From positions 1-42,363 of the forward strand of contig JANYIN010000071.1 of the NCBI GenBank assembly GCA_025362035.1: DNA of 42,363 nucleotides, in the 5' to 3' direction. Positions within the stretch are counted from its first letter, which is position 1. Each line of letters opens with the position of its first letter. Under the pieces are notes generated by a model, which worked only from the letters and a program-made list of their open reading frames with translations, was not told the origin of the DNA and did no database searches. The position numbers and the translations under genes are program-made. Below are positions 1-42,363 of this stretch, in pieces. This DNA comes from Gemmatimonadaceae bacterium. Its GTDB lineage: Bacteria > Gemmatimonadota > Gemmatimonadetes > Gemmatimonadales > Gemmatimonadaceae.

Positions 1-571
1 CGAGAGCGAGCCGTGCGCTGGGACCGAGGTGTATTTCACGCTGCCGCTGGCCGAAGACTGAGCCTGCGGGGGGCGACGTGCCTCCCACGGTAGGGGGTGT
101 CCTCGAGCGTCGCGCGGCCTCGGCTCGGCGCCTCTGCAAGCGCACTAGAGCACCGCACGCCGCCGCCGCCGCGAACGCGCTGAATGTCATGGCCGTCTCG
201 CTGCCCAATGTGAAATCGTTGAGGGTAGCCGCCAGCGGCCACATCGGATCGGTGAGCGCAACGACGAGCGGAGCGAAGAGCATCGTGGCGATCGAAGGTG
301 CCAGGCCGACGAAGCTGTCCACGAGGGCGACGAGGCAGGCCGCGATGAACAGGACGCTGAGCTTCGAGGCGGGCTGCATTCCCGGCAGGAGCGCCGCCAG
401 AGCAAGCGCGATGGCGCCCCCGCCGATGATCGCCAGCTCGAACGTCCCGCGGCGCGACGCGAGGCGTCGCTGCATCCAGTTGCGGCGGCGGCGTTTGCGC
501 GGCGCGAGCATGAACGTCGCGCTGTCGCGAGTGGAAGAGGGGATGGGAACGAGCTTGCCTTCAGATGCCAT
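1..571 (-). CDS. Small multi-helix membrane protein, 3' end outside window
   Basis: The frame is open from ATG at 571 to the window edge, at least 190 codons. It has a basic N-terminus (RKRRRR, residues 25-30) and then hydrophobic segments at about residues 46-64, 71-105 and 128-142, followed by a basic tail (RLQRRRAEAARR). Third codon positions are strongly G/C and hydrophobic residues cluster as expected of a true protein; the other frames here give only Arg/Ser-rich shadows. The helix pattern recalls the DUF4118 membrane module of KdpD-like sensors, but no signature motif is visible and I do not assign a function. No stop is seen before the window edge, so the end must overlap the convergent histidine-kinase gene. 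A promoter-like element lies about 45 bp upstream. Confidence 0.6.
   Translation of the reverse strand, partial: MASEGKLVPIPSSTRDSATFMLAPRKRRRRNWMQRRLASRRGTFELAIIGGGAIALALAALLPGMQPASKLSVLFIAACLVALVDSFVGLAPSIATMLFAPLVVALTDPMWPLAATLNDFTLGSETAMTFSAFAAAAACGALVRLQRRRAEAARRSRTPPTVGGTSPPAGSVFGQRQREIHLGPSARLAL
2..61 (+). CDS. C-terminal end of a sensor histidine kinase (5' part outside window)
   Basis: Only the last 19 codons are inside the window. They read ...ESEPCAGTEVYFTLPLAED and then TGA. An acidic-Pro-x-x-Gly-Thr segment followed by alternating F/L residues and a terminal LPLA is the usual end of a HATPase_c domain (the G2-box region and last beta-strand), so this is most likely the end of a two-component sensor kinase. 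The sensor domain and partner cannot be seen. The gene converges on the membrane-protein gene on the opposite strand, whose reading frame is still open across these codons. Confidence 0.7.
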   Translation, partial: ESEPCAGTEVYFTLPLAED

Positions 572-616
572 GGCGCCCGGCGCCGGGGGGCGATGGATTC
601 GACCGCTACGCCCATA

Positions 617-644
617 ACGTTAGGGGATCGCTGAGAGAAGTCAA
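617..644 (-). promoter_or_regulatory. Probable sigma70-type promoter for the membrane-protein gene
   Basis: Read on the minus strand, TTGACT (644-639) is followed after 16 bp by TAACGT (622-617). The predicted transcription start near 610 lies about 40 nt before the ATG at 571. The -35 matches the consensus well and the -10 poorly. Confidence 0.4.
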
Positions 645-881
645 AGACCCCAGCGTCCTCCAACCTCGGTAGCCGCCGGGCAGAGGCGGCGCGTTTGCGA
701 CTGCGGTAGGAATGTAGAAAGCCGCTTACGCCATTCGACGTAAGGAGGGCGGCGGGGGTGGGGACGGTGTCCGGGGCGCCGATCTGGCGCAATCGACCGA
801 GCACGGTACATTGCTCGTTTCGGCTTATGTTCGGCGATGTTCACGGCGTACGAGCCGACGAGAGCAACCCCGAACCGGCAA

Positions 882-897
882 GCAAGTAGGTACTTGC
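882..897. promoter_or_regulatory. Palindromic operator, likely bound by the adjacent TetR repressor
   Basis: The sequence GCAAGTA-GG-TACTTGC is a perfect 7-bp inverted repeat with a 2-bp centre, 32 bp before the TetR ATG at 930. Small dyads of this kind in the regulator's own promoter are the usual binding sites of TetR-family efflux repressors. The dyad overlaps a possible -35 (TTGCAT, 894-899), so binding would block transcription of the regulator and possibly of the whole pump operon. Confidence 0.6.
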
Positions 898-929
898 ATA
901 CTCGCATGTTTCCGTTACACTCCGCCTCC

Positions 930-1538
930 ATGATCTCTCGCGAACGAATTCTCGAGGCAGCAGCCCGGGTCTACGCCAAACACGGCTTCCGGGGCGCCAC
1001 CACCCGCTTGATCGCCATCGAAGCCGGCGTCAACGAGGTCACTCTCTTCCGCACCTTTGGCTCCAAGGGGGCCCTCCTTGAAGCGGTGCTCGCGCCCAGC
1101 GACGAGCAGTTCTCCATCCCGGCGTTGCCGGTGACGCCCCTGGACCCATCGGTCGAGCTGACCGCCTACGTCGCCGCCGCGCTCGAGAAGCTCCGAGCCA
1201 TGCGGCCGCTGCTGGTTCACGCCACCAGCGAAGTCGACGAACGTCCCGAAGCCGCCAGGTTCGCCTGCGAGTGCCGGCACCATGCCCACGACGAGCTGCG
1301 CGCCTACATCCACCGCGTCCAGGCTGCCGGTCTCGCTAGCCCGGACATCGATGTCAACACCGCCGTGGTGATGCTCGTCAGTGCGATCATGGGTGACGTC
1401 ATGGGTCGGCCCATGGTGGCCAACACCTACCCGCCCCTCGAGGAAGCGGCTTCCCGCTACGTTCGCTGCTTCGCTCGCATCATCGGGGCGGACAGCGCCA
1501 CCACCACTCGCAAGAAGTCACGAACACGTATCGCGTGA
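930..1538 (+). CDS. TetR/AcrR-family transcriptional regulator of the efflux operon
   Basis: 202 aa. Residues 1-47 form a TetR_N DNA-binding domain: MISRERILEAAARVYAKHGF, then the helix-turn-helix (TTRLIAIEAGVNEVTLFRTF) and the closing GSKGALLEAVL. The rest is a helical ligand-binding and dimerisation domain without recognisable motifs, as usual in this family. I start at ATG 930 because the family begins within a few residues of the first helix; the same frame extends to 837, but those codons run through the operator. The gene lies 123 bp upstream of an outer-membrane channel, fusion protein and RND pump on the same strand, so it is most likely their repressor, released by an efflux substrate. 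The basic tail (TTRKKSRTR) is unusual but unassigned. Confidence 0.88.
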   Translation: MISRERILEAAARVYAKHGFRGATTRLIAIEAGVNEVTLFRTFGSKGALLEAVLAPSDEQFSIPALPVTPLDPSVELTAYVAAALEKLRAMRPLLVHATSEVDERPEAARFACECRHHAHDELRAYIHRVQAAGLASPDIDVNTAVVMLVSAIMGDVMGRPMVANTYPPLEEAASRYVRCFARIIGADSATTTRKKSRTRIA

Positions 1539-1661
1539 AGGTTCTTCGCCAACAGATCATGCCGGTGAAAACTTCGCCGCGCCGTTTCCCGTAGGACGCA
1601 GCAGACCGGTGGCGCGTCGCCGCCGGCTCGCAACATCGAACCTCAAGCAACCCCATTGGCA

Positions 1662-3329
1662 ATGAATGTCGATTGGACCCGGGACGGCTCACGCTGGACG
1701 CGCGCAGGCGCGACCGCTCTGCTGCTCGCGGTCATGCTGCCCGGCTCCGCCAGCGCTCAACTGCCGACCGCAGGATCGTCCCGCCCGCGTGCGCTCTCGC
1801 TCGATGACGCTATTCGACTCGCGGCCCAGGAGAGCGAAGCGCTTCAGATCGCGCGAGCAGGCCTGTCCCGTGCGTCGGGCCAGCTCAAGCAAGCCCGGAG
1901 CCAGTACCTGCCACAGGTGAACTCGAGCCTGACCTACGCTCGCACGCTCAGGTCCCAGTTCTCCGCGCTGGCCAGTAGCCCGTCCGACTCGACCTCGTCC
2001 GCACCGAAGCCACAGTCGGTGTGTGCTCCGTCCATTCCGGCAAACGCCACACCGGCCGAACGGGCTGCCGCCATCGCCCAAGCATCCACGTGCCCGGCTG
2101 CGCAAGGCATTGACTTCAGCAAGGTGGGCTTCGGCGCGCGCAACGCATACACGCTTGGCCTCTCTGTTTCCCAGTCGGTCTATTCCGGCGGGCGCATCAG
2201 CGGCCAAACGGAATCGAGCGAGGCGCAGCATCGCTCCGCCGAGATCGAACTGGTCACCCAGCGCGCCCAACTCGCGCTCGACGTGACGCAGGCGTACTTC
2301 GACGCTGTGCTAGCCGACCGTCTGGTCACCATCGCCGACACGACTCTCGCGCAAACCGAGGAATTGCTCCGCCAGACTCGCCTCGCACGGCAAGTCGGCA
2401 ACCAGAGCGAGTTCGAGCTCCTCCGCGCCCAGGTCACTCGCGACAACCAGCGTCCGGTTCTGATCTCGCGACGGGGCGACCGCGACGTGGCGTACTTCCG
2501 CCTCAAGCAGTTGCTCAACCTGTCGCTGGACGCGCCGCTCACGTTGAGCACACCCATCGACGAGCCGACGACGATCACGCGTGTGATCACCGCGAACGCG
2601 GGAGGCGATGGGCGCCCGGCGTCGGACACCACCACGGACGCTCGTGCACCCGTGCGCGAAAGCCGTGAGGCGGTCATCGCGCAGGAAGGGCTCCTCAAGT
2701 CGGCCCGCGCGGACCTGTTGCCATCCCTTTCACTCACGACCAACTACCAGCGCCTGTTCTTTCCCTCCAATCCGCTGCCCAGTCTCAACCAGTACAGCGA
2801 GAACTGGACGGTCGGTGGTTCCATCACGTGGTCGCTCTTCAGCGGCGGCCGGGTGCAGGGACAGGTCGAGGTCGCGCAATCGAACCTCGACGACGCCAAG
2901 GCTCGGCTCCGGCAATCACGGGAGCTCGCTCAGCTGGACACTCGCGTCGCACTCAACCAGCTGGAGTCCACCGAGGCGTCCTTTGCCGCGAGTCGGGGGA
3001 CGGCGGAACAGGCGCAGCGGGCGTACAGCATCGACCAACTGCGATACAAGGAAGGAATCTCCACGCAGACCGATCTCACGCAGTCGCGTCTCCTGCTCGA
3101 GCAAGCGGTCGCGAACCAGGCACAGTCAGCACGCGACCTCGCGGTCGCGCGCGCGCGCGTAGCGCTGCTCCGCGACCTGCCGGTGAACGCCAGCGCGCTC
3201 GGCGCGTCGGCGCAGCGCGCATCCGCGCAGCAACAGCAGCAGCAACAGCAGCAGTCCGCCCAACAACAGCGAACACAATCTTCCGCCGCTGGTGTCACTG
3301 GCGCGGGAACTCCAGGGACCACGCCATGA
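1662..3329 (+). CDS. TolC-family outer-membrane efflux channel
   Basis: 555 aa. A signal peptide (basic start, hydrophobic LLLAVMLPGSASA) precedes two OEP repeats, the second with the typical VGGSITWSLFSGGRVQGQVEVA strand and coiled-coil region near residue 390. It is the outer-membrane duct for the fusion protein and RND pump that follow, and its stop overlaps the fusion-protein start (ATGA at 3326-3329), indicating translational coupling. ATG 1662 is preferred; a TTG six bases upstream is in frame. The first extracellular-loop region carries a Ser/Ala-rich insertion with two cysteines (C121 and C144), and the C-terminus is extended by an Ala/Gln-rich tail containing nine consecutive Gln codons. 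Confidence 0.9.
   Translation: MNVDWTRDGSRWTRAGATALLLAVMLPGSASAQLPTAGSSRPRALSLDDAIRLAAQESEALQIARAGLSRASGQLKQARSQYLPQVNSSLTYARTLRSQFSALASSPSDSTSSAPKPQSVCAPSIPANATPAERAAAIAQASTCPAAQGIDFSKVGFGARNAYTLGLSVSQSVYSGGRISGQTESSEAQHRSAEIELVTQRAQLALDVTQAYFDAVLADRLVTIADTTLAQTEELLRQTRLARQVGNQSEFELLRAQVTRDNQRPVLISRRGDRDVAYFRLKQLLNLSLDAPLTLSTPIDEPTTITRVITANAGGDGRPASDTTTDARAPVRESREAVIAQEGLLKSARADLLPSLSLTTNYQRLFFPSNPLPSLNQYSENWTVGGSITWSLFSGGRVQGQVEVAQSNLDDAKARLRQSRELAQLDTRVALNQLESTEASFAASRGTAEQAQRAYSIDQLRYKEGISTQTDLTQSRLLLEQAVANQAQSARDLAVARARVALLRDLPVNASALGASAQRASAQQQQQQQQQSAQQQRTQSSAAGVTGAGTPGTTP
3228..3254 (+). repeat. CAR-codon microsatellite encoding nine glutamines
   Basis: Nine consecutive CAG/CAA codons encode a polyglutamine run in the C-terminal tail of the outer-membrane channel, flanked by further Ala/Gln-rich codons up to about 3285. 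It lies past the conserved barrel and helical repeats, so its length could vary by slippage without breaking the channel. Confidence 0.9.
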
Positions 3330-4462
3330 CCAATCCTTCTGTCATTCAGACGCGCGCACCGCGCGCGTCCATCCTGCTGACGCTGGCCGCGGTGACGCTT
3401 TTCGCCAGCGCCTGCAAGAAGAGCGACGCCAGTTCAGTGCCGCCAAAGCCCGAAACCGTGCTGGTCGGCCCCGAGAACGTTGCCGTCATCAAGGCTGAGC
3501 TCATTCGCACCGGGCCCGCCCTGTCCGGTTCGCTGGCGCCCCTGAAATCGGCGACGATTCGTGCCGAAATGTCGGGCGCGGTGTTGGCCACCCATGCCGA
3601 ACCGGGCCAAGCGGTCCGTGCCGGACAAGCCTTGGCGCAGATCGACGCCGCGGTTCTCCGCGATCAGGCACTGTCGGCACGTTCGGCCGTCAGCACCGCG
3701 CAAAGCAGTCTCGACATCGCGAAGCGGGAGTTGTCGCGCAACGAGACGCTCGAGAAGGCGGGCGCGATTGCGGAACGCGATCTGGAACGTGCCCGCAACC
3801 AGCTTCTTTCCGCACAGACGCAGCTGGCGAACGCCGAGGCGCAGCTGGCGAACGTAAAGAAGCAGCTCGACAAGGCGAGCGTCCAGGCGCCGTTCACCGG
3901 CATCGTGGCGCAGCGTCAGGTCAGCGCGGGCGACGTCGTGCAGCCAGGGACCGCGCTCTATACGATCGTCGATCCGGGCAGCATGCAGCTCGAGGCGTCG
4001 GTGTCGGCGGAGCAGCTCGCACAGGTGCGCGTGGGGATGCCCGTCGTGTTCTCCGTTACGGGCTATCCGGGCCGGACTTTTACAGGGCGGGTCACGCGCG
4101 TCAATCCCATAGCGGATGCCGCGACACGTCAGGTGAAGATCACCGCGGAACTTCCCAACGTCGGGAACACGCTGGTGGGCGGGTTGTTCGCCGAAGGACG
4201 CGTGGCAACCGAGTCGAAGACGGCGCCCATGGTGCAGGCGAGCGCGGTGGACGAGCGCGGACTGCGCCCGTCGGTCATCCGGCTCAAGAACGGAAAGATC
4301 GAAAAGGTGGACGTCGTGCTCGGCATCCGTGATGCGGCGGCTGAGACGGTGGAGATCGTGTCCGGCGTTTCACCGGGCGACACGGTACTGCTGGGCGCCG
4401 CGCGCGGCATTACCGTCGGGACACCCGTGAAAGTGTCGGCTCCCACGGATACGAAGAAGTAG
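3326..4462 (+). CDS. RND efflux periplasmic adaptor (membrane-fusion protein, HlyD/AcrA type)
   Basis: 378 aa. The N-terminus has a hydrophobic stretch ending in FASAC-KK, a plausible though weak lipobox, so the protein is probably a lipid-anchored periplasmic adaptor. A split biotinyl-lipoyl domain follows (TIRAEMSGAVLATHAEPGQ... and ...ASVQAPFTGIVAQRQVSAG), the halves separated by a coiled-coil hairpin rich in Ala/Gln/Leu (about residues 105-180). Next come a beta-barrel domain (VSAEQLAQVRVGMPV...) and a membrane-proximal domain ending near VSPGDTVLLGAARG. It links the inner-membrane pump to the outer-membrane channel. The start codon overlaps the stop of the channel gene. The frame is open further upstream, but that region is the coding sequence of the channel in another frame. 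Confidence 0.92.
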   Translation: MTNPSVIQTRAPRASILLTLAAVTLFASACKKSDASSVPPKPETVLVGPENVAVIKAELIRTGPALSGSLAPLKSATIRAEMSGAVLATHAEPGQAVRAGQALAQIDAAVLRDQALSARSAVSTAQSSLDIAKRELSRNETLEKAGAIAERDLERARNQLLSAQTQLANAEAQLANVKKQLDKASVQAPFTGIVAQRQVSAGDVVQPGTALYTIVDPGSMQLEASVSAEQLAQVRVGMPVVFSVTGYPGRTFTGRVTRVNPIADAATRQVKITAELPNVGNTLVGGLFAEGRVATESKTAPMVQASAVDERGLRPSVIRLKNGKIEKVDVVLGIRDAAAETVEIVSGVSPGDTVLLGAARGITVGTPVKVSAPTDTKK

Positions 4463-4497
4463 GCGGGAACGCGTTTCTCCCACACTGAGTCAGACCA

Positions 4498-7400
4498 ATG
4501 TTCATTTCGGATTTTGCGATCAAGAAGCCGCTCATCACCGTCGTCTCCATGGTGGCGCTGGTCGTGTTCGGCTTGTTCGCCTTGCTGAAGCTCAAGACAG
4601 ATGAGTTTCCAGATGTCGCGCCGCCCGTGGTGGTCGTGGGCATTCCCTATCCCGGCGCGTCACCGGACGGGGTGGAAAAGGAGATTCTCGACCCGATCGA
4701 AGAACAGATCGCATCGATCAGCGGCGTGAAGCACGTGAACGGCAAGGCGTACGATGGCTATGGGCAGATCACCGTCGAGTTCGAGTTCTCCAAGGACCTT
4801 GCCGAGGCAACCCAGGATCTGCGCGACGCGATCTCGGCGAAGCGCGAGGACCTGCCGACAGAAATGAAGGAGCCGGTCATCAAGAAGTTCAACGACACGG
4901 ATCGCCCCATCGTGTCGTTGGCGCTGTCGTCGGTGACGCTCTCGCAGGCGGAGATGACGCGGCTTGCCGATCCGACCATCACGCGCGAACTCCGCTCCAT
5001 TCCCGGTGTCGCCGAAGTCTCGATCTCCGGGAAGGTGGAACGCGAGCTCACCGTGGAGCTCGATCCCGCGCGCATGCAAGCGGCGCAGGTGAGCGTCGGT
5101 CAAGTGGTACAGGCGCTCAATGCGCAGAACCTCGCTGCACCCGTTGGCCGCGTGGTGGGCGAAATGGATGAGCGCTCCATCCGGCTGAAGGGGCGGCTCC
5201 AGAATCCACAGGAATTCACGCAGCTCGTGGTGGCCGATCGCAACGGTGTCATCACGCGCCTGGGCGAGATCGCGAACATCAGCGACGGAACGGCCGAACC
5301 GCGAACCCTGGCGATCTACGGGTCGGGGGCGAACGACCGCGAGGCCGTGGGCATCGACATCAAGAAGTCGAAGGGGTTCAGCACCACCGACGTGAGTGAC
5401 AAGATCCGGGCTCGCGTGGACCAGTTGCAGCCGACCCTGGGCCGGGGTACGAAGCTCGAGCTGGTGAAGGATTCGGGCACTCGGGTGAATCACGCGGTGC
5501 GGAATGTCGAAGAAGCGCTCATCGAGGGCGCGATCCTCACGGTGCTCGTGGTGTTCCTGTTCCTCAACTCCTGGCGCTCCACCGTCATCACCGGCCTCGC
5601 GCTCCCCGTCTCGGTGCTGGCCAGCTTCATTGCCGTCTGGGTGCTGGGGTTCAAGCTCGAAACCATGTCCCTGCTCGGACTATCGTTGGCCATTGGCATC
5701 CTGATCGACGACGCCATCGTGGTTCGAGAAAACATCGTCCGCCACGTCGAGATGGGGAAAGACCACTACCTCGCGTCCATGGAGGGCACCGACGAAATCG
5801 GGCTCGCCGTGGCGGCGACGACATTCTCCATTCTTGCCGTGTTCTTTCCGATCGGCTTCATGCCGGGCGTGGGCGGCCAGTGGTTCAAACCCTTCGCGCT
5901 GACGATCGCGTGCTCGGTGTTCGTCTCACTGTTTGTCTCGTTCTCGCTCGATCCGATGTTGTCGGCGTACTGGGCCGATCCGCACGTGCCGGATGACGAG
6001 AAGGCCTGGATCACCAGGAAGCTCGACACGTTCAATCGCTGGTTCAACCATCAGGCTGATCGCTATCGCCTCGTGATCGCGTGGGCGCTCGATCACCGCT
6101 CCGCCATGGTGGTGCTGGCCATCGGCACCTTCTTCGCGTCGTTCACGCTGTTTTCGGCGGGCATTCTCGGACTCGTTGGAGCGTTGGCGGGGCTGGCCGT
6201 GCTGGTATTCGCCCTCACGAGCAAGACTTTTCCGACGGTGGTCAAGGTCGCTGCGGCGGCGCTCGGTGTCGTGATGTTCTGGGGATTGCCGAAAGCGGTG
6301 ATTGCATCAGGGCTCGCCGCACGCACCGTCGGGGTCGGGTTCTTCCCTGAAGACGACAAGTCTGAGTTCACCGTCGCCATCGAGACGCCGCCGGGATCCA
6401 ACCTGGCGTACACGCGGCTCAAGGCGCAGGAAGCGACCCGCATCGCGCGGAGCCATCCCGAAGTGATGTACACCTATACAACGCTCGGCGGCGGTGCGTC
6501 CGGCACGGTGGACGAAGGGCGCATCTACGTACGCCTTGTTCCGAAGAGTGAGCGGGCGGAGAGCGCCGAGGAGTTCGCGCAGACGCTGCGCAACGAAATG
6601 AAGCACGTGGCGGGTGTGACACTCTCGGTGTTCACGAACGATTTTGGCGGGGGCATGAAACAGCTGCAGTTCCAGTTGCGCGGGAACGATCTGGCGTCGA
6701 TCAACGTGGCGTCCGAGCAGGTGCTGGAGGTGGTCCGCAACACGCCGGGCGCGGTGGATATCGGCTTGTCTACCAAGGGGCAGAAGCCCGAGTTGAACGT
6801 CGATCTCAACCGGGGTGTCGCCGGCACGCTGGGCGTCACGGTCGGACAGGTCGCGCAGTCGCTCCGCCCCGCGTTCGCCGGCATCGAAGCTGGCGACTGG
6901 CAGGATCCATCAGGCCAGATGCGCCATGTCGAGATCCGGCTCACGCCGGAGTCGCGCCACAACGCGGAAGACCTGCGGCAGTTGCCACTCGTGGTGCAGG
7001 GGCCGAATGGTTTGCCCAGTACGCTGCCGCTGGGCCAGCTCGCGACGGTCAAACAAGGCCTCGGCCCAGCGATCATTGATCATCTCGACCGCGACCTCGT
7101 GGTGTCGGTGCAGGCGAATACCTCCGGTCGCGCCACGGGCGACGTCACCAACGACGTGAATGCCAGGCTGGCGAAGCTCACCTTCCCGCCTGGTGTCCGA
7201 CTCTCGCTCGGTGGTGACGCGCAGAATCAGCAGGAGGTGTTCGGTCAGATCTTCTTCGCGCTCGGCGTGGCGGTGATGATCATGTACCTCATCCTGGTCG
7301 TGCAGTTCGGTTCGTTCCTTGATCCGCTCGCGATCCTGATGTCGCTGCCGCTGTCACTCATCGGGGTGCTGCTGTCGCTGGCAATCACGGGATACACGAT

Positions 7401-7821
7401 CAACATCATGTCGCTGATCGGCGTGATTTTGCTCATGGGTATCGTGGCGAAGAACGCCATTCTGCTCATCGATTTCGCCAAGTGGGCGCGCGAAAAGGAC
7501 GGCAAGCCGCTCCGGGAAGCACTGATCGAAGCTGGCGCGATCCGTCTTCGGCCGATTCTCATGACCACGTTCGCACTCATCGCCGGCATGGTGCCAGTGG
7601 CGTTGGGCCGCGGCGAGGGCGCCCAGTTCCGTGCGCCACTAGGGGTGGCGATCATCGGCGGCGTGCTCACGAGCACGCTGCTTACCCTGCTGGTGATTCC
7701 GACCTTCTACGAAGTGATGGACGACGCGCGTCACTGGCTGGCGGGGCGGTTCGGCTTCTCGCCGCCGATGACGGCCGAACATCCCGTCCCAAAGATCGCG
7801 CCGGCTATGGGCGACGACTGA
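4498..7821 (+). CDS. RND multidrug efflux pump, inner-membrane transporter (HAE1/AcrB type)
   Basis: 1107 aa. It is a proton-driven antiporter expelling hydrophobic compounds through the adaptor and channel encoded just upstream. Visible family features: N-terminal MFISDFAIKKPLITVV, first porter domain with PGASPDGVEKE, TM4 with the proton-relay pair D404-D405 in GILIDDAIVVREN, the EGxxEIG-type loop, the second porter half beginning FFPEDDKSEF (615-624), and TM10 with essential lysine K985 in GIVAKNAILLIDFA. Between TM7 and the second porter half (about 533-615) there are roughly 80 residues where AcrB-type pumps have about 28; the extra part contains two additional hydrophobic stretches. It follows the adaptor gene by 35 bp, and a tiny membrane-protein gene follows 2 bp after its stop. 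Confidence 0.93.
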   Translation: MFISDFAIKKPLITVVSMVALVVFGLFALLKLKTDEFPDVAPPVVVVGIPYPGASPDGVEKEILDPIEEQIASISGVKHVNGKAYDGYGQITVEFEFSKDLAEATQDLRDAISAKREDLPTEMKEPVIKKFNDTDRPIVSLALSSVTLSQAEMTRLADPTITRELRSIPGVAEVSISGKVERELTVELDPARMQAAQVSVGQVVQALNAQNLAAPVGRVVGEMDERSIRLKGRLQNPQEFTQLVVADRNGVITRLGEIANISDGTAEPRTLAIYGSGANDREAVGIDIKKSKGFSTTDVSDKIRARVDQLQPTLGRGTKLELVKDSGTRVNHAVRNVEEALIEGAILTVLVVFLFLNSWRSTVITGLALPVSVLASFIAVWVLGFKLETMSLLGLSLAIGILIDDAIVVRENIVRHVEMGKDHYLASMEGTDEIGLAVAATTFSILAVFFPIGFMPGVGGQWFKPFALTIACSVFVSLFVSFSLDPMLSAYWADPHVPDDEKAWITRKLDTFNRWFNHQADRYRLVIAWALDHRSAMVVLAIGTFFASFTLFSAGILGLVGALAGLAVLVFALTSKTFPTVVKVAAAALGVVMFWGLPKAVIASGLAARTVGVGFFPEDDKSEFTVAIETPPGSNLAYTRLKAQEATRIARSHPEVMYTYTTLGGGASGTVDEGRIYVRLVPKSERAESAEEFAQTLRNEMKHVAGVTLSVFTNDFGGGMKQLQFQLRGNDLASINVASEQVLEVVRNTPGAVDIGLSTKGQKPELNVDLNRGVAGTLGVTVGQVAQSLRPAFAGIEAGDWQDPSGQMRHVEIRLTPESRHNAEDLRQLPLVVQGPNGLPSTLPLGQLATVKQGLGPAIIDHLDRDLVVSVQANTSGRATGDVTNDVNARLAKLTFPPGVRLSLGGDAQNQQEVFGQIFFALGVAVMIMYLILVVQFGSFLDPLAILMSLPLSLIGVLLSLAITGYTINIMSLIGVILLMGIVAKNAILLIDFAKWAREKDGKPLREALIEAGAIRLRPILMTTFALIAGMVPVALGRGEGAQFRAPLGVAIIGGVLTSTLLTLLVIPTFYEVMDDARHWLAGRFGFSPPMTAEHPVPKIAPAMGDD

Positions 7822-7823
7822 TC

Positions 7824-8069
7824 GTGGCGACCGCGACTTCGGGCGATTCGCGCGCAGTGAGGCGCGCCGCGTTGCGGCGCGCCTCACTGCAGCTCCTGCT
7901 CGGCGTCGTCGCGCTCGATGCGCTGGCGATGGGAGTGTACTACTATGGCGGCATTCAGCACGGTTCGCAGACCACGCGGATGTACTTCACCGTCGTGTGG
8001 ACCGTCGCGACGGCGCTGGTCGTCGCGGTGCTGTTGAAGCGCGTGAGGAAGATCAGGGTGGGGCGATAG
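7824..8069 (+). CDS. Small two-helix membrane protein following the RND pump
   Basis: 81 aa from GTG 7824, two bases after the pump stop. The product has a basic N-terminus (RRAALRRAS), a hydrophobic helix at about residues 24-46 (LQLLLGVVALDALAMGVYYY) and a second at about 57-74 (FTVVWTVATALVVAVLLKRV), ending in KRVRKIRVGR. No family is recognised. The position suggests a pump accessory, by analogy to small membrane proteins that bind RND pumps such as AcrZ, but that is inference. The first codons lie inside a 17-bp perfect hairpin (7854-7890), which could reduce expression or end the upstream transcript. A start further in is possible only at ATG 7930. Confidence 0.55.
   Translation: MATATSGDSRAVRRAALRRASLQLLLGVVALDALAMGVYYYGGIQHGSQTTRMYFTVVWTVATALVVAVLLKRVRKIRVGR
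7854..7890. terminator. Very strong GC-rich hairpin after the RND pump gene (no T-run)
   Basis: A perfect 17-bp stem (7854-7870 with 7874-7890) closes on the 3-nt loop GTT, 32 bases after the RND stop. No T-tract follows on either strand, so it is not a canonical intrinsic terminator. It could protect the 3' end of the efflux mRNA, pause polymerase, or work with Rho. It lies within the coding frame of the small membrane protein. Confidence 0.5.
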
Positions 8070-8072
8070 GTC

Positions 8073-8642
8073 TCAGGACGACAAGACGGACGAAGACGCG
8101 TATTTCTCGAAGAACGCTTTCCTCGCCTTCGCCACTTTCGGCGCCACGACAGCGCGGCAGTATCCCTGACCGGGATTCTTGGCGAAGTAGTCCTGGTGGT
8201 AGGCTTCCGCCGAGAAATACGCTGGCAGCTCGCTGACCTCGGTCACGATCTTGGCGTCGTACCGGCCGCTCGCCTCCAGCTCGCGGATGATCGCGTCGGC
8301 CGTTTCGCGTTGCTCGCGCGAGTGGAAGAAGATCACCGAACGGTACTGCGTGCCGCTGTCCGCGCCCTGACGGTTGAGCGTGGTGGGGTCGTGAATCACG
8401 AAGAAGATGTCGAGCAGCTCCCGGTAAGAAATCTGCGCAGGATCGAAGGTGATTCGCGCCACCTCGGCATGCCCGGTGCGGCCGGTACACACCTGTTCGT
8501 AGGTGGGATGCTCACCGGTTCCGCCGGCGTATCCGCTCTCGACCTTCGTGACGCCGCGGATGCCGCGATACACCGCGTCGAGACACCAGAAACATCCGCC
8601 GCCAAGTGTCGCGGTTTCGATCGGTGCTGAATTGTCGCTCAT
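8073..8642 (-). CDS. msrA: Peptide-methionine (S)-S-oxide reductase MsrA
   Basis: 189 aa. It reduces methionine-S-sulfoxide in oxidised proteins. The active-site motif is GGGCFWC (catalytic C17, followed by C20), then YRGIRGVTKVESGYAGG, the conserved PTYEQVCTGRTGHAE segment, FDPAQISYRELLDIFF and DSGTQYRSVIF, all typical of MsrA. A further cysteine in GYC near the C-terminus may be the recycling cysteine. There is no signal peptide, so it is cytoplasmic. A GAGG sequence 5 nt upstream supports ATG 8642. It lies 78 bp downstream of the secreted hydrolase gene on the same strand and ends 3 bp from the convergent small membrane-protein gene. Confidence 0.95.
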   Translation of the reverse strand: MSDNSAPIETATLGGGCFWCLDAVYRGIRGVTKVESGYAGGTGEHPTYEQVCTGRTGHAEVARITFDPAQISYRELLDIFFVIHDPTTLNRQGADSGTQYRSVIFFHSREQRETADAIIRELEASGRYDAKIVTEVSELPAYFSAEAYHQDYFAKNPGQGYCRAVVAPKVAKARKAFFEKYASSSVLSS

Positions 8643-8720
8643 GTCTGCCTCATCAAATTGTCCAACAGACTGTACTCGGGCTGGCGCATGCCAGTTCCCG
8701 CGAAGTCATGGAGCGCAGCG

Positions 8721-9824
8721 CTACCGTGTCACCAGCGTTGGCAGCGCGGGAAGCGACGTCAGGAACGCAGCGAACGGCTCCTTCCACACCGCGGCGACGG
8801 TGTGCGTGCCATGGCCGCGTGTTGCGGGCCCGATGGGGATGAGCAGGAACCTGCCGTGCGGCACGCGCGTGATCAGGCGTTCGATAATGCCCAGTTCGGG
8901 CGGGTTCACCTGATCATCGGCGGAGTTGATCGCGAGTAGCGGCGCCTTGATCCTCTCGAGCATGGGCTCGGGGTTGTAATCGCGCGAGGCGTCGAACTGA
9001 TACAGAAAATCGTTCGCGTCGGTGGTCCGCATGCGCGCATCGAGACCGCGAACGATCTGCGCGTCCGCCGAATCGCGGGTGGGTGCATCGCGTTGCTGCA
9101 CGAGCGGGGCGCTGGTCATCATGAAGAGCATCTGCGCCGCCGCCCGGAGCCCGCGCGGCTGGGTGGCATACTCGCCGCCCTTCCATTCCGGATCGTCGCG
9201 GATGTCATCCATCGCCATGCGACGGATCATCCTGTTCCGGCCGGCGATCTGGACGGGCGCGCTTGCGAGCGGCACGATGCCATCCATGAAGGCCGGATAC
9301 CGCTCGCCCCACACCCAGCTGTGCATGCCGCCCATCGACGTGCCCATCACGAGACGCAGGTGCGTCACGTGAAGCTGTTCCGTCAGCAGACGATAGTTGG
9401 CATCAACCATGTCGTCGTAGTTGTAATGCGGAAACGTCGCGTGCAAGCCGTCGCTGGGCTTGCTGGACGCGCCGTGTCCGATGTCGTCGAGCAGCACAAC
9501 GTAGTAGCGAGTCGTATCCAGTGGCTGACCCGCGCCGTACAACTCGTTCGCGAACACGGCCCCAAGGAACTGGGTACCGCTGCCGCCGGTGCCGTGCATG
9601 ATGAGCACCGCGTTGCGCACCACGCCACCCGCGTCCGTGCGGGGCTTCCCGAGTGTTCGAAAATGCAGTCGGAGCGCGGGCAGTACCTCACCGCTCGCGA
9701 ACTTGAAATCCTTGATGACGTAATCGCCCGTGATGCCGGGCAGCGCCGCTGGAGCACTGCGCTGCCCGTCGGCGGGAGTGCCGGTCCATAATGCTAGCGC
9801 GGCGAGAATCAGGAGACGTCGCAT
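8721..9824 (-). CDS. Secreted alpha/beta hydrolase of the homoserine O-acetyltransferase (MetX)-like group
   Basis: 367 aa. The start at ATG 9824 gives a clean signal peptide (MRRLLILAALALWTGTPADG), so it is exported; the frame extends upstream without support. The fold markers are LIMHGTGGSGTQF (oxyanion-hole region), nucleophile S163 in GTSMGGMHSW, acid D303 or D304 in INSADDQVNPPE, and a histidine at 338 or 341 in RGHGTHT. The GxSMGGM elbow and the overall layout match the MetX/hydrolase family. True MetX enzymes are cytoplasmic, so a periplasmic esterase or acyltransferase is more likely here; the substrate is unknown. A short unknown gene lies just upstream and msrA downstream on the same strand. 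Confidence 0.85.
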   Translation of the reverse strand: MRRLLILAALALWTGTPADGQRSAPAALPGITGDYVIKDFKFASGEVLPALRLHFRTLGKPRTDAGGVVRNAVLIMHGTGGSGTQFLGAVFANELYGAGQPLDTTRYYVVLLDDIGHGASSKPSDGLHATFPHYNYDDMVDANYRLLTEQLHVTHLRLVMGTSMGGMHSWVWGERYPAFMDGIVPLASAPVQIAGRNRMIRRMAMDDIRDDPEWKGGEYATQPRGLRAAAQMLFMMTSAPLVQQRDAPTRDSADAQIVRGLDARMRTTDANDFLYQFDASRDYNPEPMLERIKAPLLAINSADDQVNPPELGIIERLITRVPHGRFLLIPIGPATRGHGTHTVAAVWKEPFAAFLTSLPALPTLVTR

Positions 9825-9901
9825 CGATCGTCGGAGCACAGGACGTAGGAACCGAAAGGCCCGGTTTGAGCGACGCGCGGATGTCGCCCGGAGCTCGGAC
9901 G

Positions 9902-10138
9902 TCAACGCTTCGGCAGCGGCGACGCCAGCGTGATCATCCGGCCGAGTCCGTTGTCCGACATCTTCTCCCACTGCCAGCCAACGGTGACCGATACTGGCGT
10001 CGCCACGGACGCTGTGCTGCACGAAAGCGTGACGTCCATGCCGATCGGTCGATCTGCCCCTCCGTCGACGACCGGCGTGTCGGCGGATTCACACTGCCAC
10101 TTCCGACCGGATGCGTCCGTCAAATTGCGCTGCGTCAT
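9902..10138 (-). CDS. Small conserved-looking protein of unknown function
   Basis: 78 aa, MTQRNLTDASGRKWQCESAD..., with no membrane segment or signal peptide. It looks beta-rich (DVTLSCSTASVATPVSVTVGWQWEKM) and has two cysteines. A well-placed Shine-Dalgarno (GAGGA, 10149-10145, 6 nt before ATG) and good codon usage support a real gene. A TATAGT sequence further upstream may be its -10 box. It precedes the secreted hydrolase gene by 77 bp on the same strand. I do not recognise the family. Confidence 0.6.
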   Translation of the reverse strand: MTQRNLTDASGRKWQCESADTPVVDGGADRPIGMDVTLSCSTASVATPVSVTVGWQWEKMSDNGLGRMITLASPLPKR

Positions 10139-10215
10139 AGGTCTTCCTCGGGTCCAGCATGGGCCTGCACCAACGATACCTGATGAACTATAGTCTGGGG
10201 GCGTGCCCGTTATCT

Positions 10216-10554
10216 CTACCGGCCCTGCTTACGCTCGAACAGCACAATCCCCTCGTCCGTGCTTGCTGCGAGCGTCAGGGCCGGGTGCCACGCGGTGAAC
10301 GGCAACAGGCCTGGCAGCACGACGGATGCGCGATCGAGAAACGCGTCGAAACCGGGTGCCTGTTCCTCCAGCTCCATCACGGATCCATCCGCGAGATCGA
10401 CTCCCAGGCAGATGGCATCGGGTCCTGTACCGGCTTGGCGATACGCGCGTAACCGCCGCACGTCGGACCACCGTGCCGACGCTGCACAGCGACTGCCCAC
10501 CCAGAGTGCGAAGCCGGCCGCGACCACGACGACGCGGTCGGAATCGCGAGTCAC
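10216..10554 (-). CDS. Hypothetical protein, second gene of a two-gene unit
   Basis: 112 aa from GTG 10554, 4 bp after the stop of the upstream small gene, which suggests co-translation. The product begins VTRDSDRVVVVAAGFALWVG and alternates hydrophobic beta-like stretches (CLGVDLADGSVMELEE, SVVLPGLLPF, GIVLFERKQGR). No clear signal peptide, catalytic motif or known domain is seen. The frame is open to 10635, but that part overlaps the upstream gene. Function unknown. Confidence 0.55.
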   Translation of the reverse strand: MTRDSDRVVVVAAGFALWVGSRCAASARWSDVRRLRAYRQAGTGPDAICLGVDLADGSVMELEEQAPGFDAFLDRASVVLPGLLPFTAWHPALTLAASTDEGIVLFERKQGR

Positions 10555-10558
10555 AGGT

Positions 10559-10885
10559 TCACAGAGCGGCGAATCCGGTCCTGCCGTGTTCTTCGCGCAT
10601 GGATGGATCCAGCACGATGGCCACGATGCTCTCATACGAGACGACGGCTCTGAACAAATCGTGCGGCTGTGCCTCGGTTCCGGGCTGCCCGAACCGCGGA
10701 CGGTGATGCGCGAGGTCCCCCTTGCCGAGATATGCCTCGATCGTCACGAAGCCGGATGAGATTTCCGTCACGGATCGCACTCGGTGCGTCTGACCATTCA
10801 CCAGATGAATCTCGACGATCGGACTGCCGCCCATGGCCTCGACGTCGCGTGCCAGACTCGTTCGGAAATATTCTGCGTCGAACAT
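10559..10885 (-). CDS. Hypothetical small beta-rich protein, first gene of a two-gene unit
   Basis: 108 aa from ATG 10885 (MFDAEYFRTSLARDVEAMGG); an in-frame GTG at 10912 would add nine residues. That GTG lies 11 nt after a TATCTT box (10929-10924), so the longer form may be the one made with a very short leader. The middle reads VEIHLVNGQTHRVRSVTEISSGFVTIEAYLG and later RAVVSYESIVAIVLDPS, a strand pattern reminiscent of small Sm-like barrels, but I cannot assign it. It is followed 4 bp later by the second small gene. Confidence 0.55.
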   Translation of the reverse strand: MFDAEYFRTSLARDVEAMGGSPIVEIHLVNGQTHRVRSVTEISSGFVTIEAYLGKGDLAHHRPRFGQPGTEAQPHDLFRAVVSYESIVAIVLDPSMREEHGRTGFAAL

Positions 10886-10978
10886 GCATGCACTGGGATG
10901 AGAGGAAATCACCTACGCCGCGAAAGATACCGCATGTCCGGACGAGCGTGGCTTCCCGAGGGTATCTCATCCGAATTC

Positions 10979-13027
10979 TTACGGTGATGGAATTCCGATC
11001 GAATCGCCTGCGGGCAGCTTCTTCGACCGGGCGAGTTCCGAACGCGCGTTGCCAACGAGCGTGGCCCGGGTCTGCCACAGCTGCATCGCCAGGTCGTACT
11101 TCACGAGGACGTTGTGCAGCCAATACGGCCGGTTCTCGCGGAGCCACGCGGCCTCGTACAGGTCACGCGTCAGGCCGTATGCATCGCGGAGGTCCTGCGC
11201 TCGGCCGTTGATGCCCGTGATCTCACCGAGCTCGTGCCCCGCGTCTCGGCGTGTCGTGTCGGCGGCATGGGCGTAGGCGAGACGAATGTCGTCCGCTATC
11301 TGGAACTTCATACCGATCACGTCGAGCCGCCGAGCGCCGAGTTCCATCGCGTCGAGTGCGTCGGGGCGAACGACCGGGCCAGCGTTGCGCAATTGCGCGA
11401 TGGAAACGATTGCCGATTCGGCAAGAACGCGCAGATCGTGCGCCACCGGCCGAATGCGGTTCGCCATAAGCACCCCGTCCGCACTGAAGGGGTCCTGCCA
11501 GAACAACCCGTCGCTGCCGCTCCCGATGCCCGCCGTCTGCAGGACGGCGTGTGCCGCCATCAGCTGACGCTCCGCCGCGTCGGCGAGTCCCGTCCTATCG
11601 CGGTGGAAGGCGCGCCCGAAGGATTTCTGGAATGCCTCGATGCTGCTCTCACCGGCTTGCCAGCCAGCCGCCGCTCCAAAGAGCACGCCCGCCCACGTCT
11701 GGTTGAAGATCGCTTCTCCGTCGTCGTCCCACGTGGTGTTCAACAGACCCGTGGCACCGAGCTTCTGTCCGTCGCGCACGAAATTGCGGATGTTGATGAA
11801 CGCGGTGTTGTTGTTGGGATACACCATGTTCCAATTGCTCACTCCCGGAGCGACCCACGTTTCGATGCCTGCGTTCGTAAACGGACGGATCTGCCGCTCG
11901 AAGCTGCTGCCCGCACCGTAGTCCCACGCGACGGCGATCATGTCCTTCGGCAGTGCTGCCACGAGGTCCGGATGATTGCCGGCGACGTCCCCCCAGAACA
12001 GGTATCGCTTGCCCGGCTTGCGGATGGATTCGACGATGTGCTTGAGGAAGCCGAGGTAGACCGGTCCGATGCCGTCCTGCTTCAGCGCGGCTGCCGTTTG
12101 TCCCCGTCCGAGTTCGAACGTCTCGTCGGCGCCGATGTGCACGAATCGGCTCGGGAAGATGGAATCGATTTCCGCGAACCAGTGCGTGATGAGTGACATC
12201 GATCCAGGCTGACCGGGCGCGAGCACATGCCCTCGAGGCGTTTCCGCCAGCGATGCATAGAGCTCGTACTTCAATGCGTGATGGAGATGGCCAAACGCTT
12301 CCTGTTCGGGAATCACATCGATGTGATAATTGCGAGCGACGGACACGATCTCCGCCACGTCAGCGCGCGAGAAGCCGCCGCCGGGCGGAGCGATGAGTGG
12401 ATCGGAGAGGTACGAGAGCGTGTGCTCGAAGTACGGTGAGTACACGTTCAATTTGTACGCGGCAAAGGTACGCAGCTGCCGCTTCACGAAGTCGAGTGTC
12501 GGCACTGGCCCGCGCGAGACATCGTCGTGCAGGCCGCGATATTTCATGGCGGGCCAATCGCGCACCGTCGCCATGTGCAGCACCGCGCGCCCCCCGCGCC
12601 CCTCGACAAGCTGCTTGACGGTCTGTGCCCCGTAGAACACGCCAGCCGCGGTTTCGCCGATCACCGTGAGCGTGGAGCCGTCCGTCACGATGACGTAACC
12701 TTCGTCGTGCATTGCCGGCGCGAAGTTCATGTGGGATCTCGTCAGCAGTACGCGCGCGGATGGCGATGTCGCGCGCAATAGCACGACGCGTGCACTTCCG
12801 GCGCCGCCGGCCAGGGGAACGCCCACCTCGCGCAGGGCGTCACGCAGATCGCGCGCCACGAACGCGTCCGCCGAATCCGACGGCACCACGACCACGAGTC
12901 CGCGTGCGAGCGCGACGTCTCGTTCCGCGTGCACCTCGCGGGGCTGTGGAAGCAGCACCGGCGGCGGCGGCCCTTGCGCTGCCGCGGAGAGAGCGCACAG
13001 CGTGGACAAAAGAACGGAGAGACGCAT
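10979..13027 (-). CDS. Secreted glycoside hydrolase family 20 (beta-N-acetylhexosaminidase-like)
   Basis: 682 aa. It removes terminal N-acetylhexosamine residues from glycans by substrate-assisted catalysis. ATG 13027 gives a signal peptide (MRLSVLLSTLCALSAAAQG) and has a GAGGAG Shine-Dalgarno just upstream. Residues about 25-140 form the GH20b domain (LLPQPREVHAERDVAL... and VIGETAAGVFYGAQTVKQL). The barrel begins MKYRGLHDDVSRG, with the catalytic pair D301-E302 in HIGADETFELG; GH20 enzymes usually read HxGGDE, so one Gly is replaced by Ala. The region after about residue 480 is helical and unassigned. It probably degrades chitin or peptidoglycan-derived sugars in the periplasm or outside. 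It is divergent from the DedA-type gene. Confidence 0.85.
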   Translation of the reverse strand: MRLSVLLSTLCALSAAAQGPPPPVLLPQPREVHAERDVALARGLVVVVPSDSADAFVARDLRDALREVGVPLAGGAGSARVVLLRATSPSARVLLTRSHMNFAPAMHDEGYVIVTDGSTLTVIGETAAGVFYGAQTVKQLVEGRGGRAVLHMATVRDWPAMKYRGLHDDVSRGPVPTLDFVKRQLRTFAAYKLNVYSPYFEHTLSYLSDPLIAPPGGGFSRADVAEIVSVARNYHIDVIPEQEAFGHLHHALKYELYASLAETPRGHVLAPGQPGSMSLITHWFAEIDSIFPSRFVHIGADETFELGRGQTAAALKQDGIGPVYLGFLKHIVESIRKPGKRYLFWGDVAGNHPDLVAALPKDMIAVAWDYGAGSSFERQIRPFTNAGIETWVAPGVSNWNMVYPNNNTAFINIRNFVRDGQKLGATGLLNTTWDDDGEAIFNQTWAGVLFGAAAGWQAGESSIEAFQKSFGRAFHRDRTGLADAAERQLMAAHAVLQTAGIGSGSDGLFWQDPFSADGVLMANRIRPVAHDLRVLAESAIVSIAQLRNAGPVVRPDALDAMELGARRLDVIGMKFQIADDIRLAYAHAADTTRRDAGHELGEITGINGRAQDLRDAYGLTRDLYEAAWLRENRPYWLHNVLVKYDLAMQLWQTRATLVGNARSELARSKKLPAGDSIGIPSP

Positions 13028-13216
13028 CCCACTCCTCGAGGCAGATTCCAATGAAGGCGGCGCGCGGCGCATCGGAGATCGTGCCTCACGCCGCAGCGGT
13101 GCGTCGATAAATTGATTCAACGCCCGTCGGCATAGTCCTGGAGGAATGTTCGTATCCTGGCGCTCATCCTGCAATCCGCCGTCCCGGTTCTCGGGAACCT
13201 TCGCCACCTGACCCTC

Positions 13217-13855
13217 ATGGGTCGGCTGTGGCGATACGCCGTTCTCGGCGTCTCAAGCATCTTCTTCGAGGAGACGAACCCCATCTGGGGCGGCATCGCG
13301 GTGCGGCGGGGGCGTCTGGACTTGGTCGGCGTCATCTTCGCGGTGGCTCTTGGCACATGGATCGCGTCGATCGCACTCTACGCCCTCGGACGTTGGCGGA
13401 TCGAGTGGGTGCGTCACCGCTGGCCGCAGCAGTACCAGATGCTCGACGGTGCGCTTCGGATCGTGGCAAGAAACCCGTGGCGCGCATCCCTCAGCATCCG
13501 CTTTGTCTATGGGCTGCGCCTTCCGTTGCCCATCGCGTGCGGCGCAGCCACAGTGCCGTTCTCCCTGTACGCAGCCGCCAGCGGCATCAGTTGTGTTGTT
13601 TGGGCGGGCGTATTCTCCTATCTCGGCCTCATGCTCGGCAGGACGGCGCTGCGCGTACTGTCATACACGCATTCACTCGACGTTCGCCTCAGCATCGTCG
13701 CAATCCTGCTGTTCGTGTTGCTGTCAATTCTGACGCGACGCAGGTGGAACGCGGCGCGTACTCAACCTGAGGCAGTCCGGAAAATTCCGCTTGGTCCCGC
13801 ACCGGAAGCGCTGCAGACCCCGCCCACGGAGAGCGATTCGACCTTGTCGTCGTGA
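13217..13855 (+). CDS. DedA/VTT-family membrane protein
   Basis: 212 aa. Inner-membrane protein of the DedA family, whose members act as lipid scramblases or transporters. The family marks are FFEETNPIWGGIAVRRGRLDL near the N-terminus, where DedA proteins have E-x-x-(hydrophobic)-P and a glycine-rich hairpin, and SIRFVYGLRLPLPIACGAA...SGISCVVWAGVFSYLGLMLG, which corresponds to the conserved RF-x-x-G-x-R region and following helix. A further helix lies at about 160-178 (VRLSIVAILLFVLLSILT), and a hydrophilic Pro/Ser-rich tail ends the protein. The frame remains open about 80 bp upstream without a normal start codon, so the N-terminus is uncertain. It converges on the decarboxylase gene with 51 bp between. 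Confidence 0.75.
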   Translation: MGRLWRYAVLGVSSIFFEETNPIWGGIAVRRGRLDLVGVIFAVALGTWIASIALYALGRWRIEWVRHRWPQQYQMLDGALRIVARNPWRASLSIRFVYGLRLPLPIACGAATVPFSLYAAASGISCVVWAGVFSYLGLMLGRTALRVLSYTHSLDVRLSIVAILLFVLLSILTRRRWNAARTQPEAVRKIPLGPAPEALQTPPTESDSTLSS

Positions 13856-13906
13856 GCGACGGTCCGTGCCCGAGGGCCGTTCCCCGTAGATGGTCGTGGT
13901 CGACAG

Positions 13907-15370
13907 TCAGGCAGACATCCGCTGCGCAGCCGCGCGCAACAATTCCCAGGCGCGCGCGACGTGTTGCTCCTCAGTTCGAATGTTCCCCACCGCGAGGCGA
14001 AGCACGTACTTGCCGGCCAGCTTCGTGTGCGAGAGGTATGCGTCGCCGCTCTCGTTCACGCACTGGAGAATGGCCATGTTCAGGCGCTCTCGTTCGTCTT
14101 CGCTCGTGCCGAGGGGCGCATAACGAAAGCAGACGAGCGAGAGCGGCGTGGGCGCCGCGACCTCCCACCCGTCGGCCTCGCAGACCCACTCCGAGAACCG
14201 TCGCGCAAGCTCGCAGTGTCGTTCCAGTCGTGCCGCAAGGCCATCCGCGCCGAACGCGCGCATCACCATCCAGAGCTTGAGCGCGCGGAACCGGCGCCCG
14301 AGCTGGACGCCGTAGTCCATGAGGTTCACGACCTCGTCCTGCTCGCGCGTGACGAGGTACTCCGGCACCAGCGAAAATGCGCGCTTCAGTACGTGCGGGT
14401 GCCGCGTGTAGAAGGCCGAACAGTCGATGGGAGTGAACAACCACTTATGTGGGTTGATCACGAGCGAATCGGCGCCTTCGATTCCAGCGAGCACGTGGCG
14501 AAACTTCGGCGACACGGCGGCGACACCACCGTACGAACCGTCCACGTGCAGCCACACCCGCTCACGCGTGCAGATCGCGGCGATCTCCGGCACCGGATCG
14601 ATGCTGGAAGTGCTGGTCGTTCCCACCGTGGCCACGCACGCCAATGGCAGCATGCCCGCCGAACGATCTGCCGCCATCGCGTCGGCCAACCGCTCCGGCA
14701 GCATGCGATATGCGTCGTCCACGGCAATCTTCACGACGTTCTCGAGTCCAAAGCCCAGTGTCAGCGCACCCTTTTCCACCGACGAATGCGCGTGCTCGGA
14801 GCAGTAGACACGCAGTACCGGGAGGTCGGAACGCCCCGCCATGCCGCGGCCGCGAATGGCCAGATCCGGTTTGGCCTCGCGCGCGGCGGCCAGCGCCAGC
14901 AAGGTGGAAATCGACGCCGTGTCGTTGATCAGCCCGAACCACTCATCGTTCAATCCGATCAGCTGTCGCAGCCAGCTCATGGCGAGCGCTTCGAGCTCCG
15001 TCGCCGCGGGCGATGTTTTCCAGAGCATGGCGTTGACATCCAGCGCCGCGATCAGCAATTCGGCGAGGATGCCGGGGATGGAGGCGGAGATGGAGAAGTA
15101 CGCGAAAAAGCCGGGATGATTCCAATGCGTGATCCCGGGTAGAATCTTCGATTCGAAATCGGCGAGAATCCGGTCGAGCGACTCGCCTGCGGCAGGGGGA
15201 GCGTCCGGCAATGACCGTCGCACGTCTCCCGGTGCAAGCGGCGAGAGGACTGGATATCGCTCGGGATGGTCGAGATATGTGGCGATCCAGGCGAGGATCC
15301 TCTGTCCGTGAACGAGTAGCTCGCTCGTGGGGAGGTCACCCTGCGCGTTGGGTGCGGCGCGGTCAGTCAT
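13907..15370 (-). CDS. Pyridoxal-phosphate-dependent aromatic-L-amino-acid decarboxylase (group II)
   Basis: 487 aa from ATG 15370 (an in-frame GTG lies at 15376). It is predicted to decarboxylate an aromatic amino acid to the amine. Motifs of the family run in order: THWNHPGFFAYF, NAMLWKTSPAATELEALAM, the TASISTLLALAAAREAK cofactor helix, EHAHSSVEKGALTLG, TVGTTSTSSIDPV, HVDGSYGG (PLP-binding Asp) and NPHKWLF with Schiff-base K309. The C-terminal small domain contains YGVQLGRRFRALKLW. It lies 66 bp downstream of an ABC-2 exporter and behind the Phe/Tyr biosynthesis genes on the same strand, so Tyr or Phe are attractive substrates; that is inference from position. An aldehyde-forming relative cannot be excluded. 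Confidence 0.88.
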   Translation of the reverse strand: MTDRAAPNAQGDLPTSELLVHGQRILAWIATYLDHPERYPVLSPLAPGDVRRSLPDAPPAAGESLDRILADFESKILPGITHWNHPGFFAYFSISASIPGILAELLIAALDVNAMLWKTSPAATELEALAMSWLRQLIGLNDEWFGLINDTASISTLLALAAAREAKPDLAIRGRGMAGRSDLPVLRVYCSEHAHSSVEKGALTLGFGLENVVKIAVDDAYRMLPERLADAMAADRSAGMLPLACVATVGTTSTSSIDPVPEIAAICTRERVWLHVDGSYGGVAAVSPKFRHVLAGIEGADSLVINPHKWLFTPIDCSAFYTRHPHVLKRAFSLVPEYLVTREQDEVVNLMDYGVQLGRRFRALKLWMVMRAFGADGLAARLERHCELARRFSEWVCEADGWEVAAPTPLSLVCFRYAPLGTSEDERERLNMAILQCVNESGDAYLSHTKLAGKYVLRLAVGNIRTEEQHVARAWELLRAAAQRMSA

Positions 15371-15436
15371 CGACACCGTGATGGGCGTTGCATTTGAAGC
15401 CGCTTCCGGGGCGAGTTCCGAGCGCTCGTCTCGGTT

Positions 15437-16522
15437 TCACCGCCACCTGAACAACCGGAGTGCCAGCGAGAAAGTGACTACGAGCCACGCCGCCACGATC
15501 GCCAGGGACGGCGCCACCGCGGCCCATCCCGCTCCCTGCAGCATCGTCGCGCGGAGTGCGTTGATGGTCGCGGTGAGCGGCAACGCTTGAATGAACGGTT
15601 GCGCAACCTTCGGAAAATTGCTGGACGAGAAGAACACCCCCGAGAGCACCCACATCGGCAGCATCGCCATGTTCATCAGCCCGGAGACGCCTTCCATCGT
15701 TCGCGCGCGCGACGCGATGAGCAGTCCGAGCCCGCCAAACGCCAGCGCGGCGAGAACCGCAACCGCCAACAGTTGAAGCACTGATCCTCGCACCGGTACA
15801 CCAAACAGCAGCCGGGCGCACCCGACCACCACGGCAAGCTCGAGAATCAGGAAGGCAAAGCGCGAGAAGAGAAACGACGCCAGATATTGCGTCCGTCGCA
15901 TCGGCGTCGATACCAGGCGCTTCAACAGATTGCGTCGCCGCGCCTCGACGATGGCGAAGCCGAGGCCCCAGATGCCGCCGCCCATGATGTTCATGCCGAG
16001 CAGTCCAGGAATCACGAAATCGATATAGCGTGATCCCTTCTCTCGCACGCGACGTTCGCTCACCCCAACCGGGTCCCGTCGTCCCGCCGCTCGCTGGAGT
16101 GCGTCGTCCGTGAGGAACCGGGCCGTTCGGCCCTCCGGTCGAGTATCGTCGAAGCGGTACTCCACGCCGTCGAGGGTATTCGGCACGACCACGAGAGCCA
16201 CGTCGCCCGTGCGCAGGGACTGCGCCGCGGCCGCCGCCTCGAGCAACTCCACCTTCAATCCAGGTGCACGTGCAAGACGCGCATAGAGCGAATCACTTCG
16301 TGGAGTGCCGCGTACGACCGCGATCGCGATCACGTCTGCCGGCTTGTTCCGGAAGGCGATGCCCAGACCGAGCGCGAGAATGACGGGGAACGCAAAGGTC
16401 CAGAACACTGCCTCGGGCTCGCGATAGAACTCGCGAAAACGAACGAGCGTGAGCTGGGCCAACGAGCCATCCCGCCACGAGGCCTTGGAGCGGCTGGACG
16501 GGTGCGGCGTGGGCTCAGTCAT
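15437..16522 (-). CDS. ABC-2 type transporter permease
   Basis: 361 aa. Membrane subunit of an ABC exporter. The first helix (FWTFAFPVILALGLGIAF, about 40-57) is followed by a large extracytoplasmic domain (about 60-165) and then five more helices from YIDFVIPGLLGMNIMGGG onward, including RRRNLLKRLVSTPMRRTQYLAS, the amphipathic coupling region typical of ABC-2 permeases of the NatB/YhaP kind, and the GVSGLMNMAMLPMWVLSGVFFS segment. Its start overlaps the end of the ATPase gene by 8 bp, so the two form one transporter. The substrate is unknown. The downstream neighbour is the aromatic amino acid decarboxylase. Confidence 0.9.
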   Translation of the reverse strand: MTEPTPHPSSRSKASWRDGSLAQLTLVRFREFYREPEAVFWTFAFPVILALGLGIAFRNKPADVIAIAVVRGTPRSDSLYARLARAPGLKVELLEAAAAAQSLRTGDVALVVVPNTLDGVEYRFDDTRPEGRTARFLTDDALQRAAGRRDPVGVSERRVREKGSRYIDFVIPGLLGMNIMGGGIWGLGFAIVEARRRNLLKRLVSTPMRRTQYLASFLFSRFAFLILELAVVVGCARLLFGVPVRGSVLQLLAVAVLAALAFGGLGLLIASRARTMEGVSGLMNMAMLPMWVLSGVFFSSSNFPKVAQPFIQALPLTATINALRATMLQGAGWAAVAPSLAIVAAWLVVTFSLALRLFRWR

Positions 16523-17462
16523 CGCGCAGTTGCCTCCCGGTCAGGGACATGAAAACGTCTTCAAGCGTTGCCGAGTGTGTGGCGAGTTCACCGAGTTGCA
16601 GCCCGCGCCGCCGCAGCTCGGCCAGCACCGCAGGCACTGTCCGTGCAAGGTCAACGACGTCCAGCGTCCAGCGGCCGCCCTGTTGTCGGACGGCCTTGAC
16701 TCCGTCCAGCGCCTGAAGTGCCGGCGCGTCGAGCGTCGTGTCCGGGGCATCCGGCGTCGAGAACTCCACGACGTGCTCCGCCCCGAGAGACGCGATCAGC
16801 TCGCGCGGAGAGCCCTGCGCAATCACGCGACCATGGTCCACAATCGCAACGCGGTCGCAGAGCCGCTCGGCTTCTTCCATATAGTGCGTCGTCAGCATGA
16901 TAGTACGGCCGCTGGCGCGGAGTTCGACGATCAGATCCCAGAGCTGCCGGCGCGACTGGGGGTCCAGCCCGGTCGTTGGCTCGTCCAGGAAGAGCAGCTC
17001 GGGATCCCCGACGATTGCGCAGGCCACCGCGAGTCGCTGCTTCTGTCCACCCGACAGCTTCCCCACGCGCGAAGCGCGCTTCTCGCCCAGCTGCACGACC
17101 TCGATCACGTCGTCGATGTCGCGCCCCCGCGAATAAAAACTGCGGAATAGCCTGATCGTCTCTCCTACGGTGAGCTTCTCGGAGAGCTGCGTTTCCTGCA
17201 ACTGGATGCCGAGGCGCTCGCGGAGCCATCGTTCATCGGTGTCCCAGCGCCGGCCGAGCACTTCGACGACCCCCGCATCGGGATCCGTCAGGCCTTCGCA
17301 GATCTCGATCGTGGTCGTCTTTCCAGCGCCATTCGGGCCGAGCAAGCCGAAACACTCGCCGGCGGCAACGGTCAGGTCGAGCCCGTCGACGGCAACGACG
17401 TCGTGATACGCCTTCTTCAACCCGACCACGCGCAACGCAGGAAGATGCTGCTCGGGGCTCAC
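16515..17462 (-). CDS. ABC transporter ATP-binding protein
   Basis: 315 aa from GTG 17462. It powers the adjacent ABC-2 permease. Walker A is GPNGAGKTTT (residues about 42-51), the Q-loop is IQLQETQLSEKLTVGE, the signature is KLSGGQKQRLAVACAI, Walker B is LLFLDEPTTGLDP and the switch histidine is in LTTHYMEEAERLCDRVAI. A C-terminal extension of about 80 residues (GAEHVVEFSTPDAP... LEDVFMSLTGRQL) matches the regulatory tail common in DrrA/CcmA-like multidrug exporters. The stop overlaps the permease start by 8 bp. The gene begins 69 bp after the prephenate dehydrogenase stop, with no convincing terminator between. Confidence 0.93.
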   Translation of the reverse strand: MSPEQHLPALRVVGLKKAYHDVVAVDGLDLTVAAGECFGLLGPNGAGKTTTIEICEGLTDPDAGVVEVLGRRWDTDERWLRERLGIQLQETQLSEKLTVGETIRLFRSFYSRGRDIDDVIEVVQLGEKRASRVGKLSGGQKQRLAVACAIVGDPELLFLDEPTTGLDPQSRRQLWDLIVELRASGRTIMLTTHYMEEAERLCDRVAIVDHGRVIAQGSPRELIASLGAEHVVEFSTPDAPDTTLDAPALQALDGVKAVRQQGGRWTLDVVDLARTVPAVLAELRRRGLQLGELATHSATLEDVFMSLTGRQLRDD

Positions 17463-17531
17463 GGAATCTCCAGGAAATGAACGCGAAGTCGGACGTATGT
17501 CCTCGTCGCCTCGACACGCCGACGATGGAAG

Positions 17532-18404
17532 CTAAGCCCCAGGCGCGCGCGCGGTGAGCGGCTCCAAGGGGGCGCCATCGAACCAGTCGCGCCCGGACGA
17601 GAAGAATTCGGTCGTCGCTCCACGATCGTGCGCGGACAAGGCGGCGCGGAATCGGCGGAGCTCCTCATCGAGCTCGTGGAGCGCGGCATCGAGCGCGGCG
17701 CCGTTGTCCTCCACGATGGAAACCCACAGGTCGGGCGAACCGCCGGCCAGCCGAGTCATGTCACGCCCGCCCGGGCCGAGCGCCGACCGATGAATGCCTG
17801 CGTGCTGCAGCACCAGCGCGAGCGCCGTGGACACCACCTGCGGCAAGTGGCTGCGCCACGCCATCTGCTCGTCGTGCGTCGCGGCATCAAGCACTTCTAC
17901 GCCCGTGCGCAGGCCACGCCAGAACCACTCCGCCAGGGCGAGCGACTCGGGCGAGGTCGAGCGCGTGGGGCAGAGAAAGACTCGCGCGTCATCGAACAAC
18001 GTCGCGCGGGAGGCTCGCCACCCGGAGCGATGACTTCCGGTGAGTGGGTGGGCGCCCACGTACCGTGCACCCAATCCCGCCTTTTCCGCGGTGTCCACGA
18101 TCGTGCGCTTGGTGCTCGCGACATCCATGATCAGGCGCGTCCTTTCCAGAAGGGGCGCCACTCGCGTCAGCGCGCTCATGGTGGCATCGACGGGCAACGC
18201 GAACACCACGACGTCCGCGCCTTCGATACCTGTCAGTGTGGCCGGAAGCCGTTCGTGCACGATCCCCTCACCTTCCGCGGCATCCAGAGAATCGGGCATG
18301 CTATCGTAACCCAATACGTGCACGTCTCTCGCGGCGAGCGCGCGCGCCAAGGACCCTCCCATGAGTCCGAGTCCCACGACGGCCACTCGTTCGATGCGAG
18401 TCAC
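17532..18404 (-). CDS. tyrA: Prephenate/arogenate dehydrogenase
   Basis: 290 aa from GTG 18404. It converts prephenate (or arogenate) to the tyrosine precursor with oxidative decarboxylation. The Rossmann motif VGLGLMGGSLARAL begins at residue 10, the acidic residue after beta-2 is in VLGYDSMP, and the catalytic region contains DVASTKRTIVDTAE and GAHPLTGSHRSGW (conserved His-Pro and Gly-Ser). HLPQVVSTALAL fits the helical dimerisation domain. The start overlaps the chorismate mutase stop (GTGA). There is no fused mutase or ACT domain, so feedback control by tyrosine must come from elsewhere, probably from the upstream attenuator and the DAHP synthase N-terminal domain. Confidence 0.92.
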   Translation of the reverse strand: MTRIERVAVVGLGLMGGSLARALAARDVHVLGYDSMPDSLDAAEGEGIVHERLPATLTGIEGADVVVFALPVDATMSALTRVAPLLERTRLIMDVASTKRTIVDTAEKAGLGARYVGAHPLTGSHRSGWRASRATLFDDARVFLCPTRSTSPESLALAEWFWRGLRTGVEVLDAATHDEQMAWRSHLPQVVSTALALVLQHAGIHRSALGPGGRDMTRLAGGSPDLWVSIVEDNGAALDAALHELDEELRRFRAALSAHDRGATTEFFSSGRDWFDGAPLEPLTARAPGA

Positions 18405-18700
18405 GGGATCTCTTCCTGCGCGCGACGTGAAAGACCCACGACGTGCCAGAACACCTCGCGAACGGCTTCAAGCGGAAGGCCGTGCTGGCGCGCCGCCTCC
18501 ACGGCGCGACGAATTACCTCCGCTTCGCGCTGCGGATCGAGGATCGGCAGGCCGGCGGCGCGCTTGAGGTGGGCAGTGCGGCGGCCCAGAGTCACTCGCT
18601 CCGCAAGCAACGCCACGAGCTTCTGGTCGAGTTGTTCGATCTCGGCGCGGCATGCGGAGAGTTCGACACGCGGATCGGGCGGCGTGCCCGGGGTGGTCAT
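18401..18700 (-). CDS. Chorismate mutase (AroQ class, monofunctional)
   Basis: 99 aa. It rearranges chorismate to prephenate, the substrate of the next enzyme. The all-helical AroQ pattern is clear: RAEIEQLDQKLVALLAERVTLG (helix 1, with the catalytic Arg near its start), RRTAHLKRAAGLPILDPQREAEVIRR (conserved Lys and the D-P-x-R-E motif), and a final helix with EVFWHVVGLSRRAQEE. I use ATG 18700 because it overlaps the DAHP synthase stop (ATGA at 18697-18700); the frame extends a few codons upstream with an Arg-rich non-family sequence. The head-to-tail overlaps on both sides indicate tight coupling of the three enzymes. Confidence 0.9.
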   Translation of the reverse strand: MTTPGTPPDPRVELSACRAEIEQLDQKLVALLAERVTLGRRTAHLKRAAGLPILDPQREAEVIRRAVEAARQHGLPLEAVREVFWHVVGLSRRAQEEIP

Positions 18701-19758
18701 GCGATGCCGGCGCCGACGAGCGCCTCTCGCCACGAGGGAGCCTGAAATGAGCGCTCCGCGGCAATCGCAAATGCCGGAATCCGGGACATCATCGAGGCGA
18801 ACGCCTTGAAGTCGAGCGACTGGTCACCGTCGGACAACGCGTCCTCGGGATTCGGGTGCACTTCCACGATCAATCCATCCGCGCCGGCAGCGATGGCCGC
18901 ATACGCGAGTGGCGCCACGAGCTTCGCATCGCCGCCGGCATGACTCGGGTCGACGATCACGGGGAGATGCGACTCGCGCTTGAGGACCGGAATCGCCGAC
19001 ACGTCAAGCGTGTTGCGCGTCGCGCGTTCGAAGGTCCGAATGCCGCGCTCGCACAACACGATCTGGTGATTCCCGTTCGCCATGATGTATTCCGCCGCCA
19101 TCAACAGTTCGCTGATTGTCGCAGACAGGCCGCGCTTCAGCAGGATGGGACGCTGCACGCGCCCGAGTTCGGCCAGCAGGGCATAGTTCTGCATGTTGCG
19201 CGCGCCCACTTGCAGCATGTCCGCGTGCTCGGCCACGAGGTCCACGTCGCGCGTGTCGAGCACCTCGGTCACCACGGGCAGGCGAGTTTCGGCGCGCACG
19301 GCGGCGAGGAGCTCGAGCGCTTCGCGGCCGAGACCCTGGAACGAGTACGGCGAGGACCGGGGCTTGAAGGCGCCGCCGCGGAGAATCGTCGCGCCAGAAC
19401 TGCGCACCGCGACGGCCGTTTCCATCAGCATTGCGCGGTTCTCCACCGAACACGGCCCCGCGATGATGGTGAGATCGTGACCGCCGATGCTCGCGTGCTC
19501 TCCAACGCGCACCACCGTGCGATTCACCACGAACTCACGTGACGCCAGTTTGTACGGTTTCAGAATCGGCAGAATCGACTCGACTCCGGGGATCGAGCGG
19601 AGTGGCAGCTCCTCCAGCCGCGCCTCGTCGCCGATGCATCCGACGATCGTGCGGTGCTCGCCGCGCGACAGATGGGTGTGCAGGCCCGCCGCCTCGATGC
19701 GTTCTCTCAGGTGGTCAAGCTGGGCGTCGGTGATGTCGGGGCGGGTGATGATGATCAT
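18697..19758 (-). CDS. aroF: 3-deoxy-7-phosphoheptulonate (DAHP) synthase, type I-beta with N-terminal regulatory domain
   Basis: 353 aa. It condenses PEP and erythrose-4-phosphate, the first committed step of aromatic amino acid synthesis. Residues 1-70 ([20 protein letters not shown]... [18 protein letters not shown]) form the ferredoxin-like/ACT-like regulatory domain seen in Thermotoga-type enzymes, which confers feedback inhibition by Tyr or Phe in that group. The catalytic barrel shows [50 protein letters not shown] and [19 protein letters not shown], the PEP- and metal-binding motifs. It is the first structural gene after the attenuator, so its expression is probably set by Phe/Tyr-tRNA charging. 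It overlaps the chorismate mutase gene by 4 bp. Confidence 0.94.
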
Positions 19759-19796
19759 GGCGGCGGCTCGGGTGCGGGAGGTCGGACGCGACGGAC

Positions 19797-19827
19797 AACA
19801 AAAAGGCCCGTGAAGGTTCCACGGGCC
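19797..19827 (-). terminator. Rho-independent attenuator upstream of DAHP synthase
   Basis: On the minus strand GGCCCGTG (19827-19820), a 7-nt loop and CACGGGCC (19812-19805) form a perfect 8-bp stem, directly followed by TTTTTGTT (19804-19797). It lies between the leader-peptide stop and the DAHP synthase start. Its first arm is complementary to ACGGGCC (19893-19887) inside the leader ORF, so an alternative antiterminator can form. Confidence 0.85.
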
Positions 19828-19860
19828 GGCGGGATCGTATGCGGGAAGCGTGTGCTCCGG

Positions 19861-19947
19861 CTACTCGCGCGTACGACTCCTTCCACGGCCCGTAAGGGTA
19901 AAACCGTAGATATAGAAGCCGTAATAAAAGCTAGCGCGGGACGTCAT
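19861..19947 (-). CDS. Phe/Tyr-rich leader peptide of the aromatic amino acid operon
   Basis: 28 aa, beginning MTSRAS and then FYYGFYIYGF (residues 7-16: three Phe and four Tyr in ten), followed by TLTGRGRSRTRE and TAG. A run of codons for the pathway's end products between a promoter and a terminator is the hallmark of ribosome-mediated attenuation, as in pheL. No Trp codon is present, so control should follow Phe and Tyr but not Trp, as expected for a DAHP synthase, chorismate mutase and prephenate dehydrogenase operon. The ATG lies 6 nt after the -10 box, so the transcript would begin at or next to the start codon, and no Shine-Dalgarno is seen. Confidence 0.85.
   Translation of the reverse strand: MTSRASFYYGFYIYGFTLTGRGRSRTRE
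19885..19907 (-). promoter_or_regulatory. Leader hairpin sequestering the antiterminator segment
   Basis: On the minus strand ACGG (19907-19904) pairs with CCGT (19888-19885), and CCC (19898-19896) with GGG (19891-19889), with a TTTTA bulge (19903-19899) and a TTAC loop. It overlaps codons 14-21 of the leader peptide. A ribosome stalled at the Tyr/Phe codons would open it, freeing ACGGGCC (19893-19887) to pair with GGCCCGT (19827-19821) of the terminator and allow read-through. This is a hand-drawn fold, not an energy calculation. Confidence 0.6.
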
Positions 19948-19953
19948 GGTCGT

Positions 19954-19983
19954 AGGATAGGGGTGGTGGTGGGCGTTCGTCAA
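19954..19983 (-). promoter_or_regulatory. Promoter of the attenuated aromatic amino acid operon
   Basis: On the minus strand TTGACG (19983-19978), an 18-bp spacer and TATCCT (19959-19954) closely match the sigma70 consensus. The ATG of the leader peptide follows 6 nt after the -10 box, so the transcription start should fall on or within a few bases of the start codon. Confidence 0.75.
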
Positions 19984-20100
19984 GGCGGCTTCTGGAACCG
20001 TGTCTAGCGCGGACGCCGGAACATCCGAGTGGCATTCGATCCCTGCTCGGCGGGTGTTCAGTATCTGCCGCCATTCCGGGCGTCGTGCCATCTTACGCCT

Positions 20101-21249
20101 ATGCGCCTCTCCATCATCGTGCTGGCCGCCGCGGTACTCGCCCATTCCGCCGCCGCCCAGCAACGCGCCCGCGAGCTCGGGGTCGTGCCAGGCATCTTCG
20201 CTCCCGGGCCCGATAACGCCATCACCGATGTCGCCGGGGTCAAAGTTGGCCACGCCACCGTCATCAGCGGCGACTCGATACACACAGGGGTCACGGCCAT
20301 TGTGCCGCACTCCGGCAACCTCTTCTTCGATCGTGTCCCAGCCGCTGTTCACGTCGGCAACGCGTTCGGAAAGCTCGTGGGCGCCGCGCAGATACAGGAA
20401 CTCGGCGAATTGGAGACGCCGATTCTCCTGACGTGCACGCTGTGCGTGTGGCGCGCGGCAGACGCTCTCGTCGCCGAACTGCTCGCCAAACCAGGGATGG
20501 AGCGCGTCGGGTCCATCAACCCCGTGGTCGGCGAAACGAACGACGGTGGACTGAACGCCATCCGAAATCGCCCGATCACTCCAGACGTGGTGCACACTGC
20601 CCTCGCGACCGCGGCCAGCGGACCTGTCGCCGAAGGGACGGTCGGTGCGGGGACTGGTACGACGGCCTTCGAATGGAAGGGCGGTATCGGGACGTCCTCA
20701 CGTAAGCTCCCCGCATCGCTCGGCGGATGGACGGTGGGCGTTCTGGTGCAGTCCAACTTCGGCGGCGTGCTGCAGGTACTCGGCGTGCCCGTTGGCAGGG
20801 AACTTGGCAAGTACGCCTTCAAGGACGCGGTCGATCGCGAGCGTGGCGACGGGTCGTGCATGATCGTGGTGGCGACTGATGCGCCCCTCTCCGACCGCAA
20901 TCTGGGCCGGCTTGCCGCCCGCGCCATCGTGGGTCTCGGTCGCACCGGATCAGACATGTCCAATGGATCTGGCGACTTCGTCCTGGCGTTCTCGACCTCC
21001 CCGCTGGTCCGACGCACGGCGCTTTCGCGGTCGCCGGCCGACGATCATCGGGTCACGCGGACCACGGCCGAGCTCATCAACGATGACCTGTCGCCGCTTT
21101 TCGAGGGCGTCGTGGAGGCGACGGAAGAAGCCATCTACAATTCGCTGTTCATGGCCACGAGCGTCACGCAACATGGTCACACGGTTCACGCTATTCCCCT
21201 GGACAAGGTGCGCGAGATCCTCGGCAGGTACAACACCGCCAAACGCTGA
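20101..21249 (+). CDS. Secreted P1/S58-family aminopeptidase (DmpA type)
   Basis: 382 aa. Self-processing N-terminal nucleophile hydrolase that releases N-terminal residues, including D-amino acids or beta-peptides in characterised members. The start at ATG 20101 gives a signal peptide (MRLSIIVLAAAVLAHSAAAQ). Family features are RELGVVPGIFAPGPDNAITDVAGVKVGH, GETNDGGLN, GTVGAGTGTTAFEWKGGIGTSSR, VLVQSNFGGVLQVLGVPVG, and the autocleavage site GDG-S with nucleophile S252 followed by CMIVVATDAPL; then AIVGLGRTGS and NGSGDF. A CATCTT box sits exactly 6 nt before the ATG, so the mRNA may be leaderless. It diverges from the aromatic operon and precedes another secreted peptidase by 88 bp. Confidence 0.9.
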   Translation: MRLSIIVLAAAVLAHSAAAQQRARELGVVPGIFAPGPDNAITDVAGVKVGHATVISGDSIHTGVTAIVPHSGNLFFDRVPAAVHVGNAFGKLVGAAQIQELGELETPILLTCTLCVWRAADALVAELLAKPGMERVGSINPVVGETNDGGLNAIRNRPITPDVVHTALATAASGPVAEGTVGAGTGTTAFEWKGGIGTSSRKLPASLGGWTVGVLVQSNFGGVLQVLGVPVGRELGKYAFKDAVDRERGDGSCMIVVATDAPLSDRNLGRLAARAIVGLGRTGSDMSNGSGDFVLAFSTSPLVRRTALSRSPADDHRVTRTTAELINDDLSPLFEGVVEATEEAIYNSLFMATSVTQHGHTVHAIPLDKVREILGRYNTAKR

Positions 21250-21337
21250 CGCCGCGTCGCCGTCTCATCGCGAGTCGCCGGGCAACGGACCGCGCGGGTG
21301 ACTCGTACTCTGAACAACCTCACCTCCCGGGTCCGAC

Positions 21338-23656
21338 ATGCAGGCACGTCTTCTCGCCGTTCTCCTCGCGGCTGTCGTCGCAACACCGGCCGTCTCCAGA
21401 GCACAATCCCCCACGGTCCCCAGTCCCGCATCCGTCATCGGGTTCGAACCCGGCAAGGACCGCCGGCTCCCCGAATGGCAACAGGTCGTGGCCTACTTCA
21501 AAGCGCTCGCCGTCGCGTCACCCCGCGTGCAGCTCCACGTGCTGGGGAAGACGACACTTGGGCGACCGTTCATTGTGGCGTTCATCGGCGACTCGGCAAC
21601 GCTCGCCAACCTGGCCGCGCTTCATGACGCGCAACGTAGACTTGCGGATCCCCGCCTTACCAGCGTCACGGAGCGTGCAGCGCTCGAGCGAGACGGCAAG
21701 GTGGTGGTGCTCGTGACGTCGAGCATTCACTCTACCGAAGTGGGCGGTATCCTCACGCCGATGACGCTTGCGCACCGGCTGGCGACCGGCGAGGACGACG
21801 ACGCGCGCGCCATCCGCCGGAACACCCTGACCATCCTGGTCCCGTCGCTCAATCCGGATGGCGTCGACATCGTCGGTGACTGGTACAAGAGTTCACTCGG
21901 CACCGCGTGGGAGGGCACGCAGCCACCCAGACTCTACCACTACTACACTGGTCACGACAACAATCGCGACTGGTATGCGTTCACGCAGGTCGAGACCCGG
22001 ATGGTCATCGATTCGCTCTATAACGAATGGCATCCGCAGATCGTCAATGACATCCATCAGCAGGGCTCCAACGGAACGCGCATCTTCATTCCGCCGTACA
22101 TGGATCCCATCGAACCGAACATCGATCCGATCCTGATGGCTGGCGTGGCGCAGATGGGCAAGTCGATGACGTGGCGACTCACCGCGCAGGGATTCGTCGG
22201 CGTCGCGAACAACACGTCGTACGACGCATGGACTCCGGCGCGCGCGTACCAGCATTACCACGGCGCCATTCGCATTCTCACCGAAACGGCGAGCGCGCGA
22301 CTCGCCTCACCAATCGACGTCGCCTTCGACGAGTTGCGGCCGGGCTACAACGTGGATCCCAAGGTGGCGGGCGTCGACTTTCTCACCCGCTGGAAGGGCG
22401 GCACCTGGACCATTGGCGACATCGTGCGCTACCAATTCGCAGCGTCCTGGGCGCTTCTCACGCAAGCGGCGGACGATCGCGCGCTGTGGCTGTCCAGCTA
22501 CAGCCAGGTTGAGCAGAACGCCGTGGCCGGCAAGGCCGCTGCGGGGCGCAGCGACTGGCCGTCCACGCTCATCATTCCCGAGCAGCCCGCACGGGACACC
22601 GCTGTGAACGCCGCGCTGCGCATTCTGCAACGGGGGCAAGTGGAAATCCGCCGCGCGTCCGCCGCGTTTACCGCTAACGGCAGAAGCTACCCTGCCGGGA
22701 GCTATCTGATCAACACCGCGCAACCATATGGCGCTTTCGCCAAGACGCTGCTCGAGACGCAGCATTACCCGGACCTCCGCGAGTATCCCGGAGGACCGCC
22801 AAAGCGACCGTACGACGTCGTCGCCCACACGCTGCCACTGTTGTATGGGTTCGACGTGGCATTCGCTGCGGACGAGGTGGCGGTCTCCTCCACGCTGCTT
22901 CCCCAAGTGAGCCCCATCGCGTGGGTCGCGCCGGGATTGTCGGGCGTGCACGTGCGTCGCATCGCGATCTTCCAGAATACGAACGCCGCGATGGACGAAG
23001 GGTGGACTCGCTGGGTGTTCGACCAATACAACGTTCCCTTCGACATCGTCACTGCGCGTGATATCCGCGCCGGCAACCTTGCCGCGAGATACGACGCGCT
23101 CGTGATTCCGGATCAGAATTCGCGCGCCATCGCAAGCGGTCCGCAGGGAAATTATCCAGACTCGCTCAAAGGCGGGATCGGAGTCGCCGGCGCAGCGGCA
23201 CTTGGCGCCTTCGTCGATGCAGGTGGAACGATCGTGGCGTTCAACGACGCGAGCAACTACGCCATCGATGCGCTCGCACTCCCCGTGAAGAATGCACTCG
23301 CGGGCGTGCGCAACAACGATTTCTACGCGCCGGGTTCACTTCTCAAGGTCGAGGTCGATCGCGGCAATGCGCTGACCGCCGGACTGACGGCACCGGAATC
23401 GGCGATCTGGTTCGAGGCCTCACCCGCGTTCGATGTCACCGACTCGACGCGCGCAACGGTGATCGCACGCTACGCGCCGGCGGGCGCCAACCCGTTGCTG
23501 TCCGGCTGGCTGCTCGGTGCGCCCAGACTGGCAGGCAAGGCTGCTCTGGTGAGCGTGACTCGAGGCAAGGGTAGAGTCATCCTGTTCGGATTCCGGCCGC
23601 AGTACCGCGGTCAGACGATGTCGACACTACCGCTGATGTGGAATGCGCTGAGGTAG
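21338..23656 (+). CDS. Secreted M14-family zinc carboxypeptidase
   Basis: 772 aa. A signal peptide (MQARLLAVLLAAVVATPAVSRAQ) is followed by an M14 catalytic domain: zinc ligands H131 and E134 in SSIHSTEVGG, NPDGVDIVGDW, the substrate-binding NNRDW and the third ligand in NDIHQQGSNG; the general-base Glu is probably in RILTETAS. The second half (about 380-772) holds a long extension ending with a flavodoxin-like or glutamine-amidotransferase-like fold (YDALVIPDQNSRAI, LGAFVDAGGTIVAFNDAS, GKGRVILFGFRPQYRGQTM), which is common in large bacterial M14 proteins of this type. It probably works in the periplasm on peptides. It lies 88 bp after the DmpA-type gene. Confidence 0.88.
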   Translation: MQARLLAVLLAAVVATPAVSRAQSPTVPSPASVIGFEPGKDRRLPEWQQVVAYFKALAVASPRVQLHVLGKTTLGRPFIVAFIGDSATLANLAALHDAQRRLADPRLTSVTERAALERDGKVVVLVTSSIHSTEVGGILTPMTLAHRLATGEDDDARAIRRNTLTILVPSLNPDGVDIVGDWYKSSLGTAWEGTQPPRLYHYYTGHDNNRDWYAFTQVETRMVIDSLYNEWHPQIVNDIHQQGSNGTRIFIPPYMDPIEPNIDPILMAGVAQMGKSMTWRLTAQGFVGVANNTSYDAWTPARAYQHYHGAIRILTETASARLASPIDVAFDELRPGYNVDPKVAGVDFLTRWKGGTWTIGDIVRYQFAASWALLTQAADDRALWLSSYSQVEQNAVAGKAAAGRSDWPSTLIIPEQPARDTAVNAALRILQRGQVEIRRASAAFTANGRSYPAGSYLINTAQPYGAFAKTLLETQHYPDLREYPGGPPKRPYDVVAHTLPLLYGFDVAFAADEVAVSSTLLPQVSPIAWVAPGLSGVHVRRIAIFQNTNAAMDEGWTRWVFDQYNVPFDIVTARDIRAGNLAARYDALVIPDQNSRAIASGPQGNYPDSLKGGIGVAGAAALGAFVDAGGTIVAFNDASNYAIDALALPVKNALAGVRNNDFYAPGSLLKVEVDRGNALTAGLTAPESAIWFEASPAFDVTDSTRATVIARYAPAGANPLLSGWLLGAPRLAGKAALVSVTRGKGRVILFGFRPQYRGQTMSTLPLMWNALR

Positions 23657-23772
23657 GCAAGCGGTGCACGGCTCCAAGGACAGCCAAACGTACGCGCCAG
23701 TGCGGGCGCGGTGGATGTGAGGTCGACGCCGAGGGTCCGGGGGAAACTTCGGACCTCGGGCGGCGTACATTG

Positions 23773-26145
23773 GTGAGAATCTTTCATCTGCGTGTCGGAA
23801 TGCTCGTTCATCTCGTCGCTGTCCTTCTCCTGTCCGTCGGGCCAATGCCGGTGCCAGCCGCGGGGCAGGTCAACGCGGCCACCCAGGCAACGGATCGCGA
23901 CTCGCTTGGACGGCGTCGTCGGCCGAAGAAGGACCCGAAGCGCATGGCCGTGACGCCCGAGCACCTCGCAACGGCATTCAAGGATTCCGCTGCGCGCTCC
24001 CTTCTCTTCCTGGCGCGCCAAGCGCGCATGCGGCAGGACTCCGCGTTGCAGGGCTATGACGCTCTCACATACCAGCGCATCTCCGCAGGACTCGGTTTCA
24101 CGAAGTTTGGACGAGACCGGCTCGCCTTCCGTAGTGAGCAGTCCACGCGTGTCCGCTGGCGTCGCGGCACAGGTACCTATGTCGAAGTCACGGGTTCGCG
24201 CGCAGTCGTTCCCATCGCTGGCAACTCCGGCAAGGTGAATCTGGACGGCGACATCTCCCCCATCCCGTACTATCCTGGCAGTGAAACGCTGTGGATCGGA
24301 TCGAGCGCGGCGCGACAGGCGGTGGATGAGAACGAAGGCGTCATCCATCCCCTCGCCGACGGCGCCGAGGCGTACTACACGTATGCCACCGGCGACTCGG
24401 CGGTGTTTCGACTTCCCGACGGGCAGACGATCAGGCTCAGAGAGTTGCAGGTGCGGCCGCGCACCCCGCGCTGGAACCTGGCCGTCGGGTCGCTCTGGTT
24501 CGATCTCGCGGGTGGTCAGCTCGTTCGCGCGGCGTATCGGATGAGCGTCCCCATGAACATCGCCGCAGTCGCGCGTGCGGATGATTCTACCTCCTTCAAC
24601 GATGTCCCGGCGCTCGTGAAGCCAATGCTCTTTCCGATGACTGCGGCGATTTCTGCTATCGGAGTGGAGTATGGGCTGTACCAGGGGCGCTTTTGGCTTC
24701 CGCGCGTTCAGGTGCTGGAAGGGGGCGCGAACATGAGTTTCATCCGCGTGCCGTTCAAGCTCGAGCAGACGTACAAGTACGAGCACGTCAATGGAGGCGA
24801 TTCGCTCCCACCCATCGTGGTTGCGGCGGGTTCGGGTCGAGGGCGTGGGGGAGGGATGAGCGTCAACCTCAGCGTCGGCCCACCATCGGCACAGGACTCC
24901 GTTCGGGCGTTGCGCCGCCGCAATCGATTGCGCGCACAGTGTGACACGTCGCCCGTGCGCGTGTATGCGCGGCGTCCAGAGGGGAATCCCAATCCGGTCC
25001 TCACCACGATTTCCTGCGACTCCGCGAAGCTCGCAAACTCGCCGGACCTGCCCCCGTCCATCTACGACAAGGGCGACGCCGTCATGGGAAGCACAGACGA
25101 GATGCAGGCGCTGGTCTCGCAGGCACTTTCGATGGACGCGCAGTCAGGCTTCGCGCCGCAAGTGCCTGTCGTGAGCCTCGAGAATTTCCGCTACAACCGT
25201 GTCGAGGGATTGTCTGCGGGCGTTCGCGCCGAACAACAACTCGGCTCGGGTTATGCCGTGCACGCGCAGTCCCGTCTGGGCGTCGCCGATCTGGAACCCA
25301 ACGTCGAAATTGGCGCGTCACGCAGTGACCTGCGGCGGACCCTCGCACTGTCGGCGTACAATCACCTCGTCTCCGCGGGAGACTGGGGCAACCCGCTCAG
25401 CCTTGGCAGTTCCATCTCCGCGTTCTTGTTCGGTCGAGACGAAGGGTTCTACTTCCGCGCTTCGGGGCTCGAGCTCTCGTCCGCACCGGACAAAGTCGCG
25501 GGCGGAGCGTTCGTGTGGTCGCTGTTCGCGGAACAGGAGCGCACCGCCGCTCCCAAGACCACGTTCTCGCTGGCCCGAGTGTTTCACGGCTCCGCGTTCG
25601 AGCCGAACTTCGTCGCCGCGCGCGGCGCGTTCGTGGGTGCGCGTGCACGCTACACGTCAACGTTTGGCGAAGATCCGGAGTCTTTCCGGTTGTTCATGGA
25701 CGCCCGCACCGAGAGTGCGCTTGGCGACACCGGGTCGTATGGCCGTGCCGCCGTCGATCTGACTGCTTCCCACGGCTTTGGCGCGTGGAGTGGCGCCTTG
25801 ACGATTGCAGGCGGCAGCTCCATCGGGACACTGCCACCTCAGCGATTCTGGTACCTTGGCGGCACGCAGACCGTTCGCGGTCAACGTCCCGGGAAGGAGG
25901 CGGGAAATGCGTTCTGGCTCAGCCGAATCGAAGTCGCTCAGGGGCGCGGTGTCGTTCGCCCCGTGGTCTTCGGCGATGTCGGGTGGGCGGGCGATCGGCA
26001 CCAGCCAACGCACATCGGTTTGCCAATGTCGGGCCTTGGTGTCGGATTCACCGCCATGGACGGTCTCGTTCGTTTCGATGTCGCTCGCGGAATCAACCCC
26101 GAGCGCATGTGGCGAGTGGACACCTATGTCGAGGCGCGGTTCTGA
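23773..26145 (+). CDS. Outer-membrane beta-barrel protein with D15/Omp85-like C-terminus
   Basis: 790 aa from GTG 23773; ATG 23800 is an alternative. The GTG is preferred because it supplies basic residues (VRIFHLR) before the hydrophobic signal sequence MLVHLVAVLLLSVG. Residues about 80-330 form a beta-rich periplasmic region (YDALTYQRISAGLGF, YVEVTGSRAVVPIAG) resembling DUF5686-type proteins of Bacteroidetes. The last 250 residues have amphipathic strands and the typical surface-antigen end: RFWYLGGTQTVRGQRPG, FWLSRIEVA, VVFGDVGWAGD, GLGVGFTAMDGLVRFDVARG, closing with a terminal Phe. Function unknown; perhaps envelope or secretion related. It follows the M14 gene closely on the same strand. 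Confidence 0.75.
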   Translation: MRIFHLRVGMLVHLVAVLLLSVGPMPVPAAGQVNAATQATDRDSLGRRRRPKKDPKRMAVTPEHLATAFKDSAARSLLFLARQARMRQDSALQGYDALTYQRISAGLGFTKFGRDRLAFRSEQSTRVRWRRGTGTYVEVTGSRAVVPIAGNSGKVNLDGDISPIPYYPGSETLWIGSSAARQAVDENEGVIHPLADGAEAYYTYATGDSAVFRLPDGQTIRLRELQVRPRTPRWNLAVGSLWFDLAGGQLVRAAYRMSVPMNIAAVARADDSTSFNDVPALVKPMLFPMTAAISAIGVEYGLYQGRFWLPRVQVLEGGANMSFIRVPFKLEQTYKYEHVNGGDSLPPIVVAAGSGRGRGGGMSVNLSVGPPSAQDSVRALRRRNRLRAQCDTSPVRVYARRPEGNPNPVLTTISCDSAKLANSPDLPPSIYDKGDAVMGSTDEMQALVSQALSMDAQSGFAPQVPVVSLENFRYNRVEGLSAGVRAEQQLGSGYAVHAQSRLGVADLEPNVEIGASRSDLRRTLALSAYNHLVSAGDWGNPLSLGSSISAFLFGRDEGFYFRASGLELSSAPDKVAGGAFVWSLFAEQERTAAPKTTFSLARVFHGSAFEPNFVAARGAFVGARARYTSTFGEDPESFRLFMDARTESALGDTGSYGRAAVDLTASHGFGAWSGALTIAGGSSIGTLPPQRFWYLGGTQTVRGQRPGKEAGNAFWLSRIEVAQGRGVVRPVVFGDVGWAGDRHQPTHIGLPMSGLGVGFTAMDGLVRFDVARGINPERMWRVDTYVEARF

Positions 26146-26179
26146 CCAGTGGTCCGATTGTATGGTGTTTGTGATCGTC

Positions 26180-26209
26180 TTGACTTTGGGCGACGCATCA
26201 GGTGATACT
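26180..26209 (+). promoter_or_regulatory. Promoter of the ATP-grasp/monooxygenase unit
   Basis: TTGACT (26180-26185), an 18-bp spacer and GATACT (26204-26209) resemble the sigma70 consensus. The next ATG (26216), starting a 31-codon upstream ORF, is 6 nt after the -10 box, the same geometry as at the aromatic operon leader. The first large gene starts about 230 nt further on. Confidence 0.6.
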
Positions 26210-26215
26210 GGTATC

Positions 26216-26311
26216 ATGAGCTATCTGTCCGCGCCCCCACTTGCCTACGCCATGCGCATGTGTATGCCCAGGTGGCACCAGCCGCAGGGATGGCGAGGCG
26301 CGCAGGTCTAG
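26216..26311 (+). CDS. Small upstream ORF with a Met/Cys cluster (putative leader peptide)
   Basis: 31 aa, MSYLSAPPLAYAMRMCMPRW... ending in GAQV and TAG. It begins exactly where transcription should start and lies in the 230-nt leader of an ATP-grasp ligase and an SsuD-like flavin monooxygenase. The MRMCMP run is striking next to a gene family linked to organosulfur use and suggests sulfur-amino-acid sensing by translation; this is inference. Other readings are a RiPP precursor for the ATP-grasp enzyme (it lacks Asp, Glu and Lys, which argues against a graspetide) or chance. Confidence 0.4.
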   Translation: MSYLSAPPLAYAMRMCMPRWHQPQGWRGAQV

Positions 26312-26366
26312 GTCTTCGATGTAACCATGTCGATGGCGCGCCCCGATCCCACGCGGACCGGGGCGC
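26297..26366 (+). promoter_or_regulatory. Competing stems in the leader of the ATP-grasp gene
   Basis: GCGCCCCG (26338-26345) and CGGGGCGC (26359-26366) form a perfect 8-bp stem with a further TCC/GGA pairing in the loop. The arm at 26336-26342 (GCGCGCC) can instead pair with GGCGCGC at 26297-26303 in the last codons of the upstream ORF. The two folds exclude each other, and a ribosome reading the small ORF would favour the downstream hairpin. No T-run follows, so control could act through Rho or translation. Confidence 0.4.
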
Positions 26367-26443
26367 TGTGCATGTCAGGCCTCGAGACGCTGGGAGCGAC
26401 ACGCGACGCGACACCGTCGTTTCCCTCTTCAAGGAGTGCCGTC

Positions 26444-27421
26444 ATGTCCCAGAAGCCCATCGCCGTCTACCACGAGCACCCCGACTGGTTCAAGCCGCTG
26501 TTTGCGGAACTGGAGCGACGCCGACTTCCGTACGTCCGTCTCGCGGCCGACGCCCATCGGTTTGATCCCGCGGAGCGCGTATCGCCGTACTCCATCGTGA
26601 TCAACCGGGCGAGCCCGTCGGCGTATCTTCGCGGACATGGCCAGTCCACGTTCCACACCTTGCACTGGTTGAAGCATCTCGAGCGCATCGGTACCCCGGT
26701 GGTGAACGGCAGCAAGGTGTATGGACTCGAGCTCTCCAAGGCCACGCAGGCTGATGTCCTCGCGGAACTGGGCCTGGCCTTTCCGCGCACCGTCGTCGTC
26801 AACGACCCTTCCCAAGTAGTGGCTGCGGCCACCGACCTCCGCTATCCAGTCCTCGTGAAGGCCAACGTGGGCGGGAGCGGCGCAGGTATCACAAAGTATG
26901 AAACCGCAGCCGCCCTGGAAGACGCCGTGGCGGGGGGTCGAGTCACACTCGGAGTGGACGGGGTGGCGCTGGTGCAGGAGGCGGCGCCCCTGCGCGATGG
27001 ACACATCACGCGCGTCGAGACGCTCGATGGCAAGTACTTGTACGCGATCAACGTGTATCCCGCCAGCGGCTCGTTCGACCTGTGTCCTGCGGACGCTTGC
27101 CAGACGACCGCCGGCGTCGAGCTCATGGGCGCGGCCTGTGCCGTCGATGCAGTCAAGAGCGGGCTGCGCGTGGAAGGCTTCACGCCGCCGGCCGAGATCA
27201 TCGAACAGGTCGAGCGGATCTCGCGGGTCACCGGCCTCGATATTGGCGGAATCGAATACCTGGTCGATGATCGCGACGGCAAGCACTACTTCTACGACAT
27301 CAACGCGCTGTCCAACTTTGTGGCGGACGCCCCCAACGTCATCGGCTTCGATCCATGGACCAACTTCGTGGACTATATCGAAGCGCGTATCGCGGGAGTC
27401 GCCGTGGAGGTGGCCGCGTGA
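26444..27421 (+). CDS. ATP-grasp ligase (RimK-like)
   Basis: 325 aa. ATP-grasp enzymes join a carboxylate to an amine or thiol through an acylphosphate. ATG 26444 has a strong Shine-Dalgarno (AAGGAG, 26431-26436, 7 nt away); the frame is open upstream, but that part belongs to the leader. The pre-ATP domain begins KPIAVYHEHPDWFKPLFAELERR; then come YGLELSKATQADVLAELGLAFPRTVVV, the ATP-binding YPVLVKANVGGSGAGITKYE (lysine and glycine loop), VALVQEAAP, and the metal site IGGIEYLVD...YFYDINALSNFV with acidic and Asn ligands. The substrate is unknown. Its stop overlaps the flavin monooxygenase start (GTGA, 27418-27421), so the two are made together. Confidence 0.85.
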   Translation: MSQKPIAVYHEHPDWFKPLFAELERRRLPYVRLAADAHRFDPAERVSPYSIVINRASPSAYLRGHGQSTFHTLHWLKHLERIGTPVVNGSKVYGLELSKATQADVLAELGLAFPRTVVVNDPSQVVAAATDLRYPVLVKANVGGSGAGITKYETAAALEDAVAGGRVTLGVDGVALVQEAAPLRDGHITRVETLDGKYLYAINVYPASGSFDLCPADACQTTAGVELMGAACAVDAVKSGLRVEGFTPPAEIIEQVERISRVTGLDIGGIEYLVDDRDGKHYFYDINALSNFVADAPNVIGFDPWTNFVDYIEARIAGVAVEVAA

Positions 27422-28506
27422 ACGCGAGACCGTCTCCCGAGCGCGCGCGCGCCAACGTCGGAGCGTCGGCGCCGCCCAGGATGCGCTTCGGCTACTGGCT
27501 TCCCGTGTTTGGCGGCTGGCTGCGAAACGTGGAGGACGAGCAGATGGATGCGAGCTGGAAATACGCCAGCACGCTCGCGCGGCGCAGCGAGGAACTGGGC
27601 TTCGACCTCACGCTGATCGCCGAACTCTTCCTGAACGACATCAAGGGCGCCGACGCACCCGCGCTCGATGCATGGAGCACTGCCGCGGCCCTCGCCGCCG
27701 TGACCGAAACGCTCGAACTCATGGTTGCGGTTCGCCCCCAATACCACCCGCCGGCGCAGCTCGCCAAGCAATCGGCCAACATCGACCAGATTTCGAACGG
27801 CCGGCTCGCGTTGAACGTCGTCAGCGCGTGGTGGGCCGACGAGGCGCGACGGTATGGCGTCCCATTCGACCGGCACGACGACAGATACGCGCGGACAGAG
27901 GAGTGGCTCGATGTCGTGAGCGGCTCCTGGCGCGAATCACGGCTTACGCACAAAGGCAACTACTATAGCGTGGACGACCTCATCGTTGAGCCGAAGCCCG
28001 TGCGGCGCCCCGGCCCGACCATCTATGCGGGCGGGGAATCGGAAACGGCCAAGTCGCTCATCGCGCGCAAGTGCGACGCGTACGTCATGCATGGGGATCC
28101 GGTCGAGCGAATCAGGCCGAAGGTGGCCGACATGCGCGCTCGCCGCGAACAGGTGGGGCTGGCGCCGATGCAGTACGGGATGGCCGCCTACGTTGTCGTG
28201 CGAAGCACCGAACGAGCTGCCCAGCAGGAACTCGAGCGCATCACGAACGTCGACGAGGGCTCACCGGGGTATCACAACTACCGGGACTGGCTCGCCAACA
28301 CGCAGCTCGAGCAGCGGGTTTCCCTCGAAGACTACTCCGTGTCCAATCGCGGACTTCGAGCTGGTCTCATCGGCACGGCAGAGCAGGTTGCCGACCGGAT
28401 TCGCGGCTATCGGGACGCTGGTGTCGATCTGCTGCTCCTGCAGTGCAGCCCGCAACTCGAGGAGATGGAGCGGTTCGCCTCGGAGGTCATGCCGCTCGTC
28501 GACTGA
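27418..28506 (+). CDS. LLM-class flavin-dependent monooxygenase (SsuD/SfnG-like)
   Basis: 362 aa from GTG 27418, overlapping the ATP-grasp stop. Luciferase-like FMNH2-dependent monooxygenases of this branch oxidise substrates such as alkanesulfonates or sulfones. Features are RFGYWLPVFGGWLRN, EELGFDLTLIAELFLND, VAVRPQYHPPAQLAKQSANID, ISNGRLALNVVSAWWADEARRYG (the phosphate/flavin-binding segment of the group), DDRYARTEEWLDVV, PTIYAGGESETAK and the C-terminal LIGTAEQVADRIRGYRDAGVDLLLLQ. No flavin reductase lies nearby, so reduced FMN would come from elsewhere. The tight coupling to an ATP-grasp ligase suggests one short modification pathway whose substrate I cannot name. Confidence 0.88.
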   Translation: MNARPSPERARANVGASAPPRMRFGYWLPVFGGWLRNVEDEQMDASWKYASTLARRSEELGFDLTLIAELFLNDIKGADAPALDAWSTAAALAAVTETLELMVAVRPQYHPPAQLAKQSANIDQISNGRLALNVVSAWWADEARRYGVPFDRHDDRYARTEEWLDVVSGSWRESRLTHKGNYYSVDDLIVEPKPVRRPGPTIYAGGESETAKSLIARKCDAYVMHGDPVERIRPKVADMRARREQVGLAPMQYGMAAYVVVRSTERAAQQELERITNVDEGSPGYHNYRDWLANTQLEQRVSLEDYSVSNRGLRAGLIGTAEQVADRIRGYRDAGVDLLLLQCSPQLEEMERFASEVMPLVD

Positions 28507-28594
28507 GTCGAGGAAGATCGAAGGGGGCGACGTCGCGCGCGGGCACCCGGCACTTCGTGAACCATTCCCGCGAGAGCGGAGTTATTCTAGTCCC

Positions 28595-30397
28595 ATGCAT
28601 ACCCTCCTTCGCTATCTGCGGCCGTACGCGCGGTATGTCGTACTCGCGCTCTTCCTGGCGACGATCAATCAGGTCTTCTCGCTCCTCGATCCGCTCATCC
28701 TCCGGCACATCGTCGACGACTACGCGAGCCAGCGCGATCACTTCTCGCGCGCCGAGTTCATCAAGGGGATCCTGACACTGTTGGGCATGGCGGTGGGCGT
28801 GGCGTTCGTAAGCCGTGTCGCCAAGAACTTTCAGGACTACTTCGTGAACGTGGTCGTCCAACGCGTCGGCGCCGATCTCTATTCCGATGGGATTCGTCAC
28901 TCGCTCGCGCTGCCCTTCCAGACCTTCGAGGACCAGCGGAGCGGCGAGACGCTCGGCAAATTGCAAAAGGTTCGCGTCGATACCGAGCGCTTCATCAATC
29001 AGTTCGTCAACTTCGTGTTCACGACGATCGTCGGTGTCGTCTTCGTGATGGTGTACTCATGGTCCATCCACTGGTCCATCGCGCCGGCGTTCCTGCTCAC
29101 TGTGCCCATTTTGGCGTTCATCAGCTCGTCACTGAGCAAGCGCGTGAAAACGATTCAGAAGGTGATCGTCGCGGAGACGACGGCGCTCGCAGGCGCAACG
29201 ACGGAATCGCTCCGCAACATCGAGCTTGTCAAGAGCTTGGGCCTCGCAAAGCAGGAGGAGTTGCGACTCAACTCTACCACACACAAGATTCTCCAGCTCG
29301 AGCTGAAGAAGGTCCGTTACATCCGGTCGATCAGCTTCCTTCAGGGCACGGCGGTGAACTTCATCCGCACCTGCATTCTTTTTCTGATGCTTTATCTGAT
29401 CTTCGAGCACCGGATGACCGTGGGGCAGTACTTCTCGCTGATGATCTACAGCTTCTTCATCTTCGGACCAATGCAGGAACTCGGGAACGTCGTGAACACG
29501 TTTCGCGAGACTGAGGCGTCGCTCGACACCTTCGACGCGATCTTCAGGATTCCAATCGATCCCCGGCCCCTGGATCCCGTCGCGGTGGACGACTTGCAGA
29601 CCTTGGCGTTCAATGGCGTGAGCTTCACGCATGCTACCGCGGCGACCCCCGCCTTGGCCGACGTTTCGTTCCACGTCACGCGGGGCGAAACGGTGGCCTT
29701 CGTCGGCCCGTCGGGCGCCGGCAAGACCACGCTCGTCAAGCTGCTGGTGGGACTCTACCGGCCCGGACTCGGCCGGATTCTCTACAACGGCGAGTCAAGC
29801 GAGCGGGTTGATCTCGACCGGTTCCGAGAGCGCATAGGGTTCGTGACGCAGGACGCGCAGCTGTTCAGTGGTACCATCCGCGAGAACCTGCTGTTCGTGC
29901 ACCCGGACGCTACCGACGCCGACTGTCTCGCGGTGCTCAAGCGAGCGGCGGCCACCTCGCTTCTGACCCGCGCCGATCAGGGGCTCGACACAATCATCGG
30001 TGAAGGTGGCATGAAGATCTCCGGCGGCGAGAAGCAGCGTCTCTCCATTGCGCGTGCGTTGCTGCGCGATCCACATCTGCTCGTCTTCGACGAAGCTACC
30101 AGTTCGCTCGACTCGCTGACCGAAGAGGAAATCAGCCACACCATGCGGGACGTGGCGCAGGGCGCTGACGTCATCACCATCCTCATCGCGCACCGCCTGA
30201 GCACAGTACTGCATGCCGATCGCATCTTCGTCCTCGAACAGGGGCGGGTGGTGGAAGAAGGCGGGCACGATGAACTGCTGTCGCGGAAAGGGCTCTACTA
30301 CGCCATGTGGCGGCAGCAGGTGGGTGAGCGCCGCCCGCCGCAGTTGGTAGTTCCGGGGGGCAAGGCTGCCTTCGCCGGCGGCGTCGTCGCGGGCTAG
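28595..30397 (+). CDS. ABC exporter, fused membrane and ATPase domains (MsbA/LmrA type)
   Basis: 600 aa half-transporter. The six-helix membrane domain begins LLRYLRPYARYVVLALFLAT and includes the intracellular-loop segment FQTFEDQRSGETLGKLQKV. The ATPase domain carries Walker A GPSGAGKTT (371-379), the Q-loop FVTQDAQLFSGTIRENLLF, signature ISGGEKQRLSIARALL, Walker B LLVFDEATSSLDS and switch His in LIAHRLSTVLHADRI. It would work as a homodimer exporting lipids, drugs or peptides. A TATTCT box (28583-28588) lies exactly 6 nt before the ATG, so it may have its own leaderless transcript, though it also follows the monooxygenase by 88 bp. A Gly/Pro-rich tail of about 30 residues ends the protein. 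Confidence 0.92.
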   Translation: MHTLLRYLRPYARYVVLALFLATINQVFSLLDPLILRHIVDDYASQRDHFSRAEFIKGILTLLGMAVGVAFVSRVAKNFQDYFVNVVVQRVGADLYSDGIRHSLALPFQTFEDQRSGETLGKLQKVRVDTERFINQFVNFVFTTIVGVVFVMVYSWSIHWSIAPAFLLTVPILAFISSSLSKRVKTIQKVIVAETTALAGATTESLRNIELVKSLGLAKQEELRLNSTTHKILQLELKKVRYIRSISFLQGTAVNFIRTCILFLMLYLIFEHRMTVGQYFSLMIYSFFIFGPMQELGNVVNTFRETEASLDTFDAIFRIPIDPRPLDPVAVDDLQTLAFNGVSFTHATAATPALADVSFHVTRGETVAFVGPSGAGKTTLVKLLVGLYRPGLGRILYNGESSERVDLDRFRERIGFVTQDAQLFSGTIRENLLFVHPDATDADCLAVLKRAAATSLLTRADQGLDTIIGEGGMKISGGEKQRLSIARALLRDPHLLVFDEATSSLDSLTEEEISHTMRDVAQGADVITILIAHRLSTVLHADRIFVLEQGRVVEEGGHDELLSRKGLYYAMWRQQVGERRPPQLVVPGGKAAFAGGVVAG

Positions 30398-30660
30398 CCC
30401 AGTGCGGTCGAAACGGCCGGAATGAGCGGGAAGTGCCTGGACATTCGACCGAAGATATCCAAACGAGCTCTTTGCACTCCGACAGGGGTGTGGCGACACA
30501 CGCCAACTCATTCCTCGACGGGTCGCAGAATGAGCTACTTCCTGCAGTCCGCCATGGTGCCTGCGGTCGAAGCGATCGCAGCGCAATGTCCAAAGCATTG
30601 TAGGAAAACAACTTCCCATTTCGGCGAGCATGGCATGCACATCGCCTGAGTACGCTTCCT

Positions 30661-32070
30661 ATGAACCACGACGACGCCGTCAACCCCCAGGCGGTCATTC
30701 TGGCTGATCCATTCCAAGCCGAGGAAGATCGTACATTCCGCGCCCATCGTAGCGCGTCGACGCTTCGGGACATCACGGCCGGCGAGGCCGTGCGCGCCCA
30801 AACGCGCACGAGGGTAGGCACGGCGATCGCCATCGGCATGCTGCACGTGCTGATGCTTGGCGTTGGCGCGCCGCGTGGCACGGGTAACGGACAGACGGTT
30901 TGGCTGGTCTCCCTCGTCGCGCTGTATGTCCTGTTCGTGTGCTGCCTTCATGCGCGATTGCGCTGGCGTCGCCCCGCGTCCCCCACGCAGGTCAGTGTGG
31001 CGCTGCTGCTCGACATCCTGTTCATCGATCTCTGGACGGCGGCTTCCACGTCGCCCGCGCACTATGAACGCGCGTTGTTGGGCATGGTCGTCGTGGTGCA
31101 TGTCGCCAACTTCTACTTCGGGCGAAGACAGGCATGGCTGGCGATCATGGCCGGTGCGTCCGGATTCGTCCTTCTCCTCGCGTCGGCTGTCTCCCTCGGA
31201 CAGCGCGTGGACGTCGCGGAGGGATTGCTGTCGCTCGCGCTGTGCGTCGCCGGATGCGCATTGATGGTACTGCAGGCGCGTGACGTGCGCCGCCGGTTGC
31301 GTACCATCGTCGGCCTGTTCGAACATGTGGAGGAAGGGGAGTTTGGGCGAACCTACAACGTGGATGCGGATCGCCTGCCCGATGCCATCACACGTGTCGG
31401 CCACGCGTACAACCGCGTACGCCTCCAACTCGCGAACATGGTGCTCTCCGACCCGCTCACGGGCTGCTTGAATCGTCGGGGCTTCGATCAGGCCCTGGCA
31501 CGGGAGGTGGCGCGATCGTCACGCGCCCGCAGCGGCTTCGCGCTGCTCGCCGTCGATCTCGATCACTTCAAGTCGATCAACGACACGTATGGACACATGG
31601 CCGGTGACGCCGTTCTCCGTACCGTCGGCACGCTGTTGCTGGGCGCCGCGCGTGCCGGAGACATCGTCGCCCGTGTCGGCGGCGAAGAGTTCGCGATTCT
31701 GGTGCCCGATGCCACAGACGCCGGCGCGCTCCTGTTCGCGACGAGGCTGTGCGAGTTGATCCGTGGGCATCCCTTCGCCATCACGGCCGATGGGATGCCG
31801 ATTTCCATCACCACCAGCGTCGGGGCCGTCGCCGGCACACCGCGCGCCATGGAAAACCTCGCGGCCCTGCTCTGGTCCCGCGCCGACGCCGCTCTGTACG
31901 CCGCAAAGCGGAGCGGGCGCGATTGTGCGCGCGTCTGGCGGCCCGGACTCTCCACGACGGGTGAGTATCACATCGTCGACGCGGGCGACGTGACGAACGT
32001 CAGCGGCCACGGATCAGTCGCGACACCGTTGGAAAGGGTCGGTCATGCGAGGACGAGTTCCACGAGCTGA
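30661..32070 (+). CDS. Membrane-anchored diguanylate cyclase (GGDEF)
   Basis: 469 aa. It makes cyclic di-GMP from two GTP. Residues about 52-205 contain some six hydrophobic helices forming an unclassified membrane sensor, followed by a HAMP-like stretch (VGLFEHVEEGEFGRTYNVDADRLPDAITRVGHAYNRV). The GGDEF domain starts at DPLTGCLNRRGFDQAL, has the metal/GTP region DLDHFKSINDTYGHMAGDAVL, active site GGEEF (340-344), and an intact inhibitory I-site RAGD (331-334), so product inhibition is expected. The gene follows a 263-bp region in which I see no other gene and no recognisable GEMM riboswitch. Its last 28 bp overlap the convergent serB gene. Confidence 0.93.
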   Translation: MNHDDAVNPQAVILADPFQAEEDRTFRAHRSASTLRDITAGEAVRAQTRTRVGTAIAIGMLHVLMLGVGAPRGTGNGQTVWLVSLVALYVLFVCCLHARLRWRRPASPTQVSVALLLDILFIDLWTAASTSPAHYERALLGMVVVVHVANFYFGRRQAWLAIMAGASGFVLLLASAVSLGQRVDVAEGLLSLALCVAGCALMVLQARDVRRRLRTIVGLFEHVEEGEFGRTYNVDADRLPDAITRVGHAYNRVRLQLANMVLSDPLTGCLNRRGFDQALAREVARSSRARSGFALLAVDLDHFKSINDTYGHMAGDAVLRTVGTLLLGAARAGDIVARVGGEEFAILVPDATDAGALLFATRLCELIRGHPFAITADGMPISITTSVGAVAGTPRAMENLAALLWSRADAALYAAKRSGRDCARVWRPGLSTTGEYHIVDAGDVTNVSGHGSVATPLERVGHARTSSTS

Positions 32071-32693
32071 TCGAACGAATCGAGTACGAAGTCAGCCTCA
32101 CGCACGACCGAGTCTCGCCGGACGAAGCCCGTGAACGCCGCGAATGCGTCGACGGCCGGGCGCATCGCGAAGTCCGTCGCTCCATCCCCCACCGCCAGAA
32201 CGCGGCGCGTGAGCTGGAGCGATTCCGCGACGGCCCGCTTGCCGGACGACGTAGCCAGCGGAGACGACAGGTCGAACCCGGCAAACTCACCGCCGGCGCC
32301 GAATTGAACCGACACCGCATTCACCTCGTGCTCCGGAATGCCGATCACCGCCGCGACGAGCAGAATGGCCTCGCGAATGCCTCCGCTGACCAACACTACG
32401 CGCCGACCGGTCTGATGGAGCAGACGGACCGCGCTCGCCGCCTGCGGTGCGATGCTCGCGAGGTATTCCTTCGAAAGGGCATTCACTTCGTGCCGGGTCG
32501 GCTGGACGAGCGCCAATCGTTCGCCGTACACGGTGTCCAGCGAGATCTCCCCCCGCATTGCTCGATCGGTCAGGGCGGCAACCGCGGCACTCACCTCAGG
32601 TGCGCGCTGACTCGCCAGCCAATCAATGCCCTCGATGCCGCAAAGTGTAGAGTCGACATCGAGAATGACACTCTCGAAGCCGGTGCTGGTCAT
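32043..32693 (-). CDS. serB: HAD-family phosphatase, probable phosphoserine phosphatase
   Basis: 216 aa. It would release L-serine from phosphoserine, the last step of the pathway. HAD motif I is DVDSTL (nucleophile and acid-base Asp), motif II is VLVSGGI, a conserved lysine lies in SSGKRAVAE and motif III is AVGDGATDFAM; the cap region ERLALVQPTRHEV fits SerB-like enzymes. The start ATG at 32693 overlaps the stop of the FAD dehydrogenase gene (ATGA), and serA lies directly upstream of that, so the context supports SerB rather than another HAD phosphatase. The 3' end overlaps the convergent cyclase gene by 28 bp. Confidence 0.88.
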   Translation of the reverse strand: MTSTGFESVILDVDSTLCGIEGIDWLASQRAPEVSAAVAALTDRAMRGEISLDTVYGERLALVQPTRHEVNALSKEYLASIAPQAASAVRLLHQTGRRVVLVSGGIREAILLVAAVIGIPEHEVNAVSVQFGAGGEFAGFDLSSPLATSSGKRAVAESLQLTRRVLAVGDGATDFAMRPAVDAFAAFTGFVRRDSVVREADFVLDSFDQLVELVLA

Positions 32694-34072
32694 AGCACGT
32701 TGCCGGGCGCAAGGATGTCTGACGGATCGAGCTCGCGCTTCAGCGCCCGCATCGCGCGCACCTGCAGCGGCGACAGCTGCATCGACAGCCACTTTCGCTT
32801 GATCTTCCCGATGCCGTGCTCCGCTGCTACGGTACCACCGAGCGCGATCACTTCCCGGAGCGTGGCCTCGACCACGCGTTCGACGACCCGGAGGTGCTCC
32901 GCGTCGCTCGCGATGAAGTTCTGGTGTGGATGGCCATTCCCGGCGTGTCCGTAAATCACCGCCTGTTCGATCCCCGCCTCGTTTGCCAGCGCGCGTGCGA
33001 GTCCGATGGCGTGCTCGAGCAGCGGATACGGTACGGCCCAATCGGTCGAGACCTTCCGACCGCCGAAGTCGCGGCGTCTGGCGCCCCGCTCGTTCATCTG
33101 CGCTGGCACCGCGTGGCGCATCCGACGCGCATCCCGGAGCGCGGTTTCGCCGGCAAACACGCGCACGTCGTCCACCAGCGCCCCGAACGACTCGGCCAGC
33201 GAGAGCCAGTCGTCGAGCGCGGGTTCCTGTTCCGCCGGAGGCACTTCTTCCACATACACGAGCGCCTGTGCGCCCCTGGCCCAGGAGTCGCTATCCTCCG
33301 TTACACGGGCGATCTCCAGCGCGAGGACGTCGAAAAACTCGAGACATCTCGCATGAACGTGCATGCTGTTCCGTGCCGCCACGACGAAGCGGAGTGCGTT
33401 CGCTTCGCTGCTGAAGGGAATGGCGAGTCCGATGACTTGCTCCGGTAGCGGGAGAAGCGCAAGTTCGGCCGCGACGACGACGCCTAGCGTCCCCTCGCTG
33501 CCGACGAACCAGTCCACCGGATCGTGTGCCAGCAGGTAGCCGACGGTGTTCTTCTCGAGCGATGTGCGGCGCAACTCAACGATCGAGCCATCCGCGAGCG
33601 CCACCGAGAGTGCGCGCACGTGCGCGCGCGTCGGCCCATATCGCAGCGAGCGTGCTCCCGATGCGTTGCAGGCGATAGCCCCGCCAATGGTACACTCCTC
33701 CTCGCTGGTGGGATCGGGCGCGAACAGCAGGTTATGCTCGGCGCACGCGCGCTTGAGATCTCCCACCAACACACCGGGTTCCACGCGCGCCACACGCGCC
33801 ACGGGATCGATGTCGATGATTCGTTGCATGGCGCGCAGCGACAGGAGAATTCCACGATCACTGATCGATGCCCCGGTGGTACTGGTCTGCCCGCCTGCGG
33901 GAGTGACCGGCGTACGCGTTGCCGACGACTCGGCCAGGAGAGCAGCCACGTGAGCGGGCGACGTCGCGCGGACCACCCCGTCCGGGATGAGCATCAGGCC
34001 CGACGCGTCGGCGGAATACGCCCGACGCACCTCCACGTCACGCGAGACGTCAGGCGAGCTTGATCCGTCCAT
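32690..34072 (-). CDS. FAD-linked D-2-hydroxyacid dehydrogenase (GlcD/D2HGDH family)
   Basis: 460 aa. Flavoprotein of the VAO/PCMH fold. The FAD-binding half shows VTPAGGQTSTTGASISDRGILLSL, VEPGVLVGDL, DPTSEEECTIGGAIACNASGARSLRYG and VGSEGTLGVV; the C-terminal FAD-oxidase half has YGHAGNGHPHQNF and TVAAEHGIGKIKRKWL with active-site histidines. Sequence alone allows D-lactate, glycolate or D-2-hydroxyglutarate as substrate. The gene sits exactly between serA (adjacent stop/start) and serB (4-bp overlap). SerA enzymes of some bacteria reduce 2-oxoglutarate to D-2-hydroxyglutarate, and such a dehydrogenase reoxidises it; that role is the best inference here. Confidence 0.85.
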   Translation of the reverse strand: MDGSSSPDVSRDVEVRRAYSADASGLMLIPDGVVRATSPAHVAALLAESSATRTPVTPAGGQTSTTGASISDRGILLSLRAMQRIIDIDPVARVARVEPGVLVGDLKRACAEHNLLFAPDPTSEEECTIGGAIACNASGARSLRYGPTRAHVRALSVALADGSIVELRRTSLEKNTVGYLLAHDPVDWFVGSEGTLGVVVAAELALLPLPEQVIGLAIPFSSEANALRFVVAARNSMHVHARCLEFFDVLALEIARVTEDSDSWARGAQALVYVEEVPPAEQEPALDDWLSLAESFGALVDDVRVFAGETALRDARRMRHAVPAQMNERGARRRDFGGRKVSTDWAVPYPLLEHAIGLARALANEAGIEQAVIYGHAGNGHPHQNFIASDAEHLRVVERVVEATLREVIALGGTVAAEHGIGKIKRKWLSMQLSPLQVRAMRALKRELDPSDILAPGNVL

Positions 34073-35680
34073 TCAAGCGCCACGGAAGTGAACGATGGTC
34101 GCCGACGTGATGTCGGGGAGTCTGAGCAGCGCGTCGCGCACGCCCGCGTCCACCGATCCGTCCACGCTGATGGCCGCCAGCGCTTCACCACCCTGTGCCA
34201 GCCGGGCCTGGTGATATTCGGCAATGTTCACGTGGGCATCACCGAGCAGTGTTCCGACCCGGCCAATGACGCCGGGCACATCGTGATTCGTGAGAATCAC
34301 CAGCGTGTCGCGCGGGGCCACGTCCACGTGAAAACCGCCGATGCGCGTCAGGCGCCCGGTTGATCCGTCCGGCGCCACCCCCGCCACGGCGAGCTCCTGC
34401 ATACCCCCACTCAGGCTCACCTGCACGCCGAACGGCCCAAGGGTGCTCGATTCGGAGCAGGACAGTTCGATGCCTCGGGCTTCCGCGATCGACCGCGCAT
34501 TGATGAGGTTCAATCGCTCGAGATCCAGCGCGCCTTCCAGCACTCCGGCGGCGGCCGACGCGAGCAACGCGTCGGACGCGCTCGCCAACTCCGCGCCGCA
34601 CCGCAGCGAAAGTCGCTGCACGGCCTGTACGCCGCGATCAGCGAGAATGGCGCGTGCGACGGCAGCGGCTCGGCGCGCCACGTGGAGTGCCGAATGCAGC
34701 TCGCGCCAGTCGCCCGTGCCCGTGCTGGCGACGTTGATCGATCGCGATAACTCATTATGCAGCAGCGCATCGCGCACCGCCGCACAGGCGTCCACCGCGA
34801 CATTTCGCTGGGCCTCGGCGCTCGACGCGCCGATATGCGGGGTCAGCAGCGTGTTCGAGGCCGTGCGGAGCGGCGAGTCCGGCGCGAGCGGTTCCTTCGT
34901 GAACGCATCCACGATGGCGCCGCGCAGGTGCCCGTTCTCGAGCGCGTGTACCAGCGCGACCTCCTCGATGATGCCGCCTCGCGCCATGTTCACCGCGATG
35001 GCGCCGCTCTTGAGGCGCGCCAGTTCGCGACGGCCAATCATGCCGAGGGTTTCGGCGGTGAGCGGCGTGTGCACGGTGAGCACATCCGCTTCGTCCAGTC
35101 CCTGCTCGAGCGTCGCCAGCCGCCGGATCTTGAGGGCCCGGAAGCGCTCGTCCCCCACGAACGGATCGTAACCAGCGACGTTCATCCCAAACGCGAGTGC
35201 TCGCGTCGCGATCTCCCCTCCGATGCGTCCCACGCCGACGATCACGAGCGTCTTGCCTTTCAGTTCAGTGCCCAGCAGGTGCGCGCGCTCCCACGTGCCG
35301 TCACGCATCGACGTCGCGGCGCGGGGCAGATGGCGAATGAGACCGATCAGCGTGCCGAAGAACAGCTCGGCCACGGCGATGGTGTTTCCAGCGGGGGCGT
35401 TGATGACGGCGATGCCCAGGGCCGTCGCCGCGTCGAGCGCGATGTTGTCCACTCCGACGCCGGCTCGGCCCACGACACGTAATCGTGTGGCGCGGCGCAG
35501 AAGCGCTTCGGTGATACGCGTCGCGCTGCGACCCAGGATGGCATCGTATTGGCCGATTCGCTCCAGCAGTTCCGCTGCGGGCAGTGTCGGCAATTCGTCC
35601 ACGGCGAACGACGGTTCGGCGGTGAGCAGCGCGACGCCTTCGGCGTCGATATCGTCGGTGACGAGGATGCGGTATTGCAC
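34073..35680 (-). CDS. serA: D-3-phosphoglycerate dehydrogenase, long form
   Basis: 535 aa from GTG 35680 (VQYRILVTDDIDAEG); the frame is open upstream but overlaps the neighbouring gene. It oxidises 3-phosphoglycerate, the first step of serine synthesis. Features are GRSATRITEALL, RLRVVGRAGVGVDNID-like AGVGVDNIALDAA, the Rossmann motif VGVGRIGGEIATRALAFGM with GYDPFV, NMARGGIIEE (catalytic Arg region), and LTPHIGASSAEAQ (catalytic His). Residues about 320-450 form the intervening (ASB) domain and the last 75 are an ACT domain (DTLVILTNHDVPGVIGRVGTLLGDAHVNIAEYHQARL), which usually mediates serine feedback. It is the first gene of the serA, FAD dehydrogenase, serB unit. Confidence 0.94.
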   Translation of the reverse strand: MQYRILVTDDIDAEGVALLTAEPSFAVDELPTLPAAELLERIGQYDAILGRSATRITEALLRRATRLRVVGRAGVGVDNIALDAATALGIAVINAPAGNTIAVAELFFGTLIGLIRHLPRAATSMRDGTWERAHLLGTELKGKTLVIVGVGRIGGEIATRALAFGMNVAGYDPFVGDERFRALKIRRLATLEQGLDEADVLTVHTPLTAETLGMIGRRELARLKSGAIAVNMARGGIIEEVALVHALENGHLRGAIVDAFTKEPLAPDSPLRTASNTLLTPHIGASSAEAQRNVAVDACAAVRDALLHNELSRSINVASTGTGDWRELHSALHVARRAAAVARAILADRGVQAVQRLSLRCGAELASASDALLASAAAGVLEGALDLERLNLINARSIAEARGIELSCSESSTLGPFGVQVSLSGGMQELAVAGVAPDGSTGRLTRIGGFHVDVAPRDTLVILTNHDVPGVIGRVGTLLGDAHVNIAEYHQARLAQGGEALAAISVDGSVDAGVRDALLRLPDITSATIVHFRGA

Positions 35681-35776
35681 GTGTGGTGAGCGGCCAGGGT
35701 TCTGCTCAAGCTCGCGTGGCGACTCGTTGCGGGCAACCCGTGGTAGGAACCGTGCACCTGGAGCATATTCGAAACC

Positions 35777-36043
35777 ATGCCTACTCCAAATCCGCGAGAT
35801 CGTCTGATCGATATCGCGGTGCTCGTGCTGATCCTGCTGGGCGCCGCGCTCTGCGCGACGGCCAACAGCCGGCTGCATGACATTTCGCGACTGTCGTACC
35901 GGAACCCGGGGCCGTCAAGCATCTCCCAGCTCGCCGCCGCCGACCGCGCTCGTTATCTGGCGTACGGCGGCGTTGGGCTGATCCTTGTCGGGTGCGTCGT
36001 CGCGGGTATCGGGGCTGTGCGACTATCTCGACGCGATGTCTAG
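35777..36043 (+). CDS. Small two-helix membrane protein of unknown function
   Basis: 88 aa. Hydrophobic helices lie at about residues 11-29 (IDIAVLVLILLGAALCATA) and 62-81 (YLAYGGVGLILVGCVVAGIGAV), joined by a polar loop (SRLSYRNPGPSSISQLAAADRAR). The codon usage is consistent with a real gene. It diverges from serA, and its stop overlaps the convergent PhzF stop by 3 bp. A CATATT box lies 7 nt before the ATG. I recognise no family. Confidence 0.65.
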   Translation: MPTPNPRDRLIDIAVLVLILLGAALCATANSRLHDISRLSYRNPGPSSISQLAAADRARYLAYGGVGLILVGCVVAGIGAVRLSRRDV

Positions 36044-36954
36044 CTGATCGCCATCGTACCTTCGCAAACCAGCACCGACGACCCGCCGACCCGCACACCC
36101 GTGACCGTGCCATCCGCGACGTCGACTTCCACCTCCAGAATACTCGGCCGGCCCATCTCGAAGCCCTGTTCTACCCGCCAGTGCAGCAGCCCGTCGCGCA
36201 ACGGGTTCCGGGCGGCAAGATAGCCGCCCAACGCGGCGCAGGCACTGCCAGTGGCGGGATCCTCCGGAACGTTTAGCGCGGGCGCGAACATGCGAGCATG
36301 CACGTCCGAGCCCGGGCGCTCGGCGTCGAGCGCAAAGACGAACACCTCCGACGCCCAGCTTCCCGCGAGCGCGTCTTTCCAGGCGTCGATGACGATGTGG
36401 GCGCGCGCGACTGCGGCGCGATGGCGCACCGGAACCAACACGAAGGGAAGGCCGGACGAAAGCGCCTGTGCGGACCACGTGCCGTCGAGCAGGTCGTCCG
36501 TTTCGAGTCCAAGAAGCGCCGCTAGAATCGTGCGCTCGGGCGGTGGTGGCCCGATCTCCGGCAGTTTGGTGACGGAAAGCTGAGCGAAGGTCGGCACTCC
36601 GTTTGTTGAACGAATGACCACCGGTACCGCGCCGACTCCCTCCTCGAATACGATGTACGTCGTGTCGCCCGTGAGCGCGATCTCACCGATGCTCGCGAGC
36701 ACATGCGCCGTACCCACCGTGGGGTGCCCCGCGAAAGGCACCTCGGCCCCGGGCGTGAAGATCCTCACCTGGCGTGTGTGTTGCGGATCGGTCGGTGGAT
36801 AGACGAACGTGGTTTCGGAGTAATTGAACTCGCGCGTGACGTCCTGCAGGCGATGCTCCGGAATGCCGCGCGCATCGGGAAAGACTGCGAGCTGATTCCC
36901 GCCGAACGGGACGTTGGTAAAGACGTCGATGGTGAAGTAGCGGTATCTCGGCAT
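36040..36954 (-). CDS. PhzF-family isomerase/epimerase
   Basis: 304 aa. Members have a twin diaminopimelate-epimerase fold; PhzF itself isomerises a phenazine precursor, but most relatives are of unknown substrate. The conserved segments are YFTIDVFTNVPFGGNQLAVFPDA, the catalytic glutamate E47 in EFNYSETTFV, RIFTPGAEVPFAGHPTVGTAHVL and, in the second half, PEDPATGSACAALGGYL. No other phenazine gene is present, so phenazine synthesis is not supported. It starts 3 bp after the stop of the pruA gene and is probably co-transcribed, which hints at a role near proline or amino acid catabolism. Confidence 0.92.
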   Translation of the reverse strand: MPRYRYFTIDVFTNVPFGGNQLAVFPDARGIPEHRLQDVTREFNYSETTFVYPPTDPQHTRQVRIFTPGAEVPFAGHPTVGTAHVLASIGEIALTGDTTYIVFEEGVGAVPVVIRSTNGVPTFAQLSVTKLPEIGPPPPERTILAALLGLETDDLLDGTWSAQALSSGLPFVLVPVRHRAAVARAHIVIDAWKDALAGSWASEVFVFALDAERPGSDVHARMFAPALNVPEDPATGSACAALGGYLAARNPLRDGLLHWRVEQGFEMGRPSILEVEVDVADGTVTGVRVGGSSVLVCEGTMAIS

Positions 36955-36957
36955 GCG

Positions 36958-38625
36958 TTACTCTTCCGCCATGAACGGATAGCGGAAATCCGTGGGGGGC
37001 GAGAAAGTCTCCTTGATGCTCCGCGCACTCACCCACCGCGTCAGGTTGAGCTTCGACCCGGCCTTGTCGTTCGTGCCAGATCCGCGCGCACCACCAAACG
37101 GCTGTTGGCCGACCACTGCACCGGTCGGCTTGTCATTGACATAGAAGTTGCCAGCCGCGTTCCGCAACGCGAACATCGCCTCGCGCACCGCGCTCCGGTC
37201 GTTCGCGAAGACAGCACCCGTCAAGGCGTATGGCGACGTCCTGTCGACGATGTGCAACATCTCCGACCACTTCGCATCGTCGTACACGTACACCGTCACC
37301 ACGGGGCCGAAGATCTCTTCGCACAACAACCGGTATCCCGCGTCCTCCGTCTCGACGAGTGTGGGATGCACGAAGAACCCCGTCGATCCATCGACCGCTC
37401 CCCCCTCGACCACGGTCGCGTTCCTTTTCGCGTCGTCGATGTACCCGGAGATCTTGGTGAACGCTTTCCTGTCGATCACGGCGCCCATGAAGTTTCGGAA
37501 GTCCGTGATGTCGCCGACCTTCAGTTCCCGAATGATGGCCACCGTCCGCTCCTTCACCTCCTTCCACTGCGAGCGCGGCACGTACACTCGGCTCGCGGCG
37601 GAGCACTTCTGTCCCTGGTACTCATAGCCGCCGCGCGCGATGGCTACCGCGAGCGCCTGTGCATCGGCTGACACGTGGGCGACGATGAAGTCCTTGCCCC
37701 CGGTTTCGCCGACGATTCTGGGATAGCTGTGATACCGGGACATGTCCGCGCCGATCGTCTGCCACATCGTGTTGAACACGCCCGTGCTCCCTGTGAAGTG
37801 CACGCCGGCGAGATCGCGATGCGCCAGTGCCACGTTGGAAATAGCCGCGGCGTCCCCCGACACGAGGTTGATGACGCCTGGCGGAAGCCCCGCCGCTTCC
37901 AACAACCGCATCAGATGATACGCCGAGAGCATGGCCGTGGCCGCCGGCTTCCAGACGACCGTGTTCCCCATCAATGCGGGCGCCGTGGGAAGATTACCCG
38001 CGATTGACGTGAAGTTGAATGGCGTGACCGCGTAGACGAAGCCTTCGAGCGGTCGGTAGTCGAGCTGGTTCCACATCATGTTGTTGCTCAACGGCTGTTC
38101 CGCGTACAGCTCCTCCGCATACCCCGGGTTGAAGCGCCAGAAATCAATCAGTTCGCACGCCGAGTCGATCTCGGCTTGAAACACCGTCTTCGACTGCCCC
38201 AGCATGGTTGCGGCGTTGATCGTTGTGCGCCAGGTAGTCGTGAGCAACTCCGCGGCGCGCAGGAATACGGCGGCGCGGTCCTCCCATGGCCAGTTTCCCC
38301 AATCGTGTCTCGCGCGGTTGGCGGCGGCGATCGCCTGTTCCACATGCCCCGGCGTCGCCATGTGCCAATCGGCCAGGACGTGCTGATGGTCGTGAGGCAT
38401 CACGACATGCGCGAGCTCGCCGGTCCGCACGTCCTGCCCGTCGATGATGAGCGGGATGTCCACACGGTCATTCGTCATCGTCGACAGCCGCTCCTTGAGC
38501 GCCAGTTTTTCCGGGGAGCCCGGTGCGTAGCTCCTGATCGGCTCGTTGACTGCCGGCGGTATGCGACGTGTGCCGGCGAATCCGGCAAGCGGAGCGGCGG
38601 ATTCGGGCGAGCGCGGAGCAACCAT
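36958..38625 (-). CDS. pruA: L-glutamate gamma-semialdehyde (1-pyrroline-5-carboxylate) dehydrogenase
   Basis: 555 aa. NAD-dependent aldehyde dehydrogenase that completes proline breakdown to glutamate. The N-terminal RIPPAVNEPIRSYAPGSPEK is typical of the stand-alone eukaryote-like P5C dehydrogenases. NAD-binding and catalytic elements are TPFNFTSIAGNLPTAPALMGNTVVWKPA, HFTGSTGVFNTMW, E307 in VGETGGKDF, C341 in YEYQGQKCSAASR, and EEIFGPVV. No proline dehydrogenase gene is seen in the window. It is the first gene of a pair with the PhzF-family gene and diverges from the Asp-box lipoprotein gene. Confidence 0.93.
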   Translation of the reverse strand: MVAPRSPESAAPLAGFAGTRRIPPAVNEPIRSYAPGSPEKLALKERLSTMTNDRVDIPLIIDGQDVRTGELAHVVMPHDHQHVLADWHMATPGHVEQAIAAANRARHDWGNWPWEDRAAVFLRAAELLTTTWRTTINAATMLGQSKTVFQAEIDSACELIDFWRFNPGYAEELYAEQPLSNNMMWNQLDYRPLEGFVYAVTPFNFTSIAGNLPTAPALMGNTVVWKPAATAMLSAYHLMRLLEAAGLPPGVINLVSGDAAAISNVALAHRDLAGVHFTGSTGVFNTMWQTIGADMSRYHSYPRIVGETGGKDFIVAHVSADAQALAVAIARGGYEYQGQKCSAASRVYVPRSQWKEVKERTVAIIRELKVGDITDFRNFMGAVIDRKAFTKISGYIDDAKRNATVVEGGAVDGSTGFFVHPTLVETEDAGYRLLCEEIFGPVVTVYVYDDAKWSEMLHIVDRTSPYALTGAVFANDRSAVREAMFALRNAAGNFYVNDKPTGAVVGQQPFGGARGSGTNDKAGSKLNLTRWVSARSIKETFSPPTDFRYPFMAEE

Positions 38626-38736
38626 GTCGGTATCGGGAAAGGATTGAGTGAGGGGATACGGTGCCGGTTAAAGATAATCCGATTGGCATCGTCACGTTCG
38701 CTTCTCGCGTCGCGAGCCACGGACTATTGTCAGGGC

Positions 38737-39537
38737 ATGACTCTGCGGAATCGATCCAGGTGGCTTACGCCGGTTGCTGGTGCCGTCGTCCTGGCGTGCT
38801 CCTCCCAGCCGGTCCGCTGGACGGGCGAGCGCTCCCTGCAGTCCTCCGTTGCCGGAGTGTCGCTTGCCGCGGACGGCGCGTTCGTGGACGACTCGCTGGC
38901 GCGGAGGGCAGCGACCGTGACACCGCCCGCGGCGCTGTGTGCCGGGTCACTGCGTCTCGCCCGCGCCGGCCGGATACTCTACGCCGCATGGTGGTCACCT
39001 CGGCCCGACAGCCTGGCACGTCTCCTCTCGGCGCGGTCCAGCGACGGCGGCGCAACCTGGGAACCCGCGGCTGCCGTGGATACCACTGACCACGGGGCAA
39101 CCGGCTGCCATCGGGAGGCGCCGTCGATCGCCGCGGACTCCTCCACCGGGTACGTGCACGTGGCGTACGCATTACTAGCCCCCGAAGGGCCCGGGCTCTT
39201 CTTCTCGCATTCGATGGACGGCGGAAAATCCTTCCACGCGCCCGTCCCGATCGTCTACGGAGATAAGCTGGGACGGACCAGTGTGGCGGCGTCTGGCGAT
39301 CTCGTCACCGTTGCGTTCGAAGACCCGAACAGCGTCGTACCGCGCGTGGGCCTCGCGATCTCCCGCTCCATGGGCCACATTTTCGAGGATCGTCTGTTGC
39401 CGGTTTCTGACGACAATGGTGCGGCCGCGCGCCCCCTCGTTGCGCTGCAGGGGCACAGGGTGTCAGTAGCCTGGCAGGAGCGCGTCGCCGCCAATGGTGA
39501 CGTCGTCCTGCGCGTCCGCACCGGTACGGTTCACTAG
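38737..39537 (+). CDS. Asp-box (sialidase-like) lipoprotein
   Basis: 266 aa. A basic start and hydrophobic stretch end in VLAC-SS, a lipobox, so the mature protein is lipid-anchored in the envelope. Asp-box motifs (S-x-D-x-G-x-x-W/F) appear as SSDGGATWE and SMDGGKSFH, with strand-rich surroundings (YVHVAYALL, VTVAFEDPN, VSVAWQE) suggesting a beta-propeller of the sialidase superfamily. The sialidase catalytic Arg triad and FRIP motif are not evident, so it is more likely a binding or scaffold protein than a neuraminidase. A TATTGT box lies 6 nt before the ATG. The receiver-HisKA gene follows after 18 bp. Confidence 0.7.
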   Translation: MTLRNRSRWLTPVAGAVVLACSSQPVRWTGERSLQSSVAGVSLAADGAFVDDSLARRAATVTPPAALCAGSLRLARAGRILYAAWWSPRPDSLARLLSARSSDGGATWEPAAAVDTTDHGATGCHREAPSIAADSSTGYVHVAYALLAPEGPGLFFSHSMDGGKSFHAPVPIVYGDKLGRTSVAASGDLVTVAFEDPNSVVPRVGLAISRSMGHIFEDRLLPVSDDNGAAARPLVALQGHRVSVAWQERVAANGDVVLRVRTGTVH

Positions 39538-39555
39538 CGCACCCCGCGTCCCGAC

Positions 39556-40239
39556 ATGCGCGTACTCTTCGCCGACGATGACGTCATCGCTCGAACACTG
39601 GTTGGGGCGGTCCTCGATGACCTTGGCCATGTAGTGACGACCGCCGCGGACGGCGAGAGCGCATGGCGCACGTTTCAGGACGCGCCCACGCCGCTGGTCA
39701 TCCTCGACATCAATATGCCCGGCCTTGACGGCCTCGAAGTGTGCCGCCGAATCCGCACGCACGAAGCCGGACGCGAAACATTCGTCCTTATTATCACTGC
39801 CCGCGACGGCCGCGATGATCTGACGGACGTGCTGGAGGCCGGTGCGGACGATTACGTCACCAAGCCGAGTTCTCCGGAAAACCTGCGCGCCCGGCTGCAG
39901 ATCGCCAACCGCCGCATCGCGCAGGATACCGCTCGGCGCACTGCCGAGGCGGAGCTTGCCCGCTCGCGCTGGCTCGCGGGCATCGGCGAAACGACCATTG
40001 CGCTCGAGCACGAGATCAACAATCCGCTCTCCGCACTCCTGGGTCACGCGGAACTGCTCATGATGGATCGTTCGCTCGGCGACGAGCACCTGGAGCAGTT
40101 GCGCATCATCCAGGAACAGGCCGCTCGCATCGCGCAGGTCGTGCGACGTCTTGCCAAGCTCAAGAACCCTCAATCGGTCGAATATCTCGCGGGTTCGCGC
40201 ATGCTGGACCTGTCGACACGCGGCGGCCGACTCGAATAG
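39556..40239 (+). CDS. Response-regulator receiver fused to a HisKA domain, no ATPase domain
   Basis: 227 aa. Residues 1-118 are a complete receiver: acidic pocket D7-D9, phosphoacceptor D51 in VILDINMPG, Thr in IITARDG and K103 in VTKPSSP. A linker helix (RRTAEAELARSRW) leads to a HisKA dimerisation domain with H152 in ALEHEINNPLSALLGHAELL. The second HisKA helix ends at about 200, and then the protein stops after a short tail; there is no HATPase_c domain. It therefore cannot phosphorylate itself and may act as a phosphorelay intermediate or as a partner for a separate kinase. It sits between the lipoprotein gene (18 bp) and endonuclease IV (19 bp). Confidence 0.88.
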   Translation: MRVLFADDDVIARTLVGAVLDDLGHVVTTAADGESAWRTFQDAPTPLVILDINMPGLDGLEVCRRIRTHEAGRETFVLIITARDGRDDLTDVLEAGADDYVTKPSSPENLRARLQIANRRIAQDTARRTAEAELARSRWLAGIGETTIALEHEINNPLSALLGHAELLMMDRSLGDEHLEQLRIIQEQAARIAQVVRRLAKLKNPQSVEYLAGSRMLDLSTRGGRLE

Positions 40240-40258
40240 CCACCATCGGAGCACACGC

Positions 40259-41149
40259 TTGGAGCACTACTTCGGCGCGCATACCATCGACACGGGCGGC
40301 ATCCACATGGCGGCGCGCCGCGCCGACAACGCGCGTATGCGCGCTCTCCAGATCTTCACGGCGATTCCCAAGTACTACGGCGACAGGGTGTCCATCAGGA
40401 CGGAGCGCGTCGAACGCTTCCGCGAGGTGCTTGCCGCCACCAGAATCGCGCCCGAGCGCGTGGTCGTCCATGCGGCGTACGTTCTCAATACGGCCACGCC
40501 GGACGTGGCGAAGTGGGAACGCGCACGTGACGGGCTTGCCAAGGAACTCGAGCGATCGACGAAGCTCGGCGTGGGTGCAGTGTGCTTTCATCCAGGAGCC
40601 GCGACGGACGGGGATCGCGACGCGGCCGCGGCGCGCATCGCCGCAGCCATGACTCACGCGCTCGAACGGGTGAACGGTGATACGCGCCTGCTCGTGGAGA
40701 ACACGGCCGGTGCAGGAACGACCATGGGCCGTACGCCGGCGGAAGTCGGTGCCATTTTGCGACACATCCCGGCTCGCCTCCGCGACCGTGCGGGGTTCGG
40801 TCTGGACACGTGTCATCTCTTCGCGAGCGGATACGACCTTCGGGAGTCGAAGGAAGCCGTGTCGCGGGTGCTCGACACATTCGAAGAAGCGACAGGGGAG
40901 GCGCCCGGGTTCTACCACTTGAACGACAGCGAAGGCGCCCTTGCGTCGAACAAGGATCGGCATCGACTCATCGGCGACGGCGCCATCGGCGAACAGGCGT
41001 TCGCCTGGCTGCTTGCGGACCCCCGCACGAAGGGCGTGCCCCTCATCCTCGAAACGCCACAGCTCAACGTCGAAATCGGCGAGGACGATGAGTCGCCAGA
41101 TCCCTACGACGTCCGAATGATGGCGCTGCTCGATCGCCTGTCGCGCTGA
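40259..41149 (+). CDS. nfo: Endonuclease IV (apurinic/apyrimidinic endonuclease, Nfo family)
   Basis: 296 aa from TTG 40259, chosen because GGAG (40248-40251) lies 7 nt upstream and the product then begins at the family's usual point (EHYFGAHTIDTGG). The enzyme cleaves DNA at abasic sites using three zinc ions. Metal ligands are seen in VVHAAYVLN, the Glu of LLVENTAGAG, GLDTCHLFASGYD, FYHLNDSEG, the KDRHRLIGDG pair and LILETPQ. The N-terminal ALQIFTAIPKYY segment replaces the common FQLFTKNPRQW. It closes a probable three-gene unit with the lipoprotein and the receiver-HisKA protein. Confidence 0.92.
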   Translation: MEHYFGAHTIDTGGIHMAARRADNARMRALQIFTAIPKYYGDRVSIRTERVERFREVLAATRIAPERVVVHAAYVLNTATPDVAKWERARDGLAKELERSTKLGVGAVCFHPGAATDGDRDAAAARIAAAMTHALERVNGDTRLLVENTAGAGTTMGRTPAEVGAILRHIPARLRDRAGFGLDTCHLFASGYDLRESKEAVSRVLDTFEEATGEAPGFYHLNDSEGALASNKDRHRLIGDGAIGEQAFAWLLADPRTKGVPLILETPQLNVEIGEDDESPDPYDVRMMALLDRLSR

Positions 41150-41335
41150 GGGAGAGAGGTGCCTCGGGCCGGGCGCGGCGTCGCCGATTTCGTCCCGGAA
41201 CGGCGCCTCTGTGCGGCGTACTTCGCCATTGCCCGGGCGCGATGACCAACGGAATTTGCCCGCCCGCTCACGTGGAACCGATGCGCGTCGAGTGAAAGTT
41301 TCTGCTTCTCATAGGGGGAAACCACACTTTCCCTA

Positions 41336-41363
41336 TTGCGTACCCCACGAGGCATTGTATCTT
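41336..41363 (+). promoter_or_regulatory. Probable promoter of the SWIB protein gene
   Basis: TTGCGT (41336-41341), a 16-bp spacer and TATCTT (41358-41363) resemble a sigma70 promoter, predicting a leader of about 55 nt that carries the Shine-Dalgarno AGGAG (41415-41419) 6 nt before the ATG at 41426. Confidence 0.5.
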
Positions 41364-41425
41364 GCGCCCCGTCGTACAGCGTTTCGCGCATAGCGAGAAA
41401 CTGTTCATCATTCCAGGAGACCAGC

Positions 41426-41812
41426 ATGGCCGCTAAGAAGACGGCGAAGAAGGGCGCTGCGAAGAAGGCCCCCGCGAAGAAGGCCCCCGCGAAGAAGAGC
41501 GCGGCTAAGAAGAGTCCCGCCAAGAAGGCGGCAAAGAAGACGGCGAAGAAGGCGGCCAAGCGCACGCCGAACGCCGCCTTCATGAAGGCGATGACACCGA
41601 GTCCGGCGCTCAGCGCCGTCGTCGGCACCGCGCCGCTGCCGCGCACGGAAGTCACCAAGAAGCTCTGGGGCTACATCAAGAAGAAGGGTCTGCAGGATGC
41701 CAAGAACCGTCGCATGATCAACGCGGACGATGCACTCAAGCCGGTGTTCGGCGGCAAGGCCCAGGTCTCGATGTTCGAGATGACCAAGCTCGTGAACAAG
41801 CACCTCAAGTAG
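41426..41812 (+). CDS. SWIB/MDM2-domain protein with histone-H1-like lysine-rich tail
   Basis: 128 aa. Residues 1-46 are almost only Lys, Ala and Pro in AAKK/PAKK units, like the tail of histone H1 or of bacterial H1-like proteins, and should bind DNA without sequence preference. Residues about 55-128 are a SWIB domain: LSAVVGTAPLPRTEVTKKLWGYIKKKGLQD, then NRRMINADDALKPVFGGKAQVSMFEMTKLVNKHL, matching the family's full length. SWIB domains occur in eukaryotic SWI/SNF chromatin complexes and, in bacteria, alone or fused to topoisomerase I. The strong promoter and ribosome-binding site suggest an abundant nucleoid protein. The start is fixed by the Shine-Dalgarno at 41415-41419. Confidence 0.9.
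   Translation: MAAKKTAKKGAAKKAPAKKAPAKKSAAKKSPAKKAAKKTAKKAAKRTPNAAFMKAMTPSPALSAVVGTAPLPRTEVTKKLWGYIKKKGLQDAKNRRMINADDALKPVFGGKAQVSMFEMTKLVNKHLK
41461..41497 (+). repeat. 15-bp tandem repeat in the lysine-rich tail of the SWIB gene
   Basis: The unit GAAGAAGGCCCCCGC occurs twice without change (41461-41475 and 41476-41490), followed by a partial third copy (GAAGAAG). It encodes KKAPA repeats. Identity at the DNA level points to recent duplication, so tail length may vary between strains. Confidence 0.85.
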
Positions 41813-41835
41813 TCCGCGTCGTACAATCGCTCGAC

Positions 41836-41870
41836 CGAAGGGACGTGCCGCATCGCGGCACGTCCCTTCG
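41836..41870. terminator. Strong bidirectional hairpin after the SWIB gene (no T-run)
   Basis: A perfect 16-bp stem (41836-41851 with 41855-41870) closes on the loop ATC, 24 bases after the SWIB stop. No T-run follows. Its core (GCCGC-NNN-GCGGC) is shared with the hairpin at 7854-7890. It probably marks the 3' end of the SWIB transcript. Confidence 0.55.
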
Positions 41871-41961
41871 CCGTTCGTGCCCCGCTGCACCCGAGCCCTT
41901 GCAGGGACGTGCCGCCGAGGGAGAGTTTCCCTGATCAGTGCACACCTCCCTCCCGCCGGAC

Positions 41962-42363
41962 ATGTCCCCGAACGTCGTCTCCAACGCACGCGGCAAAGGC
42001 CCCACCCGGAAGTCTCCCGCGCGCGCGGGCAGCTCGTCCCTGCGCGGCGCATGGGAATTCGTCAAGTCGATGGCGGGCGCCCTGCTCATCTACCTCGTCG
42101 TCAACACGCTGCTCATCGCCGCGTATCGCATCCCGTCCGGCTCGATGATCCCGACGCTGCTCGTCGGCGACTGGCTGTTCGTCAACAAGCTCGTCTACGG
42201 TCCGCACATTCCGTTCACCCAGACGTCGCTGCCGGGCTACGCCGAGCCGCAACGCGGCGAGGTGATCGTCTTCGAGTCGCCGTACCAGGCGGACAACGCC
42301 CCGGACTTCACGCCGACGCTGGTGAAGCGCATGGTCGGCATGCCCGGCGATACGCTCTACATG
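41962..42363 (+). CDS. lepB: Signal peptidase I, N-terminal part (3' end outside window)
   Basis: 134 codons are visible and the frame is open at the window end. A basic N-terminus (RGKGPTRKSPARAGS) precedes one membrane helix (MAGALLIYLVVNTLLIAAY, about 37-55), then box B with the catalytic serine in YRIPSGSMIPTLLVGDWLFVNK and box D/E with the general-base lysine in LVKRMVGMPGDTLYM. The enzyme removes signal peptides from exported proteins, of which this window encodes several. The start at ATG 41962 is the first in frame; no strong Shine-Dalgarno is seen. The region before it contains a third copy of a hairpin arm found after the SWIB gene. Confidence 0.93.
   Translation, partial: MSPNVVSNARGKGPTRKSPARAGSSSLRGAWEFVKSMAGALLIYLVVNTLLIAAYRIPSGSMIPTLLVGDWLFVNKLVYGPHIPFTQTSLPGYAEPQRGEVIVFESPYQADNAPDFTPTLVKRMVGMPGDTLYM

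Follow-up and report, generated by a model that had tools for sequence, protein, structure and literature searches.

The operon for DAHP synthase, chorismate mutase, and prephenate dehydrogenase of a Gemmatimonadaceae bacterium is very likely controlled by a leaderless, ribosome-mediated transcription attenuator, which is predicted from its sequence to sense charged tRNA-Phe and tRNA-Tyr. The element and the operon lie on the minus strand of the 42,363-nucleotide stretch of DNA that was analyzed (the window). The anatomy of the element, its conservation, the spacing between promoter and start codon, and the covariation of its stems can be read directly from the window and its relatives. Family matches confirmed the three downstream genes named in the original prediction: DAHP synthase with a ferredoxin-like domain (PRK08673/TIGR01361; positions 18697 to 19758), type II chorismate mutase (PF01817; 18401 to 18733), and prephenate dehydrogenase (PF02153 and PF20463; 17532 to 18404).

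The promoter was found where it had been predicted, with the -35 hexamer TTGACG at 19983 to 19978 and, after a spacer of 18 nt, the -10 hexamer TATCCT at 19959 to 19954; the positions of both are kept in relatives. The start codon of the leader open reading frame (ORF), MTSRASFYYGFYIYGFTLTGRGRSRTRE, follows 6 nt after the -10 hexamer. This ORF (19947 to 19861) begins with the ATG at 19947, has 28 codons, as predicted, and ends with the TAG at 19863 to 19861. It encodes three Phe, four Tyr, and no Trp residues, and all 7 Phe/Tyr codons fall within the 10 codons 7 to 16 (FYYGFYIYGF; 19929 to 19900), which folding with a parked ribosome designates as the control codons. Segment 1 (19923 to 19896) comprises the 5' arms of a protector hairpin (19923 to 19914, 19910 to 19904, and 19898 to 19896), which the fold places over the control codons. 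By complementarity and folding, segment 2, TTACGGGCCG (19895 to 19886), has two alternative partners, segment 1 and segment 3. Segment 3 (19828 to 19818), which was identified by complementarity, folding, and covariation in relatives, serves twice: 19828 to 19819 form the 10-bp antiterminator pairing with segment 2, and 19827 to 19818 are the 5' arm of the terminator. The 3' arm of the terminator is segment 4 (19814 to 19805), supported by sequence and by covariation in relatives. The complete terminator (19827 to 19805) has 10 bp and the loop ACC, and it is followed by the U-tract TTTTTGTT (19804 to 19797).

We evaluated how readily these parts could arise by chance. Among all ORFs of 12 to 59 amino acids in the window, only two starts, the ATG at 19947 and an in-frame TTG at 19983, yielded at least 5 aromatic residues within 10 codons, and when the local 2 kb were resampled 600 times under an order-1 Markov model, 7 aromatics in 10 codons never occurred. 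The fold of the window leader had a z-score of -2.8 relative to dinucleotide shuffles, 2 out of 200 shuffles being at least as good. Between positions 10000 and 29000, neither promoter-like sites (2 found, 2.1 expected) nor terminator-like sites (5 found, 9.8 expected) were enriched, and a match to the terminator arm as good as that of segment 2 occurred in 6 out of 100 shuffles of the window leader. Since the promoter, the terminator, and segment 2 are each within chance when taken singly, the weight of the case falls on relatives. Readings of the locus as a T-box or another riboswitch were dropped because the aromatic ORF is conserved and the Rfam covariance models, those of the amino acid leader families among them, gave no match at the gathering score, either for the window or for 12 relatives; relaxing the threshold to E values of 10 brought up just three weak matches between 19700 and 20050, all unrelated.

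To survey relatives, we searched for DAHP synthase in 148 genomes of the family and in an overlapping set of 249 genomes of the phylum. The 110 upstream regions collected belong to the best-matching DAHP synthases rather than to a random draw, and a few genomes contribute two. Nine of these regions (L061, L062, L064 to L069, and L072), which belong to paralogs or N-terminally different enzymes, were set aside after the upstream regions had been seen; none of the nine had a leader or passed the aromatic rule described below. Three regions of N-terminally different enzymes with a leader present (L063, L070, and L071) were kept. An aromatic-rich leader was present in 82 of the resulting 101 upstream regions; the family accounts for 58 of these (from 61 regions) and the rest of the phylum for 24 (from 40 regions). 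When the N-terminally different type is treated alike throughout, the count becomes 82 out of 103 (with L069 and L072) or 79 out of 98 (without L063, L070, and L071). Contig ends cut 2 of the 19 regions without a leader, and no leader was found in the three DAHP-synthase upstream regions of the outgroup class.

The automatic rule, 4 aromatics in 12 codons, was passed by 77 of the 101 aroF regions, compared to 3 of 31 hisG regions and none of 8 trpE regions of the same phylum; the hisG control consists of 31 of 33 hisG loci, two at contig ends being omitted. Five leaders that fell short of the rule were added by eye (L017, L037, L041, L042, and L046; the last four or all five have 2 to 3 aromatics in 12 codons). 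Conversely, L024, L203, L222, and L223 had been picked automatically but were judged spurious and removed. Because the leaders are related to each other, the p-values overstate the significance. Gene order was compared in 29 relatives (L004 to L032), where chorismate mutase was found near aroF in 25 and prephenate dehydrogenase also in 23. Across relatives, the sequence of the leader varies, and its aromatic content, spacing, and complementarity are constant. The aromatic codons and the complementary stems are conserved, as the original prediction had anticipated for related genomes.

That the leader would be translated from a leaderless mRNA had been proposed from the position of a single ATG. 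In relatives, a sigma-70 site scan that was blind to the position of the start codon placed the -10 hexamer of the best promoter 5 to 8 nt from the leader start for 63 out of 86 picks (the four later-discarded picks included). The same spacing was found in 2.9% of shuffled upstream sequence and at 2 out of 86 aroF starts. When an earlier tandem start is allowed, the spacing is 4 to 9 nt in 76 of the 82 leaders, and the three leaders that start with GTG (L009, L035, and L217) each do so 6 nt after the -10 hexamer. A Shine-Dalgarno-like motif precedes only 7 of the 82 leaders, as opposed to 46 of the 82 aroF genes in the same sequences. The usual distance from the -10 hexamer to the first transcribed base is 6 to 7 nt, so the observed spacing would put the start codon of the leader at or next to the 5' end of the transcript. 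In the window, the first base transcribed would be the A of the ATG at 19947 or a base within one or two of it. A published table, which presumably gives the percentage of genes with a Shine-Dalgarno sequence, lists the class Gemmatimonadetes with a value of 22, low among the classes shown (PMC10783764). In two genomes, a leaderless-promoter pattern with perfect hexamers had 10 and 12 matches, compared to 3 and 4 for the reversed pattern. The matches included the aroF leader in both genomes and 2 other short ORFs; a large set of attenuators with perfect hexamers was not found in these two genomes.

All 82 leaders are followed by a terminator, and the score of the own leader was reached by 1 out of 1,640 shuffles. 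The 5' arm of the terminator is complementary to a stretch of the leader in 81 leaders, as a rule just 3' of the aromatic codons; the remaining leader, L041, in which no segment 2 was found, was omitted from structure statistics. Segment 2 taken singly beat at least 95 out of 100 shuffles in 57 of the 82 leaders, the window not among them. The stem sequences differ by lineage (GGCCCGTG, GGCTCCCGG, GGCCCTCGG, CGGCCCCG, GCCCTGGGGA, and others), and their partners change along. For 30 of the 82 leaders, hand-picked for an alignable segment 2, covariation was examined in an alignment. Both sides were changed in 7 cells of the pairing between segments 2 and 3 (2:3), versus 0.8 in shuffles, and in 23 cells of the pairing between segments 3 and 4 (3:4), versus 6.7 in shuffles. 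On most measures, both pairings thus covaried more than shuffles; the exception is the number of further pair types in 3:4, which 144 out of 500 shuffles equaled or surpassed. Over 81 leaders, segment 2 paired with its own arm scored 22.7, as opposed to 18.4 with permuted arms (standard deviation of 0.38 in 200 permutations, a difference of more than 10 standard deviations). The complementarity noted in the window between the first arm of the terminator and the segment over or after the aromatic codons is confirmed, and 2:3 covaries in relatives. By covariation, an antiterminator that excludes the terminator is conserved; in single sequences, its signal is weak. Together with the recurrence of the leader and its terminator, the covarying stems support the proposed attenuator.

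Folding refined the hairpin that had been placed over the aromatic codons. The hairpin at 19907 to 19885 is present; in the minimum-energy fold, it makes up the inner portion of a stem that extends further (19910 to 19882, continued by the pairing of 19923 to 19914 with 19881 to 19872). In the window, segment 2 pairs upstream when no ribosome is included. With a ribosome parked on codon 7, 8, 9, 11, 12, or 14, which make up 6 of the 7 Phe/Tyr codons, segment 2 is free, and the RNA beyond the ribosome, with segment 4 still unmade, folds into the full 10-bp antiterminator at about -35 kcal/mol. A ribosome on codon 16 covers part of segment 2, and the antiterminator does not form. When the same folding, with segment 4 still missing, was applied to 81 leaders, 77 formed 2:3 with the ribosome on one or more of their aromatic codons and 62 with it on the last one; the window is not among these 62. 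If no ribosome is included and segment 4 is still missing, the minimum-energy folds contain 2:3 in 39 of 81 leaders and the pairing between segments 1 and 2 (1:2) in 39, so not every leader shows a clear protector hairpin. The folding proposed in the original prediction recovers the 1:2 hairpin and, with a parked ribosome, the antiterminator in the window. Once segment 4 is included, minimum-energy folding yields the terminator in 78 of 81 complete leaders, whether or not a ribosome is parked, and antitermination would therefore depend on timing. Such a preference is what is expected of a kinetic switch, and it also limits the argument that can be made from these models.

The position of segment 2 fits the dimensions of a ribosome. 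Segment 2 starts 13 nt (both the median and the mode of 81 leaders) past the first base of the preceding last aromatic codon, and the footprint of a ribosome with a codon in its A site has its front edge about 13 nt on. In the window, this distance is counted from codon 14. Segment 2 is located inside the ORF and ends, at the median, 22 nt upstream of the stop codon. In E. coli trpL, segment 2 is masked once the ribosome has reached the stop codon. The Gemmatimonadota leaders do not have this geometry: as segment 2 lies within the ORF, a ribosome at the stop codon would leave it unmasked. Termination probably follows from renewed 1:2 pairing, which is the least certain step of the mechanism.

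From these sequences, we infer the start site, the translation of the leader, the stalling, and the regulation as follows. Transcription would start from the A of the leader ATG, give or take a base or two, and a ribosome would load on the 5'-terminal AUG without a Shine-Dalgarno sequence; leaderless mRNAs are loaded by 70S ribosomes with fMet-tRNA. When charged Phe- or Tyr-tRNA is scarce, the ribosome would halt on codons 7 to 14 and cover segment 1, leaving segment 2 exposed. Exposed segment 2 would then pair with segment 3, and RNA polymerase would enter the operon. When charged tRNA is plentiful, the ribosome would pass segment 2 and reach the stop codon. Either 1:2 would re-form behind it or segment 2 would be occupied during its passage; 3:4 would then form, and transcription would stop at the U-tract.

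The same attenuator could be transcribed from a promoter further upstream, which would give the mRNA a normal 5' untranslated region and a leader that is not leaderless. The leader frame is indeed open upstream in the window, where it is part of a 244-amino-acid ORF antisense to an S58 peptidase gene (an ORF that looks fortuitous), and of 79 relatives tested, only 37 have an in-frame stop codon in the 90 nt that precede the leader. However, the scan blind to start codons recovered a nearly constant distance from the -10 hexamer to the start codon, Shine-Dalgarno-like motifs are rare before the leaders compared to aroF, and three of the four aromatic leaders found at DAHP synthase in other phyla appear by eye to be led by such a motif. 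We therefore consider an upstream promoter improbable.

Doubts about the leader ORF itself carry even less weight. In a GC-rich genome with many spurious ORFs, and in a region where terminator-like sites are not enriched, the terminator might end an upstream or antisense transcript, the aromatic ORF being fortuitous and the operon not attenuated. This would hardly account for an ORF that recurs in most upstream regions with a changing sequence and a constant aromatic content, spacing, and complementarity, nor for the scarcity of passes under the aromatic rule in the set-aside DAHP-synthase, hisG, and trpE regions, and we regard it as very improbable. Alternatively, the leader peptide might act in trans, as proposed for the rhizobial peTrpL, or stall the ribosome as an arrest peptide. 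In S. meliloti, the trp leader peptide is reported to have a second role (PMC7298713). In Gemmatimonadota, however, it is the composition of the leader peptide that is conserved rather than its sequence, and its frequent TGRG part overlies RNA segment 2, which leaves an action of the peptide itself with very little probability.

The leaderless attenuator at DAHP synthase, our preferred reading, varies in the residues that it would sense. The absence of Trp codons that had been pointed out holds for the window leader but not in general: Trp occurs before segment 2 in 12 of 58 leaders of the family and in 18 of 24 leaders of other families. A switch that responds to two or to all three aromatic amino acids is reasonable, since DAHP synthase supplies the pathway to each of them. 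The 82 leaders use the Phe codons TTT and TTC 99 and 47 times, as opposed to 50 and 230 times in the window genes; with leaders drawn from many genomes and genes from one, this preference for TTT is only suggestive. For the Tyr codons TAT and TAC, the difference between leaders (111 and 164) and window genes (58 and 113) is not significant.

We also examined other biosynthetic genes in the phylum. A His-rich leader (e.g., MPTLRQHHHHAHHGHGPTGRG...) was found before hisG in 28 of the 33 best-scoring loci (L238 to L243 and L247 to L273). The best promoter lies 5 to 10 nt before the start of 25 of these 28 leaders, and 27 have a terminator. The genome of the window itself has such a leader, MTISHRPHRVHQHGLPGRG..., with a GTG start (L241; G000:C182). 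The his leaders gave no covariation signal (20.2 for own arms versus 19.9 for permuted arms, the arms being nearly alike) and no Shine-Dalgarno contrast (5 of 28 before the leaders versus 5 of 28 before hisG). A Phe-rich leader with a terminator precedes prephenate dehydratase in 2 out of 33 loci, a count that leaves out a locus at a contig end (L300). Tyr is absent in one of the two leaders (L236, genome G042) and occurs once in the other (L237, genome G016); for L236, the Phe-rich ATG frame was taken by eye, the automatic pick being a TTG in another frame. At trpE, no leader was seen by eye in any of 8 loci (a ninth, a weak second match in G022, was left out), nor was there an ORF with 2 Trp or 4 aromatics in 12 codons. 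Inspection of the two ilvB and two leuA loci with the strongest matches gave no leader either. Two single-contig genomes of the family, G022 and G048, had no match to models of the acetolactate synthase large subunit or bacterial leuA, which suggests that the synthesis of branched-chain amino acids is missing or divergent in them. The presence of His before hisG and of Phe before some prephenate dehydratase genes, with no leader at trpE, supports pathway specificity.

Two further loci contain short leaderless ORFs with other residues. In L168 (G022:C1:3722103), at about 1500 to 1760 of the locus, a leaderless ORF of 37 codons with several Cys codons is followed by a terminator-like stem and a U-tract; it lies upstream of an ORF that by eye resembles a TonB/SusC-type receptor, and it is possibly a Cys-sensing leader. 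In L163 (G000:C57:30587), a promoter, a leaderless 23-codon ORF with several Asn codons, and a terminator-like stem precede what appears by eye to be a tRNA with the anticodon GTT (Asn).

Attenuators of the enteric pheL/pheA, trpL, and hisL type consist of control codons, a protector, an antiterminator, and an intrinsic terminator, and their leaders are translated from a Shine-Dalgarno sequence. The order of elements in the window is the same; the difference is in the Shine-Dalgarno start. Descriptions of the pheL and trpL attenuators are found in the literature (PMC11802643). Closer in content is aroR of Corynebacterium glutamicum, described as a leader peptide with the residues Phe-Tyr-Phe before the DAHP synthase operon aroF (PMC11802643, PMC4046766). 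According to one of these sources, limitation of Phe raises its transcription, and the availability of Tyr was reported not to matter (PMC11802643). Compared by its published description, aroR shares with the window a Phe/Tyr leader before a DAHP synthase operon and differs in its phylum and in the 3 aromatic residues named, versus 7 in the window leader. The C. glutamicum attenuators studied by Neshat and colleagues in 2014 are reportedly leaderless transcripts.

Leaderless leader peptides have been listed for Streptomyces lividans (TrpL1, TrpL2, LeuL1, LeuL2, IlvL, MetL, and ThrL; PMC8079986), and the C. glutamicum ilvBNC leader was described as having no ribosome binding site (Morbach 2000). 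The S. lividans leaders resemble the window in that a short leaderless ORF rich in an amino acid precedes genes for that amino acid, in some cases with a U-rich terminator; they and ilvBNC differ in the amino acids and genes concerned and belong to Actinobacteria. With a promoter directly before the start codon and mostly no Shine-Dalgarno sequence, the Gemmatimonadota leaders have the traits of the actinobacterial type. Polycysteine leaderless short ORFs of mycobacteria, described as acting by translation attenuation (Canestrari 2020), likewise are leaderless sensing ORFs that answer to an amino acid, in this case cysteine. The claim that such an attenuator is undescribed therefore stands for the phylum but not overall, aroR and the S. 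lividans leaders showing that this kind of element is already known. Within the literature searched on Gemmatimonadota and Gemmatimonas, a coverage that takes in few subscription journals, no such attenuator or leaderless leader peptide was found. As far as this search reaches, the novelty lies in the phylum, in how widely the leader is conserved, and in the his leader that parallels it.

By itself, the aromatic rule is a loose guide outside the phylum. We read the upstream regions of 77 out of 80 DAHP-synthase loci, and the rule was passed by 20, of which 4 belong to Gemmatimonadaceae. Most of the other 16 passes are probably due to chance in AT-rich sequence. Four of the loci outside the phylum contain an aromatic-rich leader with a terminator-like stem, one in Syntrophobacterales (L077), two in Calditrichota (L110 and L148), and one in Desulfacinum (L152). 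In contrast to the Gemmatimonadota leaders, L077, L148, and L152 have by eye a Shine-Dalgarno-like stretch before the start; L110 is ambiguous. This hints that DAHP synthase is attenuated more widely than has been recorded, and that the leaderless form is characteristic of Gemmatimonadota.

Leaderless attenuators apparently extend beyond Actinobacteria, as these findings indicate. Dozens of natural variants with a near-constant distance from the -10 hexamer to the start codon offer a good test of how RNA polymerase and a leaderless ribosome can be coupled as early as the first nucleotide, and they also suit the question of whether one leader senses two or three amino acids. A more speculative proposal, to which we give rather less than even weight, is that attenuation in Gemmatimonadota forms a regulon whose sensing ORFs are, as a rule, leaderless, with Phe/Tyr (and Trp in sister families) read at DAHP synthase, His at hisG, and Phe at some prephenate dehydratase genes. 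If this is true, and the 5'-terminal start codon alone is used, the switches would respond to the condition of leaderless initiation (70S ribosomes and the balance of IF2 and IF3) in addition to tRNA charging, and a leader with Phe, Tyr, and Trp would act as one switch for the three aromatic amino acids together. For the Gemmatimonadota, which are widespread in soil and have few cultured species, the element described here provides a predicted regulatory mechanism with exact coordinates.
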